A stretch of DNA of 64,000 nucleotides from Marinobacterium aestuarii. Its GTDB lineage: Bacteria > Pseudomonadota > Gammaproteobacteria > Pseudomonadales > Balneatricaceae. Position numbers and translations under genes: made by a program. The notes under the pieces are model-generated. The model did no database searches. It worked only from the letters and a program-made list of their open reading frames with translations, and was not told the DNA's origin. Each line of letters opens with the position of its first letter. The stretch's first letter is position 1. This document shows, one piece after another, positions 1-64,000 of this stretch. The DNA is taken from NCBI RefSeq assembly GCF_001651805.1, contig NZ_CP015839.1, forward strand, positions 3,844,001 through 3,908,000. Direction: 5' to 3'.

Positions 1-23
1 TCACGGGCGCTGCATCGTTCAGA

Positions 24-557
24 CTACTTTTTCTTCTTCGGAGCAATGACCATGGTCATCTGACGGCCTTCCATCTTAGGACGCTGTTCAACGACACCCA
101 GCTCTTCCAGGTCTTTTTCGACCCGTAACATCAGCTGCATGCCCAGTTCCTGATGGGCCATCTCGCGACCACGAAATCTCAAGGTCACTTTCGCCTTGTC
201 TCCGGCTTCTAGGAAACGTACCAGGTTGCGCAGTTTTACCTGGTAATCCCCCTCTTCCGTCCCAGGACGGAATTTCACTTCCTTGACCTGCATCTGAACC
301 TGCTTTTTCTTGGCCAGGTTCTGCTGCTTTTTAGCTTCGTACTGATGCTTGCCGTAATCCATCACCTTACAAACGATGGGATCGGAGTCCGCGATCTGTA
401 CAAGGTCAAGGCCCGCTTCCTGAGCTGCCTCAAGAGCTTCCTTAATCGTTACTATTCCAATCTGGCTACCGTCTGGGCCAATCAGCCGACACTCGTTAGC
501 TCGAATATTGTCGTTGATCGCTGGGCGTTTCTCGCCGCGTCTATTATCGCGCCTGAT
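24..557 (-). CDS. infC: Translation initiation factor IF-3
   Basis: IF-3 binds the 30S subunit, keeps subunits apart and proofreads initiator tRNA and start codon. The frame codes 177 residues against 180 in E. coli. The N-domain is recognisable ([19 protein letters not shown]), as are the linker ([12 protein letters not shown]) and the C-domain ([29 protein letters not shown], ending APKKKK). The first ATG in frame lies at 365, in the middle of the protein. Homology runs through it up to an ATC codon at 557-555, preceded by AGGAG eight bases upstream, and an in-frame TGA stands six codons before it with no ATG, GTG or TTG between. The start is therefore almost certainly ATC, matching the AUU start of E. 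coli infC that IF-3 uses for autorepression. It lies 20 bp after thrS; rpmI-rplT would be expected beyond the window edge. Confidence 0.95.
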
Positions 558-570
558 GGTGCTATCTCCT
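555..570 (-). promoter_or_regulatory. infC ribosome binding site and ATC start codon
   Basis: On the minus strand AGGAG (570-566) is followed after eight bases by ATC (557-555), the inferred infC start. A rare start codon here is the known basis of IF-3 autoregulation: IF-3 discriminates against non-canonical starts, including its own. Confidence 0.8.
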
Positions 571-577
571 GCTCAGA

Positions 578-2494
578 TTAATGCTGGCGTCCCTTCCGAG
601 CCACGTCTTGTGACAGGAGGGTTACGAACTCTTCGATTGACAAGGTACCCAGGTCCTCGCCCGAGCGAGTTCGCACTGCCAGGGAACCTGATTCTACTTC
701 CTTATCGCCCACTACCAGAAGATATGGAACCTTCTGCAATGTGCGCTCGCGGATTTTAAAGCCGATCTTCTCGTTTCTCAAGTCCGCTTGTGCTCGGAAG
801 CCCTTATCTTCAAGAAGTTGCGCCACTTTTTTACTATATTCAGCCTGTTTGTCGGTAATGTTGAGTACCGCAACCTGCTGTGGTGCCAACCAGACCGGCA
901 ATGCGCCGGCATAGTTTTCGATCAGTATGCCGATAAATCGCTCGAACGAGCCGAGGATAGCACGGTGTAGCATGACCGGTGTCTCACGTTCACCTGTTTC
1001 ATTCACGAACTGGGCACCCAAACGGCCCGGCATCGAGAAATCGACCTGTATAGTACCGCACTGCCAGACGCGACCGAGACAATCTTTCAAAGAAAATTCA
1101 ATCTTGGGTCCGTAGAAGGCACCCTCACCCGGCAACAGGTCCCATTTCAGGCCTGCGGCATCCAGCGCCTCGGCCAGGGATTGCTCCGCCTTGTCCCAGC
1201 TCGCATCGGAACCAACACGCTTTTCAGGCCGGGTCGACAGCTTGTAAATAACCTCGGTAAAGCCAAAGTCGGCGTAGACTTCGTGCAGGAAGTCGATAAA
1301 GCTCGCCACTTCGCTCTGGATGTCCGCCTCGGCGCAGAAGATGTGCGCATCGTCCTGCACAAAGCCACGCACACGCATGATGCCGTGCAGCGCGCCCGAG
1401 GGCTCATTGCGGTGACAGGCACCGAACTCGGCCAGACGCAGCGGCATTTCGCGGTACGAACGCAAACCCTGATTGAACACCTGCACATGGCAGGGGCAGT
1501 TCATCGGCTTGATGGCAAAGTCGCGGTGCTCCGAGTGCGTGGTAAACATCTGCTCGGAGAACTTGTCCCAGTGACCGGATTTCTCCCACAGGGAGCGCTC
1601 CACCACCTGCGGTGTCTTGATTTCCTGGTAGCCATGCTTGCGCTGCTTGGCGCGCATGTACTGCTCGATTTCCTGATACAGAATCCAGCCCGGCGGATGC
1701 CAGAACACCATGCCCGGCGCTTCTTCCTGCAGATGGAACAGATCCAGCTGTTTGCCGAGTTTGCGGTGATCGCGCTTTTCCGCTTCTTCGAGGCGGTGCA
1801 GGTACTCCTTGAGGTCTTTCTTGTCACCCCAGGCCGTACCGTAAATGCGCTGCAGCATTTCGTTGTTCGAATCACCACGCCAGAAGGCACCGGCGACTTT
1901 CATCAGCTTGAATGCCTTGATATGGCCGGTCGCCGGTACGTGCGGACCACGGCACAAGTCGATAAAGTCGCCATGACCGTAAAACGACAGATCTTCGTCG
2001 CCGGGAATGGCTTCGATAATCTGCACCTTGTACTGCTCGCCCATTTTTTCAAACATGGCGACGGCGTCTTCACGTCCCATCAGAGAACGACTTACCGCCA
2101 GGTTCTCCTTGGACAGCTGCTGCATGCGTTTTTCGATCAGCACCAGATCGTCCGGCGTAAAGGGCCGTTCGTAGGCAAAGTCGTAATAAAAACCGTTGTC
2201 GATCACAGGACCAATGGTCACCTGGGCACCCGGGTACAGCTGCTGCACCGCCATGGCCATCAGGTGCGCGCAGGAATGGCGGATAATCTCCACGCCTTCT
2301 TCGTCGCGTGCCGTGATGATTGCCAACTGTGCATCTTCGCTGATCAGGTAGCTGGTATCCACCAGAGTACCGTTCACCTTGCCGGCAAGTGCGGCCTTCG
2401 CAAGACCAGCACCGATAGACGCCGCAACGTCATGTACGCTAACCGCAGTTTCAAAGCTGCGCTGGCTGGCATCCGGGAGTGTAATAACAGGCAT
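578..2494 (-). CDS. thrS: Threonyl-tRNA synthetase
   Basis: Charges tRNA-Thr with threonine in the cytoplasm and removes mischarged serine. It has 638 residues, close to the 642 of E. coli. Domains in order: TGS (about 1-62), editing domain with H73-x3-H77 and C181/H185, class II catalytic core, and C-terminal anticodon-binding domain (about 535-638). The zinc ligands C333, H384 and H510 are all present, and class II motif 2 reads [12 protein letters not shown]. The start follows a GGGA stretch and fits homologues. It is the first gene of the thrS-infC operon. No threonine tRNA-like operator was recognised in the leader, but secondary structure was not modelled. Confidence 0.98.
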
Positions 2495-2604
2495 GAAAGT
2501 CCCTAGTAGTCTCAGTGGTGACCCTTACGACAGGCCACTTAAGTGATCAAAAAATGTCGTGAAAATAAAGCTGTACAGACGACGCACAGCATAAAAGGGG
2601 TGAA

Positions 2605-2640
2605 ATTATACTCCAACCGAAGAGCAGCGACTACCGTCAA
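2605..2640 (-). promoter_or_regulatory. Possible thrS promoter
   Basis: A perfect -10 hexamer TATAAT (2610-2605) lies about 110 bases before the thrS ATG. TTGACG at 2640-2635 resembles a -35 box, but the 24-base spacing is too long, so only the -10 is convincing. Confidence 0.45.
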
Positions 2641-2717
2641 TTCGCGTTACACTGACACCTAAGCCTGAAACGGCTGGGCTCGACATAAAAACAGCAACAT
2701 CCGACCCCGGAAACACC

Positions 2718-4301
2718 ATGACCAAATTCAAGATAAGCACCCGGCTGATGCTCATGATGTGCCTGCTGGTGCTACTGCAGGCCGGGCTGCTCGGCGGCTT
2801 TGCGCTGCGCTATCTGGCGTCTTCACTGGAGGAGCAGATCGGCCTGCGGGCACTGCAGCTGGCCTCCATGATTGCCCAGACACCAGCGGTCCGCGAGGCC
2901 GCCCGTGCGCACGACAGCGTACGCATGCAGACGCTGGCAGAGGAACTGCGCGAGGCCACCGATGCCAGCTTCATTGCGGTCGGCGACGAGCAGGGGATCC
3001 GCCTGGCGCACCCACTGCCGGAGCGCATAGGCCTGCCGATGGTTGGCGGTGACAACGAGCGCGCGCTGGCAAAGGGCCAGAGCTACATATCCAAAGCAAT
3101 CGGCAGTCTCGGGCCCTCAGTGCGCGGCAAGGCGCCGATTTTTTCAGAGGAAGGCGAGATCCTAGGCGTGGTGTCGGTGGGCTATCTCACCATCAGCCTG
3201 GACAACGTGATTCACCGCTATCAGCGCATCGTGATCGGCGTCACCCTGGCGCTGCTGGCACTGTCCGTGCTGCTGGCCGTGTGGATTTCCAGCCGCTTCA
3301 GGGCCGCCATCTTCGGGCTCGAACCACACCAGATCGCGCGCCTGTTTGAAGAGCGCAACGCCACCCTGGAGTCGGTGCGCGAGGGCATCATTGCGGTCAA
3401 TACCGAAGGCCTGATCAGTACCGTCAACAAGGCGGCGGCATCAACCCTGGGCCTGTCTGATACGGTGTCCCTGATCGGCCGACCGATTCAGGAGGTACTG
3501 CCCGATAGCCGCCTGCCTGACCTGCTCGCCAGCGGGGAGCCGGAATTCGACCGCGAGCTGGTGCTGCGGGGCCAGACCCTGATCGTTAACCGCATTCCGA
3601 TTCGCGACGGTCAGAAACTCATCGGCGGCGTTGCCAGCTTCAGGCGCAAGGATGAACTGGATCAGGTCAGCCGCCAGCTCACCCAGATTCAGCAATACGC
3701 CGAAACCCTGCGCAGCCAGGCCCACGAATATGCCAACAAACTGCACACCATCGCCGGCCTGATTCAGCTCGGCGCCAGCGACCAGGCGCTGGACATCATT
3801 GGCCAGGAAACCCGGGAGCACCAGGCACTGCTGCGCTGGCTGGTCGCCTCAGTGACTGAACCCGTACTGTCCGGCTGCCTGCTGGGCAAGTACAATCGCG
3901 CCCACGAACTGGGCCTGCAGCTGCTGATAGACCCCGACAGCCATATGGGCGCCCTGCCCTCCCATGTCGCCCCCGAAAGTATCGTTACCCTGCTCGGCAA
4001 CCTGCTGGACAATGCTTTTGAGGCGACCCTGGCCGCCCGGGGCAAGCAGGTGCAGCTGTCGATGACGGACCTGGGGTCGGATCTGATATTTGAAGTCGAA
4101 GACGAGGGCGTCGGCGTCCCGCAGGCCGAACGCGAACGCATCTTTCAGCGCGGCGTGAGCGGCAAGTCCGGCGATCGCGGCATAGGCCTGCACCTGGTAC
4201 GCCAGACGCTGACCCAGCTCGGCGGCGAGATCACCGTATCTGAAGCGACAAACGGCGGTGCACGCTTTACCGCCTACATTCCCAAGGAGGCCGCAGTATG
4301 A
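2718..4301 (+). CDS. Sensor histidine kinase, CitA/DcuS/DctS type
   Basis: Membrane kinase that probably senses an extracellular organic acid and phosphorylates the next gene's product. In its 527 residues: transmembrane helix about 10-31, periplasmic single-Cache/PDC-like sensor about 32-168, second helix about 170-190, cytoplasmic PAS about 212-310, then a SpoOB-type dimerisation helix with phospho-acceptor H336 (SQAHEYANKLHTIAGLIQLG), an N box (LLGNLLDNAFEA) and G boxes (DEGVGVP, GDRGIGLHLV). This architecture is typical of citrate and C4-dicarboxylate sensors. Its position next to tctCBA suggests tricarboxylate sensing. The ligand is inferred, not shown. Confidence 0.92.
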   Translation: MTKFKISTRLMLMMCLLVLLQAGLLGGFALRYLASSLEEQIGLRALQLASMIAQTPAVREAARAHDSVRMQTLAEELREATDASFIAVGDEQGIRLAHPLPERIGLPMVGGDNERALAKGQSYISKAIGSLGPSVRGKAPIFSEEGEILGVVSVGYLTISLDNVIHRYQRIVIGVTLALLALSVLLAVWISSRFRAAIFGLEPHQIARLFEERNATLESVREGIIAVNTEGLISTVNKAAASTLGLSDTVSLIGRPIQEVLPDSRLPDLLASGEPEFDRELVLRGQTLIVNRIPIRDGQKLIGGVASFRRKDELDQVSRQLTQIQQYAETLRSQAHEYANKLHTIAGLIQLGASDQALDIIGQETREHQALLRWLVASVTEPVLSGCLLGKYNRAHELGLQLLIDPDSHMGALPSHVAPESIVTLLGNLLDNAFEATLAARGKQVQLSMTDLGSDLIFEVEDEGVGVPQAERERIFQRGVSGKSGDRGIGLHLVRQTLTQLGGEITVSEATNGGARFTAYIPKEAAV

Positions 4302-4349
4302 CCCCCAGACAACAGCATTCCGGCAGCCCCACGGTGACGAGGTCACAGC

Positions 4350-5054
4350 ATGACGCCTAAAATCAGCGTTATCATCGCCGAAGATGACCCGCAGATCGCA
4401 GAAATCCAGCGCCGTTTCGTTGAACGTATCGAGGGCTTCGAAGTACGTGGCATCGCCCATAGCACCCAGGATGCAGCGGATCTGGTGGAAGTCATGCGCC
4501 CGGACCTGCTACTGCTGGACATACAGTTTCCCGATGGCAGTGGCCTTGGGTTACTGCGGCGCCTGCGTACCGAAAACAGCGCCACCGATGTGGTCATGGT
4601 CACCGCCGCCAAGGAGGTTGAAACCCTCACCGAGGCGCTGCGCTGGGGTGTGTTCGACTATATCCTCAAGCCGCTGGTGTTCGATCGCCTGCAACAGGCG
4701 CTGAGCAACTACCGCCAGCACCGCCAACGCCTGCTGCAGCTGCAAAGCCTGTCGCAGCAGGAAGTCGACGGCCTGCTGCCTCGCACCGGCTCAGCCGCAC
4801 CCAAAACCACGGCGGCAACCCTGCCCAAGGGCATCGACATGCTGACGCTGGAAAAAATCCGCAAGGTATTTTGCAGCGACCAAAGCCTGGCCCTCAGCGC
4901 CGAGCAGGTGGGCGAAAGTATCGGCTCCAGCCGCACCACGGCACGCCGTTACCTAGAATATCTGGTCGGCGCCCAGGAACTGACCGCCGATGTCGCCTAC
5001 GGCAGCGTTGGCCGCCCCGAACGGCGCTACCGCCTGCCACGCCAGACACCGTAG
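4350..5054 (+). CDS. Response regulator, CitB/DcuR/DctR type
   Basis: DNA-binding partner of the preceding kinase. The 234 residues hold a receiver domain (acidic pair D12/D13, phospho-acceptor D57 in LLLLDIQFPDG, conserved Lys in ILKPL), a linker, and a C-terminal helix-turn-helix (SAEQVGESIGSSRTTARRYLEYL) of the CitB/DcuR class. The ATG at 4350 is preceded by GAGGT at a good distance. It lies 48 bp after the kinase. The likely target is the convergent tctCBA operon, by proximity. Confidence 0.92.
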   Translation: MTPKISVIIAEDDPQIAEIQRRFVERIEGFEVRGIAHSTQDAADLVEVMRPDLLLLDIQFPDGSGLGLLRRLRTENSATDVVMVTAAKEVETLTEALRWGVFDYILKPLVFDRLQQALSNYRQHRQRLLQLQSLSQQEVDGLLPRTGSAAPKTTAATLPKGIDMLTLEKIRKVFCSDQSLALSAEQVGESIGSSRTTARRYLEYLVGAQELTADVAYGSVGRPERRYRLPRQTP

Positions 5055-5115
5055 GATGATGAGATGGTCTCCTCCCCACTCCAACCGGCGGCTCATTGCT
5101 GGGTTACGGCCACCG

Positions 5116-5153
5116 TTGGGTTACGCCCCTTCGGGGCTGCACCCACCTACATT
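5116..5153. repeat. Intergenic imperfect hairpin ending in TGTAGGTG
   Basis: GGGTTACGCCCC-TTC-GGGGCTGCACCC folds into a hairpin. Read on the minus strand it begins with TGTAGGTGGGTGC. A second hairpin starting with TGTAGGTG is at 32081-32112, so this may be a dispersed intergenic element. The function is unknown. Confidence 0.35.
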
Positions 5154-5196
5154 CCAACCGGCTCCACTCCCACCCCGATATCGTACATCCATGTAC

Positions 5197-5220
5197 AAAA
5201 AAACCGCCCGAAGGCGGTGG
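5197..5220 (-). terminator. Rho-independent terminator of tctCBA
   Basis: On the minus strand the stem CCGCC-TTCG-GGCGG is followed by seven T residues, about 100 bases after the tctA stop. Confidence 0.85.
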
Positions 5221-5229
5221 AAACACACT

Positions 5230-5250
5230 GGCAGGAAGGCCCTTCCTGCC
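5230..5250. repeat. Perfect inverted repeat near the convergent gene ends
   Basis: GGCAGGAAGG and CCTTCCTGCC are separated by one base. No T tract follows on either strand, so it is not a classical terminator. It lies between the response regulator and tctA ends. Confidence 0.5.
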
Positions 5251-5316
5251 GGGGTGGGGGTTGGGTTGCGGCGCCCGACCACCAGGGCCCTGCGCCGCAA
5301 CCAGTCAATCGACAGA

Positions 5317-6846
5317 TCAGTCTACGATGCTGTGGTCCTTGTCCTGGGCGGCCGCCATGCGACGGCGCAAGACCGGACCGATCAGATACGGCAGCACCAG
5401 ACCGGCAATCGCCACCGCCCAGATACCTACTGACAGGCCGCTGCTCCAGAGCACCGTCCAGTCACCGTCGGACAGGGTCAGGGCATGACGCAGGCTTTTC
5501 TCCATTTCAGGCCCCAGCAGCATGCCGAGAATGACCGGTACCAGCGGGATATGCAGCTTGCGCAGCAGGTAGCCCAGCAGACCAAAACCAATCATGAAGT
5601 ACAGATCCAGCGGGCTGTTGCTGATGGCAAAGATCCCCACTGACGCCACCAGGGTCACCACCGGCATCAGATACTTGGGCGGAATGCTCAGCAGCTTGAC
5701 GAAGATACCGATCATCGGGATGTTCAGCAGCAGCAGGATCAGGTTGCCGACAAACAGCGCCGCGATCACGCCCCATACCAGCTCCGCATTCTGGGTGAAC
5801 AGCATCGGGCCTGGCTGAATATTCAGCGAGATCAGCATGGCCAGCAGCACCGCCGTGGTGCCACTGCCCGGTACGCCCAGGGTCAGCATCGGCACCAGAG
5901 CACCATTTGCCGCCGCATTATTGCCAGCTTCAGGCGCCGCTACACCGCGTGGATCACCTTCACCGAAATAGCCACTCTTGCCGACGACTTTCTTTTCCAT
6001 CGTATAGCTGAGGAAGCTGCCCAGGGATGCACCGGCACCCGGCAGAACGCCGGCGATAAAGCCCAGCACTGAGCCACGCAGGCTGGTCGGCAGTACCTGG
6101 ATAATGTCTTTCATGCTCAGGTTGAGCTTGTTCAGTGCGACCTTCTTGAAGCCTTCGCCGGCGTGCATTTCAATAAAGAACAGCAGCTCGCTGATGGCAA
6201 AGAGACCGACGATGGCGATGATGAAATCCACCCCTTCGTACAGTTCCAGAATATCGTAGGTATAACGCTGATTACCGGTGGTGATATCAACCCCCACAGT
6301 GGCAATCATCAGACCCAGACAGGCCGCCACGACGGTTTTAACCTGGTTCTTGCCGGTAATACCACCCAGAGTCGCAAACGCCAGCGTAAAGAGCGCGAAA
6401 TACTCGGCCGGGCCGAAACGCAGTGCAAACTTGGCCAGTATCGGCGCCAGAATCACCAACCCGATGGTCGCCAGCAGACTGCCGATAAAGGACGCAATCG
6501 CGGAGATCGCCAGGGCTTCGGCCGCCCTGCCCTTGAGGGCCATGGGGTAGCCGTCAAGGCAGGTCATCATCGCGGGTTCGTCACCCGGAATATTCAGCAG
6601 AATACTGGAGATACGACCGCCATACATGGCACCCGCATACACAGAGGTCAGCAGAATCAGGGCAGAACTCGCCGGCAGCCCAAGGCTGAAGGCCAGCGGA
6701 ATCAGAATGGCGACGCCATTAGCAGGACCCAGGCCCGGCAGCGCACCGATCACGGTGCCCAGAATGGCGCCGATGGCCGCGAACATCAGGTTTTCCGGCG
6801 TCAACGCGACGGAAAACCCCTGCAGCAGAAAATTCAATGTTTCCAT
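5317..6846 (-). CDS. tctA: Tripartite tricarboxylate transporter, large membrane subunit
   Basis: Main channel subunit (509 residues, about 11-12 helices) of a secondary, binding-protein-dependent citrate/tricarboxylate uptake system of the inner membrane. The family signature GALPGLGPANGVAILIP is near residue 35, and a second similar motif (LPGAGASLGSFLSY) lies in the middle, reflecting the internal duplication. The ATG is five bases after the tctB stop and has a GGGG ribosome site. It is last in the tctC-tctB-tctA operon and is followed by a strong terminator. Confidence 0.95.
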   Translation of the reverse strand: METLNFLLQGFSVALTPENLMFAAIGAILGTVIGALPGLGPANGVAILIPLAFSLGLPASSALILLTSVYAGAMYGGRISSILLNIPGDEPAMMTCLDGYPMALKGRAAEALAISAIASFIGSLLATIGLVILAPILAKFALRFGPAEYFALFTLAFATLGGITGKNQVKTVVAACLGLMIATVGVDITTGNQRYTYDILELYEGVDFIIAIVGLFAISELLFFIEMHAGEGFKKVALNKLNLSMKDIIQVLPTSLRGSVLGFIAGVLPGAGASLGSFLSYTMEKKVVGKSGYFGEGDPRGVAAPEAGNNAAANGALVPMLTLGVPGSGTTAVLLAMLISLNIQPGPMLFTQNAELVWGVIAALFVGNLILLLLNIPMIGIFVKLLSIPPKYLMPVVTLVASVGIFAISNSPLDLYFMIGFGLLGYLLRKLHIPLVPVILGMLLGPEMEKSLRHALTLSDGDWTVLWSSGLSVGIWAVAIAGLVLPYLIGPVLRRRMAAAQDKDHSIVD

Positions 6847-6851
6847 TTAGA

Positions 6852-7298
6852 TCAGCCCCCGCTCAGCTTCAAGAGTCCGGCCGGCAAGTGCAGCTCCAGC
6901 AGGAAATTGAACAGCACGTACACCACAACCGCGCTACCGACACCCGTAGCAACAGAGGGCAACGGCTTGGCACCCATGCGCCAGCACAGCACGCTGACCA
7001 TCAGGGTAGTGGCGGGAATAAAGCCCACCGGCTGCAGCATCAGGGTAAAGATCGCCAGTATCAGCAGTACGAAGCCGAGTTCAGCCAGCATTTTCATATG
7101 CGGCCACTCTTCGTCTTCATCCGGGCGCACCAGCAGATAGATGCTGCTCAATCCCAGTATCACCGCCAGTATTAGCGGGAATGTTTCCGGCCCGACAGCC
7201 TCGGATCCACCAAAGGGCTCTGGAAACATGGCAGCCTCCCAGCCGTAAACTACGGCCAGAAGGAGCAGAACTACACCGAGGATTCGATCCCCTATCAT
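6852..7298 (-). CDS. tctB: Tripartite tricarboxylate transporter, small membrane subunit
   Basis: A 148-residue protein with four predicted membrane helices (about 5-24, 37-57, 78-105, 115-140), typical of TctB. It partners TctA in the inner membrane. Its ATG overlaps the tctC stop (ATGA, 7298-7295), which indicates translational coupling. Confidence 0.9.
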   Translation of the reverse strand: MIGDRILGVVLLLLAVVYGWEAAMFPEPFGGSEAVGPETFPLILAVILGLSSIYLLVRPDEDEEWPHMKMLAELGFVLLILAIFTLMLQPVGFIPATTLMVSVLCWRMGAKPLPSVATGVGSAVVVYVLFNFLLELHLPAGLLKLSGG

Positions 7299-8284
7299 TT
7301 AATCAGCCCGATCTCAGTGGAAATTTCCTTGATGCTGTCGACCTGGCCTTTCACAAAGGTGCTGAAATCAGCACCGGTCTTGTGAAACGGCATCAGACCA
7401 TTTTTCTGCATCACGTCCTGCCAGTTGTCGCTGCTGTAAACGTTGTCTACAGTTTCAACCCACCACTGGTAGGCTTCGTCGGACACATCCTTGGGTACAT
7501 AGAAACCGCGCCAGTTGGGGGCAACGGCATCGATATTCTGCTCACGCGCTGTCGGAATATTGTCCAGCGGTGCCGGCAGACGCTCTTCCGACAGAACAGC
7601 CAGAACCTTCAGATCACCGGATTCCATAAAGCCCTGGGCTTCAGAAATATCGCCGGTGAAGGCATCCAGATGACCACCCACAACCTGAGTAATAGCCTCG
7701 GCACCGCCGTTAAAGGCCAGGTATTTAACCTTGGGCAGGTTGGCTTTTTCGATACCGGCGGAACGACCGGCAATCAGCACCTTGAGGTGATCCCAGCCGC
7801 CGGCTGCACTGCCGCCGCCAAACTTGACCGAGTTCGGATCTGCCTTGAGCGCATCCATCATGTCGTTCAGCGACTGGAACGGAGAGTCCTTGGATACGGC
7901 GATAACACCGTAGTCAGCCCCCAGAGCACCGACCCAGCGGACCATGTCCTGATCCATGCCAACAAACTGGCCCTGGGCCAGACGGGTGGTGGTCGCGGTG
8001 CTGGCTGCAACGATCAGCGCGCTGTCGTCGCCACGCTTGGAGATGGTATGCGCAAAAGCGACACCGCCACCGGCACCTGGCATGTTAACGGTCTGAACAT
8101 TGCCGGTGATGTAACCCAGATCGGTCAGCACCTTGCCAACGCTGCGGCAGGTGAAGTCCCAGCCGCCGCCGGGGTTGGCCGGAGCGATACATTCAGCGGT
8201 ACGTGATTGTTCAAACGCGCCGGCCTGGGCGGCCAGCGTGAAGGTCGCTGTCGCGATCAGGGTTTTGGCTACAGGGAATTTCAT
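7295..8284 (-). CDS. tctC: Tripartite tricarboxylate transporter, periplasmic binding protein
   Basis: Extracytoplasmic receptor of the Bug/TctC family that delivers a carboxylate to TctAB. It has 329 residues with a signal peptide (MKFPVAKTLIATATFTLAAQAGA). The fold hallmarks ANPGGGWDFTCR and VNMPGAGGGVAFAH are present. An in-frame upstream start at 8332 is less likely: the ATG at 8284 has GGAGAG upstream and begins a proper signal peptide. It is first in the operon. The true substrate cannot be read from sequence; citrate-type compounds are the usual case. Confidence 0.93.
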   Translation of the reverse strand: MKFPVAKTLIATATFTLAAQAGAFEQSRTAECIAPANPGGGWDFTCRSVGKVLTDLGYITGNVQTVNMPGAGGGVAFAHTISKRGDDSALIVAASTATTTRLAQGQFVGMDQDMVRWVGALGADYGVIAVSKDSPFQSLNDMMDALKADPNSVKFGGGSAAGGWDHLKVLIAGRSAGIEKANLPKVKYLAFNGGAEAITQVVGGHLDAFTGDISEAQGFMESGDLKVLAVLSEERLPAPLDNIPTAREQNIDAVAPNWRGFYVPKDVSDEAYQWWVETVDNVYSSDNWQDVMQKNGLMPFHKTGADFSTFVKGQVDSIKEISTEIGLIK

Positions 8285-8562
8285 TCTGCACTCTCCGTCT
8301 TTCTTTTTGTAATCAGCCGTACCAGGCGGCACCGCTGTGTTGTGAATTCTGCGCCTGCTGTTTCGAGCTGAATAACGCTACAGCACGACCTATACAGGGA
8401 CAGATGCAGACTAGGTGGTAGCGGCCAAAGTGGCCAGTTTGCGGAGATACTGGGTTTTCAAACCTTTGCGGGCATTGTGGTCATAAAGTTCACGGCGACA
8501 GATCGCCTAGTGAAAAGCCAGGCAGGTTAATACATGCAGCATGGATGCTTCTGTCCACCAGG
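8285..8562. other. Intergenic region upstream of tctC
   Basis: This 278-bp stretch holds no convincing gene. It must contain the tctC promoter. A short inverted motif, GGCCA-AAG-TGGCC (8424-8436), is a possible regulator site, but I cannot assign it. Confidence 0.4.
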
Positions 8563-9264
8563 TTAAGAGTCGCTCTGCTCTAGCAGCTGATGCGTAAACA
8601 GGATGTGTTCGGTGGCCAGGCGCCGGGCCTGTTCGGCATCACGCGCCATCAGCGCCTGATAAATGCCGGCGTGCTGCGCCCGAATGCCATCGGGGTAGCG
8701 GCCATACCGCTTGAGGGTACGATCGAGCACACCGTAAATGGCATTGAAATAGCGGCTATAGAACAGCTGACTGAAGGAAATCAGCAGGAGGTTGTGGCTC
8801 GATTGCGCAATCATCATGTGAAACCTCAAATCCGCCTTGGCCTTGGCCAGGGTGCTCTGGCCCTCACTGCGCTGCACCATACACGCGTATTCCCGCTCTA
8901 TGCCGGCCAGCTCTGCAGCGCTGGCACGCCGGGCACAGTTGTAGGCCGCCTCCCCCTCCAGAGCTGCGCGCATTTCCAGCACCTGCAACTGAAAGGCCAG
9001 GTTATCCCCCGCCCCAGCGGCGGGCATTTCAAAGTGCGGTTCCAGCAGATTCTGGCAGCGGCTGCCATCGCCCTGGCGGGTCTGAATCAGGCCGCCGAGC
9101 TCCAGCTGGGTAATGGCCTCGCGCACCGTGGCGCGGGAAACGCCACAGTCCTGCGCCAGAGTACGCTGCGAGGGCAGCAGCTCGCCCGGCAGAAAACGGC
9201 CCTCGACGATGCCGCGACTGAGCTGCGCCACCAGCTGCTGCGCCTTGTCCGTTTCATCTTTCAT
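8563..9264 (-). CDS. GntR-family (FadR/LldR-type) transcriptional regulator
   Basis: 233 residues. An N-terminal winged helix (about 8-75; LPSQRTLAQDCGVSRATVRE) is followed by an all-helical FCD effector domain (about 90-225) with the metal-ligand His residues seen in the family (RFHMMIAQSSH, AQHAGIYQAL). GAGG precedes the ATG. It is divergent from lutABC, and an inverted TGGT-N3-ACCA site overlaps the predicted lut promoter, so it is probably an L-lactate-responsive LldR/LutR-like regulator. It could also act on tctCBA downstream; the pairing is inference. Confidence 0.88.
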   Translation of the reverse strand: MKDETDKAQQLVAQLSRGIVEGRFLPGELLPSQRTLAQDCGVSRATVREAITQLELGGLIQTRQGDGSRCQNLLEPHFEMPAAGAGDNLAFQLQVLEMRAALEGEAAYNCARRASAAELAGIEREYACMVQRSEGQSTLAKAKADLRFHMMIAQSSHNLLLISFSQLFYSRYFNAIYGVLDRTLKRYGRYPDGIRAQHAGIYQALMARDAEQARRLATEHILFTHQLLEQSDS

Positions 9265-9477
9265 ATTTTGCCTCGCCCAATTCGCAGGTATCCCCTCTCA
9301 AGGAGCCGTGATTCGTGATTATGAGAGCAGGTTCAAGGGGCAAGGTAAAAGGGGCAAGGGAGAGCAACCCGTGGCCTGGAATGACCGCCATGGATGGCGG
9401 AAATCCTGAAAACGCAGGAGCGGTTTTCAGGGGAGTTTACGAATTCCGGGATAAGGAGCTCGAATTTCGGTGCACCG

Positions 9478-9589
9478 CCAATGACTAATGACCAATGACC
9501 AATCTTCGTGATTCGTAATTCGTAATTCGTACCGGCGGGCACCTTTCACCTTTCACCTTTCACCTTTCACCTTTCACCTTGCACCTTTC
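9478..9589. repeat. Composite heptanucleotide tandem repeat cluster A
   Basis: Three adjoining arrays, all with a 7-bp period: four copies of CCAATGA-type (9478-9505), four of TTCGTAA-type (9505-9532), then after the spacer CGGCGGGC seven of ACCTTTC (9541-9589, one variant ACCTTGC). Cluster B at 12677-12782 contains the latter two array types and the spacer in reverse orientation. It resembles the short tandemly repeated heptamers (STRR) known from cyanobacteria. Confidence 0.9.
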
Positions 9590-9605
9590 CCCTGCTCTTT
9601 CACGC

Positions 9606-9633
9606 TTGGTCAGACCAGTGGGTACTGTAGCAT
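9606..9633 (+). promoter_or_regulatory. Putative lutABC promoter with GntR operator
   Basis: TTGGTC (9606-9611), a 16-base spacer and TAGCAT (9628-9633) form a plausible sigma-70 promoter. The inverted repeat TGGT-CAG-ACCA (9607-9617) covers the -35 box and matches the TGGT-N3-ACCA core bound by FadR/LldR-type regulators. Confidence 0.5.
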
Positions 9634-9719
9634 TTCCTTTTTCACCACCGGCTTCTATTGTTCATCCAGCTTGCGGGGAACAACCCCGCCACCGCGTATA
9701 AAAAACAACAGGTAAATCC

Positions 9720-10541
9720 ATGCCCAATGCCGAGCGTTCGCCCCAGGTCGCCCTGTTCGTCACCTGTCTGGTAGACATGTTCAGACCCGAAATAGGTTTT
9801 GCCAGCATCAGTCTGCTGCAACAGGCCGGCTGCAGCGTCGAAGTGCCCGAACGCCAGACCTGCTGCGGTCAGCCCGCGTTCAACTCCGGCGATCGTGCCA
9901 GCACCCAGGACATTGCCCGTCAGACCATCGAGGCCTTCGATGGTTATGAATATGTGGTCGGCCCCTCCGGGTCCTGCATCGGCATGCTGCACCATTACCC
10001 CGAACTGTTCGAGGCCACTGACCCCTGGCACGCCAGAGCCCAGGACCTCAAAGCTCGTGCTTTCGAGATCAGCAGCTTTCTGGTGGATGTGCTGCAGTTT
10101 CGCGGCATCCAGAGTGAGTTCGACGGCCAAATCAGCTATCACGACTCCTGCGCCGGCCTGCGCGAACTGGGTATCAAAACCCAGCCACGGGCCCTGCTCA
10201 GCCAGGTGGTCGGGTTGCAGCTCAGCGAAATGGACGAGTCCGAAACCTGCTGCGGCTTTGGCGGCACTTTCTGCGTGAAGTACCCGGACATTTCCAACCG
10301 CATGGTGGAAAACAAGACCGCCAACACCGCCGCCAGCGGCGCCGGTACCCTGGTGGGGGGAGACCTTGGCTGTCTGTTGAACATGGCCGGCAAACTCAAG
10401 CGCCAGGGACACGAAATCCAGACCCGCCACCTGGTAGAGATTCTCGCAGGCACTTGCGACCTGGCGGCTATCGGCGAGTCCGAAGCCCGAAAACCCACCC
10501 GGGCGACGGCATCCCCCTACGACCTTGCCAAGCAACTTTGA
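9720..10541 (+). CDS. lutA: L-lactate utilization protein LutA/LldE, Fe-S subunit
   Basis: 273 residues with two CCG (cysteine-rich, heterodisulfide-reductase-like) domains, each ending in a CCG motif (TCCGQPAFNSG and ETCCGFGGTFCVKYP). With LutB and LutC it forms the iron-sulfur L-lactate dehydrogenase complex that makes pyruvate at the membrane. AGGT precedes the ATG. It is first of three co-directional genes, with 15 bp to lutB. No lactate permease or D-lactate dehydrogenase gene is adjacent, unlike many lld loci. Confidence 0.95.
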   Translation: MPNAERSPQVALFVTCLVDMFRPEIGFASISLLQQAGCSVEVPERQTCCGQPAFNSGDRASTQDIARQTIEAFDGYEYVVGPSGSCIGMLHHYPELFEATDPWHARAQDLKARAFEISSFLVDVLQFRGIQSEFDGQISYHDSCAGLRELGIKTQPRALLSQVVGLQLSEMDESETCCGFGGTFCVKYPDISNRMVENKTANTAASGAGTLVGGDLGCLLNMAGKLKRQGHEIQTRHLVEILAGTCDLAAIGESEARKPTRATASPYDLAKQL

Positions 10542-10556
10542 CGCGGAGCCCAGACC

Positions 10557-12002
10557 ATGCAAATAACCAGTCCCGCGTTCAAGCAAAACGCCCGTATCGC
10601 GCTCAAGGATGCCAGCCTGCAAAAGGCCCTTGGCAACCTCAAGGCCGGCTTCCCGGTCAAGCGCGCCCAGGCCGTGGCACGGCTGCCGGAGTTCGACGCG
10701 CTGCGCGATGAAGCCCGCGACCTGAAAAACCATATCCTCGAAAATCTCGATATCTACCTGGAACAGTTCGAGAACAAGGTGGTGCAGCAGGGCGGCCAGG
10801 TGCACTGGTGCCGCAGCAGCGACGATGCCTGCAAAACCATCCTCGATATCTGCAAGCAGGTGGACGCCAAAACGGTCACCAAGGGCAAATCCATGGTGTC
10901 GGAGGAGATCAACCTCAACGACTACCTGGAAAAGAACGGTGTGACGCCGGTGGAAACAGACCTGGGGGAATACATACTGCAGCTGCGCGGCGACCACCCC
11001 AGCCACATCATAGCCCCGGCCATACACCTTAATCTGGAAGACGTATCCGAAGCCTTCCACCAGCACCATCATCGCCCCAAGTCTGATGATCCCGCGGTAC
11101 TGATGCGCGAAGCGCGGGAGGTACTGCGCGAGCAGTTCGTGGCGGCGGATGTGGGTATTACCGGCGCCAACTTCCTGGTGGCCGAAACCGGCTCGACCCT
11201 GATCGTCACCAATGAAGGCAATGGCGACCTGACCCAGACGCTGCCGAAAACCCACATAGTGGTGACCTCCATCGAAAAGGTGGTGCCCACGCTGGAAGAC
11301 ATGACGCTGTTTCTGCGCCTGTTGGCCCGCTCAGCCACCGGTCAGGAATTCACCGTTTACAACACCCTGTCCAGCGGGCCGCGCCGCGAGAGCGATCAGG
11401 ACGGGCCGGAAAATTTCCACGTGGTGCTCATCGACAACGGTCGCAGCGACATGCTGGGCGGCGAGCTGCAGGACATGTTGCGCTGCATCCGCTGCTCGGC
11501 CTGCATGAACCATTGCCCGGTCTATGGCGCAGTCGGCGGCCACAGCTATGGCTGGGTTTATCCCGGCCCCATGGGCTCGGTGCTCACGCCCCAGATGGTG
11601 GGCATCGACAAGGCCGCGCTGCTGCCCAATGCCTCCACCTTCTGCGGCAAGTGCGAATCCGTCTGCCCTGTGCGCATTCCCCTGCCCAAACTCATGCGTC
11701 ACTGGCGCGAGCGGGAATTCGAGCAGCATCTCAGCCCCAGGGCGGTGCGCTATGGCATCGGCGGCTGGGCCTTCTTTGCAAAAAGACCCAGGCTTTACCG
11801 CCTGCTGAGCCAGGCCTCCAACCTGGCGCTGCGCCTGCTAGGCGGCAAAAAGGGACTGATCCACCGGTTGCCCCTGGGCGCGGGCTGGACGGACGGTCGC
11901 GACATGCCGGCCCCCAGCGGCAAAACCTTTATGCAGCAGTGGCAGGCCAAACAGCAGGCACAACAAAAACAACAGCAGTCGCCACAGGAGCAGCAGTCAT
12001 GA
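10557..12002 (+). CDS. lutB: L-lactate utilization protein LutB/LldF, Fe-S subunit
   Basis: 481 residues: an N-terminal LUD domain (about 60-290) and a C-terminal double 4Fe-4S ferredoxin region (CIRCSACMNHCPVYG and CGKCESVCPVRIP), followed by a basic helical tail ending in a Gln-rich run. It carries electrons from lactate oxidation. GGAG precedes the ATG. The stop overlaps the lutC start (ATGA). Confidence 0.96.
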   Translation: MQITSPAFKQNARIALKDASLQKALGNLKAGFPVKRAQAVARLPEFDALRDEARDLKNHILENLDIYLEQFENKVVQQGGQVHWCRSSDDACKTILDICKQVDAKTVTKGKSMVSEEINLNDYLEKNGVTPVETDLGEYILQLRGDHPSHIIAPAIHLNLEDVSEAFHQHHHRPKSDDPAVLMREAREVLREQFVAADVGITGANFLVAETGSTLIVTNEGNGDLTQTLPKTHIVVTSIEKVVPTLEDMTLFLRLLARSATGQEFTVYNTLSSGPRRESDQDGPENFHVVLIDNGRSDMLGGELQDMLRCIRCSACMNHCPVYGAVGGHSYGWVYPGPMGSVLTPQMVGIDKAALLPNASTFCGKCESVCPVRIPLPKLMRHWREREFEQHLSPRAVRYGIGGWAFFAKRPRLYRLLSQASNLALRLLGGKKGLIHRLPLGAGWTDGRDMPAPSGKTFMQQWQAKQQAQQKQQQSPQEQQS

Positions 12003-12664
12003 GCCGGGCCGAGATTATGAACAATATCCGTCGGGGCCTCGGCCGTGGCGAAGCCTCCCCCGAGCAGCGCGCTGCCGCGCTGGCGCGCATCGACGCGCGG
12101 GCCGACAACCTGATTCCGCAAAGGGCTCAACTGCCCCGGCCTGAGCAGGTAGCACTGTTCAAGACCATGGCGCTGGAAGCCGCCGCCGAGCTGATTGAAC
12201 TCGACAGGATCGAACAAGCACCAGCCGCCATCGCCGACTGGCTGGCAGCGCAGCAGATAACCGAGCTGGTGTGCGCCAGTGACGCGGCACTGCAGGCCCT
12301 CGACTGGTCGGCACTGGGCTCTGTCAACCGGATTGAGCGCGTCGCCCAGGCCGGGGATATGGCCAGCCTCACCGGCAGCTTTGCCGGCATCGCCGAAACC
12401 GGCACCCTGATGCTGTACTCAGGCGCCAGTAGCCCGACCACACTGAATTTTCTGCCGGACAATCACCTGGTGATCCTGCATGAATCGCGCATTGTCGGGG
12501 TCTATGAGGAGGCCTGGAAGCGCTTGCGCAGCGCCACCGCAGGCCAAATGCCACGTACCGTCAACCTGATTACAGGCCCCTCGCGCAGCGCCGATATCGA
12601 ACAAAAGCTGCAGATGGGTGCCCATGGTCCGCGCACCCTGGTGATATTGCTGATAAAGGAGTGA
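11999..12664 (+). CDS. lutC: L-lactate utilization protein LutC/LldG
   Basis: 221 residues of the LUD family (LutC/YkgG). Recognisable blocks are SLTGSFAGIAETGTL and LITGPSRSADIEQKLQMG. It completes the LutABC lactate oxidase complex. The ATG at 11999 overlaps the lutB TGA, indicating coupled translation. The same frame is open further upstream inside lutB, but that part does not resemble the family. No terminator follows; repeat cluster B starts 13 bases after the stop. Confidence 0.95.
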   Translation: MSRAEIMNNIRRGLGRGEASPEQRAAALARIDARADNLIPQRAQLPRPEQVALFKTMALEAAAELIELDRIEQAPAAIADWLAAQQITELVCASDAALQALDWSALGSVNRIERVAQAGDMASLTGSFAGIAETGTLMLYSGASSPTTLNFLPDNHLVILHESRIVGVYEEAWKRLRSATAGQMPRTVNLITGPSRSADIEQKLQMGAHGPRTLVILLIKE

Positions 12665-12676
12665 ATGCCCAGCAGC

Positions 12677-12782
12677 GGCAAGGGGCAAGGGGCGAGGGGA
12701 AAGGTGAAAGGTGAAAGGTGAAAAGACGGTGCCCGCCGGCACGAATCACGAATTACGAATCACGAATCACGAATTACGAACA
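12677..12782. repeat. Composite heptanucleotide tandem repeat cluster B
   Basis: Three arrays of 7-bp period: GGCAAGG-type (three copies, 12677-12697), AAAGGTG (three copies, 12700-12720), then after the spacer GGTGCCCGCCGG six ACGAATC/T copies (12741-12782). Spacer and array types match cluster A in inverted orientation, so the pair brackets lutABC. The last copy ends six bases from the globin stop. Confidence 0.9.
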
Positions 12783-12787
12783 ACGCC

Positions 12788-13246
12788 TCAGGCGTCACCC
12801 GAAACCGTACCACTATCCAGACCGACAATGCCTGTTCGCCCATAATGAAACTTCATGTAGACGATGCCGGGCGCCATCACCAGGCGCCAGGCAAGTTCAG
12901 TGGCATCGTCACAGCCGGAGTCAAAGCGCCACAGGGTGGCGATCAGGGTTTCCAGCCAGAGGTCGTACAGGTATGGCTGGATATCGTAATGACTGCGGTT
13001 GTGGCTGATCGCCACCCGGTCGAGGTAGTAATCTGCATTGCTGGAGGCGTAAAAGCTCAGCAGGTGATAAAAGGATTTGCTTAACATCGTCTGCTGACGG
13101 GCCATGTCGGTGTTGCGAAACTTCTGCGCCACCTCGGGCGAGGCCGCAACAAAGGCATCGTAGAAAGCCTCGAAAAACGCCCGCCCGTCCCGCTGACAGG
13201 CCAGCACCCGCGCAAGACTCTGATCAAACAGCTGCTCTGTGTTCAT
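12788..13246 (-). CDS. Globin-family protein
   Basis: 152 residues with a single-domain haemoglobin-like pattern: a helix with FFEAFYDAFVAASPEVAQKF (F43 at the CD1 position), then ML-KSFYHLLSFYASS, and a candidate proximal His82 (VAISHNRSHYDIQPYLY). Such proteins bind oxygen or NO; the role here is not known. Start chosen at the ATG at 13246, because an upstream in-frame start (13351) adds non-globin residues; the ribosome site is weak. It is divergent from the next gene, with a possible ANR/FNR site in between. Confidence 0.75.
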   Translation of the reverse strand: MNTEQLFDQSLARVLACQRDGRAFFEAFYDAFVAASPEVAQKFRNTDMARQQTMLSKSFYHLLSFYASSNADYYLDRVAISHNRSHYDIQPYLYDLWLETLIATLWRFDSGCDDATELAWRLVMAPGIVYMKFHYGRTGIVGLDSGTVSGDA

Positions 13247-13273
13247 TGCCAGTCCAGTCGTTGACAGTGCCTT

Positions 13274-13317
13274 ACAGTATAAACCCGGTATTTTTCGCCG
13301 ACCTTGCCCTACATCAA
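13274..13317 (-). promoter_or_regulatory. Possible ANR/FNR-dependent promoter of the globin gene
   Basis: On the minus strand TTGAT-GTAG-GGCAA (13317-13304) matches the FNR consensus TTGAT-N4-ATCAA in the first half and 3 of 5 bases in the second. It is centred about 43 bases before the start site expected from the -10-like TACTGT at 13279-13274. The geometry fits class II activation; the second half-site is poor. Confidence 0.35.
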
Positions 13318-13422
13318 GGCCGCTGCAGGTTGCGGCAATGCCTGTATTCACCCTGAGTTCAGTTTACTCTGCACAATAGGTCCCCATACTGAATGGACTG
13401 TTGCATGAGGACGGCACACGTC

Positions 13423-15612
13423 ATGAAAAATACCAAACTGATCATCCTTCTGGTCCTTGCCGCGCTTATCGCGCTCTTCTTCGCCTTCGATCTGCAGCAG
13501 TACCTGAGCCTGGCCGAACTTAAAGCGCGCCAGGCCGACTTCAACAGCTACTACCAGGATAATCCGCTGCAGACCCTGGGTCTGTTCTTTGGCCTCTACA
13601 TACTGGTAACGGCGCTGTCGCTGCCCGGCGCCGCCATCATGACCCTGGCCGCCGGCGCACTCTTTGGCCTTGCCACCGGCCTGGTACTGGTGTCCTTCGC
13701 CAGCAGCATTGGCGCCACCCTGGCGTTTCTGGTGTCCCGCTACCTGTTCCAGGATGCGGTGCAGAGCCGCTTTGGCAATCAGCTCGGCGCCTTTAACCGT
13801 GGTGTGGAACGGGACGGTGCCTTTTACCTCTTTACCCTGCGCCTGGTACCGCTGTTTCCGTTCTTCATGATCAACCTGCTGATGGGCCTGACACCCATCA
13901 AGGCCCGCACCTTTTACTGGGTCAGCCAGGTCGGCATGCTGGCCGGCACCGCCGTGTTCGTTAATGCCGGCACCCAGCTGGGTCAGCTGGAAAGCCTGTC
14001 CGGCATACTGTCGCCGGCGATCCTCACCTCCTTTGTATTGCTGGGCATCTTCCCGCTGCTGGCCCGCAAGCTAATTGATATCGTCAAACAGCGCCGCGCC
14101 CTGAACCACTTTGAAAAACCCGCTCAGTATGACTACAACCTGGTGGCCATAGGCGCCGGCGCCGGTGGCCTGGTGAGCACCTACATAGGTGCGGCAGTCA
14201 AGGCTCGGGTGGCGCTGATTGAAAAGCACCGCATGGGGGGCGACTGCCTGAACACCGGCTGCGTGCCGAGCAAGGCGCTGATCCGCTCGGCCCAGCGAGT
14301 GCACGATATGCGCGAGGCGGGCGAGGTGGGTATTGAGGGCGTCACCCCCGAGGTGGATTTCGAGCGCGTACTCGAATCCGTACAGGATATTATTCGCAAG
14401 GTAGAACCCCATGATTCCGTCGAGCGCTACAGCGGCCTGGGTGTCGAGTGCATCAGCGGCACAGCCAGAGTCATCTCGCCCTACGAGGTGGAGGTCAATG
14501 GCGAACGCCTGACCACGCGCAATATCGTTATCGCCACCGGCGCCCGCCCGCTGGTACCCGAGGTTCCGGGGCTTGAAGATATTCCCTATTACACCTCGGA
14601 TACCATTTGGGAGCTGCGCTCACACCCAGGCCGCCTGCTGGTGCTGGGTGGCGGCCCTATCGGCTGCGAGCTGAGCCAGGCCTTTGCCCGCCTGGGCGCC
14701 GATGTTACCCAGGTGCTGCGTGGCGAGCGACTGATGCCCCGGGAAGACACAGATGCCGTGGCGGTGGTCGCCCAGCACTTCGAAAAAGACGGCATCCAGG
14801 TTCTGACCGGCCATGACATGCGCCACTTTGAAACCAGTGACGGCCAGCACCGCCTGATCTGTGACCACCGGGGCGAGGAAGTGGCCATCCAGTTCGACAC
14901 CCTGCTGCTGGCACTCGGTCGCACGCCCAATGCTAGGGGGCTCGGGCTGGAGGAAATCGGCGTCCAGCTCGACAAGCGTGGCGCCCTGCAGGTGGATGAG
15001 TACCTGCGCAGCAACATTCCCAATATCTACGGGGTTGGCGATGTGACCGGCGGCTACCAGTTTACCCACACCGCCGCCCACCAGGCCTGGTACGCCGCCG
15101 TGAACGCCCTGTTCGGCCGTTTCCGCAGTTTTCGTGTCGACAACCGCGTGATTCCCTGGTGCACCTTCACCGCACCGGAGGTTGCCCGTGTCGGCCTGAA
15201 CGAACAGGAAGCAACAGCGCAACAGGTGCCGTTTGAAGTCACCCGCTTCCATATGAAGGAGCTGGATAGGGCCATCACCGAAAGAGAGGAAGCGGGCTTC
15301 GTGAAGGTGCTAACCGTACCGGGCAAGGATCGCATTCTGGGTGTGACCATCGTCGGCGCCCATGCCGGCGAGCTGATCGCCGAATACGTGCAGGCCATGA
15401 AGCAGGGACTGGGGCTGAACAAGATCCTGGGCACCATCCACATCTACCCCACCATGAGTGAGGCCAACAAGTACGCCGCCGGCGAATGGAAACGCGCCCA
15501 TAGCCCGCAAAAGCTGCTGCAGTGGGTCGGCCGTTACCACCGCTGGATGCGCGGCAACCAGACGCCTGCGAAATCACAGCCCGCGCCGAGCGAGAAGCCC
15601 GCGTCACGGTGA
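13423..15612 (+). CDS. VTT-domain membrane protein fused to a pyridine nucleotide-disulfide oxidoreductase
   Basis: 729 residues. The first 225 form a DedA/TVP38-type (VTT, SNARE-associated) membrane domain with about six helices. The rest is a flavoprotein disulfide reductase: FAD-binding GAGAGG (about 244-249), redox-active C275-x4-C280 (GGDCLNTGCVPSK), NAD(P)-binding GGGPIGCE, and a dimerisation domain. Where lipoamide dehydrogenase has catalytic His (HAHPT) this protein has Tyr (HIYPTMSE), as in mercuric-reductase-like members. Start chosen at ATG 13423 (GAGGA 11 bases upstream); an earlier in-frame ATG at 13393 is possible. The substrate is unknown; the flavin domain should face the cytoplasm, anchored to the inner membrane. 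Confidence 0.9.
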   Translation: MKNTKLIILLVLAALIALFFAFDLQQYLSLAELKARQADFNSYYQDNPLQTLGLFFGLYILVTALSLPGAAIMTLAAGALFGLATGLVLVSFASSIGATLAFLVSRYLFQDAVQSRFGNQLGAFNRGVERDGAFYLFTLRLVPLFPFFMINLLMGLTPIKARTFYWVSQVGMLAGTAVFVNAGTQLGQLESLSGILSPAILTSFVLLGIFPLLARKLIDIVKQRRALNHFEKPAQYDYNLVAIGAGAGGLVSTYIGAAVKARVALIEKHRMGGDCLNTGCVPSKALIRSAQRVHDMREAGEVGIEGVTPEVDFERVLESVQDIIRKVEPHDSVERYSGLGVECISGTARVISPYEVEVNGERLTTRNIVIATGARPLVPEVPGLEDIPYYTSDTIWELRSHPGRLLVLGGGPIGCELSQAFARLGADVTQVLRGERLMPREDTDAVAVVAQHFEKDGIQVLTGHDMRHFETSDGQHRLICDHRGEEVAIQFDTLLLALGRTPNARGLGLEEIGVQLDKRGALQVDEYLRSNIPNIYGVGDVTGGYQFTHTAAHQAWYAAVNALFGRFRSFRVDNRVIPWCTFTAPEVARVGLNEQEATAQQVPFEVTRFHMKELDRAITEREEAGFVKVLTVPGKDRILGVTIVGAHAGELIAEYVQAMKQGLGLNKILGTIHIYPTMSEANKYAAGEWKRAHSPQKLLQWVGRYHRWMRGNQTPAKSQPAPSEKPASR

Positions 15613-15615
15613 TAC

Positions 15616-15676
15616 GTGAAGGTGAAAGTGAAAGTGAAAGAAGGATAGTGATTGGTGATTGGTGATTGGTGATTGG
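15616..15676. repeat. Tandem repeat cluster C
   Basis: Four GTGAAA-type 6-bp units (15616-15639) followed by four perfect TGATTGG heptamers (15649-15676), just after the oxidoreductase stop. TGATTGG is close to the reverse complement of the CCAATGA array of cluster A. Confidence 0.85.
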
Positions 15677-15688
15677 TAAGTCGAGCAC

Positions 15689-15733
15689 AAAAAACGCCGG
15701 GCCAGGGATGTACTCCTGGCCCGGCATTTTTTT
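15689..15733. terminator. Bidirectional rho-independent terminator
   Basis: A stem of 11 bp (GCCGGGCCAGG / CCTGGCCCGGC, 15696-15725) has A6 before and T7 after. It serves the oxidoreductase gene and, on the other strand, the end of the ureABCEJFG operon. Confidence 0.93.
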
Positions 15734-15769
15734 ACAGGCGTAAGTTGCAGGCGCGCTTTAAACCTGGTT

Positions 15770-16390
15770 TCAGGCGGCGTCTAGCATGCCCTGCTTAATC
15801 ACAAAGGCGATGATTTCGTCCACCCCGGTGCCCAACTTCAGGTTGGTAAACACATAGGGCTTGTTGGGGCGCATGCGCCTGGTGTCCTGATCCATCACAT
15901 TCAGGTCCGCCCCCACGTAGGGTGCCAGATCGATCTTGTTGATAATCAGCAGATCGGAACGGGTAATGCCGGGGCCGCCCTTGCGCGGGATCTTCTCGCC
16001 TTCAGCCACATCGATAACATAAATGGTCAGGTCGGCCAGTTCCGGGCTGAAGGTGGCGCTGAGGTTGTCACCACCGCTTTCGACGAAGACCAGATCCAGC
16101 GTCTTGTGACGCCGCGCCAGCTCTTCCACCGCCGCCAGATTCATGGAGGCGTCTTCACGGATCGCCGTGTGCGGGCAGCCGCCGGTTTCGACGCCGATAA
16201 TGCGATCCGCCGCCAGAGCTTCAGCCTGGGTCAGTATCTTGGCGTCTTCCTGGGTGTAGATATCATTAGTGACCACCGCGATGTTGTACTGATCGCGCAT
16301 GGCCTTGCACAGCACTTCCAGCAGCGCCGTCTTGCCGGAGCCTACAGGGCCGCCTACACCGATACGCAGCGGAGATTTGTAATCGTTCAT
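15770..16390 (-). CDS. ureG: Urease accessory GTPase UreG
   Basis: 206 residues. A SIMIBI-class GTPase that drives nickel insertion into apo-urease in the UreDFG complex. P-loop GPVGSGKT (14-21), nickel-binding CPH motif ([11 protein letters not shown]), [15 protein letters not shown], and guanine-specificity NKID are all present. TGAGGTG precedes the ATG. It is the last gene of the ure operon, 75 bp after ureF, and is followed by a strong terminator. Confidence 0.98.
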
Positions 16391-16465
16391 TTTTCACCTC
16401 AGGAAACAAACATTCGTAAATCCAGCCAGAACCGAAGCCGTTCAATCAGGAGCGCAGCCTTCCAA

Positions 16466-17131
16466 TCAGGATCTGAACAGGCGCGTGTACTGCGTTTCGT
16501 GTCGGCTGCTGGCAATCGCCAGCGCCAGTGTCGAGCTGCCGATATGGTCGTCATCAATACAAAGAGCCTGCTCCAGTGCCGCCGGCACACGCTCGGACAG
16601 GCGCAGCAGCAGTTGTTGACCGGCCGTCTGCCCCAGCGGCACCAGCTTGACCCCCGCCATGACACCGGCTTCGAGCCAGCTCCAGCAAAACCCCAGCAGC
16701 GCATCCCGTGGCGCTATGTCCCAGCGCACCGCCGCCAGTGCAAAGCCCGCCAGCTGAGTACTGCGCACTGACTCAGCCAGCTCAGGCAGAATTTCGATCC
16801 CCAGGCTCGGCAGCAGCGTTGCCAAAGCGGCCCCGCGCTGGCGCTCTTCCTGACGCAACTCACGGGTTTCACGGCAACAGAGCAGCCACTGACAGTAGTC
16901 ATCCACCTGCATCCAATTCTGCTGCCCAAAGGCAGTATGAAGCCGGCTCAGCAGTGGCAGTTCCAGCGTCACCAGACTGTGATTCAGCACACTTTCAAGC
17001 CAGTCGCCAAGGCTCTCGATTGATGTGACCCAGCCACGCTCAATCGCCCATTCAAGCCCCTGGGAGTAGGTAAAACCACCCACCGGCAACGAGGGGCTGG
17101 TGAGCTGATACAGGCGCAAATCCGGTAGCAT
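16466..17131 (-). CDS. ureF: Urease accessory protein UreF
   Basis: 221 residues, all-helical nickel-incorporation factor that bridges UreD and UreG. The family start LPVGGFTYSQGLEWAIERGW is clear. Start put at the ATG at 17131; a TTG directly before it is the alternative, and the ribosome site is weak. It begins nine bases after ureJ. Confidence 0.95.
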   Translation of the reverse strand: MLPDLRLYQLTSPSLPVGGFTYSQGLEWAIERGWVTSIESLGDWLESVLNHSLVTLELPLLSRLHTAFGQQNWMQVDDYCQWLLCCRETRELRQEERQRGAALATLLPSLGIEILPELAESVRSTQLAGFALAAVRWDIAPRDALLGFCWSWLEAGVMAGVKLVPLGQTAGQQLLLRLSERVPAALEQALCIDDDHIGSSTLALAIASSRHETQYTRLFRS

Positions 17132-17140
17132 CAACCGGAC

Positions 17141-17692
17141 TCAGGCAAAGAGTGCGAGCGCGATGGCGGTCAGCGCACTGCTGGCACCCAATGCCTTTGG
17201 CGCCATAAAGCGGCCCAGTCCGTAACCCGCACCCAGCAGGCCACAGGCCATGAGCAACATGCCCGGCAGGAACAGCGCCATCTGCGCAGGGGCCACTTCA
17301 AGCCCGTGGGCCCAACCATGAAACAGCACCAGCACGACCGATGCCATCAGCGCCAGGACCTTGCCACGCCCGAACCACAGGCCCGCCGCCACCACAAACA
17401 GCGACAGCCCAATCATCAGCTCGATGCCGTAAGCCCAGCCGGTGGCCAGCCCCAGCAGCGCACCACCAAAAAGTGCGATCAAGGCTGCGCCATAGATGCC
17501 GGCACGGGCGCGCAGCGCCTGGCTCGCCCCCAGGGCACCGACACCCAGCAGCATCGCCAAATGATCGAGGCCGGTCAGCGGGTGCAGGAAGCCTGCGGCA
17601 AAACCCGCCATGTCTGACCCTGTATGGGCCAGAGCCAGGGGTGATGCCAGTGTCAGCAGGGTCGCTGCGGCTGCCTTGTGGGTGATCTTCAT
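17141..17692 (-). CDS. ureJ: HupE/UreJ family membrane protein
   Basis: 183 residues: a signal-like first helix, then a series of about five to six helices. The conserved HPLTGLDHLAMLLGVG carries the His-Pro and Asp-His metal-binding motif of HupE/UreJ nickel or cobalt permeases, and a second His lies in FHGWAHGLE. It probably supplies nickel for urease. GGAG precedes the ATG. It sits between ureE and ureF, 26 bp after ureE. Confidence 0.92.
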   Translation of the reverse strand: MKITHKAAAATLLTLASPLALAHTGSDMAGFAAGFLHPLTGLDHLAMLLGVGALGASQALRARAGIYGAALIALFGGALLGLATGWAYGIELMIGLSLFVVAAGLWFGRGKVLALMASVVLVLFHGWAHGLEVAPAQMALFLPGMLLMACGLLGAGYGLGRFMAPKALGASSALTAIALALFA

Positions 17693-17718
17693 GGGTAAAA
17701 CTCCTTTAAAAATACAGT

Positions 17719-18231
17719 TCAGTGGCTGTGGCCGGCATGAGCACTCTCGTCATTGCCATCACTCGCATGTGAATGGCTGTGTGAATGGCTGTGTGAACCA
17801 GCATGGGTCCCGCCCTGATAGGCACCGGCTTCGGGCTCAAAGGGTGCCTCCTCAAAAGCCACCTCCAACCCAAGACCGCGCACCATGTCGTCCAGCACAT
17901 GGTCATGCAGATAGCGCACCCAGCCGGCCTCGACTTGCAGCGGCACATGGCGGTTGCCCAGGTGATAGCAGACCCGCGCCAGCGCCAGGGCGTTATTGCT
18001 GCGCACGGTGGACACAGGTTCCGGCGCCGCTTCTATGCGCACCACCAGGCCATCGTCGGACTGCAGCAGATCGCCGTTGCGCAGCGTCAGCCCCCGGGGC
18101 AGAAAGAGCCCGACCTCGCGGCCATCTTCAAGTTCGGCACGCAGCCGGCTCTTGATGCGCTTATCGATGGGCAGCCGCAGTTCGGCGCTGTGGGGCCGGG
18201 GCGAATCCAGCACTTTGATCAGATGAATCAT
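17719..18231 (-). CDS. ureE: Urease nickel metallochaperone UreE
   Basis: 170 residues. An N-terminal peptide-binding domain (about 1-75) and a metal-binding domain with the conserved His in ACYHLGN-like context ([15 protein letters not shown]), then a His-rich tail with alternating Ser-His and HAGHSH at the end, typical of nickel storage. Start chosen at the ATG at 18231 after a GGGG ribosome site; the frame is open further upstream but adds non-family residues. It is 34 bp after ureC. Confidence 0.95.
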
Positions 18232-18265
18232 GGGTATCCCCTGTGTCTTGTTATTGGCCAGGCCA

Positions 18266-19969
18266 TCAGAACAGAAAGTAGCGCTGTGCCATCGGCAGTA
18301 CCGCGGCAGGCTCACAGATCAGCAAGCGACCATCGGCCCGCACCTGGTAGGTTTGCGAGTCCACCTCGATCACCGGCTGATAGCTGTTGTGCACCATGTC
18401 GTTCTTGGTCACGCTGCGACAGTTGCGCACCTCGCCGATCAGGCTCTTGAGCCCCACCTGCCCTGCCACATCGGCGGCAATGGCCGCCTGGGACATGAAC
18501 AGCATGGAGGTCGCCTGACAGGCACCGCCATAGGCACCAAACATGGGCCTGTAGTGCACCGGCTGCGGCGTGGGGATGGACGCATTCGGGTCCCCCATTG
18601 GCGCCGCGGCAATCAGGCCACCCTTGAGGATAATGCTGGGTTTGGTGCCAAAAAACGCCGGCCGCCAGAGCACCAGGTCCGCCAGTTTGCCGACTTCGAT
18701 AGAACCCACTTCATGGGCAATACCGTGGGCCAGCGCCGGATTGATGGTGTACTTGGCGATATAACGCTTGAGGCGCGTGTTGTCGTGCCCGGCCGGATCA
18801 CCGGCCAGACTGCCGAACTGCACCTTCATCTTGTGGGCTGTCTGCCAGGTGCGGGTAATCACTTCCCCCACCCGTCCCATGGCCTGGGAGTCGGACGAGA
18901 TCATCGAGAAGGCCCCCAGGTCGTGCAGCAGGTCTTCGGCGGCGATGGTTTCGCGGCGGATGCGCGACTCGGCAAAGGCCACGTCCTCGGCGATGCCCGG
19001 GTCCAGGTGATGGCAGACCATCAGCATGTCCAGGTGCTCATCCACCGTATTGACGGTGTAGGGCCGCGTCGGATTGGTGGATGAGGGCAGCACATTGACA
19101 TAGCCCGCCGCCCGGATGATGTCCGGCGCATGGCCACCGCCGGCGCCCTCGGTGTGGTAGGTATGGATGGTGCGCCCGCCGATGGCCTTGAGGGTTTCCT
19201 CCACAAAGCCAGACTCGTTCAGGGTGTCGGTGTGAATCGCCACCTGCACATCCATTTCCTCGGCCACACTGAGCGCGCAGTTGATCGAGGCCGGTGTGGT
19301 GCCCCAGTCTTCATGCAGCTTGAGACCAATGGCGCCGGCCGCCACCTGCTCGCGCAGTGCTTCGGGCTGGCTGGCGTTACCCTTGCCCAGAAAGCCGATG
19401 TTCATGGGCAGCGTATCGGCGGCCTGCAGCATGCGATGCATGTTCCAGGGCCCCGGCGTACAAGTAGTGGCATTGGTGCCGGTAGCAGGCCCGGTGCCGC
19501 CGCCCAGCATAGTAGTGATGCCGGACGTCAGCGCCTCTTCGATCTGCTGCGGGCAGATAAAGTGAATATGGGAGTCGATGCCGCCAGCGGTGAGAATCTG
19601 GCCTTCGCCGGCGAGTATCTCGGTGCCAGGGCCGATCAGAATATCGACGCCCGGCTGCACATCGGAATTACCGGCCTTACCGATGGCCGCGATACGCCCG
19701 GCCTTGATGCCCACATCCGCCTTGACGATGCCCCAGTGATCCAGAATCAGCGCATTGGTGATGACCAGATCCATAGTCTGGCTGCTGGGGAACTGCCCCT
19801 GCCCCATGCCATCACGGATGACCTTGCCACCGCCGAACTTCACCTCGTCGCCGTAAACAGTGAAATCCCGCTCGACCTCCAGCCAGAGCTCGGTATCCGC
19901 CAGCCGCAGCCGGTCGCCGGTGGTGGGCCCGAACATTTCCGCATAGGCCTGTCGTGAGATTCTGGCCAT
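18266..19969 (-). CDS. ureC: Urease alpha subunit
   Basis: 567 residues; hydrolyses urea to ammonia and carbamate. All active-site residues are present at the standard positions: H134, H136, carbamylated K217, H219, H246, H272, flap C319, H320 and D360. The usual partner subunits UreA and UreB are encoded just upstream. The ATG has GGGAGGT upstream and overlaps by one base with the stop of a short ORF (19969-20064) that repeats the first 11 residues of this protein. Confidence 0.99.
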
Positions 19970-20064
19970 CAGTTACACCTCCCTGAATTACACGCGGCAA
20001 AAAGCCCCCCGTGGGCCGCTCTCGTAACGGACTCCGCATAGGCCTGTCTTGATATCCGTGCCAT
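19969..20064 (-). CDS. Short ORF duplicating the UreC N-terminus
   Basis: 31 codons beginning [11 protein letters not shown], identical to UreC residues 1-11, then unrelated [20 protein letters not shown]. The 33 matching bases differ from ureC at six positions, all synonymous. Its ATG overlaps the ureB stop (TAATG) and its TGA overlaps the ureC ATG (TGATG), so ribosomes could pass ureB, this ORF and ureC in turn. GGGGGA lies six bases before the ATG. It may be a relic of recombination that replaced ureC, or a coupling leader peptide. Whether it is translated is unknown. Confidence 0.55.
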
Positions 20065-20369
20065 TACAAGTCCCCCATCACCTTGCCCTGAAAGCCGTAA
20101 ACCCTGCGATTACCGGCATAGGCCACCAGCTCCACGGTGCGGCTCTGCCCCGGCTCAAAGCGCACGGCGGTGCCGGCGGCAATATTGAGACGAAAGCCCC
20201 GCGCCAGCTCACGCTCGAACTGCAATGCATCGTTGACTTCATAGAAGTGGTAGTGGGAACCAATCTGGATGGGGCGATCCCCGGTATTGGCCACCTTGAG
20301 CGTGACCACAGGGCGACCGACGTTCAGCTCAATATCGCCGTTCATCACTTTCATTTCACCCGGGATCAT
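20064..20369 (-). CDS. ureB: Urease beta subunit
   Basis: 101 residues, the usual length for separate UreB. Family blocks [39 protein letters not shown] and [12 protein letters not shown] are present. The ATG at 20369 follows AAGGAGG, an excellent ribosome site, and overlaps the stop of a small Cys-rich ORF (ATGA). Confidence 0.97.
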
Positions 20370-20452
20370 GACGCTTCCTCCTTTGGCAGGGCTGGGCCGC
20401 ACACGCAGAATTCAATACAGCAACCTTCGGTCTTCATTTCATCTGCTGACAT
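20366..20452 (-). CDS. 28-residue cysteine-rich ORF between ureA and ureB
   Basis: Codes [20 protein letters not shown] plus ALPKEEAS. Four cysteines fall in the pattern CC-x3-C-x-C. It starts ten bases after the ureA stop, with GGGGG upstream, and its TGA overlaps the ureB ATG (ATGA). The frame fills the ureA-ureB gap almost exactly, which argues for a real coupled gene. A metal-binding role (nickel in this context) is only an inference from the cysteines. I do not recognise the family. Confidence 0.5.
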
Positions 20453-20462
20453 AGGAGCCCCC

Positions 20463-20765
20463 TCAGACAATAGGATCGTGCACCGTGACCAGCTTGGTGC
20501 CATCGGGAAAGGTCGCTTCGACCTGCACATCGTGGATCATCTCGGCAATCCCATCCATAACATCGTCCAGACTGAGCAGGGTGCGCCCGTAGTCCATCAG
20601 CTCCGCCACAGTACGGCCATCGCGGGCGCCTTCCAGAATGGCTGCACTGATATAAGCCACCGCTTCCGGATAGTTCAGTTTCAGCCCCCGCGCCTTGCGA
20701 CGTTCTGCCAGCAGGCCGGCGGTAAACAGCAGCAGCTTGTCTTTTTCCCGTGGTGTCAATTCCAT
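20463..20765 (-). CDS. ureA: Urease gamma subunit
   Basis: 100 residues, standard for UreA: begins [20 protein letters not shown], with [20 protein letters not shown] and ending [10 protein letters not shown]. Start chosen at the ATG at 20765, where homologues begin, although the frame is open to 21041. It is the first gene of ureA-B-C-E-J-F-G and has a sigma-54-type promoter about 90 bases upstream. Confidence 0.97.
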
Positions 20766-20854
20766 GCAGAACCCCGTCAGCAATGCTGGTACTGGACAGC
20801 GAGGCCGATAAAAACGGCGACTGATCGCTGCCTGCCTAAAGTGTGAAATTATGA

Positions 20855-20871
20855 ATGCAATACCCAGACCA
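20855..20871 (-). promoter_or_regulatory. Sigma-54 promoter of the ureABC operon
   Basis: On the minus strand TGGTCTGGGTATTGCAT has GG and GC with the required ten bases between, TGG at -24 and TTGCA at -12. The expected start is about 75-80 bases before the ureA ATG. Confidence 0.65.
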
Positions 20872-20912
20872 ACCTTGCCACTTCGCCGAACAGACGCTGT
20901 CGCACGGGGCTT

Positions 20913-20993
20913 GCGTCCACAAAGGTGCAGACCCCAGGCGGGGACGCGCACCACGGATGTGCAGTCCGTCACACAGCGCACAGGACAGGTGCA
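20913..20993 (-). promoter_or_regulatory. NtrC-like binding sites upstream of ureA
   Basis: Against the consensus TGCACC-N5-GGTGCA, site 20947-20963 (CGCACC-ACGGA-TGTGCA) and site 20977-20993 (CGCACA-GGACA-GGTGCA) each match 10 of 12 positions. They lie 30 bp apart, about three helical turns, as is usual for paired NtrC enhancer sites. A weaker third site is at 20913-20929. They stand 40-140 bp upstream of the sigma-54 promoter. Confidence 0.6.
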
Positions 20994-21133
20994 CCCCCTG
21001 CACCAAAATGACAGCCTGGAGCAACCGGCTGTTCGCGGCACTGCAGGAGCAAACGGGCAAGCTCAACTAGAATGCATAACAAGGTTCGGCAGCGGGCGGC
21101 ACTTCCTGCCCGCCCTCACACAAGGTGACGGCC

Positions 21134-21790
21134 ATGCGCAACCCACCCCGAATTCCCGGCAGGCCTCAGTCGCGCCGGGAGGAGTTCGTCAACAGCCTGA
21201 GCCACAGTCTGGGTTTCGTCGCCGCCCTGATCGCAGCTCCCGTGCTGATCGCGCAGGCCATTGAGCGCGGCGATATCGGCATCATTATCGGCGCCAGCCT
21301 CTTTGCCCTGAGCATGGTGCTGCTCTACCTGAGCTCCAGCCTTTACCATGCCCTGCCCACGGGCCGCACCAAACGCCTGATGCGCATCATCGAACATTCC
21401 GCGATCTATGTGCTGATTGCCGGCACCTACTCACCCTTTATGCTGGGGGTCCTCGATGGCCCCGGCGGCTGGATACTGCTGACCACCATCTGGTTACTGG
21501 CGGGCATGGGGGTTGTACTGAAAATCACCCAGCGGCTGTCGCGCCCAGCGCTCTCCACCGGGCTTTACCTGCTGATGGGCTGGCTGATTGTGCTCATGAT
21601 CCAGCCACTGAGCGAAGCCCTGTCCGGCACCGGCCTTGCCTGGCTGCTGGGCGGCGGCCTGGCCTATACGGTCGGGGTCGTATTTTTCGTGCTTGATTCC
21701 AGCCTGCTGTACGGGCATTTCATCTGGCACCTGTTTGTCATGGCCGGCACCACCTGCCACTACTTCGCCGTGCTCTGGCATGCGTTCTGA
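21134..21790 (+). CDS. Hemolysin III family membrane protein
   Basis: 218 residues, seven predicted helices. It has the family signatures EEFVNSLSHSLGF near the start, YHALP in the middle and the C-terminal H-x3-H segment (HFIWHLFVMAGTTCHYF). Bacterial HlyIII/YqfA proteins belong to the PAQR-like superfamily; physiological role unclear. Start chosen at the ATG at 21134 with AAGGTG upstream (a GTG at 21125 is in frame). It runs opposite to the urease genes and separates ureA from ureD together with the next gene. Confidence 0.9.
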   Translation: MRNPPRIPGRPQSRREEFVNSLSHSLGFVAALIAAPVLIAQAIERGDIGIIIGASLFALSMVLLYLSSSLYHALPTGRTKRLMRIIEHSAIYVLIAGTYSPFMLGVLDGPGGWILLTTIWLLAGMGVVLKITQRLSRPALSTGLYLLMGWLIVLMIQPLSEALSGTGLAWLLGGGLAYTVGVVFFVLDSSLLYGHFIWHLFVMAGTTCHYFAVLWHAF

Positions 21791-22062
21791 CCCCAGGGTC
21801 CAAGCAATTTCCCCTGCGCCGCCAACGGCCTGCCGATAGACTCCAACATGCCCCGCCCGTATCGAAATTCGCGTTTTCAGCATTGATTCAGTTGCCCGCT
21901 GTCTTAATGGGTATAACCCGTCAAGGCGGCGTGATGCCCTTTTACGCTTGGCAGCACCCTGCCAGTGGCGGGTTGATGCAAAAGATCTGGCCCAGGGAGG
22001 CGCCCGGTTTCCCGGAACAAGTGGAGGTTCCTTCACCCAACTGATAACACCGGAGGTGGCCC

Positions 22063-23031
22063 ATGTCAGCCAGGATTTTAAAGGTACTGACGCTGTTAGC
22101 AGCCACGGTGCTGGCGGGTTGTGCCTACGCCCCCTACCATAGCGGTGGCGCAGTCAGAGACTACGACTACGGCTATGCCGGCGTCGGCTATAGCGACAGC
22201 TACTACGATGATTTTTACTACTATCCGCGCGTGGGTATCTATTTCCATATCCACTCCGGCTACTACTATTATCAGCACGAGCATCGCTGGGTGCGCACCC
22301 GCACCCTGCCGCGGCACTATCGGCTGCACCCCGATCACCGGGTGCGCATGAAAGCCCACCGCGACCAGCCCTACCGCGACTACCAGAAACACAGCCAGCG
22401 TTACCGCGGCGACAGCGACCGCTGGCGTCAGCGTGATGGACGCAATGACGGCCGGGGTGACCGGGACGGGGATCGCCGCCGCAATGATCGGAACGATCGC
22501 AGCGACCGGCAAGATCGCCACTCATCCATTGATGCCCAAAGCGGCCCGCGCCGCTTCGAGCGCAACCGGCAGGACGACGGGCGCAGGCAGGATCAGGCGG
22601 TCGAGCGTCTTCAGCGCAACCGCGAGCGTACCGAACGCATTGAGCGCATCGAACGTTCAGCCGAGGATCGGCGCAAGGCGGAGAGCGCCCGGCGGATAAA
22701 GGAGGCTAACACCTTTGAGAAACGCCAGAGGCTGTATCAGGATGCACTGCGCCGCCAGGAGATAAAACGCGAGCAGGAGAGTCGCCAGTCCGACGGCAGG
22801 GCTAAGCGGGACTCAGGCCGTGCAGAACGAAGGGAAGAGCGACGAGACGACAGGCGCCAGGCCGTACGGGAAGAAGCACGGCAGGATAGAGACAGGGCCC
22901 GCCGTACGGATGGACGGGCAGATGGACGGGCAGACCGGCAGGAAGCAGGCCCCGTCAGGCGCCGAGGCGAAAACGAGGCAGGCAGCGATAGAGACCTGCG
23001 CTGGCTGCGACACAATGATCGTGGCAACTGA
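22063..23031 (+). CDS. Arg/Asp-rich lipoprotein of unknown function
   Basis: 322 residues. A lipoprotein signal (LLAATVLAGC, Cys19) predicts lipidation. A Tyr-rich segment (about 32-75, YYDDFYYYPRVGIYFHIH) is followed by about 230 residues dominated by Arg, Asp, Glu and Gln with few hydrophobic residues, likely disordered or a long charged helix. A short internal DNA repeat (two copies of GATGGACGGGCA near 22909-22932) gives RADGRADG. The ribosome site GGAGGTG is strong. Family not recognised beyond resemblance to Tyr-rich envelope proteins. Confidence 0.75.
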   Translation: MSARILKVLTLLAATVLAGCAYAPYHSGGAVRDYDYGYAGVGYSDSYYDDFYYYPRVGIYFHIHSGYYYYQHEHRWVRTRTLPRHYRLHPDHRVRMKAHRDQPYRDYQKHSQRYRGDSDRWRQRDGRNDGRGDRDGDRRRNDRNDRSDRQDRHSSIDAQSGPRRFERNRQDDGRRQDQAVERLQRNRERTERIERIERSAEDRRKAESARRIKEANTFEKRQRLYQDALRRQEIKREQESRQSDGRAKRDSGRAERREERRDDRRQAVREEARQDRDRARRTDGRADGRADRQEAGPVRRRGENEAGSDRDLRWLRHNDRGN

Positions 23032-23081
23032 TCGGGCAAACACCCGAGGCTGCGCCATCAACAACCGATATCCCGCCGCCT

Positions 23082-23918
23082 TCAGGTCGACCAGATCCGC
23101 GGCGGGCAGGGTTCAAGCTTCAGTAACTCGCGGCGCAACAGCTCCCACAAAGGGATAAGCACCGCCTGAATATCTTCAGTATTCTGCCCCAGCATACGCA
23201 CGGCCAGCACCGAATCCACCAGGGTTGCCCCGATGGCATGCTCAGCAAAACGCTCATCAATCAGTGACTGCACCCTGCCCAGCACGGCCTCGGTGGCCGG
23301 CAAGGCATAGAGACTGGCCGCCATGGCATGGCCGCGCATACCCGCGGCGGCACCAAACTGATCCAGCCCCTGTACCTGCAACTGATCAATCAGCACGCGC
23401 TTGCCATTCAAACGCAGCTCACAGCGACTGTCGACGTTGCCAAAGCTGAAGGTTTCATTATTGGCGGGCCGCCCCAGACACTGGAACTCCCAGCCAATAA
23501 AGCGTCCGCCGGCCGCCACATCAATACGGCTGCGCAGGCGGCTCGAGGCGCCGGGGAAGAAGATATTTTCCTGCGGCAACCATTCCAGAATACCGCCATC
23601 CTCGACCCAGAAATGCTGGCACTGATGTGCCGTAAGCCCGGCACAGCGATAGAACTTGGTGGCACCGGGCGTGGTCAGCAGCGCATGGGCGCCACCCCCA
23701 ACCCGCACATCGATCTCCAGCTCATCGCCGCCCACTACGCCACCGGGAGGATGCAACAGGTAACTGTGACAGATGCCGCCCTGGGGATAGAAAGGCCGCT
23801 GCACCGCCAAAGGCCCATGCATGCTGCGATGCACCAAGCGAGTTTTGCCACCGCGGGACTCATACCCCAGCTCCAGCCGGGCCTGCCAACCGCGCTCAGC
23901 CTGTACCGCCGATTGCAT
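23082..23918 (-). CDS. ureD: Urease accessory protein UreD/UreH
   Basis: About 278 residues; scaffold that binds apo-urease and recruits UreFG for nickel delivery. Family blocks LVHRSMHGPLAVQRPFYPQG, HPPGGVVGGDELEIDV, TTPGATKFYR and QENIFFPGA are clear. Start is the ATG at 23918; a TTG two codons upstream (23924) is better spaced from GGGAG and may be the real start. It is the last gene of the urtABCDE operon (about 20 bp after urtE) and is separated from ureA by two genes on the other strand. Confidence 0.95.
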   Translation of the reverse strand: MQSAVQAERGWQARLELGYESRGGKTRLVHRSMHGPLAVQRPFYPQGGICHSYLLHPPGGVVGGDELEIDVRVGGGAHALLTTPGATKFYRCAGLTAHQCQHFWVEDGGILEWLPQENIFFPGASSRLRSRIDVAAGGRFIGWEFQCLGRPANNETFSFGNVDSRCELRLNGKRVLIDQLQVQGLDQFGAAAGMRGHAMAASLYALPATEAVLGRVQSLIDERFAEHAIGATLVDSVLAVRMLGQNTEDIQAVLIPLWELLRRELLKLEPCPPRIWST

Positions 23919-23939
23919 GTTCAATGAAGGCTCCCTCCG

Positions 23940-24635
23940 TCAGACCGTCAGATACTTGCGGATCAGGCCATTATCCAGCGTGTCCATGGCGCCGGTGGCG
24001 ACGCTGCGGCCACGATCAAGGATACAGAAATGATCCGCGACCTTGCGGGCGAACGGCAGTTTCTGCTCCACCAGCAATACGGTCAGGCCAAACTCGCGAT
24101 TCAGGTGACGGATAATATCGCCGATTTCCTGCACCACATTGGGCTGAATGCCCTCGGTGGGCTCATCCAGTATCAGTAGCTGCGGGTCCACCACCAGCGC
24201 CCGGCCTATCGCCAACTGCTGTTGCTGGCCGCCCGACAGGTCACCGCCGCGCCGGTTCAGCATCTGTTTGAGCACCGGGAACAGCTCGAAGATGTAGTCC
24301 GGTATCTTGCGATCACCGCGCTTGCGCACCGGCAAGCCCAGCTGCAGGTTTTCTTCCACGCTCAATAACGGAAAGATCTGTCGCCCCTGGGGCACGTAGC
24401 CCACGCCCAGACGCGGACGCTGCTCTACCGAGCGTGCCAGCAGATCCTGGCCGGCCAACTCGATCTGGCCGCTTTTCACCGCCTGGTGCCCCATGATGCA
24501 CTGCAACAGGGTGGTTTTCCCCACCCCGTTACGCCCCATCAAGACCGTGCACTTGCCCCTGGGAACGTTCAGCTCCACATCCCAAAGGGTATGGCTTTCA
24601 CCGTAAAACTGGTTAAGACCTGAAACTTTGAGCAT
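23940..24635 (-). CDS. urtE: Urea ABC transporter ATP-binding protein UrtE
   Basis: 231 residues, LivF-like ATPase: Walker A GRNGVGKT, signature LSGGQQQQLAIGRAL, Walker B LLILDEPTEGIQPNVVQ, as is characteristic of UrtE. It powers urea import with UrtD. It begins three bases after the urtD stop. Confidence 0.97.
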   Translation of the reverse strand: MLKVSGLNQFYGESHTLWDVELNVPRGKCTVLMGRNGVGKTTLLQCIMGHQAVKSGQIELAGQDLLARSVEQRPRLGVGYVPQGRQIFPLLSVEENLQLGLPVRKRGDRKIPDYIFELFPVLKQMLNRRGGDLSGGQQQQLAIGRALVVDPQLLILDEPTEGIQPNVVQEIGDIIRHLNREFGLTVLLVEQKLPFARKVADHFCILDRGRSVATGAMDTLDNGLIRKYLTV

Positions 24636-24638
24636 GCC

Positions 24639-25478
24639 TTATTCCCCGAGGTAAACTTCGACAACCTTGCGATTATTCTGCACCTGCTCCATGGTGCCTT
24701 CGGCCAGTACTGAGCCCTGATGCAGTACTGTCACGGTACGGTCCCTGCCCGCCAGGTTGCGTACAAAGTCCATGTCGTGCTCCACCACCACCACCGAATG
24801 CGCGCCGGCAAGGGAGACCAGCAGCTCGGCGGTGCGGTCCATTTCCTGGTGCGTCATGCCCGCCACAGGCTCATCCACCAGCAGCAGACGCGGGCGCTGC
24901 ATCAGCAGCATGCCGATCTCGAGCCACTGCTTCTGACCGTGGGACAGACTGCCGGCACGCAGCGCGCGCTGTTCGACCAGGCCTATCATTTCTGCCACTT
25001 TGTCGAGGTGATCGCGCTGCTCGCCACTCAGCTTGCTGCTGATAATCGACCAGAGACCGCGGTCGCCCTCCATCGACAGTTCCAGGTTTTCCACCACCGA
25101 GAGAAACTCGAACACCGTGGGTTTCTGGAACTTGCGTCCGATGCCCGCCTGGGCGATCGCAGGCTCATCCAGCGCCAACAGATTGATGTTCTGACCAAAC
25201 CAGGCCGAGCCACTGTCGGGCGTCGTTTTGCCAGTGATGATATCCATCATGGTGGTCTTGCCGGCGCCATTGGGGCCGATAATGCAGCGCAGCTCACCGT
25301 CATTGATATAGAGATTCAGGTCATTGATGGCCTTGAAGCCGTCAAAGCTGACCGAAATACCTTCCAGATACAGCAGCACATTGTGGCTGACATCAATGTT
25401 GCGATACTGCGCCCCCTGCATAAAGGGATAGACATGTTCGCGGTCCAGTATCTGCTCGAATACGGTTGTCACGTTCAT
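24639..25478 (-). CDS. urtD: Urea ABC transporter ATP-binding protein UrtD
   Basis: 279 residues, LivG-like ATPase with an N-terminal extension of about 35 residues. Walker A GPNGAGKTT, signature LSHGQKQWLEIGMLL, and LLVDEPVAGMTHQEMDRTAE are as in UrtD. Its ATG overlaps the urtC stop by four bases (ATGA). Confidence 0.97.
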   Translation of the reverse strand: MNVTTVFEQILDREHVYPFMQGAQYRNIDVSHNVLLYLEGISVSFDGFKAINDLNLYINDGELRCIIGPNGAGKTTMMDIITGKTTPDSGSAWFGQNINLLALDEPAIAQAGIGRKFQKPTVFEFLSVVENLELSMEGDRGLWSIISSKLSGEQRDHLDKVAEMIGLVEQRALRAGSLSHGQKQWLEIGMLLMQRPRLLLVDEPVAGMTHQEMDRTAELLVSLAGAHSVVVVEHDMDFVRNLAGRDRTVTVLHQGSVLAEGTMEQVQNNRKVVEVYLGE

Positions 25479-26569
25479 GCGCTGGCCTCCTTGCGACGCA
25501 GCAGGCCGGTGATACCCCGCGGCAACAGCAGCGTAACCAGCACGAAGAGACCACCCAGGGCAAAGAGCCAGACTTCCGGCAATTCGGCGGTGAAGTAGGT
25601 TTTGGCGTAGTTGATCGCAAGAGCCCCCACCACGGCGCCGTACAGGGTTGCCCTGCCCCCCACGGCCACCCAGACCACCACCTCAATGGAGTTCAGCGGT
25701 GAGAACTCGCCGGGGTTGATAATGCCGACCTGGGGCACGTAGAGGGCGCCGGCAATACCGGCCAGCATGGCGGATACGGTAAAGACACCCAGTTTCACGT
25801 TCTCGACCCGGTAACCGATAAAGCGCGCACGGGACTCGGCGTCGCGCACCGCCACACAGACGCGCCCAAGGCGACCGTTCATCAGCACGCGGCACAGCAG
25901 ATAGCCCAGCATCAGCGCCACTGCGGAAGCGACAAAGAGACCTATACGGGTCTGGTCCGACTGCAGATCAAAGCCCAGCAGCTCCTTGAAATCGGTCAGG
26001 CCGTTGTTGCCGCCAAAGCCCATTTCATTGCGAAAGAACGCCAGCATCAGCGCATAGGTCAGCGCCTGGGTAATGATCGACAGATAGACCCCCGACACCC
26101 GGGAGCGGAACGCCAGGGCGCCGAACACAAAGGCCAGCAGACCCGGTACCAGCAGCACCATCAGGGCTGCGAACCAGAACTGATCAAAACCACTCCAGAA
26201 CCAGGGCAGCGCGTCCCAGTTCAGGAACACCATGAAGTCCGGCAGATCGGGGTTGCCATAAACACCCCGGTCACCAATCTGGCGCATCAGGTACATGCCC
26301 ATGGCGTAACCACCCAGGGCAAAGAAGGCCGCGTGGCCCAGGGTCAGAATCCCCAGGTAACCCCATACCAGATCCACCGCCACCGCCAGCAGCGCCAGGG
26401 TCAGATACTTGCCCATCAGCGTCACTGTGTAGGTGGGAATATGCAACGCATGGCCCGCCGGCACCATCAGGTTCAGCAGCGGCACCGCGATGGCCAGCAC
26501 CAGCAGTACACCCAGCAGTATCTGGCCACCCCGATCACCCTTGAGAGCATTCATAATAAACATCGCCAT
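25475..26569 (-). CDS. urtC: Urea ABC transporter permease UrtC
   Basis: 364 residues, LivM-like inner-membrane permease with about ten helices. Family motif LTLGHAAFFALGGYAMGMYL is present. Start at the ATG at 26569, overlapping the urtB TGA (TGATG); an open frame extends upstream inside urtB but is not family-like. Confidence 0.96.
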   Translation of the reverse strand: MAMFIMNALKGDRGGQILLGVLLVLAIAVPLLNLMVPAGHALHIPTYTVTLMGKYLTLALLAVAVDLVWGYLGILTLGHAAFFALGGYAMGMYLMRQIGDRGVYGNPDLPDFMVFLNWDALPWFWSGFDQFWFAALMVLLVPGLLAFVFGALAFRSRVSGVYLSIITQALTYALMLAFFRNEMGFGGNNGLTDFKELLGFDLQSDQTRIGLFVASAVALMLGYLLCRVLMNGRLGRVCVAVRDAESRARFIGYRVENVKLGVFTVSAMLAGIAGALYVPQVGIINPGEFSPLNSIEVVVWVAVGGRATLYGAVVGALAINYAKTYFTAELPEVWLFALGGLFVLVTLLLPRGITGLLRRKEASA

Positions 26570-28203
26570 CAGCCCTCCGCCGCACGGCCGCGTTGCGGAA
26601 AGAGCCCGCGCGGTCGTTTTTGTATAAACAGAATGATGAACACCAGCACCAGAATCTTCGCCAGCACGGCACCGGCCCAGGGCTCCAGTACCTTGTTGGC
26701 GATACCCAGGCTCAAGCCCGCCACCAGGGTGCCCCAAAGGTTACCGACACCGCCAAACACCACCACCATGAAGGAATCGATGATATAGGCCTGGCCGAGG
26801 TTGGGCCCCACGTTGGTCAGCTGCGACAGTGCCACACCGGCCACGCCGGCCACGCCCGAACCCAGGCCAAAGGTCATGGCATCAACCCATTTGGAGCGCA
26901 CACCCATGGCCCGCGCCATGGCGCGATTCTGCGATACAGCCCGTACCTGCAGCCCCAGCGGGGTGCGCTTGAGCACCATCACCAGCGCCACGAACACCAG
27001 CAGACAGAACAGGATGATGTAAAGCCGGCTCAGGGTCAGGGACAGCACCGGGTTGATCTCGACCATGCCGCTCATCCACTCAGGCGTGGAGACGGAACGG
27101 TTCAGCGGCGAAAACACCGAGCGCACCGCCTGTTGCAGAATCAGACTGATACCAAAGGTCGCCAGCAGGGTTTCCAGCGGGCGGCCGTACAGAAAACGAA
27201 TGACACCGCGCTCGATAGCGACACCCACCAGTGCCGATACCATAAAGGCAGCCGGAATCGCCACCAGGATGGAGGCACCCAGATGATTGGGCATCAATTG
27301 CTGCACAACGTAGGTGGTGTAGGCGCCCAGCATGATCAGCTCGCCGTGCGCCATGTTGATCACACCCATGACGCCAAAGGTAATGGCCAGGCCTATGCCT
27401 GCAAGCACCAGCACCGAGCCCAGGCTGATGCCGAAATAGAGGGTTTCAACCATGCCATAGAGGCGAATCTGCTCGTCTATACCGTTAAGCGCCAGCTGCG
27501 CCTTCTGCTTGACCACGGGGCTGACGTCAGACTCTGCTACCTGGGTCAGGGCCGTGCGTACCGGCGACTCCAGCGATCCTTGAACGCGCCCAACCGCCTG
27601 CAGACGGGCGGCTTCATCACCGTTTTTCAGGTCATTCACCGCCAGGGCAACCTGTATCAGGTCACGCACGGCGGCAACCGGCTCCGCACCGATGCGCTTG
27701 CGCAGCACCGCCACGGAGTCATCACTCAGCTCACCGAGCAACATGCGCACGGCAGCCTCGCGCTGGGCCGGGTCCGCAGACTTGAGCCTGATCTCCGCCA
27801 GTGCCAGACCTATCTGGCCACGCATCAGATTGTTGAGCGTGACCTTTTTGAAATCGCGGGTTTTCTCGATTGTGACCGTCGATGCATCCAGCAGATCGAC
27901 TGCCTGAGCGCCGGTCTCTGCCACCGGGATCTTGAACAGCCGATCGTCGTCCTTGCGGTAGTAAAGCTCGCCCTCCTGGATCAGACGCAGGATTTCTTCG
28001 GTGCGCGGATGAGCCGATTCGACCAGCAGCGCTACCGCGCGGGCCTTGTCGTCGAATTTTTTCACCAGCAGCGTACTGACTTCTGCCAGAGTCGTGTCGT
28101 TTTCGGCGGATTTGGCATCCAGCGAAAATGTCAGCACCAGTGTCACGAGCATCCAGAGCGCAATAAACGGTAGCAGTCTGACCACAGTCTTGGGGACGGG
28201 CAT
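26569..28203 (-). CDS. urtB: Urea ABC transporter permease UrtB
   Basis: 544 residues, LivH-like. A signal peptide (about 1-30) and a periplasmic helical domain (about 30-245), both normal for UrtB but absent from LivH, precede the permease domain with about eight helices (GVMGVINMAHGELIMLGAYT, VFGGVGNLWGTL). It lies 72 bp after urtA. Confidence 0.97.
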   Translation of the reverse strand: MPVPKTVVRLLPFIALWMLVTLVLTFSLDAKSAENDTTLAEVSTLLVKKFDDKARAVALLVESAHPRTEEILRLIQEGELYYRKDDDRLFKIPVAETGAQAVDLLDASTVTIEKTRDFKKVTLNNLMRGQIGLALAEIRLKSADPAQREAAVRMLLGELSDDSVAVLRKRIGAEPVAAVRDLIQVALAVNDLKNGDEAARLQAVGRVQGSLESPVRTALTQVAESDVSPVVKQKAQLALNGIDEQIRLYGMVETLYFGISLGSVLVLAGIGLAITFGVMGVINMAHGELIMLGAYTTYVVQQLMPNHLGASILVAIPAAFMVSALVGVAIERGVIRFLYGRPLETLLATFGISLILQQAVRSVFSPLNRSVSTPEWMSGMVEINPVLSLTLSRLYIILFCLLVFVALVMVLKRTPLGLQVRAVSQNRAMARAMGVRSKWVDAMTFGLGSGVAGVAGVALSQLTNVGPNLGQAYIIDSFMVVVFGGVGNLWGTLVAGLSLGIANKVLEPWAGAVLAKILVLVFIILFIQKRPRGLFPQRGRAAEG

Positions 28204-28275
28204 GCTGTTCTCCCAACAGTTCAGTCAAACGGGGCCAGGCTAGTGCCAGGCCCCGTCACGGCACTTCAGCTCAAA

Positions 28276-29574
28276 TCAGAAATTCTGACCCGAGCACTTG
28301 GCGGTTTTGGTGTTGTAGTTGCCGCAGGACAGCGGTGCACGCCAGTCGGAGATGATGTCCTTGGAGCCTTCCAGGTAGTCAGACCAGGCATCGCCCGCCA
28401 CAGTGCCTGAAGTCTGCCAAACCACTTCGAACTGACCGTCATCCTGAATCTCGCCAATCATCACCGGCTTGGTGATGTGGTGGTTGGGCATCATGGTGGA
28501 GTAGCCGCCGGTGAGGTTAGGCACAGCCACACCAATGATGGATTCCTGCACCGCCGCAGGATCAGTCGTGCCCGCCTTTTTCACGGCTTCGACCCACATG
28601 TTGAAGCCGATATAGTGGGCTTCCATCGGATCGTTGGAGACGCGTTTATCATCCTTGGTGTAGGCATGCCAGCCGTCAATAAAGCTGTCGTTGGTGTCGC
28701 TATCCACGCTCATGAAATAGTTCCAGGCCGCCAGATGGCCGACCAGAGGCGCGGTGTCGATACCGGACAGCTCTTCCTCACCCACGGAGAAGGCAACAAC
28801 CGGGATATCGCCGGCAGCAACGCCCTGGGAGCCGAGTTCCTTGTAAAACGGCACGTTGGCATCACCATTGATGGTGGACACCACGGCGGTCTTCTTGCCT
28901 TCGGCGCCGAATTTCTTGATATCAGACACGATGGACTGCCAGTCGGAATGACCGAAAGGCGTGTAGTTGATCATGATGTCTTCAGCCGCCACGCCCTTGG
29001 CCTTGAGGTAGGCTTCCAGAATCTTGTTGGTGGTGCGCGGGTAAACATAATCGGTGCCCGCCAGTACCCAGCGCTCGACGCCCAGGTCGTTCATCAGGTA
29101 ATCCACTGCAGGCACGGCCTGCTGGTTGGGCGCAGCCCCCGTGTAGAAAACGTTTTTGGAAGACTCTTCACCTTCGTACTGCACCGGGTAAAACATAATG
29201 CTGTCGAGTTCTTCCACCACCGGCAGTACGGACTTGCGTGACACCGAGGTCCAGGCACCGAAGATGGCATCCACACCGTTTTTCTCGATCAGCTCGCGCG
29301 CTTTTTCAGCAAACAGCGGCCAGTTGGACGCGGGATCCACCACCACCGCTTCCAGCTGCTTGCCCAGCAGGCCGCCTTTCTTGTTTTGCTCTTCAATCAG
29401 CATCAGCATGGTGTCTTTGAGCGTGGTTTCGCTGATCGCCATGGTGCCCGACAGGGAATGCAGGATACCGACCTTGATCGTGTCTTCTGCCGCAACCGCG
29501 ACATTCATGGACACAGACAGCGCCAGCGCGGACAGAGTCCCGATCACGGCGGATTTGGAAGCCTTGGTTTTCAT
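28276..29574 (-). CDS. urtA: Urea ABC transporter substrate-binding protein UrtA
   Basis: 432 residues, periplasmic type I binding protein with signal peptide (about 1-29). It starts with KVGILHSLSGTMAISETTL and contains AGTDYVYPRTTNKILEAYL, both typical of UrtA. It delivers urea to UrtBC. It is the first gene of urtABCDE-ureD and is preceded by a near-perfect sigma-54 promoter. Confidence 0.98.
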   Translation of the reverse strand: MKTKASKSAVIGTLSALALSVSMNVAVAAEDTIKVGILHSLSGTMAISETTLKDTMLMLIEEQNKKGGLLGKQLEAVVVDPASNWPLFAEKARELIEKNGVDAIFGAWTSVSRKSVLPVVEELDSIMFYPVQYEGEESSKNVFYTGAAPNQQAVPAVDYLMNDLGVERWVLAGTDYVYPRTTNKILEAYLKAKGVAAEDIMINYTPFGHSDWQSIVSDIKKFGAEGKKTAVVSTINGDANVPFYKELGSQGVAAGDIPVVAFSVGEEELSGIDTAPLVGHLAAWNYFMSVDSDTNDSFIDGWHAYTKDDKRVSNDPMEAHYIGFNMWVEAVKKAGTTDPAAVQESIIGVAVPNLTGGYSTMMPNHHITKPVMIGEIQDDGQFEVVWQTSGTVAGDAWSDYLEGSKDIISDWRAPLSCGNYNTKTAKCSGQNF

Positions 29575-29632
29575 CTACAGTCACCCCTTGCCATTTAAAG
29601 TGTGTCAGTCTGAAACATGCGACCAGACCTAC

Positions 29633-29648
29633 TGCAAAGGTGGTGCCA
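29633..29648 (-). promoter_or_regulatory. Sigma-54 promoter of the urt operon
   Basis: On the minus strand TGGCACCACCTTTGCA matches the -24/-12 consensus (TGGCACG-N4-TTGCA) at all but one base, with ten bases between GG and GC. The expected start is near 29622, about 48 bases before the urtA ATG. No convincing NtrC pair was found upstream. Confidence 0.8.
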
Positions 29649-30012
29649 GTTTTTAAATAACGCCCAGATACGGGACCGGGCGGCCCACAACCTAACTCGA
29701 ACCACATCCAGAAAAGCGGCATCCCTGTGCCACAATGCGTCTTCATCGCGCACGGTTTTACGCACCAGCGAAGCTTCGCACCACAAAGAAGCACACCGCA
29801 CGGCGGCCGCGCCCCACAACAGGGCCAGGCCCATTCACAGCAAAAGTGCGCCGCACTCACCCCAGCCTTGCACCCTTTCTGAGCCCTTTTCCTTCGCCTT
29901 GGCGCAGCGCGGCCCAAGCCCGTACCAAACCAGATATCCATGCGTTTTCTGGCGCCCTTTCATGCTGTACAATCTGCGACCAAATTATGGCCCTGGCCTT
30001 GGGAGCAAATAC
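29649..30012. other. Intergenic region between urtA and the DUF2788 gene
   Basis: About 360 bp of divergent spacer with no convincing gene. It has an A/T tract next to the sigma-54 site (29650-29660), which could aid DNA bending, and a 12-bp palindrome GCGAAGCTTCGC (29767-29778). Confidence 0.5.
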
Positions 30013-30222
30013 GTGCGTCTGGCTGAAATGGAATCTCTTGCGTTGAACATTGGCCTGGTTATGTTCGCGGCCTTTGTATTTTTCATCATTTATGACCTGG
30101 CTAAGAAGTCCAACGCCGGCAAATTTGGCACCTTCATACTTTTTGGCGCCCTCGGCCTCGGGCTGGCCGCCTTTCTCGTCAAGACGCTGGTGGTCGAGAT
30201 GATGGGCGGTGGCCATATCTGA
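30013..30222 (+). CDS. DUF2788 small membrane protein
   Basis: About 69 residues with two membrane helices (NIGLVMFAAFVFFIIYDL and FILFGALGLGLAAFLVKTL), the usual DUF2788 layout. The function is unknown. A GTG at 30013 preceded by GGGAG at seven bases is the best start; an ATG at 30028 five codons later lacks a ribosome site. Confidence 0.8.
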   Translation: MRLAEMESLALNIGLVMFAAFVFFIIYDLAKKSNAGKFGTFILFGALGLGLAAFLVKTLVVEMMGGGHI

Positions 30223-30311
30223 GTCCGCTCCCGGACTCGCCCAAGCCGCAGCGCCCAATCCGGCAAACTCGTGCGCTATAGTGTTCTGGTCATCAAGCAA
30301 GGAAGACGTTC

Positions 30312-30884
30312 ATGGATCCGATTACCCTGATTCTGCTGGCCGCCGCCGTGTTGCTGGTGCTGTATGGCATCTCGCTGTACAACAACCTGGTTCGCCTCAA
30401 GCACAATGTTTCCAAGGCCTGGGCCAATATCGACGTGCTGCTCAAGCAGCGCCATGACGAACTGCCCAAGCTAGTTGAAACCTGCAAGCAGTACATGGGC
30501 TACGAGCAGCAGACGCTGGAAGCCGTGATGCAGGCCCGCAACGCCGTGGCCCAGGCGCGCGAAGCCCAGGATATAAAGGCCGTGGGCAAGGCCGAAACCC
30601 AGATGCGCTTCGGCCTGGGCAATCTGTTTGCCGTGGCCGAGGCCTATCCCGACCTCAAGGCCAGCGAGTCCTTCCAGCACCTGCAGGCACGCATCACCGG
30701 ACTTGAAAGCGGCATTGCCGACAGACGCGAGTTCTACAACGAGTCGGTGAACCTCAATAACATCCGCATCGAGCAGTTCCCCGATACCCTGATTGCCGGC
30801 AAGTTCGGCTTCAAGGCCGCGGACCTGCTGGAATTCGAAGACGAGCAGAAAGCCGACGTCAATATCAAGGCACTGTTCGGCTAA
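30312..30884 (+). CDS. lemA: LemA family protein
   Basis: 190 residues. One N-terminal membrane helix (about 3-23), then a long helical domain with the family blocks YNNLVRLKHNVSKAWANIDV, LLKQRHDELPKLVETC and an ending FYNESVNLNNIRIEQFPDT. The role is unknown, often linked with envelope functions. Its stop overlaps the start of the next gene (TAATG). Confidence 0.93.
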   Translation: MDPITLILLAAAVLLVLYGISLYNNLVRLKHNVSKAWANIDVLLKQRHDELPKLVETCKQYMGYEQQTLEAVMQARNAVAQAREAQDIKAVGKAETQMRFGLGNLFAVAEAYPDLKASESFQHLQARITGLESGIADRREFYNESVNLNNIRIEQFPDTLIAGKFGFKAADLLEFEDEQKADVNIKALFG

Positions 30885-31810
30885 TGCTGCTGGATACAAG
30901 CTCGCTGGAACTGCACGAAGTCCTGATATCTCTGGGGATCAGTTGTGGCGTTATTCTGGCTGGCTTCTGGTTTGGCTTTCGTTTTCTCAAACGCTACCGT
31001 CTGATCGCAGACACCCCAACCGCCCGGGTGCAGTCAGCCCACCAGGGGTATGTCGAACTGCAGGGCCAGGCCCTGCCAAGCCCCGGCGGTCTGCTCCACT
31101 CCCCTCTCACCGGGCGTGAATGCGTCTGGTATCACTACAAGGTGGAAAAGGAAAAAGGCAGCGGCAAGAACCGCCGCTGGGTGTGCGAGCGCGAGGGCAC
31201 CTCGGACGAATGGTTCCAGCTGGATGATCGCAGCGGTATCTGTCAGATAGACCCGCAAGGGGCCGAAATCAAGGCGCAGGTGCGCAAGCGCTGGCATGGC
31301 CGCACCCCCATGCCCACAGGCGGGCCACCGCAGCACAACCCCGGCATGCGCTTTAATATCAGTTTTGGCGGCAGCCGCTACCGCTACCTGGAAGAGCTGA
31401 TACTGGAATACGAAAGCATTTATGCCCTGGGCCGGTTCCACAGCCTGGGGGGCGGGCGCGATCAGCTGGATCAGACCCGGGAAGTCGGCGAGCTTATTCG
31501 CCAGTGGAAAGCCGACTATCAGCAGCTACTGGCGCGCTTTGACGGCAACTGCAACGGCCAGCTGGAGGCGGATGAATGGCAGCAAGTACAAATCCAGGCC
31601 CGTAACCAAATCATGCAACGCCAGAAAGAACTGCAGACACTGCCCACGGTGCATGTACTGATGCGCCCGGACGAGTCGGATCAACCCTACCTGCTTTCCA
31701 GCTACGATGAAGAAAAACTGGCCAAACGCTATCGCTGGTTCGCCTACGGCTGTTTTGTGGCCCTGCTTGTTGCCAGCTGGATCGCCGGCGAAATGCTGCA
31801 GGCGCTGTAA
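30884..31810 (+). CDS. GIDE-domain membrane protein
   Basis: 308 residues. A first helix (about 14-34) and a last helix (about 285-303) flank a GIDE (E3-ligase-like) domain: SAHQGYVELQGQALPSPGGL, then TGRECVWYHYKVEK and DEWFQLDDRSGICQIDPQGAE. An EF-hand-like patch (DGNCNGQLEADEWQQV) lies near 220-235. No RING finger is present, so ligase activity is not expected. It is coupled to lemA by overlap; LemA-GIDE pairs recur in Proteobacteria. Confidence 0.85.
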   Translation: MLLDTSSLELHEVLISLGISCGVILAGFWFGFRFLKRYRLIADTPTARVQSAHQGYVELQGQALPSPGGLLHSPLTGRECVWYHYKVEKEKGSGKNRRWVCEREGTSDEWFQLDDRSGICQIDPQGAEIKAQVRKRWHGRTPMPTGGPPQHNPGMRFNISFGGSRYRYLEELILEYESIYALGRFHSLGGGRDQLDQTREVGELIRQWKADYQQLLARFDGNCNGQLEADEWQQVQIQARNQIMQRQKELQTLPTVHVLMRPDESDQPYLLSSYDEEKLAKRYRWFAYGCFVALLVASWIAGEMLQAL

Positions 31811-32327
31811 CGCAGCCGCTTGATGCGTGACTAGGAGGCTCTCTGACAATACTCAGTTCAATGACATGAGTAACACTTTCTGGCCCTAGCCATCGAGGAG
31901 GAGGGGCATCCTTCGCCGAGATCCGCAATACAGCTAACGACAGTGACTTTCTGATAATCCCTGTCTCGCCCCTACGGGCCTGATCGCACACTGACGCCAG
32001 TGCTCGCCGTCTTCATAAGGGGGAAGCAAGAGCCGCGCTGCCATATCGGTGGGATCTCCAGGCCTGGAACCCGCGGCTTTTGTAGGTGCTGATGAGCGAA
32101 GCGAATCGCACCGTTTACCCAAGCGAATTGCACCAGGCGGCGGTTCGCCGCCATGTTTCATTGATCGCTATATACATAGAAGTGAGCCACTCCATCCCTG
32201 TAGCTTGCCCTGTGGACGCACTAACGCTTTGGTAAGCGGCTACCCTGTGATTTATCACCTTAAAACACCGCAAAAAACCACTCAAATCAGCCGTCTCTCG
32301 CTACGGCCAGCATTCTCGGACAGGCTG
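31811..32327. other. 517-bp region without a gene
   Basis: Small frames here do not look coding. It contains the palindrome TCCAGGCCTGGA (32056-32067), a TGTAGGTG hairpin (32081-32112), near-repeats of GGTGCGATTCGCTT on the minus strand, and the hairpin GGCGGCG-GTT-CGCCGCC (32136-32152). It looks like decayed or repeat-type intergenic DNA. Confidence 0.5.
32081..32112. repeat. TGTAGGTG-type intergenic hairpin
   Basis: GGTGCTGATGAGCG-AAGCGAATCGCACC forms an imperfect hairpin preceded by TGTA. It shares its opening with the element at 5116-5153. Confidence 0.35.
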
Positions 32328-32867
32328 CTAGTCCGCTTCCCCTGCTAAGCGCTGGCGCAACCGGTCAGCATCAATATGGCGCAGCTCACCGCTGTGCACA
32401 TCCAGCTCATAGGCACGCCCGAAGCCCATAACGTAGGTGCCTGATTGCGGTACCAGCGCCAGCAGATGGAAGTCCCCCAGACCTCTCAGCTGCGCGATCA
32501 GCGGCCCGAAACGCGCCTGCATCTGCTGCAAAATCGACTCGTAATCGACAGTTCCTCGCTGAACTTCTTCGGCACAACAGCGTAACGTCAAACGCTCGCG
32601 GGCAAACAGATTGCTCGCCTCAGATTCCGGCTGAATCAGCATCACCGAGGCCGCAGGCTCGCGCAGCAGGTTGCCGGTGTGGGCCGCCAGCGCACTGACG
32701 AAGATACAGAAACGCCCCTGCCCGTCCCGCACAAAGGGGGCATAACTGATATCCGCCCGCCCATCGCTGGCCACCGTAGCCAGTGATAGCGTGGCCTGAG
32801 AATCGATCAGGGCCGCGCAGCCTGCTTCCGCCTGCTGTTGTATTGAGTCCATCTGACTACCCGACAT
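32328..32867 (-). CDS. HugZ-like pyridoxamine-phosphate-oxidase-fold protein
   Basis: 179 residues with a split-barrel flavin/heme-binding fold: CAALIDSQATLSLATVASDG, YAPFVRDGQGRFCIFVSALA, and the C-terminal DFHLLALVPQSGTYVMGFGRAYEL, all as in HugZ/HutZ heme-utilisation proteins. A conserved C-terminal heme His is not obvious. It could degrade heme or be a flavin-linked relative. Start at the ATG at 32867; the ATG six codons later is possible. Confidence 0.82.
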   Translation of the reverse strand: MSGSQMDSIQQQAEAGCAALIDSQATLSLATVASDGRADISYAPFVRDGQGRFCIFVSALAAHTGNLLREPAASVMLIQPESEASNLFARERLTLRCCAEEVQRGTVDYESILQQMQARFGPLIAQLRGLGDFHLLALVPQSGTYVMGFGRAYELDVHSGELRHIDADRLRQRLAGEAD

Positions 32868-33020
32868 TATTGAATAAAAGCTACAAAACTCTGTTCAGGT
32901 TACTTTCACCCTGGCCGATATACTCTAGGTACAAGGGCGCCACTGGACAAGCACAAGGGAACACAGACTCCCTTAGTGGTGAGACAAGGGCCTTGAGTCA
33001 TCTGATCTGCGGAGGTTGTT

Positions 33021-33437
33021 ATGCGCAACCAGCAACGTTTTATCCGCCACCCCGACGAGATCCCCCTCGAGCTTCAGGTCGTCGAAGCCGTTTGCGATAG
33101 CGCACACCTGTCCATGCCACTTGGGCTACTGTGCCGCTCGGCCGCCATGCTCGCAACCGGACAGCAGGTCAGCATCAGTACCGGTGATCTTGCCCATGCC
33201 GCAGCCATAACCGGCAAAATCGAATGGTGCCGCGCCCACCTGGACCATTATGAGCTGCATATCCGCTTCACCAGCGACGAACACGCCCAGCGCATGCGCA
33301 TGTTCGAGCAGGTCTGCCATATCCGCCGTTACCGCCAATGGGTACAGGAGCAGCAGGGCCGCAGCCTGAGCGAAGACGAAGCCGCCCTGGAATGGATCGC
33401 CAAATATGCCGCACTTTTCCCATCGAATAACTTATAA
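33021..33437 (+). CDS. PilZ-like domain protein
   Basis: 138 residues. The N-terminus QQRFIRHPDEIPLEL resembles a PilZ start, and strands like VSISTGDLAHAAAITGKIEW and HYELHIRF fit the barrel. The usual RxxxR and (D/N)xSxxG c-di-GMP motifs are degenerate, so nucleotide binding is doubtful. A helical tail (about 95-138) follows. A GGAGG ribosome site precedes the ATG. It lies 124 bp upstream of kdsA. Confidence 0.6.
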   Translation: MRNQQRFIRHPDEIPLELQVVEAVCDSAHLSMPLGLLCRSAAMLATGQQVSISTGDLAHAAAITGKIEWCRAHLDHYELHIRFTSDEHAQRMRMFEQVCHIRRYRQWVQEQQGRSLSEDEAALEWIAKYAALFPSNNL

Positions 33438-33555
33438 TCGGGCCTTTCAGGCAGACTGATCAAACTCGGATCCCTGGCGTCTTATTGAGGCGCTCCTCAA
33501 AAGGTTACGGCTACACGGATCAGTAACGTCTTCCAAAGAACTCCGGCTACGGTAG

Positions 33556-34410
<855 letters not shown>

Positions 34411-34431
34411 GTCACCCGCCAGGGACTGGAA

Positions 34432-34481
34432 GCAGAGCAAATAAAAAAGCGTCCTGATGGACGCTTTTTTATTTGCTCTGC
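34432..34481. terminator. Long bidirectional terminator after kdsA
   Basis: A perfect 23-bp inverted repeat (34432-34454 and 34459-34481) with a TGAT loop; the core AAAAAAGCGTCC / GGACGCTTTTTT gives A/T tracts on both strands. It serves kdsA and the convergent hypothetical gene. Confidence 0.95.
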
Positions 34482-34484
34482 AAC

Positions 34485-35024
34485 CTAGAGATTGCGCTGC
34501 AGCATATCCTGCAAGGTCGCACTTAACAGATAGGGACTCTGTGCCGTAGTAGTGCTGGGTGTTCGGCGACACATTTCCAGCGTCGGCAGAAAGCCGTCCA
34601 GCTTGCGCCTGACGGCTATCGGCAGTTCGTCCTGCGGCAAAAAGTTAATGATGGCGTCAGCCACATCCACTACGCCATAGGTCGTACTGTTTCCCGGGAA
34701 AACGGTGTAGATGACACCGGTATCGGCCATCTGCTTGGCGAAATGGCAGTTATTGAGCACCACTATGTTGTAATTATCACACTCATAGAGCGCAGCCCCC
34801 GCCGCCGCAGGCTCCTGTTCGTCGGTCGGATCAAGCAGCGCATCCTGCAACAGCCGCTGCTGCAGAGTCTCTGTTTCCGCCAGCGCCTGGGCATACTCCT
34901 GTTCCAGCGCGCTGACCGCCGAAGACGGACCGTAAATGCCAACCAAACTATCGGGCACATTAAAATAGAACAGACCTGAAAAAAACAGCGCTATGGGGAT
35001 ACAGACCATATATAACTTAGCCAT
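34485..35024 (-). CDS. Hypothetical membrane-anchored protein
   Basis: 179 residues, not recognised. An N-terminal membrane helix (about 5-22), a short coiled-coil-like stretch (about 40-62, LEQEYAQALAETETLQQRLL), then a probable periplasmic domain with Cys at 82, 93 and 152. GGGGGG precedes the ATG, and the gene ends at a strong terminator, which supports it being real. Confidence 0.65.
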   Translation of the reverse strand: MAKLYMVCIPIALFFSGLFYFNVPDSLVGIYGPSSAVSALEQEYAQALAETETLQQRLLQDALLDPTDEQEPAAAGAALYECDNYNIVVLNNCHFAKQMADTGVIYTVFPGNSTTYGVVDVADAIINFLPQDELPIAVRRKLDGFLPTLEMCRRTPSTTTAQSPYLLSATLQDMLQRNL

Positions 35025-35429
35025 AGCCCCCCCTTTGCCAGAGGTTCAGGCTACGCGCAGCTAGGAAATTTTCAGGGGGCCGCTGCGGCGTATGGAGTCC
35101 ATGGGGATTTAACGCTTTCCATGAACACCATATGGACAGCAGGGTGTTGAAACCCCGCACCGAAGCACGCAAAGAGCGCCCCGGAAAAATGCCGGAACAG
35201 ATGTGATTCATTACGCTACATCCCTGTAACCCCGGCGGGCAACTGCAATAGCAGCCCTTCGGACACCGGAGTGAATACACACCGGCACCTCAATGTGCCG
35301 ATATCGAAATAAGGCTCCCTGCCAGCAGGGTTTCTTGCCTCTATCTATGCGAGGAACAATACCACAACGGCTGCCTGGCCGGCATAGGCACAATGCCTAA
35401 AGACAAGTGCCGAGCGCCCGACTGAACTA
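35025..35429. other. 405-bp intergenic region
   Basis: No convincing gene. Hairpins CGGCAC-CTCAAT-GTGCCG (35283-35300) and CCCTGC-CA-GCAGGG (35317-35330) are visible. The promoter of the next gene is probably at its right edge. I see no recognisable RNA gene. Confidence 0.4.
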
Positions 35430-37484
35430 TTGAATTCGAGTACACAACCTGCGCTATTATGGGTAGCTGACATTTGGCATAGTTTGGCATGGCACGCGGC
35501 ACAGAATGGCGAAACGGAGGCGCACCTGGACAGATCCAATCCACTGCTGACACAAGGCCTGACACTGGGTCCCGATCATCATCGCTTTCAACTCAGCGCA
35601 CGCCTTGATGCCCACCCGCTGGGCGAACTCTGGCAGGCCCGGGATCTGAGCACCCGCCCGGAAACCTCTGTTACCCTGCTATTAATAGAGCCGGCACTGC
35701 TGGGCAACAGCGCCTTTGTAAATGCCTTCAAGAAGCAAATTCTGTTGAGCAAGGCGCTGAAGCATCCCCATGTACTGGCGAGCTATGGCTACTTTCTGGA
35801 TAAAAGCGGACAACTGTTCAGCGCCCATGAAGCCGTCGATGGTCTCACCCTGGCACAGCTGTTCGCCCGCGGTCAGGCACGCAAGCTCGCGCAGGCGAAA
35901 CAACGGGCACTGCTCGGCCAGCTGGCGCAGGCCCTGGACGCAGGGCACCAGATACTGCGACAACCCCACGGCGCTCTGAGTCCGGACAAGGTCTTTATCA
36001 ATCGCCAGGGCGGCGTGAAACTGTTCGGCTTCGCCAGCCAGGAAGCCCTGCAGGCTGTCGGCAACCCGGATGACAGGTCAAGGCGTTTCCAGGCCCCCGA
36101 AACCGATATCCCAAGCCGGCTAAGCATCCCCTCGGATCAGTACTCCCTTGCCCTGATCAGCCTGCAACTGCTCAGCGGCAATCTGCCGGCGCAGGCTCCG
36201 GGAGAGTTCCTTGATATCGAAAGCCAGACCAGGCCCGGCAAAATCACCCCAGCCCAGTGGCCGTTATTTCAGCAGGCGCTGGCAACCGAGCCCGGCGAGC
36301 GCCCCAAGGGCGCCACCCGCTGGGTGCAGCAGTTGTTCAATCCGCCGGAACAGCCTTCGGCGGCCCTGCGACCGGACAGCACCAATACACCCCAGCAAAG
36401 CGCCGAGAGCACAACGACAAGCAGCCGCTTTGAAAACCTGCGCCGGCGCCTGAGAGGCTGCTTTACTCTCAGTCGCCTGGCCGGCGGCGCACTCTTTGCG
36501 GGCGGACTGGTACTTGGCATCTGGTTCGGGCTCTGGCTGAGCCAACCTGCCGTTAATCCGCTACAACAGCAGTTGCAGCGCCTGGCCGAACAAAACGCCG
36601 AGCTATCCACGGCGCTCGAGGCCTTGAAGAATCAGTCGCCCGTCAGTCCTCAGCCAGCGTCGAGCGACAGTACTGTGCAGCCAGCGGACAAGCCCGCTGC
36701 TGATCGTGTTCGCGGCGATCGCACCACGCCTGGCGGTTTCTTCTTCGATGCGCTCGAACAGGGTGACTATGGACCTGAAATGGTGCATTTGCCCCGCGGC
36801 CGCTTTCTGATGGGCTCAGAGTCACGCCAGAGTGATGACAATGAAAAGCCTGTACACGAAGTCACCATCAGCCACGGCGTCGCCCTGGCCCGCCACGAAG
36901 TCACGTTTGAAGACTACGACCGCTTTGCCGCTGCCACCGGACGAACCCTGCCCGATGACAATGGCTGGGGCCGGGGGCGCCAGCCTGTGGTCAATGTCAG
37001 CTGGTCGGATGCCAGTGCCTATGCCCAGTGGCTCGCCGGCGAAACCGGGCAGCCCTACCGCCTGCCCAGCGAAGCCGAATGGGAATACGCGGCCCGTGCC
37101 GGGACCCAGGGTCCGTACTGGTGGGGGGATGAACTTGGCCGCAGTTTTGCGGTCTGTGACGAGTGCGGCAGCGAATGGGATGGCAAACAGCCGGCGCCGG
37201 TCGGCAGCCTGGATGCCAACCCCTGGGGACTGTTTGACCTCAATGGCAATGTCGATGAGTGGGTGCAGGACTGTTATGCAGACAACCATGAGGATGCGTC
37301 CAACAACGGGTCTGCGCGCCAGCAAAGCGGCTGCGAGTACCGCGTTATGCGCGGGGGCTCCTGGTTTGATATAGGTCGCCTGGTGCGATCGTCCAGCCGT
37401 TACCGCAACCCCCCAGCAGGATCTAGATCCAGCTGGGGTTTTCGAGTTGCCCTGGACCTGCCGGAGCTGCCGTCGCAACAATAA
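35430..37484 (+). CDS. Pseudokinase and FGE-like (SUMF1) fusion membrane protein
   Basis: Up to 684 residues: an N-terminal Ser/Thr-kinase-like domain (about 45-300), a membrane helix (about 350-371), a short coiled coil, and a C-terminal formylglycine-generating-enzyme-like domain (about 450-680; LPRGRFLMGSE, PVVNVSWSDASAYAQWLAG, YRLPSEAEWEYAARAG, NGNVDEWVQDCY, MRGGSW). Kinase HRD reads HGA and DFG is lost (VKLFGFA). The FGE cysteines after GGSW are replaced (GGSWFDIGRLVRSSSRYR). Both halves are probably non-catalytic. No ATG start exists: TTG 35430 is the outer bound and overlaps a promoter-like motif (TATTAT at 35455). TTG 35484, or CTG 35526 with GGAGG five bases upstream, may be the real start. 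Confidence 0.82.
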   Translation: MNSSTQPALLWVADIWHSLAWHAAQNGETEAHLDRSNPLLTQGLTLGPDHHRFQLSARLDAHPLGELWQARDLSTRPETSVTLLLIEPALLGNSAFVNAFKKQILLSKALKHPHVLASYGYFLDKSGQLFSAHEAVDGLTLAQLFARGQARKLAQAKQRALLGQLAQALDAGHQILRQPHGALSPDKVFINRQGGVKLFGFASQEALQAVGNPDDRSRRFQAPETDIPSRLSIPSDQYSLALISLQLLSGNLPAQAPGEFLDIESQTRPGKITPAQWPLFQQALATEPGERPKGATRWVQQLFNPPEQPSAALRPDSTNTPQQSAESTTTSSRFENLRRRLRGCFTLSRLAGGALFAGGLVLGIWFGLWLSQPAVNPLQQQLQRLAEQNAELSTALEALKNQSPVSPQPASSDSTVQPADKPAADRVRGDRTTPGGFFFDALEQGDYGPEMVHLPRGRFLMGSESRQSDDNEKPVHEVTISHGVALARHEVTFEDYDRFAAATGRTLPDDNGWGRGRQPVVNVSWSDASAYAQWLAGETGQPYRLPSEAEWEYAARAGTQGPYWWGDELGRSFAVCDECGSEWDGKQPAPVGSLDANPWGLFDLNGNVDEWVQDCYADNHEDASNNGSARQQSGCEYRVMRGGSWFDIGRLVRSSSRYRNPPAGSRSSWGFRVALDLPELPSQQ

Positions 37485-37566
37485 CCCCTAATTACGCTGA
37501 CAAAGACACTAAGGGCCAGGCTGGCGGGAGATCCCCGCCCCTGCCCAAAAACATGGAGCATGTTTA

Positions 37567-38964
37567 ATGAAAGCCCGCTATAGCGCCCCTGTCGCTCTGC
37601 TGATGACCCTGAGCACTCAGCTGTACGCTGCAACACCCTCACCGCTGAGCATTGATGCCAGCGCGCAGAAAGGCGTGACGCTGACCGTCTATACCCAGAA
37701 CCTCGGGCTGGTACGGGACAGTCGAGCCCTGCCGGCTCTGGCGCCCGGCCAGGCGGTTATCATTCAGGATGTCAGCCGGCAAATGCAGACCGAAACCCTG
37801 TCCATCAAGGGCGCAGGTCAGATCCTTGAGCAGAATCTCAACACCAACCTGCTGTCCCATCAATCCCTGCTGCAATATTACCTGGGCCAGGAGCTGCAGC
37901 TGGCCAGGCGTAACCCCGCCAGTGGCGACGAAAGCATCACCCCTGTCACCCTGCTGAGCATTGAGGGAGATCGCGCCCTGGTACGACGTGACAGCCAGAT
38001 TGAAAGCATCCCGCTGAACACCGACTGGCGCTTTATCTTCCCGTCACTGCCAGCGCACCTGAGCAGCAAGCCAAGCCTTGAGTTTCGCAGCCAGGGCACC
38101 GACAGCCCCGCCGAGGGTACATTCAGCTACCTGACCGGTGGCCTGAGCTGGCAGATGGACTATGTCATGACCCTCAATAAAGGCGGCAGCCAGATGTCGC
38201 TTGAAGGTCTTGCCACGCTGCACAACTCCAGCGGCGTTGACTTTGAAAATGCCCACTTCCAGCTGATGGCTGGCACCCTGAACCAGCCCGCACCTGAGTC
38301 CTACCGCAAGGCCAACCTCGCCATGGCGTCCATGGCCGCCGATAGCGGAGCGGCACCTGCCGCCTTTGAGGACTACCAGCTCTACACCCTGCCCAACAGC
38401 ACCAGCTTGCTGGATCAGCAGCAAAAACAGCTGCCACTGGTCAGTACAGCCGCGCTGCCGGTCACACGGGAATACCGCCACGAATTTCTTGCCATGCCGC
38501 ATCCGGACAACCAGCGCCACCGCTCGGCACCGCAAAGCTGGCTCAGTTTCCAGAATGGCGACACGACGCCGCTGCCGGGCGGCGCCGTGCGCACCTTTGC
38601 ACCGGATGAAGACGGCCGACTGCAGTTTATCGGCGGCAGCCAGATTGATCATACCGCCACCGGTCAGACGGTGGAGCTGATGCTTGGCGAGGCCTTTGAC
38701 CTGAGCGTTGAGCGCCAGCAAACGCTGCTCAGCAAGGAATATGACAGCTACCTGGCCGAGTACGAAGTACTGGTGCGCAACAGCAGCAGTGACGCCAAGC
38801 AACTGAATCTGGCGGTCAATTTCACCCAGCCCTGGACGCTGGAACACGCCAGCCAGCCCATGGGCGAGAGTCTTGGAGGCCGGGCGCACTGGACGCTGGA
38901 TATTCCCGCCAAGGACAAAACCATGCTGCGCTTTCGCGTCAAGCTGAAGAACCCAACGCCCTGA
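37567..38964 (+). CDS. DUF4139-family secreted protein
   Basis: 465 residues with signal peptide (about 1-22). The N-terminal part (LTVYTQNLGLVRDSRALP, QDVSRQMQTETL) and C-terminal GLSWQMDYVMTLN to KDKTMLRFRVKL match the mucoidy-inhibitor/DUF4139 beta-rich type. The function is unknown. GGAG precedes the ATG. It lies 82 bp after the pseudokinase gene and could be co-transcribed. Confidence 0.85.
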   Translation: MKARYSAPVALLMTLSTQLYAATPSPLSIDASAQKGVTLTVYTQNLGLVRDSRALPALAPGQAVIIQDVSRQMQTETLSIKGAGQILEQNLNTNLLSHQSLLQYYLGQELQLARRNPASGDESITPVTLLSIEGDRALVRRDSQIESIPLNTDWRFIFPSLPAHLSSKPSLEFRSQGTDSPAEGTFSYLTGGLSWQMDYVMTLNKGGSQMSLEGLATLHNSSGVDFENAHFQLMAGTLNQPAPESYRKANLAMASMAADSGAAPAAFEDYQLYTLPNSTSLLDQQQKQLPLVSTAALPVTREYRHEFLAMPHPDNQRHRSAPQSWLSFQNGDTTPLPGGAVRTFAPDEDGRLQFIGGSQIDHTATGQTVELMLGEAFDLSVERQQTLLSKEYDSYLAEYEVLVRNSSSDAKQLNLAVNFTQPWTLEHASQPMGESLGGRAHWTLDIPAKDKTMLRFRVKLKNPTP

Positions 38965-39022
38965 TTCAGGGGGAAACCAGGGGCAAGGGGAAAGACGAGA
39001 TTAGCCACTGCCCCTGTTCCGG

Positions 39023-39484
39023 TCAGAGGTTCAGTTCCCAGCGCTCTGCCGCCTGGCCATCGGCGTTCTGCCCCAGTTCGCCGTCACGGTAGACATCCGC
39101 CAGACGGCGCACGGCCAGTGGGTGCAGCTGTTCGGCGGCAAGGCGATAGTAATGCAGTGCCCGGGCCTCATCGACGGGGAAGCGGTGTTCAAAACCCTGC
39201 TCGCAGATACGTCCCATCTGATAGCAGGCCTTGCTGTCACCCTTGTCGGCGGCCAGCTGCAGATAGATCGCACCCTGGATACGGTTGGCAATGCCCTCGC
39301 CCCTAAAGTGCAGCAGATGACCATAGACCGACAGCGCCCGGCGATGGCCGTTATCCGCCGCCAGCCGGAACAGCTTCATGGCCAGCAGATGCCGGCGACG
39401 TGACGACTTCAGCCAGCGCATTCTGAAGAGCCCATAGGCCAGCCAGAACACCACTGGGGACAGGACTCTCATCAACAAGCGCAT
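39023..39484 (-). CDS. Sel1-repeat protein
   Basis: 153 residues. A first hydrophobic helix (about 8-22), then about three Sel1/TPR-like repeats (KLFRLAADNGHRRALSVYGH, AIYLQLAADKGDSKACYQMG, ALHYYRLAAEQLHPLAVRRL). Such repeats bind protein partners; the partner here is unknown. GAGAGG precedes the ATG. Confidence 0.85.
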   Translation of the reverse strand: MRLLMRVLSPVVFWLAYGLFRMRWLKSSRRRHLLAMKLFRLAADNGHRRALSVYGHLLHFRGEGIANRIQGAIYLQLAADKGDSKACYQMGRICEQGFEHRFPVDEARALHYYRLAAEQLHPLAVRRLADVYRDGELGQNADGQAAERWELNL

Positions 39485-39625
39485 CCTTTACCTCTCTTTC
39501 ATCATTAATGCTAAAGGCAATCCTGCCTTGTTCTGTCATCAAGCCCCCGCAGCCTTTCACAAAGCCTCTGGGTTCGCTATAACTGTGCAACGGATTTTAC
39601 CACCGCCCACAACGCAAGGATCACC

Positions 39626-40594
39626 ATGAAGATATACGAGGACAACTCTTTATCCATTGGCAATACACCGCTGGTACAACTCAAACAGCTGGCCCCCAAC
39701 GCCCGGCTGTACGCCAAGATCGAATCCCGCAATCCGGCAGGCTCCGTCAAGTGCCGTATCGGCGCCAGCATGGTATGGGCGGCGGAAAAGTCCGGCCAGC
39801 TCAAGCCCGGCATGACCCTGGTTGAACCCACCAGCGGCAACACCGGCGTTGCCCTGGCCTATGTTGCTGCGGCACGCGGCTACAAGCTGGTACTGACCAT
39901 GCCCTCCTCCATGAGCATTGAACGCCGCAAGCTGATGAAAGCCCTGGGCGCCGAGATCGTACTGACGGAACCGGCCAAAGGCATGAAGGGCGCTATTGCC
40001 AAGGCCGCAGAACTGGTGGAAAGCAACCCTTCGACCCACCTGATGCTGCAGCAGTTTGAAAACCCGGCCAACCCGCAGATCCACGAAAAGACAACAGGCC
40101 CCGAAATCTGGCAGGATACCGACGGTCTGGTGGACGTACTGGTAGCAGGCGTGGGTACCGGCGGCACTATTACCGGCGTATCACGCTATATCAAGCAGAC
40201 CCAGGGCAAGGCCATCACCAGCGTGGCGGTGGAGCCGGTGGACTCACCCATTATCAGCCAGACACTGGCGGGCGATGAGCTCAAGCCTTCACCGCACAAG
40301 ATCCAGGGCATTGGCGCAGGCTTCGTACCCGGCAACCTGGATCTGGCACTGATCGATCGGGTCGAGCAGGTCAGCAATGACGACGCCATCGCCACCGCTC
40401 GGGCGCTGATGGAAAAGGAAGGTATTCTGGCGGGGATTTCCTGTGGCGCAGCGGTCTGTGCAGCACTGCGCATCGCCAATGATCCGGCTTTCGCCGGCCA
40501 GCATATAGTCGTGATTCTGCCGGACTCGGGCGAGCGCTACCTGTCGACCGCACTGTTTGAAGGCATGTTCAGCGACAACGAACTGGTGCAGTAA
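39626..40594 (+). CDS. cysK: Cysteine synthase A
   Basis: 322 residues; PLP enzyme making cysteine from O-acetylserine and sulfide. PLP lysine K42 ([11 protein letters not shown]), TSGNTG substrate loop, [10 protein letters not shown] phosphate loop, and [10 protein letters not shown] near the end. A GGA ribosome site precedes the ATG. It ends at a terminator. Confidence 0.97.
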
Positions 40595-40596
40595 AC

Positions 40597-40628
40597 AAAA
40601 ACGCCAGGGGCATGCCCCTGGCGTTTTA
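40597..40628. terminator. Bidirectional terminator after cysK
   Basis: The stem ACGCCAGGGGC/GCCCCTGGCGT (40601-40624) has A5 before and T4 after. Confidence 0.88.
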
Positions 40629-40641
40629 TCATGACCGACGC

Positions 40642-40839
40642 TTAGTGGGTCAGGCTGCGTATCGTTTCACAGCTGGGGAAGCTTGCCAGATGATCCGCAT
40701 GCACCTTGCGGGTGCTGGCGCGGGTCACCGTATACCAGCTCGCCTTGCGGGCATGCCCCCTGTAATGACCATCGACTTCAAAACTTTCACCGTCCACATC
40801 CAGCACGGCGATCTTTCTGATCTGCTCTTTGATCTGCAT
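40642..40839 (-). CDS. Small hypothetical protein
   Basis: 65 residues (MQIKEQIRKIAVLDVDGESF and onward), probably a small beta-rich cytoplasmic protein ending CETIRSLTH. GGGAGAG stands eight bases before the ATG, and the gene converges on the cysK terminator, which support it. Family not recognised. Confidence 0.6.
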   Translation of the reverse strand: MQIKEQIRKIAVLDVDGESFEVDGHYRGHARKASWYTVTRASTRKVHADHLASFPSCETIRSLTH

Positions 40840-40993
40840 TCACCACTCTCCCGTTATTATTGTCTTAACCATTAAGTCTAGCCTAACCACCCGGATAGCA
40901 CTTTAAGGATAGCGACGGCAGATGACAGCCCTGTGCCGGTTTGCCAACAGATTCATGACAGTAACAGGGTTGAATGCAGGCGAAGAAAGCGCC

Positions 40994-41857
40994 TCAGGCG
41001 GGGCCTGTGGCCACAGGCCGCAGTGGATCCTGAATCCATTCGCTCCAGGAACCGGGATAGAGCTCGGCGCCATCAAGGCCGGCAATCTGCATGGACAGCA
41101 GATTATGGCAGGCCGTTATACCTGAGCCACACATGTGCACCACCAGGTTGGCATTGCGCCCACCCAGTAACGAATTCCACTCGTCCTTGAGCTGCTGCGG
41201 GTTCTTGAATCGCCCCTGCTGCAGGTTGTCGCCCAATGGACGGTTGAGCGCACCCGGCACATGGCCTGCCACCGGGTCTATCGGCTCCTGCTCACCCCGA
41301 AAGCGCTCTGCGCTGCGAGCATCCACCAGTATTAACTGATCTGATAGCAGGTTTTCCTCCACCGCGGTGCTATCGAGCACCCCGGTAGCGGACCACTCAC
41401 CCTGCCAGGAGGATTCTGCAGCGACGGGAATCTCTGCGTTCAGGGCACCGCCTTCAGCAACCCAGGCCCCGATGCCACCATCAAGCACGGCGACGGACGC
41501 AAGCCCAAGACCGCGCAGCAGCCACCAGGCACGGGCCGCCATGGCACCGCCACAATCGTCGTACACCACAACCTGCCTGGCGGCATCGATACCACAGGCG
41601 CGCAGCCGCGCCATAAGCGCGTCCATGTCCGGCAGTGGATGACGCCCCGTGCCTGGCGCCACCGGCGAAGCCAGATCATCATCCAGATCAAGGTAATGGG
41701 CGCCCGCTATATGACCCTCGCCATAGAGGCGCCGGCCATAGCCCTTGTCCGCCAGGCTGAAGCGGCAATCCAGCAGGCAGCACTGCGAGGCGTTCTGCGC
41801 CAGCAACTGTTGCAGCTGCTGCGGACTGACAATTGTACTGAACGGGCTGTTCAACAT
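40994..41857 (-). CDS. sseA: Sulfurtransferase, 3-mercaptopyruvate/thiosulfate type
   Basis: 287 residues, two rhodanese domains. The N-terminal domain has Asp at the pseudo-active site (VVVYDDCGGAMA) and the C-terminal has catalytic C243 in CGSGITA, the loop typical of 3-mercaptopyruvate sulfurtransferases. It transfers sulfur to thiols or cyanide. It lies 24 bp after trpS on the same strand, so it may be co-transcribed. Confidence 0.9.
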   Translation of the reverse strand: MLNSPFSTIVSPQQLQQLLAQNASQCCLLDCRFSLADKGYGRRLYGEGHIAGAHYLDLDDDLASPVAPGTGRHPLPDMDALMARLRACGIDAARQVVVYDDCGGAMAARAWWLLRGLGLASVAVLDGGIGAWVAEGGALNAEIPVAAESSWQGEWSATGVLDSTAVEENLLSDQLILVDARSAERFRGEQEPIDPVAGHVPGALNRPLGDNLQQGRFKNPQQLKDEWNSLLGGRNANLVVHMCGSGITACHNLLSMQIAGLDGAELYPGSWSEWIQDPLRPVATGPA

Positions 41858-41881
41858 GGCTTCACCTTTTGGCTGCTGGGA

Positions 41882-43165
41882 TCAGGCGTTAAGGAACTCC
41901 GCCAGCTCTTCGTGCAGCACATCGAGTTCGTTCTGGGCTTTTTGGCGGGCCTTTTTCTTGAGCCCATCCACTTCGGCGCTTTTCTGCGCAATGATATCGG
42001 CCGCAGCTGCAGCCTTGTCGTCGGCACCGGTGACCTGATCGAGCAATGGCTTGAGCTGCATAAGAATAGCCCGGCGACGGCCTTCGTCCACCCGCGCCAG
42101 CTCTTCAGCCGACTTTGCTTTCTTTTTGGCGTCGTTCGCGGCCGCCGGTGCCTGGTAAGTCAGCGGACGAATACCGGCGGCGATACGTACCTGCTCCAGC
42201 AAAGGCGCGGCCTTGGCACGGGCTTTCTCGGCGCCCTTTTGCAGCTCCTGCTCGACATGACCCAGATCCTGCATCAGCTCGTTGTAACGGCTGCGCGGCG
42301 CGCTGAGCTTGGCATCCAGGAACTCGAACAGCTGCTTCTTGGCTTCACCCCAGGCAATCCCTTCGAGGAACTGACGCCGCATGGCCTGGGCCTGGGCCTC
42401 ATCGGCAAAGCAGTTGTAGAGCTGAAACAGTGTGCTGCTATCCGGATCTTTGGGCTCGCCGGGCGCACGCAGATCGGTGGTAATGAGGTTGATCAGCTTG
42501 CGCAGTTCATCCGTGGAGCTGAACAGCGGAATGGTGTTGTCGTAGCTCTTGGACATCTTGCGCCCGTCGAGCCCCGGAATCAGCTGGGTCTGCTCATCCA
42601 CCTGAGCTTCAGGCAGGTTAAACAGCGGCTGATAGTTATGATTGAAACGTCCGGCAATATCCCGCGCCATTTCAATATGCTGAATCTGATCCTTGCCCAC
42701 CGGAATAATGTCGGCATTGAACATCAGAATATCGGCGGCCATCAAAATCGGGTAGCTGAACAGCCCCATGGTGACGCCGTCATCCAGATCCGCATTGCCC
42801 GCGTCCCGGTTCGCATCGGTGGACGCCTTGTACGCATGGGCCCGATTCATCAGACCCTTGGAGGTCATGCAGGTCAGGATCCAGGTCAGCTCGGGTATCT
42901 CGGGGATGTCCGTCTGACGATAGTAAGTCGCCGCATCGGTATCCAGCCCCATGGCCAGCCAGGTGGCGGCGATTTCGCGGGTCGAACGCGCCACACGCTC
43001 CGGATCATGGCATTTGATCAGGGCATGGAAATCGGCCAGAAAGAAATAGCTGTCCAGTGCCGGATTGCGGCTGGCTTCGATGGCCGGCTGGATGGCGCCG
43101 AGGTAGTTGCCGATATGCGGCGTGCCGCTCGTGGTGATGCCGGTAAGTACTGTTTTTTTGGTCAT
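41882..43165 (-). CDS. trpS: Tryptophanyl-tRNA synthetase
   Basis: 427 residues; class I synthetase with the HIGH-type motif PHIGNYLG and KMSKS (GRKMSKSYDN). It exceeds the 334 residues of E. coli TrpRS by a C-terminal extension: after ARIA-type core (EQVRIAAGIRP) about 90 Ala/Lys/Glu-rich residues follow, predicted helical. Similar long forms are known in Pseudomonas-like bacteria. Confidence 0.97.
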   Translation of the reverse strand: MTKKTVLTGITTSGTPHIGNYLGAIQPAIEASRNPALDSYFFLADFHALIKCHDPERVARSTREIAATWLAMGLDTDAATYYRQTDIPEIPELTWILTCMTSKGLMNRAHAYKASTDANRDAGNADLDDGVTMGLFSYPILMAADILMFNADIIPVGKDQIQHIEMARDIAGRFNHNYQPLFNLPEAQVDEQTQLIPGLDGRKMSKSYDNTIPLFSSTDELRKLINLITTDLRAPGEPKDPDSSTLFQLYNCFADEAQAQAMRRQFLEGIAWGEAKKQLFEFLDAKLSAPRSRYNELMQDLGHVEQELQKGAEKARAKAAPLLEQVRIAAGIRPLTYQAPAAANDAKKKAKSAEELARVDEGRRRAILMQLKPLLDQVTGADDKAAAAADIIAQKSAEVDGLKKKARQKAQNELDVLHEELAEFLNA

Positions 43166-43408
43166 GGCTCTGTGATGAACTCTTTACAAGCCTGCAGAAA
43201 AGGTTGAGCGCCATGATACACAATTCGGCACGCCTATGCCCCTGAACAGCCCCGCCGGGGCTATGGCTGCAACACTGATCTGAAGCACAGGTCAGGCGCG
43301 ACCCTGCGCTTTGACTTTCCCCCATACCTGAACAAGACTCCAGTGTGCAGGCACAGAATCAGACGCGTCGCGCCTGGGCACCACCGCAACACATGGCAGG
43401 AAATCAGC

Positions 43409-43642
43409 ATGGATACCTCGCAACACAGTATGCACAACCTGTTCGAGCAGCTCGGTCTGCCCAGCAGTGAGCAGGATGTCGAGCAGTTTATTCGCATCCA
43501 CCGGCTCTTCAGCCAGGACATTCAACTCGACCAGGCCACGTTCTGGACGCCGGTACAGGCGGCGTTTCTGCGCGAAGCCATCGACGATGACTCGGACTGG
43601 AGCGAGGTGGTCGACGAGCTCAATACCCGCCTGCGCAACTGA
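43409..43642 (+). CDS. DUF2789 protein
   Basis: 77 residues (MDTSQHSMHNLFEQLGLPSS), matching the short helical DUF2789 family of unknown function. Start at the ATG at 43409 with AGGAA six bases upstream; the frame is open to 43343 but that part does not fit. Confidence 0.85.
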   Translation: MDTSQHSMHNLFEQLGLPSSEQDVEQFIRIHRLFSQDIQLDQATFWTPVQAAFLREAIDDDSDWSEVVDELNTRLRN

Positions 43643-43689
43643 ATCAACTCAGGCGCCAGACCCGCCGTTACCGCCAAAGCTTTATTACT

Positions 43690-44013
43690 TTAGCCAAATG
43701 CCTGTAGCAGCCAGAGCACCCCCATACCAGTGCCCAGGGTTAGCAGAATGTTTTTCGTCTTCCAGGCCACCAGCGCCGCCGCCAGCGCAGCAAGGGTGCG
43801 CGGGCTCAGGAGTGACAGCTCAGCATCGGCGCCAGAGTTGACCACCGATGGCAACACCAGAGCGGCCAGTACGCTGGCCGGCACATAGACCAGGGCCCGG
43901 TTCAGTACCGCCGGCAAGCGCAACTGACCGTGAAATTGAATAAACGAAAGCCGCAGGGAAAAGGTCCCCAGCCCCACAGCAAGAAACAGCAACCAGAGTT
44001 CCAGTTCACTCAT
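43690..44013 (-). CDS. azlD: AzlD-family branched-chain amino acid export subunit
   Basis: 107 residues with three to four helices; small partner of AzlC. The block LPAVLNRALVYVPASVLAALVLP is typical. Its start overlaps the azlC stop by four bases. Confidence 0.9.
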   Translation of the reverse strand: MSELELWLLFLAVGLGTFSLRLSFIQFHGQLRLPAVLNRALVYVPASVLAALVLPSVVNSGADAELSLLSPRTLAALAAALVAWKTKNILLTLGTGMGVLWLLQAFG

Positions 44014-44810
44014 GGTGCTTTCTCCCCAGTTACTTTCTCCTCGGGAGCTTTAGCTTCGGGTACGATCTCCTCGGATGCATCACCCTCAACCGCCGGAGAC
44101 AGGGCCCGGCCAGGCCTGCGGCGCTGAAAACGCTCCGCCATAAGACCCGTACAAATACCGCACACAGACGCCAGCAGCAGACCCAGGTTATAGGCCATAT
44201 CCACCGCAAGCACCGCTACCACCCCGCCGACACAGGCGGCTGCCAGGCAGGCGCTATTTCTGACCGAGGGCACCAGCAGCGCCAGAAAGACCAGCGGAAT
44301 GGCAAAGTCCAGCGACCAGCTGGCCGGAATCTCAGCCCCCAGAAACGCCCCTGCCATCACCGCCAGCTGCCAGGTCAGCCACATGCTGAAGCCTGCGCCG
44401 GCAAAAAAGTAGTGGCCATACAAGGCCGATTTGCCATCGGTAAATTTAAGGATGCTCAGCACATAGGCCTGATCGGACAGCACATAGGACAATGGCCATT
44501 TCCAGCGTTTGGGCAAGCGGGCAAAATGCGGCGCCATGGAGGCGCTGTACATCAGAAAGCGCAGATTGATCACCAGAGCCGTGACAATAATGACCAGCGG
44601 GAAGGCATCGTTGCGCAGCAGTTGCAGCGCTGCCATCTGGGCGGCACCGGCGAAGAACAACACCGTCATGCCGATGGTGGTCAGTGGCGACAATCCCTGT
44701 TCGATAGCCGTAACGCCTGTAACCAGCCCAAAGGGGATCACCCCCGGCGCTGCTGGCAACAGCGCCCGAACCCCGGCGTAAAAGGCTTCCTTTCCCGTTG
44801 TATATTGCAT
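44010..44810 (-). CDS. azlC: AzlC-family branched-chain amino acid export subunit
   Basis: 266 residues, about seven to eight helices. It carries GVIPFGLVTGVTAIEQGLSP and LRFLMYSASMAPHF, as in AzlC/YgaZ permeases that export branched-chain amino acids. The hydrophilic C-terminal tail (about 225-266, Glu/Ala-Pro rich) is longer than usual. Confidence 0.92.
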   Translation of the reverse strand: MQYTTGKEAFYAGVRALLPAAPGVIPFGLVTGVTAIEQGLSPLTTIGMTVLFFAGAAQMAALQLLRNDAFPLVIIVTALVINLRFLMYSASMAPHFARLPKRWKWPLSYVLSDQAYVLSILKFTDGKSALYGHYFFAGAGFSMWLTWQLAVMAGAFLGAEIPASWSLDFAIPLVFLALLVPSVRNSACLAAACVGGVVAVLAVDMAYNLGLLLASVCGICTGLMAERFQRRRPGRALSPAVEGDASEEIVPEAKAPEEKVTGEKAP

Positions 44811-44998
44811 ATCCGGCTCGCAAATAAAGTGCCGCCCACTTTAGCACAAATAGCGCCTGTGGCTGGCAGCCCCAAGGCTGTCAGGCTGCATTATTTGCAT
44901 CACGGGCAGCCCCCGCAGGCCTGCTGCCTGCGATGCTTTTTTTGCTGGCCCAACCTGCGTATGATCGGGGTCGAATTGAAGCCAAAGATCCCGTACCC

Positions 44999-45772
44999 AT
45001 GCTGACAGTCATCTCCCCCGCCAAGACACTGGATTTCGAAACGCCCCCCGGTACCGAGCAGCACAGCCAGCCGGCCTACCTTGAGCAGTCGCAAATGCTG
45101 ATCGATGAGCTGCGCACCCTGGCGGTGCAGGATGTGGCCCAGCTGATGAAGCTCAGCGACAAACTGGCCAGCCTCAATGTGGCGCGCTATGCCAGCTGGG
45201 AAACGCCTTTCAGTGCCGACAACGCCAAGCAGGCGCTGCTGGCGTTCAAGGGCGATGTCTATACGGGGCTGGATGCCGAAAGTCTGTCGGCGGATGATCT
45301 CGACTTTGCCCAGTCCAAACTGCGTATCCTGTCGGGCTTGTATGGCCTGCTCAAACCGCTGGATCTGATGCAGCCCTACCGGCTGGAAATGGGCACCAAG
45401 CTTGGTAACAGCCGCGGCAAGGACCTGTATACATTCTGGGGCCCGCGCCTGACCGAAGCCCTGAATCAGGAACTGGCACTGGGCGCTACACCGGTACTGG
45501 TGAACCTGGCCTCCAATGAGTATTTTCGATCCGTGCAGCCCAAAAAACTGGATGCACGCCTGATCACTCCGGTATTCAAGGACTGGAAAAACGGCCAGTA
45601 CAAGATCATCAGTTTTTACGCCAAGAAGGCCCGCGGCCTGATGGCGCGCTACATTATCCAGAACCGCATCCAGGACCCCGAACAGCTGCGCGCTTTCGAT
45701 AGCGACGGTTACCGCTTCGCTGAATCCATGTCCGAGGCTGATACCTGGGTCTTTATTCGCGACCAGGCTTAA
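44999..45772 (+). CDS. yaaA: YaaA family peroxide stress protein
   Basis: 257 residues: [14 protein letters not shown] start, [28 protein letters not shown], and [17 protein letters not shown]. In E. coli YaaA limits free iron during peroxide stress and binds DNA. Start at the ATG at 44999, where homologues begin. TATGAT at about 44958-44963 could be its -10. Confidence 0.95.
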
Positions 45773-45814
45773 CACTTACTTTTCACTTTTCACGAACAGT
45801 ACCAGAGGCACCCT

Positions 45815-46804
45815 ATGCAGCGGCGCACACTCGGCCCCTTCGACGTTTCGGCCATTGGTTTCGGCTGCATGAGCCTGTCCCACGGCTATGGCCCTGGGCC
45901 CGATGAAGACAGCGCCATCCGCCTGCTGCATCAGGCGCTGGACGCAGGCCATACCCTGCTCGATACCGCCGCCCTCTATGGTTTCGGGCAGAATGAAAGC
46001 CTGCTCGGCCAGGCGGTGATGCACAGGCGCGATGAGTTCGTGCTGACGAGCAAGTGCGGTATTTTCCGGAACGAGGCCGGCACGCGGGAAATCAATGGCC
46101 GCCCCGAGGTGCTGCGCAAAACCTGTGAAGACAGCCTGCGTCGCCTCAATACCGACACCATTGATCTGTACTACCTGCACCGCTGGGACAAGCAGGTGCC
46201 CATCGAGGAAAGCGTTGGCGCCCTGGGTGATCTGGTGCGTGCGGGCAAAGTCCGCGCCCTGGGCCTGTCCGAAGTATCGGCGAAGACCCTGCAGCGTGCC
46301 CACGCCGAACATCCGATCAGTGCCGTGCAGAGCGAGTATTCACTCTGGACCCGCGAGCCCGAAATTGCCGTGCTGCAGGCCTGCAAGGACATAGGAGCCG
46401 CCTTCGTGGCCTTCAGCCCGCTGGCCCGGGGCTTTCTGCCCGGCCAGTTGAACAACCCGCGGCAACTGGCCGAAAGTGACCTCAGGCGCAGCATGCCGCG
46501 CTTTAGCGAGCAGCACTACCCGGCCAACCTTGCGCTGCTGCGCGAATACCACCGCATCGCACGGCAGGCGGAATGCTCCATGGCGCAACTGGCGCTGGCC
46601 TGGCTACTGGCCAAGGCAGATCACATCATTCCGATCCCGGGGACCAGCAATGCCGACCATATGATCGAAAACAGCCAGAGCGCCGAGGTCGAGCTGTCGC
46701 AGGAAACAATGGAACGGCTGGGGGAGCTGATTAACCAGCATACGGTCAAGGGCGCGCGCTATAACGACGCTACCCTGCAGGAAGTCGATACCGAAACTTT
46801 CTAA
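45815..46804 (+). CDS. Aldo/keto reductase
   Basis: 329 residues, (beta/alpha)8 barrel NADPH oxidoreductase. Catalytic tetrad Asp/Tyr/Lys/His is visible in DTAALYGFGQNE, TSKCG and YYLHRWD; the NADP-binding end has IPGTSNADHMIEN. The substrate is unknown. It starts 42 bp after yaaA, with two TTTTCAC heptamers in the gap. Confidence 0.93.
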   Translation: MQRRTLGPFDVSAIGFGCMSLSHGYGPGPDEDSAIRLLHQALDAGHTLLDTAALYGFGQNESLLGQAVMHRRDEFVLTSKCGIFRNEAGTREINGRPEVLRKTCEDSLRRLNTDTIDLYYLHRWDKQVPIEESVGALGDLVRAGKVRALGLSEVSAKTLQRAHAEHPISAVQSEYSLWTREPEIAVLQACKDIGAAFVAFSPLARGFLPGQLNNPRQLAESDLRRSMPRFSEQHYPANLALLREYHRIARQAECSMAQLALAWLLAKADHIIPIPGTSNADHMIENSQSAEVELSQETMERLGELINQHTVKGARYNDATLQEVDTETF

Positions 46805-46835
46805 GCTCTTACGCTGAGCCCTTAGCTCCACCCCC

Positions 46836-47171
46836 TTAAAGGGCGCGCTCACGGGCAAAGAGGTACTGACTGGCCGTGATCAGCAGAATCAGCGTCAGCA
46901 GCGGCACATAAAGCAGAATCAGTGCCAGGGAGTAGCGCCAGCCCAGCAGTTGTTGCACCAGGTCCGATGAGACGCCGGAACCGAGATAGACCCCCAGTAC
47001 CGCCAGAAACAGACTGCGCAATCCCGCCGGCACCGCCACGGGCCTGCCCGCGACCGCCAGGGCTCCGGTCAGGCACATGGACCCCAGCATCCAGGGCAAC
47101 GGAATCTCGGCCAGCCACGCCAGGTAACCGCCCAGGGTGGCGAGTATCAGAGTGACCAGGGTTATGCGCAT
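46836..47171 (-). pseudogene. Truncated AbrB-type membrane protein
   Basis: 111 residues with about four helices (PLPWMLGSMCLTGALAV, SLFLAVLGVYLGSGVSSDL), matching only the first third of AbrB family proteins, which are usually about 350 residues with two repeats. The frame ends at FARERAL and the next bases belong to the convergent aldo/keto reductase, so no remainder follows. Probably a remnant, though a short functional protein cannot be excluded. Confidence 0.6.
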
Positions 47172-47212
47172 AAGGTCCAGTCCGGCAACTCAGGAAAAGC
47201 AGGCCCAATGAC

Positions 47213-47249
47213 AAAAAAGCACCGCTGACCTGGCCAGCGGTGCTTTTTC
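47213..47249. terminator. Bidirectional terminator
   Basis: The stem AAAAAGCACCGCTG / CAGCGGTGCTTTTT (47214-47248) has a 7-base loop. On the minus strand it closes a short unit that contains the small ORF at 47299-47412. Confidence 0.9.
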
Positions 47250-47298
47250 TGAAGCGATCCTTGCAAAGCGTTTCAGGAGGCTGCCCGAGCCTCAATCC

Positions 47299-47412
47299 TC
47301 AGTGTCTGACGATCCGAGCGCCTTCGAGCAGGTCAGGCCGGGACTCCACATAGGTGAAATAGACACTGCATTTCGCCAGTGAGCGCACACAAGCATTCAG
47401 AAAAGCTTTCAT
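47299..47412 (-). CDS. Possible 37-residue small ORF
   Basis: Codes MKAFLNACVRSLAKCSVYFT plus YVESRPDLLEGARIVRH. AAGG lies about nine bases before the ATG and a strong terminator lies about 50 bp after the stop, so it has the layout of a small independent gene. Two Cys, amphipathic, no family recognised. The transcript could also be a non-coding RNA. Confidence 0.4.
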   Translation of the reverse strand: MKAFLNACVRSLAKCSVYFTYVESRPDLLEGARIVRH

Positions 47413-47562
47413 TCATCGCACCCTTGTTATTGTTTTCGGCCCCGCAACCTTAGTCTCAGAGCGCAGGCGGAACTATATAACGGAAATCTGTCAGCCGCCA
47501 GCCCGGCAAAACCAGCGGCCAGGCGACACTCCCTGTGTTCAATAGCGCCAGGGCTACTGTGC

Positions 47563-48936
47563 TCAGCTGCGCGGCAGTTGCAGCTCGACTTCGAGACCGC
47601 CAGTGGTGCGATTACGCAAATGAATCTCGCCACCGTGGGCGTGGGCAATGCTGCGGGCGATGGAGAGCCCCAGGCCTATGCCGCCGGTATCCCGGTTGCG
47701 TGACCCTTCCAGCCGCACGAAGGGATCGAACACCCGTTCAAGATCCGCCGCCGCTATACCGGGCCCCTGATCACGCACAAATATCTGCAGCTGCTGGGCG
47801 TCCTGACGTATTTCGACCTCGGCACTGCCGCCATAGTGACAGGCATTTTCAAGCAGGTTGCTCAGGGCCCGGCGCAGGGACACAGGCCGGCACAAAAACG
47901 GAATTCGCCGACTGTCGTCATAGCTGATATTCAGTCCCAGCGCCTGCAGGTCGTCACACAGACTGCCGGTCAGGGCCGCCAGGTCCACATTGCGTGAGTC
48001 TTCCTGCACCGCATCCTCCCGTGTGAACGCCAGGGTCGCATTTATCATGTCCTGCATTTCCCCCAGGATGCACAGCATCTTGTCCCGCTCCGGCCCCTGG
48101 GGCAGAAACTCGGCATGCAGGCGCAGGGACGTCAGCGGGGTGCGCAGGTCATGGGAAATGGCCGCCATCATCTGGGTACGGTTGCGCACGAAGCGCTCGA
48201 GGCGCTCACGCATGCGGTTGAAGGCCCGCATGGTGTGGCGCATATCCTGCGGGCCCTGCTCGGAAATAACCTCTGTTGCCTCGCCGCGCCCTATTCGGTC
48301 CGCCGCCTGGGTCAGCGCCGCCAGAGGCGCTGTGACGTGGCGTACAATCAGCACCACCACTATGACCGTAAGAGCAAAGAGCCCCAGCGCCACCAGCAGC
48401 GGGCCTATCCAGCTCGGCAATTTGGTGGGCGACAGCAGCACCGCATTGAGCCACTGGCCGTCGCCACGCTGCAGCGATACCGTGGCCAGGGGCAGGCCAC
48501 CGTCGGCGGAGTCGAACAGCAAATTGGGCCTGAGCAGATTCTGTACCCAGCTGTAGCACCAGTAGTAACGCGGGCTGATCGACAGCCGGGTCTGATCCGG
48601 CGCCGTGCTGGAAAGGTCGCTTAAACGCTGATACAGCGGATGATCAGGCGCGGTGCGCTCAGCGGGGCTGGCGGCGGCATCGTCCTCAATGGCGAAGCGA
48701 AAACGGGTGCTGGTCACGGAGCTGAGCATCTGCTGATGCAGCTCGATCGGTGTGTCGCCGAGCAGACGCTCCATGGCGGCGCTGCGCGAGACCAGGTCTT
48801 CCATCTGGCTGTGCCGCACGGCGCGACTGCGCTCCTCGAAGAAGATATACACCGTCGTGGCATTCACAATCCCCAGCGTCACGATCAGCAGACCAATCAC
48901 CCTGCCGGGCAGGCTCTGGCGCAGGTAGCGCAGCAT
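47563..48936 (-). CDS. EnvZ-like sensor histidine kinase
   Basis: 457 residues: helix about 12-31, periplasmic domain about 32-175, helix about 178-199, HAMP about 200-252, phospho-acceptor H262 (MMAAISHDLRTPLTSLRLHA), N box ALSNLLENACHYG, G boxes DQGPGI and GGIGLGLSIA. Start at the ATG at 48936, overlapping the regulator's stop (TAATG). The signal is unknown. Confidence 0.93.
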   Translation of the reverse strand: MLRYLRQSLPGRVIGLLIVTLGIVNATTVYIFFEERSRAVRHSQMEDLVSRSAAMERLLGDTPIELHQQMLSSVTSTRFRFAIEDDAAASPAERTAPDHPLYQRLSDLSSTAPDQTRLSISPRYYWCYSWVQNLLRPNLLFDSADGGLPLATVSLQRGDGQWLNAVLLSPTKLPSWIGPLLVALGLFALTVIVVVLIVRHVTAPLAALTQAADRIGRGEATEVISEQGPQDMRHTMRAFNRMRERLERFVRNRTQMMAAISHDLRTPLTSLRLHAEFLPQGPERDKMLCILGEMQDMINATLAFTREDAVQEDSRNVDLAALTGSLCDDLQALGLNISYDDSRRIPFLCRPVSLRRALSNLLENACHYGGSAEVEIRQDAQQLQIFVRDQGPGIAAADLERVFDPFVRLEGSRNRDTGGIGLGLSIARSIAHAHGGEIHLRNRTTGGLEVELQLPRS

Positions 48937-49652
48937 TACTCGCTTACCTCGACGCTGAGCATGTAGCCACCGCCCCACACCGTCTTGATCAGTACCGGAT
49001 TACCCGGATCCTGCTCGATCTTGCGGCGCAGCCGACTGACCTGGTTATCGATACTGCGATCGAATACCTCAGCCTGGCGGCCCCTTGTCATATCCAGCAG
49101 CTGCTCGCGGCTCAGCACTCGCTGCGGATGCGCCAGAAAGGTCGACAGCAGCTTGAATTCAGCGGTGCTCAGGGGTACCGCCACCTCATCGGCCCCCACC
49201 AGCTCCCGGCGTGCAACATCCAGCCGCCAGCCGGCAAAGCGCAGCTGCTCCACCGCCGGCGCCTCGCGCTGCGGTGGCAGCGCCTCGGTGCGTCGCAACA
49301 CCGCCTTGATGCGCGCCAGCAACTCGCGGGGGAAAAACGGTTTGGTGAGGTAATCATCGGCGCCCATTTCAAGTCCCAGCACCCGGTCGGTTTCTTCCGC
49401 CATCGCGGTCAGCATGATAATGGGAATCTGGCTGTGTTCACGCAGATGACGGCAGAGCGCCAGCCCATCTTCCCCCGGCATCATCAGATCCAGCACCACC
49501 AGATCGATGGCGCTGCCTGCCAGGCGCCTTTTCATTTCCTGACCGTCCCGCGCCGTGCTGACCCGCATCTCGTACTGTTCAAGATAGCGCGCCACCAGAT
49601 CACGAATCTCCTGATGGTCGTCAACAACAAGTATGTGGGGCGTCGAATTCAT
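48936..49652 (-). CDS. OmpR-family response regulator
   Basis: 238 residues: receiver domain with D11/D12, phospho-acceptor D55 (VVLDLMMPGEDG), K in LTKPF, and a C-terminal winged helix (STAEFKLLSTFLAHPQRVLS, RSIDNQVSRLRRKIEQDP). First gene of the pair with the EnvZ-like kinase; close to OmpR-type regulators of envelope functions. Targets unknown. Confidence 0.94.
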   Translation of the reverse strand: MNSTPHILVVDDHQEIRDLVARYLEQYEMRVSTARDGQEMKRRLAGSAIDLVVLDLMMPGEDGLALCRHLREHSQIPIIMLTAMAEETDRVLGLEMGADDYLTKPFFPRELLARIKAVLRRTEALPPQREAPAVEQLRFAGWRLDVARRELVGADEVAVPLSTAEFKLLSTFLAHPQRVLSREQLLDMTRGRQAEVFDRSIDNQVSRLRRKIEQDPGNPVLIKTVWGGGYMLSVEVSE

Positions 49653-49856
49653 GGGATCTCAGTCGGTGTGGGAATCTGGCCAGCTTAACTGCTGTGCAGG
49701 CCCTGGGCGAACAGCAAAGTGTATCAAAGTATGCCAGGCGAGCCACTTGCGACAAGGCGCGACAATTCAGCCGCTGACTGAAAAACTTTGTACACATTTA
49801 ACCGGCTTAATAGAGCCCTGACCGCAACCCATCGATATAAAGGCCGAGGCGCACGG

Positions 49857-50714
49857 ATGTCATCCTTGTTGAATAACCCCGCCATACAAAGCTCACTGCT
49901 GCCCCTGCTGCTGGCCCTGGGCTTGAGCGGGCTGATCCGCCTGGCATTCGGCCCCCACGCCGGCGCCCGGCTTGCCAGCGCCGCCATTGCCATTGGTTTT
50001 CTTGCCAGCCTGCTGCTTATCCAGATACCGGTGTTTCCACCGCGCTCGGCATCGCAAAAGCTGCCCTACCTGGTCGCACTGGCACTGGTACTGGGACTCG
50101 TTATCGACGCTCTGAATCTGCGCGGCCGCCTCCGGCAGGGAATCGGCTTTGTGCTCTCCCTCATTGCCCTGGGCTGGTTGCTGGGCAGCCGCATCGAGCG
50201 CATCGACCTGGCAGGCTGGGTTCTGATACTGCTGCTGATCGCCGTCGCCCTGCTCGCCACCCTGCGCAGCAGCGCGACCCGGGAACGCCTTGATGGCGGC
50301 ATCATGCTGCTCTTTGCCAGCGGCGGCGTCGGCGCCATCAGCCTGATCGGCGCCTCGGCATCCATCGCTCAAACCGGCTTTGCCATGATGGCGGCCTGCG
50401 GCGGCTTCCTGCTGTGGAACTGGCCCCGGGTTCGCTTTCCCCTGGGGGCCAGCGGCCATTATGTACTGATCACCGCACTGACAGCCCTCTGTGCTCAGCT
50501 GCTGTTTTTCACCAAGGCCAGCGGCTGGGCCCTGCTGCTGCTGACCCCCTTGCTACTGATCGACCTGCTGCAGGCCCGATTGCCGGGCCTGCGCAATGTC
50601 ACCCAGCCCGGACCCCGGGCTCTGTGTCTGGCCACGCTTGGCGCCCTGATCTGCGCGCTGGCCATTGCCGTGGCACTGCTGCTGAGCGCCGACAGCGCCT
50701 CAGGTTACTATTGA
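49857..50714 (+). CDS. Hypothetical polytopic membrane protein
   Basis: 285 residues with about nine hydrophobic helices and short loops; Leu and Ala rich. No family motif recognised. Start at the ATG at 49857 with GAGG upstream; an earlier in-frame start (49788) would add a hydrophilic stretch. It is divergent from the OmpR-type regulator, so it may belong to its regulon. Confidence 0.75.
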   Translation: MSSLLNNPAIQSSLLPLLLALGLSGLIRLAFGPHAGARLASAAIAIGFLASLLLIQIPVFPPRSASQKLPYLVALALVLGLVIDALNLRGRLRQGIGFVLSLIALGWLLGSRIERIDLAGWVLILLLIAVALLATLRSSATRERLDGGIMLLFASGGVGAISLIGASASIAQTGFAMMAACGGFLLWNWPRVRFPLGASGHYVLITALTALCAQLLFFTKASGWALLLLTPLLLIDLLQARLPGLRNVTQPGPRALCLATLGALICALAIAVALLLSADSASGYY

Positions 50715-50719
50715 CCTGG

Positions 50720-50750
50720 CGGACAAATAGGCTCCCTCCCTATTTGTCCG
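50720..50750. repeat. Inverted repeat CGGACAAATAGG
   Basis: Perfect 12-bp arms (50720-50731 and 50739-50750) with a 7-base loop, right after a gene end and without a T tract. It resembles the hairpin at 52789-52825 (shared core GGACAAAYAGG). Confidence 0.75.
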
Positions 50751-50917
50751 TCACGCCATAAAAACGGGCGCAGGTGCGCGGACATGCTGGTTTTTCTGGC
50801 GTTCGCATTGGCCTGCGGCCAATGATGAAGCATCCCTGCTTCATGTAGTAACCCTCCGGGTTACTAATTCCACTTTGCTTTATGCAGTACAAAACCAACA
50901 ACCGAAAGGAACTGACC

Positions 50918-51499
50918 ATGACCCTGAAATCCCTGCTCACCGCCAGCGTTATTGCCGCCACCCTGTCCAGTGGTGCAGCCTTGGCTGCGCCTGCCAACTA
51001 CAAGATCGACATGGCTCACACCAGTGCCGTGTTCAACATCAACCACCTGGGCTTTTCCACCATGTTCGGCCGCTTCGGCAAGCTGGACGGCACCCTGATG
51101 CTGGACGCCGACAATATCGAAAACTCCAGCATCAAGATGGTCATCGACACTGAATCGGTTACCACCTTCCATGAGAAGCGTGACGAGCACCTGCGCTCGC
51201 CGGACTTTTTCAATGCTGCCGAATTCTCTGAAATGACGTTCGAAAGCAGCAAGATCACCAAGACCGGTGACAATACCGCCACCCTTGAAGGTGATCTGAC
51301 CCTGCTGGGCGTTACCAAGCCGGTGGTACTGGACATGACCATCAACAAGATTGGCCCGCACCCCTTCACCAAGGCACCGATGGCCGGTTTCTCCGCCAGC
51401 GGCACCATCAAGCGCAGCGACTTCGGCATGGGCTACGGCCTGCCCGCCATCGGCGATGAAGTGTCCCTGCACCTGGATCTTGAAGCCGCACCCGAGTAA
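50918..51499 (+). CDS. YceI-family periplasmic protein
   Basis: 193 residues with signal peptide (MTLKSLLTASVIAATLSSGA AALA). A lipocalin-like barrel that binds polyisoprenoids: YKIDMAHTSAVFNINHLGFS, KRDEHLRSPDFF and LLGVTKPVVLD are diagnostic. Start at the ATG at 50918 with GGA upstream. Confidence 0.95.
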   Translation: MTLKSLLTASVIAATLSSGAALAAPANYKIDMAHTSAVFNINHLGFSTMFGRFGKLDGTLMLDADNIENSSIKMVIDTESVTTFHEKRDEHLRSPDFFNAAEFSEMTFESSKITKTGDNTATLEGDLTLLGVTKPVVLDMTINKIGPHPFTKAPMAGFSASGTIKRSDFGMGYGLPAIGDEVSLHLDLEAAPE

Positions 51500-51575
51500 G
51501 CGGATAAGTGACGGCGGCACCAGAGCGGTGTCGCCGGCGCGCAGCTCGATTAAAGCACGTACAAGGCTGCGCGAA

Positions 51576-52079
51576 TCAGCCGGCCTTGCCCGTGTTTTGC
51601 TGCATGCTCATCTGAACAATGATGTTGTTCAGCTGACGAATGCCCCGGGCCATTTCCCGCGACAGGTTCAGCAACAGCAGGCCGAAAGCTTCGGGCTCGC
51701 TGATGTGCAATTCGAGAAACTGATCGGACGATATTTCCGCCACCAGGGTTTCCTCAGCCGCGACCGCCGTTCCGACCCTGTCATGCAAGCCAATCATGGC
51801 GACAAAACCCAGCTCTTCGCCTCTAATATGGTGGCGCGAAAAAGCGTACTGATCCTCGGCGCAGATATACATCGCCAGCTTGCCGCTAATCACCACAAAG
51901 AAGCTGTAGACCCGATCACCGGCCCGGTACAGCACCTCCCCCTTGTCGAGCTGCCGCACCTTACCTTCTGTCAGCAGGCGTTGCACCGTACTGTCCGGCA
52001 AGGCGCCGAATGTAGACATCTCCCTGAAATGACTCGCTCCCAATGAATGCCAGAGTGCCTGGCCATCTATGGTTTTCAT
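51576..52079 (-). CDS. Cyclic-nucleotide-binding domain protein
   Basis: 167 residues: a CRP-type beta-barrel (about 20-135; GEVLYRAGDRVYSFFVVISG, GEELGFVAMIGLHDR) and a C-terminal helix, but no helix-turn-helix. It cannot act as a normal CRP-type DNA binder and may be a standalone sensor. Start chosen at the ATG at 52079 with AGGT upstream; an earlier in-frame GTG at 52097 is possible. Confidence 0.8.
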   Translation of the reverse strand: MKTIDGQALWHSLGASHFREMSTFGALPDSTVQRLLTEGKVRQLDKGEVLYRAGDRVYSFFVVISGKLAMYICAEDQYAFSRHHIRGEELGFVAMIGLHDRVGTAVAAEETLVAEISSDQFLELHISEPEAFGLLLLNLSREMARGIRQLNNIIVQMSMQQNTGKAG

Positions 52080-52152
52080 GCGACAACCTGTTACCACTTG
52101 CGAAGACCGATTGGCGACAGCGCCGCCGACCCACTAACATCCCGCTCCCGCC

Positions 52153-52611
52153 TTAAGCGTAGAGCATTCGCCCGCCGACAGCATTGATCACTGTGATCAG
52201 CCCCAGCAGCAGATTAATGCCCACAAAGAGCCGAATCTTGTTGAGCTGCACGCCCGCCTGCGGCCAGTCGGACGCGCCCACTGCCTTTTTCAGGCGCTGA
52301 TAGGGGGCAAAATACAGATGCAGGAAGAGCGCCACCATCAGGTACCCAGTGGCAAGCATGACGTGTACATGCATCCCCACCGCGGCCATGCCGCCCATCA
52401 GTCCGATCATCCAGTGGCCGGTAACGAGCAGCGTGACTATTGCACCCCAGACCCAGGCGAAGAAGCGGCTGAACAGATGGCACCAGAGCGTCAGGCGCAG
52501 TGGCGGTTCCAGCACTTTGGCAGCCACCGGGCGCAGGCACTGGTAGGCGAAAAACATGCCTCCCACCCAGATAACGGCAGCAAGCAGATGCAGACTAATG
52601 GCCAGAGGCAT
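52153..52611 (-). CDS. CopD-domain membrane protein
   Basis: 152 residues, four to five helices: LHLLAAVIWVGGMFFAYQCL, then FSRFFAWVWGAIVTLLVTGH and GMHVHVMLATGYLM. The conserved His residues and overall pattern fit CopD/YkoY-like copper or heme-associated membrane proteins. Start at the ATG at 52611 with AGGA upstream. Confidence 0.8.
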   Translation of the reverse strand: MPLAISLHLLAAVIWVGGMFFAYQCLRPVAAKVLEPPLRLTLWCHLFSRFFAWVWGAIVTLLVTGHWMIGLMGGMAAVGMHVHVMLATGYLMVALFLHLYFAPYQRLKKAVGASDWPQAGVQLNKIRLFVGINLLLGLITVINAVGGRMLYA

Positions 52612-52788
52612 GGGAGAAAATCCTGTTCGGTTAATAGACCGCCGATGGAAGCACAGAAAGCGGTCGCAGTGAAGCGACATAACGCCTTAGAAGCAGGAAG
52701 TCTGGAAGTAGTTAGTCGGGTCACTCGCTCATCACCGTGCCTGGTACGACAGGCAGGCACTGCGCTAACCCTCATATTGCAGGAGAAA

Positions 52789-52825
52789 TGAAGGACAAAC
52801 AGGCAGGACGCCTGTTTGTCCTTCA
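52789..52825. repeat. Long inverted repeat after the protease gene
   Basis: Perfect 16-bp arms (TGAAGGACAAACAGGC and its complement, 52789-52804 and 52810-52825) with a 5-base loop. It lies 17 bp after the HtrA stop and may act as a terminator or mRNA 3' end stabiliser, although no T tract follows. Confidence 0.8.
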
Positions 52826-52841
52826 GTGTTGCCGACTTAAA

Positions 52842-54197
52842 TTAGTGAATCACCAGAAAAAACACACCACCGCCCCGCTCGACCTGCAACAGTACGGGAT
52901 CGTCACTTTTCTGCAGCGCCTGGGCGATATCCTGCTCCGAGGCGACCTTGACCCGGTTAACGCTCAGCAGGATATCATTGGCACGCAGGCCATTGGCCGC
53001 CGCCATTGAGTCCGGCGCCAGCGCCTTGATCTGCACACCGGGCCCCTGGGGGTTGGGCTGCAGCGTCAGGTTCTGCAGCAGCGGATGCCCAGCTTTGAGC
53101 GCCCAGTCCGCCGACTCACCGACATCCACCTCAAGCATCAGGATTCTGCCATCACGCAATACCTTCAATATCAGGGTTTCGCCAATATCGCTGAAAGCAA
53201 TGCTGTTGCGCAGCTGACCGGTACTCGGCGTTGCCTGGCCATTAACGGCCATGATCAGGTCACCGGCTTCCAATCCTGCCTTGTCGGCTTCAGAATCCTT
53301 CTTCACATCGGTCACCAGCACGCCTTTCTGGCCATTGGGCAGTTTGAAGGCCTTTTGCAACGCAGGTGTCATGTCCTGAATCGCAACGCCGATCTGGCCC
53401 CGTTTGACCTCGCCGTGTTCCAGAATCTGCGCCGCACTGGCCTGGGCCATATTGACCGGAATGGCAAAACCGATACCCACGTTGCCGCCACCCGGGGCAA
53501 TAATGGCCGTATTGATCCCCACCAGCTCGCCGCGCAGGTTCACCAGCGCACCGCCGGAGTTACCCGGATTGATCGAGGCATCGGTCTGGATAAAGTCTTC
53601 ATAGCCCTCGATTCCAAGCCCACTGCGCCCCAGCGCACTGACAACACCGGTGGTAATGGTCTGGCCCAGACCAAAGGGATTGCCAATGGCCACCACGAAA
53701 TCACCTACGCGCAGATTGTCCGAGTCCGCCAGTGACACAGCTGTGAGGGCGTCAGCTTGGATCTGCAGCACCGCGATATCCACCTCGGGATCGCCACCTA
53801 CCAGCTGCGCCTCGAAGGTGCGGCCATCGACCAGCGAAACCTGAATTTCATCCGCGCCCTTGATGACATGGAAGTTGGTAACAATGGAGCCCTTGGCGGC
53901 ATCAACGATAACACCGGAGCCAGCACTGGTCTGACGGCGCCGCGGGCGCGGCCGGGCCTGCTCATCGGGAATATTGAAAAAGCGCCGAAAGAATGGATCC
54001 TGCAGCAAGGGATTCTGCTGTTGCTCCTTGCTGGTATAGGTCGAGATGTTCACTACCGCCGGATTGACCTGCTCCAGCATGGGCGCCAGGGACGGCAGCT
54101 CGCGCCCCGAACCATCGGCCATCGGCAAGCCCGCCATGCTCAGGCTCGACAGGGTGCCAAGCACCAGAATCAGCATGTACCTGAATTTACGCGCCAT
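52842..54197 (-). CDS. DegP/DegQ (HtrA) periplasmic serine protease
   Basis: 451 residues with signal peptide (about 1-22), trypsin-like domain with catalytic H110 (IVTNFHVI), D140 (DPEVDIAVL) and S214 (INPGNSGGALV), and two PDZ domains (about 245-340 and 350-445). It degrades misfolded envelope proteins. Start put at the ATG at 54197, which has AGGAG ten bases upstream and begins the signal peptide; an in-frame ATG at 54230 is the alternative. Confidence 0.95.
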   Translation of the reverse strand: MARKFRYMLILVLGTLSSLSMAGLPMADGSGRELPSLAPMLEQVNPAVVNISTYTSKEQQQNPLLQDPFFRRFFNIPDEQARPRPRRRQTSAGSGVIVDAAKGSIVTNFHVIKGADEIQVSLVDGRTFEAQLVGGDPEVDIAVLQIQADALTAVSLADSDNLRVGDFVVAIGNPFGLGQTITTGVVSALGRSGLGIEGYEDFIQTDASINPGNSGGALVNLRGELVGINTAIIAPGGGNVGIGFAIPVNMAQASAAQILEHGEVKRGQIGVAIQDMTPALQKAFKLPNGQKGVLVTDVKKDSEADKAGLEAGDLIMAVNGQATPSTGQLRNSIAFSDIGETLILKVLRDGRILMLEVDVGESADWALKAGHPLLQNLTLQPNPQGPGVQIKALAPDSMAAANGLRANDILLSVNRVKVASEQDIAQALQKSDDPVLLQVERGGGVFFLVIH

Positions 54198-54244
54198 TGT
54201 AGGGGTACTCCTGTGCATTAAAGTGTTCATACGTACTCTCGGGG

Positions 54245-54559
54245 CTATCGGTTCAGCGCCCGGTTTTCGGGATTTTTGTAGCGAATAAAACTGCCTATCT
54301 GATCGAAAGCATCCGCGACCGCAAGATCAATGGAGCCATTGTTCACGTAGACATCGCACTGCTTGCGCCCGGCGGAACGCATCGAAATATGGCACTGATA
54401 CAGGTGCTTGGGACGCCCTCCATAAGGTACCTGATCCAGCACTATATCCACCCGGGTAATCTGCGGCGCCGCTGCGGCGAGCCGTTGCAGCCGGTGGCTG
54501 ATCTGCTGTTTGGCGGGCGCATCGCTCACACCGTGACGAAAAAGAGTCGAAGTAATCAT
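54245..54559 (-). CDS. HPF/RaiA-like protein
   Basis: 104 residues. The pattern QISHRLQRLAAAAPQITRVD followed by YQCHISMRSAGRKQCDVYVN and AVADAFDQIGSFIRY matches the short ribosome-hibernation fold (sigma-54 modulation family). It could bind the ribosome, but key residues were not verified. Start at the ATG at 54559 with GGGGGA upstream; longer frames extend to 54730 without family similarity. Confidence 0.6.
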   Translation of the reverse strand: MITSTLFRHGVSDAPAKQQISHRLQRLAAAAPQITRVDIVLDQVPYGGRPKHLYQCHISMRSAGRKQCDVYVNNGSIDLAVADAFDQIGSFIRYKNPENRALNR

Positions 54560-54642
54560 GCAATCCCCCGGGGGGCCACAGGCTGCAGACGTGCAGATGC
54601 CACCCCAAATAAATGGAATCAATAAAAATAACAATGCAGTTG

Positions 54643-54948
54643 TTAAACGCTCGAACGGGACACAAGAGAGGCAGGGGGGGCGCGGATCGACTGGAGACCA
54701 CTGACCGATGAGCCATAGCCAAGCCGACATTGGAACCCAGGCTTAGCTGGCGGCAGATCAAGCAGGCTGGTTAATACAGCGGCGGCAAAAATACGATCCG
54801 CACCGCTGCAAGGCGCCGGATCAATAACCGCAGACAGCGTGCTGAAATCAGCATGGCTCGCCGGCAGCGCTTCATCATGAGCATGCTCGGATGCGGATGC
54901 GCCCAGCGAAAACAGCAGCAATGTCAGAGTATAGAATAATGCCTTCAC
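54643..54948 (-). CDS. Small secreted hypothetical protein
   Basis: 101 residues from a GTG start: signal peptide MKALFYTLTLLLFSLGASA, then EHAHDEALPASHADF and a Cys pair (C47 and C74). GGA is upstream. No family recognised. It could be co-transcribed with the HPF-like gene and htrA. Confidence 0.5.
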   Translation of the reverse strand: MKALFYTLTLLLFSLGASASEHAHDEALPASHADFSTLSAVIDPAPCSGADRIFAAAVLTSLLDLPPAKPGFQCRLGYGSSVSGLQSIRAPPASLVSRSSV

Positions 54949-55299
54949 GTCCGTTCCAGGCTCCGTACATCAGGTTAATTACCGGTGCAGTTTCAATAGA
55001 TTGCACGAATCGCATTTAGTTCTGCGCCAAACAAACGAAAACTTGCCCGCGCAACTATGCGCTTCGCCCTGGCCGCCCCAAAAGCCGGGCGCCAGCCACA
55101 GAATTCTGCCGTTACTCCCCTATCGCTGCGGCAGTTAATCTTGCAGAACTCAGGCCTTTGGCTGCATTGCGCGATTAATCTCCGTATAGTGAAAAAAGTG
55201 TCTAGGGGAAATAATGCGATACAGGCTGATATACGTCAGCGAGCAACGTGCTCTGTCGACGTTATTGTCGGCATCTGCCAACACAGGGTGAAAACAAAT
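54949..55299. other. Upstream region of the next gene
   Basis: About 350 bp with no convincing gene; an in-frame extension of the next gene reaches 55057 but does not look coding. TATAGT at 55186-55191 is a possible -10. Confidence 0.4.
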
Positions 55300-55743
55300 A
55301 TGGACGACAGAGTCAGGAATATAAAAACACCGGAAAAATGTGAAATATTTGCCAAGAACTGCGCCGACCGTGGCAGAGATGATTTGGCGATGGAAGCCAA
55401 GCAGCGGGCCGTGCAATTGCGGGCCGACGCCTACGACACCGAGTCGGAGGCAGAAAAAGAGGCCATCAGCGCCATCTATGCCTATGAAGAAGTCCTCAGC
55501 GCCAAAAACGGCAAGAAAACCCGCGCCTCCAGTACCTGGCAGCTGATCAAGCGCCACGGTATCATCAGCGCCGTTGACCGCGCCATCAACCGCCCGGCCG
55601 AGCCCGAAGGCTACATCAGCCTCGTCGACATGGGCCTGGAAGACTATGCGCTGGAAGCCGTGATCATCCGCTACCCGGAAACCTTCAGTGACGACGCCGT
55701 AAAGATATCCCAGGACAGAATCAAGCAGTGGACTGCCCCCTGA
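55300..55743 (+). CDS. Conserved hypothetical protein
   Basis: 147 residues: TPEKCEIFAKNCADRGRDDL, AVQLRADAYDTESEAEKEAI, SSTWQLIKRHGIISAVDRAI and MGLEDYALEAVIIRYPETF. It belongs to a family widely seen in Proteobacteria but of unknown function; soluble, helical, no catalytic motif. Start at the ATG at 55300, where family members begin. Confidence 0.75.
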   Translation: MDDRVRNIKTPEKCEIFAKNCADRGRDDLAMEAKQRAVQLRADAYDTESEAEKEAISAIYAYEEVLSAKNGKKTRASSTWQLIKRHGIISAVDRAINRPAEPEGYISLVDMGLEDYALEAVIIRYPETFSDDAVKISQDRIKQWTAP

Positions 55744-55988
55744 TAAGCCCCGTTAGTTCCGCGAGCGCTGAGCCGACAGTATCAGCGCCCGCCCTTCCCT
55801 TTGCTCCCGCTGCGCCCTCTGCCCGGCTCCCTCAGCTCCAGCAGTGACTACACAGATCCGGACTCGCAACACGCCAAAGATCAGACGCAGTAAAGACACA
55901 CCCGATAGGGACTTTTGTTCCGTTTCAGGGTAATTTGGCACTTGTTTACGCCATGGGGCCCTATGCCCCAAACCACTGGAGAGCCTTA

Positions 55989-56471
55989 ATGATCAAACTA
56001 AAGGGAATTGTCGCAACGCTGGTGACTGTATCGGCACTTGGCAGCGGCGCTGTTATCGCAGAGGAAGTCGAGAAGGTCATTGAAGCCCGGCAATCATTTA
56101 TGCAGCTGTACTCCTTTAACCTGGGTCTGGTCGGTGAAATGGCCAAGGGCAAGACCGAGTACGACGCCGAAATTGCCGCCAATGCCGCACAAAACCTGCT
56201 GGCGCTGGCGAAGATGAACACAGGCCCTATGTGGCCCCAGGGCAGCAGCAAGGCCGATACCGGGCTCGAAGAAGTGACCCGCGCCCTGCCGGAAATCTGG
56301 ACCACCTACCCCAAAATAGCTGAGAAGCAGGACGACCTCACCACGGCGCTGGAAACCTTCGCCACAGTGGCGGGCAAGGACCTTGCCAGCCTCAGGGGTG
56401 GCATGAAGGCGGTCGGTGACGGCTGCAAGGGCTGCCACGAAGACTTCCGCGCCAAGAAAGAAGACAAGTAG
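55989..56471 (+). CDS. Cytochrome c-prime type protein
   Basis: 160 residues with signal peptide (about 1-23) and a four-helix heme protein whose single heme site is close to the C-terminus (C146-x2-C149-H150, GCKGCHEDFRAKKED), as in cytochrome c-prime. It may bind NO or carry electrons in the periplasm. GGAG precedes the ATG. It is followed by a diheme cytochrome gene. Confidence 0.92.
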   Translation: MIKLKGIVATLVTVSALGSGAVIAEEVEKVIEARQSFMQLYSFNLGLVGEMAKGKTEYDAEIAANAAQNLLALAKMNTGPMWPQGSSKADTGLEEVTRALPEIWTTYPKIAEKQDDLTTALETFATVAGKDLASLRGGMKAVGDGCKGCHEDFRAKKEDK

Positions 56472-56578
56472 CTCAGGATAAGCGCGCTGCTCAGGCGAGA
56501 TGTCCAGGCCCCTTCCCTGGGTATCTTTGCCAGGCCTGACAACAGCCGCAAAATCACGACCAACATTCAGGACATCCC

Positions 56579-57511
56579 ATGAAACTGTGCTTGAAAGTGG
56601 CCATGCTGGCCGCAACGGGCATTGCCGCCGGACTCTGGATGCTCAGCGCACCCGAGCCCGCCATCTCGGCCAAGGCCCTGGCCACAGGCGCTGTCGGTGA
56701 TGCAGAGCGCGGCGCCGGCATCTTTCATATCGGTGGCTGTGCCTCCTGCCATATGCCGCCTGGCTACGAACAGCCGGATACCGACAGCGTTCCGCCGCTC
56801 AGTGGCGGCATGCGCTTCAGCACCGCCTTCGGCACCTTTGTCGCACCCAATATCACTCCAGACAAGACGACCGGTATCGGTACCTGGTCAGATACTGACT
56901 TTGCCACCGCCCTGCTAAAAGGCGTGTCACCCCAGGGGCAACACTACTATCCGGCCTTTCCCTACAGCTCCTACGGCCGCATGACCCTGCAGGATGTGGC
57001 CGATCTCAAGGCCTTTCTCGACGCTCAACCGGCCGTCAACCGGCCCAATGAGGTGCACGATCTCGATTTCCCGTTTTCCGTGCGCAGAGCCCTGGGACTC
57101 TGGAAGCAACTCTATCTGCGCGCAGGACCTGTGATCGACCTGAGCACTGCAGACCCTGAGTTGCTGCGCGGCCAGTATCTGGTCGAAGGCCCGGGACACT
57201 GCGGTGAATGTCATTCGCCACGCAGTGCTCTGGGTGGCACTGACTACAGCCGCTGGCTCGGTGGCGCCGCCAACCCGGATGGCGAGGGTAGCATTCCCGA
57301 TATCAGCCCAGGCGGAGGAGACTTTGGCGACTGGGACAAGGCCGATATCGCCGAGTATCTGTCCTCCGGCTTTACCCCCGACTACGACGTGGTCGGCAGT
57401 TCCATGGCCAAGGTGGTGGAGAATACGGCGAGGCTTGCAGCCAGCGACCGGCATGCCATTGCGGCCTACCTCAAGGCGATTCCGGCCGTTGCTGCAAAAC
57501 AGGATGACTAA
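56579..57511 (+). CDS. Diheme cytochrome c
   Basis: 310 residues, signal anchor about 7-24, two heme c sites (C54-x2-C57-H58 in GGCASCHMPP and C208-x2-C211-H212 in GHCGECHSPR), with APNITPDKTTGIGTWSDTDF and FPYSSYGRMTLQDVADLKAF, as in membrane-bound alcohol or sugar dehydrogenase cytochrome subunits. No dehydrogenase gene is adjacent. It is in the same direction as the cytochrome c-prime gene 107 bp upstream. Confidence 0.92.
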   Translation: MKLCLKVAMLAATGIAAGLWMLSAPEPAISAKALATGAVGDAERGAGIFHIGGCASCHMPPGYEQPDTDSVPPLSGGMRFSTAFGTFVAPNITPDKTTGIGTWSDTDFATALLKGVSPQGQHYYPAFPYSSYGRMTLQDVADLKAFLDAQPAVNRPNEVHDLDFPFSVRRALGLWKQLYLRAGPVIDLSTADPELLRGQYLVEGPGHCGECHSPRSALGGTDYSRWLGGAANPDGEGSIPDISPGGGDFGDWDKADIAEYLSSGFTPDYDVVGSSMAKVVENTARLAASDRHAIAAYLKAIPAVAAKQDD

Positions 57512-57589
57512 TGGGCCGGCAAGCATGTAACTGAGTGCTACGCTTTGCGGGTAGCTGTGTTGCAACAGGTTCCCGCAAAATGACTGATC

Positions 57590-58876
57590 ATGAATGATCG
57601 CCTGAGATTTATGTTCAACCGCATCAGCGAGCGCCTCTGGGTCAAGCCGCTGCTCAGTTGCGTGCTGTCGATCCTCTGGGTCTTCGTCGCCAAGATGGCC
57701 GACTACACGGGCCTTGCGGCCATAGTGCCGAGCATTACACCGGATTCGATCGAAACACTGCTCAGCATTATTTCCTCCAGCATGCTGGTCATCGCCACCT
57801 TCGCCGTTGCCTCCATGGTGTCGGCCTACGCCTCGGCCAGCAGTACCGCCACGCCACGTACCTTTGCCCTGGTGATCGCGGACGACAGGTCCCAGAACGC
57901 ACTCTCCGCCTTTATCAGTGCCTTTATCTTCAGCATCGTCGCCCTCATTGCCCTGCAAAATGGCTACTACGGCAAGACGGGCTATTTTGCCCTCTTCATT
58001 CTGACCCTGCTGGTGTTTGCCATCGTTATCATCACCTTCGTGCGCTGGGTGGACTCCATCGCCCGCCTGGGTCGTTTGGGCAGCACCGTACACAAGGCAG
58101 AAAAGGCCGCCGCCACGGCACTGCAACGCCGTCGCTGCTCCCCTACCCTCAGAGGCATTGCGGTGACGCCGCTTGAGCCAGGCGCACAAGCGGTGTTCAG
58201 CGAACACATTGGTTATGTGCAGATTGTAGATCTGGCTGCCCTACAGGCGCTGGCTGAAAAGTCACGTCTGCATATCAGCCTGACCTGCCTTCCCGGCAGC
58301 TTTATAGGCCCGGGCAGGCCCCTGGCCCAGGTTGTACCAGATCCAGAATCCGGCACACTCCCGCCAGACAGCGCTGCCGAGCCCTGGGACGGCGCTGAAA
58401 TTGCCGCCGCCTTTCGCGTTCAGGCCGAACGCACCTTCGATGAAGACCCTCGCTTTGGCCTGATCGTACTGGCTGAAATCGCCAGCCGGGCGCTGTCGCC
58501 GGCGGTGAATGATCCCGGGACCGCCATCGATGTAATCGGCTCGCTGGTGCGGCTGTTTGCGCTCTGGGCTACGCCTGTCGGCGATGACGAGCGCTGCAGC
58601 ACCCTGTACGACCGGATCGGCGTACCGACACTCGCACTGCAGGATCTGTTCGACGATGCCTTCGACCCGATTGCCCGCGATGGCGCCGCCAACCTGGAAG
58701 TGGCCATACGACTGCAAAAAGCCTTTGAAAGCCTCGCCACCACCGGTCACGCTGAAATGCAGCGGATCAGTCTGGAGCATGCCCGCCGCGCGCTGGCGCG
58801 CGCCGAACAGGAGTTGCGCTTCGAGCCGGACCGGCTGCGCCTGCGCCAACTGGCGGACAGACTGAGCAGCGGCTAG
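57590..58876 (+). CDS. DUF2254 membrane protein
   Basis: 428 residues, four N-terminal helices (about 15-35, 60-85, 105-125, 130-150) then a cytoplasmic part with ILAEIASRALSPAVNDPGTA-like text (VLAEIASRALSPAVNDPGTA) typical of DUF2254. The function is unknown. It converges with the ABC exporter genes (16 bp between ends). Confidence 0.9.
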   Translation: MNDRLRFMFNRISERLWVKPLLSCVLSILWVFVAKMADYTGLAAIVPSITPDSIETLLSIISSSMLVIATFAVASMVSAYASASSTATPRTFALVIADDRSQNALSAFISAFIFSIVALIALQNGYYGKTGYFALFILTLLVFAIVIITFVRWVDSIARLGRLGSTVHKAEKAAATALQRRRCSPTLRGIAVTPLEPGAQAVFSEHIGYVQIVDLAALQALAEKSRLHISLTCLPGSFIGPGRPLAQVVPDPESGTLPPDSAAEPWDGAEIAAAFRVQAERTFDEDPRFGLIVLAEIASRALSPAVNDPGTAIDVIGSLVRLFALWATPVGDDERCSTLYDRIGVPTLALQDLFDDAFDPIARDGAANLEVAIRLQKAFESLATTGHAEMQRISLEHARRALARAEQELRFEPDRLRLRQLADRLSSG

Positions 58877-58892
58877 ACCTTTGGCCCACTCC

Positions 58893-60689
58893 TCAGGCGT
58901 CTTCGGCCTCTGCCACCCGCTGTGCTTGCTGCTGCAGCCGATACATGGAGCCGTACAGGCCGTCGGGGAGAGCCAGCAGTTCAGTGTGAGTACCCGCTTC
59001 TGCGATCTCGCCGTGGGACAGCACCAGAATACGGTCAGCCTGGCGGATGGTAGACAATCGATGCGCCACCACCATCAGCGTGACCTTGCCATGCAGCTCG
59101 CTCAGCGCCTGCTGCACCACCTGCTCGGTTTCGCTGTCGACGTTGGCCGTGGCTTCATCGAGCAGCAGAATACGCGGCGATGCAGCCAGCGCCCGGGCAA
59201 TAATCAGCTGCTGGCGCTGGCCGGTCGACAGGCGCGTGCCCCGCTCACCCAGCAGGGTCTCATAGCCATCCGGCATGGACACAATCAGACTGTGCAGATG
59301 TGCCTGGCGCGCCGCATTTTCGACCGCCGACTGACCCAGACCCCGCCCCATGTCGATGTTGTCGTAGAGACTGGCCGCCAGTACAAAGGGCTCCTGTGGA
59401 ATCAGGCCTATGCCTGAGCGCAGAGCCTCGTGGCCCAGCTGCGACAGACGCTGATCGTCCAGACGTATCTCGCCGCCGCTGGGGCTGTAGAAATTCAGCA
59501 GCAGGTTCAGCAGCGTACTCTTGCCGCTGCCGGTATGCCCCACCACGGCGAAGAATCCACCCGCCGGCACCTCGATTGAAAGCCGTTTCAGCACCGGTTT
59601 GCCCGGCTGATACTGGAAATCCAGCTGGCGCACGCTGATGGCACCGGCACTGATCCGTGCATCACCGGCCGAGTATTGCTGCTCGCCCTCCTGAATCAGC
59701 TGATGCACGCGGCTGCCCGCAACCATGGCCTGCTGATAGAGATTAAAGCGCTGGGTGATTTCGGCCAGGGGCTCGGTGAAGCGACTCAGGTAATTGAGGA
59801 AGGCGTAGAGCACGCCAATTTCCGCCACACCGGCGACCTGCTGCAGACCAAAGCCCCAGACCACCGCCACCAGCACCAGTACGCTGAGCAGATCGATGGC
59901 CGGGCGCAGCAGGAAAGCTCCGGCCCGCACGGTGCGCATGCGGGCCTGGTAGTACTGGCTGTTCAGGCCCTCGAACTGGGCACTGAAACGCTGCTGCTGA
60001 TTGCTGGCCTGAATTACCCCCATGCCAGCGATGGACTCGCTAATACTGGCGTTAATCTCGGAGCGGAGCTGGCGCGTTTGCCCCACAGCCGCGCCACTGA
60101 GACGCTGATAGACGTAAATCACCGCCACCACCGCTGGCACCAGGGTCAGTGCAATCAGCATCAGCTGCACATTGAGCAGCCCCATGGCGACTATGATGCC
60201 CGCCAGCAGAATCAGGTTGGTCAGCACCACCGACAGGAACTGCACATACAGGTCCTTGATCGCCTCGGTATCGTTGGTGATGCGGCTGACCAGCTGACCG
60301 GTCATGGCGCGGTCGTAGAAGGCCATGGGCAGGCGCAGCACATGGGCGAATACCCGCTCGCGAATATCCAAAACAGCCCCAAGCGCCATGTCGCAAAAGC
60401 GCAGCGTTTGCTGATAGCGCAGCCAGGCGGCCGAGATCTGAGTCAGCAGATAGACCAGCAGCAGGGTCAGTAGCGCCCGCAGCTCGAAATTTTCCACCAG
60501 CAGGTGATCGTCAATAAATATTTTAAGCAAAATCGGGCCGGCCACATCCGCCGCCGTGGCCAGCAGCAACAGGAGCAGCGCCTTGATCAGCAGCGGCTTG
60601 TCCCGCACCACATACTCACTCAGCAGGCGAAAGGCGCCGCGCTTGTCTGCAGGCTGCTCGGACTGCTCGGATTTAGTATCGGCGGTCAT
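58893..60689 (-). CDS. ABC exporter half-transporter (MdlB-like)
   Basis: 598 residues: six-helix membrane domain (about 28-320) and ATPase (about 350-585) with Walker A GHTGSGKST, signature LSTGQRQQLIIARAL, and Walker B ILLLDEATANVDSETEQ. It pairs with the upstream half-transporter; together they resemble E. coli MdlAB. The substrate is unknown. The ATG overlaps the upstream stop by four bases. Confidence 0.93.
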   Translation of the reverse strand: MTADTKSEQSEQPADKRGAFRLLSEYVVRDKPLLIKALLLLLLATAADVAGPILLKIFIDDHLLVENFELRALLTLLLVYLLTQISAAWLRYQQTLRFCDMALGAVLDIRERVFAHVLRLPMAFYDRAMTGQLVSRITNDTEAIKDLYVQFLSVVLTNLILLAGIIVAMGLLNVQLMLIALTLVPAVVAVIYVYQRLSGAAVGQTRQLRSEINASISESIAGMGVIQASNQQQRFSAQFEGLNSQYYQARMRTVRAGAFLLRPAIDLLSVLVLVAVVWGFGLQQVAGVAEIGVLYAFLNYLSRFTEPLAEITQRFNLYQQAMVAGSRVHQLIQEGEQQYSAGDARISAGAISVRQLDFQYQPGKPVLKRLSIEVPAGGFFAVVGHTGSGKSTLLNLLLNFYSPSGGEIRLDDQRLSQLGHEALRSGIGLIPQEPFVLAASLYDNIDMGRGLGQSAVENAARQAHLHSLIVSMPDGYETLLGERGTRLSTGQRQQLIIARALAASPRILLLDEATANVDSETEQVVQQALSELHGKVTLMVVAHRLSTIRQADRILVLSHGEIAEAGTHTELLALPDGLYGSMYRLQQQAQRVAEAEDA

Positions 60690-62452
60690 AGCGTTAGCTC
60701 CTGATCCCTGGCTTCCAGTGACGCCTCGAGTTGCTGATAAGCCTGCATGCGGCTGTACCAGCCGTCTGCCGCCTGCAGGGCGGCATGATTGCCACGCTCC
60801 AGCACAAGGCCGTGGGACAGCACCATAATTTCGTCGGCATGCTGTACCGCAGATAATCGGTGGCTGATGATAATGCAGCTCTGGGCACCGATATTGCGCC
60901 GCAGATGCCCCAGGATATGCCGCTCGGTATGCACATCTACCGCCGAGAGCGCATCGTCCAGCACCAGTACCGGCGCCTGGGTCAGCAGCGCCCGGGCTAT
61001 CGCCAGACGCTGACGCTGCCCACCCGAGAGAGTCACGCCACGCTCGCCCACCGGGGTATCGTAACCGTGCTCAAAGCCCATGATATCCTCGTGCACCGCC
61101 GCGATGCGGGCAGCGGCTTCGATGTCCGCCCGACAGGCATCGGGCCTGGCCAGGGCAATGTTTTGCGCGATGCTGATACTGAACAGGAAAGCATCCTGGG
61201 GCACATAGGCGAAAGTGCCCCGCACCGCCGCCAGCTGCAATTCCCTGATGCCAACGCCGCCCAACTCAATAGCCCCCTGCTGCGCATCCCAGTAGCGCAT
61301 CAGCAGCTGAATCAGCGTGCTCTTGCCGGCGCCGGTCGGGCCTACAATCCCGAGCACCCGCCCCTGGGGCAGGTTCAGGTCGATCTGCCCCAGCGCAGGC
61401 GTCGGGCTATCGGGGTAGCTGAAGGTCAGCCCGCGCAGGCGAATATCCGCCCCCGCTGGCTGCGAGGTGCCACTGGCATCGATGCTGTCCGGGCGCTGCA
61501 GCAGGCTGTCTACCCGCTTGAAGGCGGCACTGCCACGCTCGACAATGTTCAGCAGCCAGCCAAAGGCAAACATCGGCCAGATCAGCTGCCCCAGATACAT
61601 GATAAAGCTGGCCAGGGCGCCGACCGTCAGCGCCTGCTGCACAATCAGCCAGGCGCCAAAGCCCACGCTCAGCGCCAGCGCCGCCGCCATGCAGAGGAAG
61701 ATCACCGGCTCGAACAGCGCCTCGCTGCGCGCCACCTTGAAGTTGCTTGCCGCGGCTTCTTCGGCGATGGTGCAAAAAGCACTGGTTTCAACCCTTTCAC
61801 GCCCCATGGCCTTGACCAGCCGAATGCCGGCCAGGGCTTCCTGGGTGCGATCATTAAGGCGGGAAAACTGCTCCAGCGCCTGCTGAAAATGACGGTGCAC
61901 GGCGCTGGAGATGCGATAGAACGCCAGCGCCATAAAGGGAAACGGAATCAGCGCCACCAGTGCCAGACGCCAGTCGATAACGACAAACATCATCAGCAGC
62001 ACCAGCAACAGCGTCAGCAGGCCATCAAAGCCCGACAGCACGCCCTCGCCCGCCGCAAGCTCGATGGCATCGATATCGTTGGTGGCGCGGGCCATCAGAT
62101 CGCCGGTGTTGTGGACGTTGTAGAACGCCTGCCCCTGACGTGTCAGGCGCTGATAGAAGCGCGCCCGCAGCAGATTGCCCAACCGATAGGAGGTGCCAAA
62201 CAGAATAAGCCGCCAGCCCATGCGCAGCAGATAGACCGCCAACCCCAGCCCGCACAGCGCCAGCAGATAATGCGCGCCCGGTGTGGTGTTGTCGGTGTCG
62301 GCCGGCGCCTGCAGCAGCGCATCGATGGCGCGGCCGATCAGCCAGGGCACGCTCATGTTCAGCACAGCCACACCCGCCAGCATCAGCAGCGCCAGGCTGT
62401 AGGTGCGCCAGTGTTCACGAAAAAACCAGCCAAGCTGAAAAAATAACGCCAT
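60686..62452 (-). CDS. ABC exporter half-transporter (MdlA-like)
   Basis: 588 residues: six helices (about 14-300) and ATPase (about 335-570) with Walker A GPTGAGKST, signature LSGGQRQRLAIARAL, Walker B VLVLDDALSAVDVHTE. The second Asp in place of the catalytic Glu (LDDALS) marks a degenerate site, usual in MdlA-type heterodimers. First gene of the pair. Confidence 0.93.
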   Translation of the reverse strand: MALFFQLGWFFREHWRTYSLALLMLAGVAVLNMSVPWLIGRAIDALLQAPADTDNTTPGAHYLLALCGLGLAVYLLRMGWRLILFGTSYRLGNLLRARFYQRLTRQGQAFYNVHNTGDLMARATNDIDAIELAAGEGVLSGFDGLLTLLLVLLMMFVVIDWRLALVALIPFPFMALAFYRISSAVHRHFQQALEQFSRLNDRTQEALAGIRLVKAMGRERVETSAFCTIAEEAAASNFKVARSEALFEPVIFLCMAAALALSVGFGAWLIVQQALTVGALASFIMYLGQLIWPMFAFGWLLNIVERGSAAFKRVDSLLQRPDSIDASGTSQPAGADIRLRGLTFSYPDSPTPALGQIDLNLPQGRVLGIVGPTGAGKSTLIQLLMRYWDAQQGAIELGGVGIRELQLAAVRGTFAYVPQDAFLFSISIAQNIALARPDACRADIEAAARIAAVHEDIMGFEHGYDTPVGERGVTLSGGQRQRLAIARALLTQAPVLVLDDALSAVDVHTERHILGHLRRNIGAQSCIIISHRLSAVQHADEIMVLSHGLVLERGNHAALQAADGWYSRMQAYQQLEASLEARDQELTL

Positions 62453-62534
62453 GGGAAAAACCGGTCTCGGAGCAGGGTTGACAGTCGATAACGAAAGGTC
62501 GCCAGCATAACCCGAAGCCGCGGCGGGCGCAGCC

Positions 62535-63647
62535 TCAGTCGCCGTAGCCGGTCATTTCCAGGTAGCCTTCACCCGTATGACTGCCGCTTACCTCCACCGG
62601 TCCTTCCCAGTAACTCAGCCGGCCCGGATTCCAGAAGTCTCCAGGCCAGGCTGCCACCTCAAGTTCGATACCCGCTGCAGGCACATTCACCTGCCAGCGC
62701 ACCGGCACCTGGCCACGCGTGCTGTCGCGAAAAGCCAGCGGCTGCAAACTGAATTCATCGGGCTTCAACGCCTGGCTGCTGCCATCGGCCTGAATCAGGC
62801 TGGCGGCATAATACGGCGTTGCGCCATGTACCCGGAACAGCATCAGCCGACGGCCATCATCCAGGTGCAGCGCCAGCCAGTCCCAGCCGCGCTGATCCGG
62901 TTGCAGCAGCTGGCTGCTCCATTCACGGTCAAACCAGCCCTGGCCGCTGACCTTATACGTCTTGCCCTCCAGAGTGATCTCTCCCTGGATTTCCAGGGCT
63001 GGATAACTGAAATACATAGAACCACCGCCCACTGCCGACTTGGCGCTAAAGCCCTGATCGCCGTGACGTACCGCAGCCAGGGTCGGCATCAGCTGCAAGC
63101 GGTAGCCAAAATCATCCGCCTGCGTCTGCAGCGCCCAGGCACCCTGTTTTACGGCACCCAACTGCCAGTCATCGATCCAGGCCTCAAAAGGCGCAGCTTT
63201 GACCCCGGCCTGGCCACTGCCACCCCGTGCCAACCTTGATGCGAACTGATGTTTTCCCGGCTGACTCAGCGCCGCGTGCGCCAGCCACAACTCATCGCTA
63301 TACCAGCCGGCGGCACCGGGCCTCTCTACTGCATCCTCCCCCCTGCGCCCGCCAAGGCCCATGCGAAACAGCGTCCACTGCACACCGAAGGCCTCGCCTG
63401 CCTCGCTGTGCAGGTTGGCATTGAGGTACCACCATTCCAGCCGATAGTCCGGATGCGCACCCATATCCTGGGGCAAGGAGATCGTCATGCCGGGCCGAGC
63501 CTGGGTAAAGCCCGTCTCGGGCGATGTCAGTTCGCTCAGCCCAGCCTTCGCATCGGCTGCTGGCGGCGGTGCAGGCTCAGAGCCTGCCAGCAACAGCAAC
63601 AGCAAGATGCCCACACAGGGTCGCCAGCAGCTCAGGCGGCTATTCAT
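62535..63647 (-). CDS. AttH-like / carotenoid 1,2-hydratase-family secreted protein
   Basis: 370 residues, signal peptide about 1-24 with a possible lipobox-free cleavage, then two lipocalin-like domains (YRLEWWYLNANLHSEAGEAF, VSGQGWFDREWSSQLL, GWDWLALHLDDGRRLMLFRV). Homologous to AttH and CrtC. Its ATG overlaps the preceding permease's stop by eight bases (ATGAATAG), so it is the last gene of an ABC-type export cluster. The function is unknown. Confidence 0.88.
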   Translation of the reverse strand: MNSRLSCWRPCVGILLLLLLAGSEPAPPPAADAKAGLSELTSPETGFTQARPGMTISLPQDMGAHPDYRLEWWYLNANLHSEAGEAFGVQWTLFRMGLGGRRGEDAVERPGAAGWYSDELWLAHAALSQPGKHQFASRLARGGSGQAGVKAAPFEAWIDDWQLGAVKQGAWALQTQADDFGYRLQLMPTLAAVRHGDQGFSAKSAVGGGSMYFSYPALEIQGEITLEGKTYKVSGQGWFDREWSSQLLQPDQRGWDWLALHLDDGRRLMLFRVHGATPYYAASLIQADGSSQALKPDEFSLQPLAFRDSTRGQVPVRWQVNVPAAGIELEVAAWPGDFWNPGRLSYWEGPVEVSGSHTGEGYLEMTGYGD

Positions 63648-64000
63648 TTTTCAGTGTCTCGAGCCGTATCGGGCTTGCCATCAGCAAACCGGTTACGGCG
63701 CCGACCAGCAGACAGGCCAGCCACACCTGTAGCCAGTACGCCGGATAGAGGTTAAAGGGCAGTGCCCAGCCAAAGGCCACCGGGTTGACCCTGGCCACCA
63801 GCACCCAGGACAGAAAAACCCCCAGCGGTGTCGCCAGCATCCCCAGCACAGTGGTGAGCAGCATGGCGTGGGCGCACAGGCGCCAGCGCAACTGAGCAGG
63901 GGTCAGGCCGCAGACGTAGATCCAGCTGTACAGGCGCTGACGCAAACGAAACAGCGTCAGCGCCATCAGCATCAGCGCAACCCCGGACAACAATAGCGTC
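63640..64000 (-). CDS. FtsX-type ABC transporter permease, partial
   Basis: Only the C-terminal part is in the window; the frame stays open to the right edge. It shows about three helices (LSGVALMLMALTLFRL, LLTTVLGMLATPLGVFLSWV, VWLACLLVGAVTGLLMA), the usual end of a MacB/LolC-like permease. It precedes the AttH-like gene, as in Att-type clusters; the ATPase is expected beyond 64000. Confidence 0.85.
   Translation of the reverse strand, partial: TLLLSGVALMLMALTLFRLRQRLYSWIYVCGLTPAQLRWRLCAHAMLLTTVLGMLATPLGVFLSWVLVARVNPVAFGWALPFNLYPAYWLQVWLACLLVGAVTGLLMASPIRLETLKNE

Follow-up and report, generated by a model that had tools for sequence, protein, structure and literature searches.

Why should a second copy of the start of ureC, set within a small ORF of its own, lie between the genes for the beta and alpha subunits of urease? 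The question is raised by a minus-strand operon of Marinobacterium aestuarii, in a 64,000-nt stretch of DNA that we call the window, where the genes follow one another in the order ureA, ureB, a 96-nt ORF (hereafter the leader) and ureC. The relevant features, all on the minus strand, are as follows.

20463-20765, minus: ureA, upstream of ureB in the operon
20064..20369, minus: ureB, urease beta subunit, protein start MIPGEM... (Pfam PF00699 on 20064-20372)
20071..20076, minus: Shine-Dalgarno-like site of the leader, GGGGGA, within ureB; the weaker of the two sites at -8.4 kcal/mol
19969..20064, minus: leader ORF, 31 codons and 96 nt, sharing 1 nt with the ureB stop (TAATG) and 1 nt with the ureC start (TGATG)
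20032..20064, minus: opening 33 nt of the leader, a copy of the ureC start that is 27/33 identical to its counterpart
19937..19969, minus: that counterpart, the first 33 nt of ureC
19976..19983, minus: predicted Shine-Dalgarno site of ureC, GGGAGGTG, within the leader; -14.9 kcal/mol against a 16S 3' end
18266..19969, minus: ureC, urease alpha subunit (Pfam PF00449 and PF01979)

A duplicated start at the junction

UreC and the leader peptide begin with the same 11 residues, and the six differences among the 33 nucleotides that encode them are all silent. These observations, together with the coordinates and the TAATG and TGATG overlaps, had been made in an initial annotation of the sequence and proved exact throughout. 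On both strands of the window, this is the sole pair of ATG-, GTG- or TTG-led 33-mers that are at least 26/33 identical and lie 40-499 nt apart, and the duplicated ureC start is more than a chance resemblance. A Pfam search returned no match for the leader peptide.

Two other features of the cluster are recorded here in their own right. A second bridging mini-ORF occupies the ureA-ureB junction (20366-20452, minus strand); there it has 28 codons and a 4-nt ATGA overlap with ureB, G002 has a related version of 29 codons, and that of G003 is short and starts from TTG. The ureA-ureB gap is 59 nt without a mini-ORF in G004 and only 9-10 nt in G001, G005 and G006, and the mini-ORF has no Pfam match. 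Plus-strand ORFs at 21125-23031 split the urease cluster between a ureD-like ORF (23082-23924, minus strand) and ureA; by reading only, they encode a hydrophobic protein of 221 aa and an Arg/Asp-rich, lipoprotein-like one of 322 aa.

The ureB-ureC junction in the genus and its relatives

All seven genus genomes examined (G000 to G006) carry ureC, and comparison with the first 33 nt of that gene reveals a copy upstream of it in six of them (27/33 identical in G000, G001 and G002, 28/33 in G005, 29/33 in G004 and G006); the best upstream match of G003 to its own ureC start is only 17/33. A chain of ORFs bridges the ureB-ureC gap of 85-474 nt in every genome. The overlaps are of 1 nt at both ends of the leader in G000, G002, G005 and G006, and the G001 leader starts at TAATG and stops 3 nt upstream of the ureC start. 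TAATG coupling to ureB is found in six of the seven, the exception being G003, whose ORF, degraded or unrelated and 25-30 codons long depending on the start chosen, begins with GTG in a 4-nt overlap with the ureB stop and ends in TGATG. This last motif joins the leader to ureC in G000, G002, G003, G005 and G006, and it ends all five units of an array in G004. Leaders have 28-31 codons and unit lengths of 86, 90 or 95 nt; the G002 peptide equals that of G000 except for Q3, that of G005 differs by F21, and that of G001 reads MAKISRQACAEAVARAAHIGFFVAGREV. The duplication, its overlaps and their conservation across the genus are read directly in these genomes.

Outside the genus, the 500 nt upstream of ureC held a copy of its start at none of 204 junctions examined, the best match being 21/33 among 141 of them and 19/33 among a further 63. 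The 141 junctions comprise 79 named loci (the best 80 of 588 confirmed matches, minus L039) and 62 family genomes, which are all non-genus family members with a substantial ureC match, three weak-match genomes being excluded. The 63 are a sample of same-order genomes with a ureC match, not the full set. L039, with insufficient upstream DNA, and L197 were excluded from the junction set. By this sequence comparison, the leader is old and genus-wide.

This distribution bears on one of two explanations offered by the initial annotation, namely that an incoming ureC allele took the place of the resident gene, whose start remained upstream. A TAATG start followed by a second ureC start downstream is the remnant that such an event might be expected to leave. 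However, a genus-wide feature means that the event would predate the genus, the UreC proteins of the seven genomes form one clade inside the family, sister to family genus g11, and the units in G004 match the ureC gene of that same genome. The genus-wide leader and the single UreC clade speak against allele replacement, which we reject as very unlikely. The comparison of ureC and ureB phylogenies that the annotation had recommended gave this result for UreC; the UreB tree, built on 103 columns, has little resolution, fails to group the genus into a single clade and so provides no test of congruence.

Among the 204 non-genus junctions, ureB and ureC lie -8 to +10 nt apart in 107, 11-20 nt apart in 22, 21-50 nt apart in 33 and more than 50 nt apart in 37, and five read as fusions. 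Close ureB-ureC coupling is frequent outside the genus, but not universal. Within the first 130 loci there are 55 non-genus gaps that measure 12-600 nt; under lenient rules, 12 of them contain some bridging ORF, and in only two of those 12 (L099 and L100, both from g11) does the ORF share 1 nt with the gene on either side. This ORF has 12 codons and is found in just two of five g11 genomes with ureC. The apparent UreB-UreC fusions, in which ureB runs in frame into ureC (L085, L087, L088, L136 and L137), belong to Neptuniibacter marinus, two MAGs (Arenicella and Oceanobacter) and two family genomes, and in these last two the frame is open up to the end of the examined stretch.

The most elaborate junction is that of G004. 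Five 95-bp units stand there in tandem, each an ORF of 31 codons that TGATG links to its successor, and unit 1 begins with the TAATG at the end of ureB. Over nt 34-95, units 2 and 4 show no differences and units 3 and 5 show five, with all other pairs higher, and this pattern makes it probable that a two-unit block was duplicated. Units 3-5 are identical to the G004 ureC gene over the first 22 nt, including an ATG at codon 4 (I4M) that is absent from the other six genus ureC genes. From this shared change we infer that the units exchange sequence with the ureC 5' end in that species; like the amplification itself, the matching is visible directly in the array. Several units carry amino-acid changes in codons 2-11. 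The initial annotation had concluded that the duplication was not a fresh tandem copy, which holds for the source genome, but in G004 such a unit has multiplied into a tandem array of five. We reject a dispersed or mobile repeat, as the unit occurs in the seven genus genomes only at the ureB-ureC junction and the ureC start. Next-best matches elsewhere in those genomes reached E 0.12, or E 0.011 over 22 nt in another search, and the unit had no plasmid match and no exact 23-mer match in viral contigs.

For the second half of the leader, beyond the copied ureC start, we prefer descent from a spacer like that of g11. The UreC tree places this genus as sister to the leader-bearing one (100/97), and out of 205 loci it is L099 and L100 that come nearest to the last 20 nt of the leader with all four genus queries tried, which together suggest that a short bridging ORF may be older than the ureC-start copy. 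Such a spacer is, however, seen in only two of the five ureC-bearing g11 genomes. A less preferred origin is that the unit represents ureC codons 1-30 with Trp29 turned into a stop. In G001, the final 21 nt of the unit agree with ureC nt 70-90 at 13/21, within the top 0.12% of that gene's 21-mers, and the G006 tail does so at 11/21; nothing stands out in the other nine tails. For G001 beyond its first 11 codons, identity with the ureC genes of all seven genus genomes is 0.393 along the main diagonal (mean 0.272, sd 0.06), but a different codon-phased offset gives 0.451. When the second half was locally aligned with ureC, four of five leaders gave no significant result (G006, P 0.009).

Constraint on the leader sequence

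If the leader were a functionless tandem duplication, ureC would use its own strong Shine-Dalgarno site and the frame would survive by descent and by constraint on that site. We consider this neutral explanation unlikely, though deserving of real weight. The leaders of G000 and G002 differ at 2/95 nt, those of G000 and G005 at 5/95 and those of G002 and G005 at 6/95, so that conservation extends over all 95 nt and divergence is far below that of ureC at synonymous sites (99.5 differences at 417 such sites between G000 and G002). The median for other 95-nt windows of ureB and ureC in the G000-G002 comparison is seven differences. However, windows as low or lower number 6, 75 and 98 of 1014 in comparisons among G000, G002 and G005, placing the leader among the more conserved windows without making it unique. 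The ureB gene of G005 is itself far more diverged from G000 than ureC is (dS 0.69 vs 0.365), above all in its 5' part, and begins much as ureB does in G001 and G006, which suggests local recombination.

The pattern of codon changes also argues against a neutral relic. Parsimony over the five single-copy leaders, with G003 and the G004 units left out, gives 10-11 synonymous and 3-4 amino-acid changes in codons 2-11, where random mutation would be expected to yield about 10 amino-acid changes in 14 (P 0.0001-0.0026 over kappa 1-6). When the test was repeated without G006, because its leader may have been refreshed from ureC, the counts were 7-8 and 3-4 (P 0.003-0.028). Codons 12-18 show one synonymous and five amino-acid changes, and codons past 18 were excluded on account of gaps. 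These data are suggestive of protein-level constraint at codons 2-11, although the counts are low and a similar pattern could result from exchange with ureC.

The same figures might be taken to mean that the leader encodes a functional small peptide, whose UreC-like start acts in nascent or free form, for example in urease assembly. We consider this quite improbable. The bias in codons 2-11 is what it would predict, but codons 12-18 show none, Pfam offers no family, and the refreshing seen in G004 can imitate coding constraint. Moreover, the peptide start is degraded in G003 and in units 1-2 of G004, where the stop/start coupling is retained. The second proposal of the initial annotation, a leader kept under coding selection, is supported in modified form by its genus-wide presence, its near identity in G000 and G002 and the constrained codons 2-11, but not by codons 12-18 or by the degraded start in two of seven genomes. 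The annotation had also expected a neutral relic to show random nonsynonymous changes in relatives; this picture is partly seen in G003 and in G004 units 1-2, but not in the five single-copy leaders. Consistent with neutrality, G003 and G004 unit 1 largely lack the peptide start, whereas the chained frame has been retained in all seven genomes despite the different unit lengths.

Conservation at the level of RNA, in the form of an attenuator-like hairpin between ureB and ureC modulated by the ORF, could account for a GTTNCGAGAGCGGCC-like stretch that is nearly invariant in the five single-copy leaders. Against this, the folding energy is no better than that of shuffled sequences (z -0.02), no terminator-like site was found at the junction, the consensus covariation term is only -0.63 and the coding strand has no Rfam match. 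With folding, terminator, covariation and Rfam all unsupportive, we reject an RNA attenuator on present evidence and judge an RNA element of this type very unlikely. Rfam RF02514 (5_ureB_sRNA) does match the plus strand at 19534-19817, antisense to ureC, with 103.6 bits, and this match may only reflect the conservation of ureC coding sequence.

A proposed ribosome relay and its known counterparts

We somewhat favour the explanation that the leader is a translational relay, which maintains the coupling of ureC to ureB and contains a strong predicted Shine-Dalgarno site for ureC. Ribosomes that end ureB at TAATG would restart on the leader and translate the 28-31 codons there. They would then terminate no more than 3 nt from the ureC start, beside the leader-borne site, and restart on ureC, whose translation would thus remain tied to that of ureB across the 85-474 nt between them. 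The relay may have originated when at least 33 nt of the ureC start were copied upstream of ureC in the genus ancestor, perhaps landing in a shorter bridging micro-ORF like the 12-codon one of two g11 genomes. The peptide itself would probably be a by-product. Published work (PMC10666635, PMC6728339) reports that little reinitiation is left once genes are separated by about 20-38 nt, and that gene overlaps are enriched between subunits of complexes.

Several observations guide this preference. First, an ORF chain spans the long gap in every genus genome, which suggests a ribosome relay. Second, codons 12-18 show no constraint and the peptide start has degraded in two of seven genomes while coupling was kept, and what has been retained therefore looks like a relay rather than a whole peptide. 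Third, energies computed against a 16S rRNA 3' end place the leader-borne ureC site at -14.9 kcal/mol in G000, G002, G005 and G006 and -12.3 in G001, with weaker values of -11.6 in G004 and -10.5 in G003; the 187 of 205 non-genus loci whose start codon lies where expected have a median of -7.4 and a 5th percentile of -11.57 kcal/mol. The leader's own Shine-Dalgarno-like site scores -8.4 kcal/mol in six of seven genomes and -5.2 in G003.

Other observations weigh against the relay. A Shine-Dalgarno site of such strength at the unit end could start ureC without coupling, as the neutral explanation holds, and in G004 and G003 the site is, respectively, near the non-genus 5th percentile and weaker than it. 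Coupling is not generally required, because many relatives have uncoupled gaps (the 33 and 37 junctions beyond 20 nt noted above), and a bridging frame alone is not rare, given the 12 found in 55 gaps. The amino-acid constraint at codons 2-11 is unpredicted by a pure relay. Translation of the leader, reinitiation and coupling as the reason for its retention are deduced from sequence, which leaves the neutral relic its share of probability. An extended form of the relay, which we put forward tentatively as a rather unlikely possibility, is a self-seeding ladder in which the urease operon copies the ureC start upstream, the units pass ribosomes on, and their number (mostly one, five in G004) tunes the amount of UreC per UreB; a contribution by the UreC-like nascent peptide would then explain the codon-level constraint.

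The relay, if correctly understood, is a concrete case for the origin of short coupled ORFs in operons, in which a gene's own translation start can duplicate to form an ORF that spans a gap and may maintain the coupling of two enzyme subunits. The natural series from one to five units could be used to test how many consecutive termination-reinitiation steps a ribosome makes. A search of the open-access literature, which leaves most subscription journals outside, found no report on translational coupling of ureB and ureC or on urease operon duplications with small ORFs.

Precedents exist for coupled short upstream ORFs, for bicistronic designs and for mycobacterial interspersed repetitive units, or MIRUs (PMC12548453, PMC5995908). 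The relay resembles overlapping gene pairs with termination-reinitiation coupling (PMC6728339, PMC10666635) and the short ORFs that a review (PMC12548453) describes as proposed to deliver ribosomes downstream. With these it has in common a short ORF whose stop overlaps the following start (TGATG), a Shine-Dalgarno site inside the upstream ORF and subunits of one complex as products. Unlike them, the relay has a subunit gene on either side and is coupled to both, is built from the start of the downstream gene itself and can be amplified in tandem. MIRUs likewise are short repeats with an ORF coupled to the adjoining gene, and by the same review's account they are apparently mobile and insert at start codons with a -4 nt spacing; the relay, in contrast, occurs only at ureB-ureC in the seven genomes, is derived from ureC and mostly has a 1-nt overlap. 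A further parallel is the synthetic bicistronic design (PMC5995908), where a translated short leader contains the Shine-Dalgarno site for the gene that follows and terminates on the start of that gene, but the relay is natural, sits within an operon and would be fed by ureB upstream.
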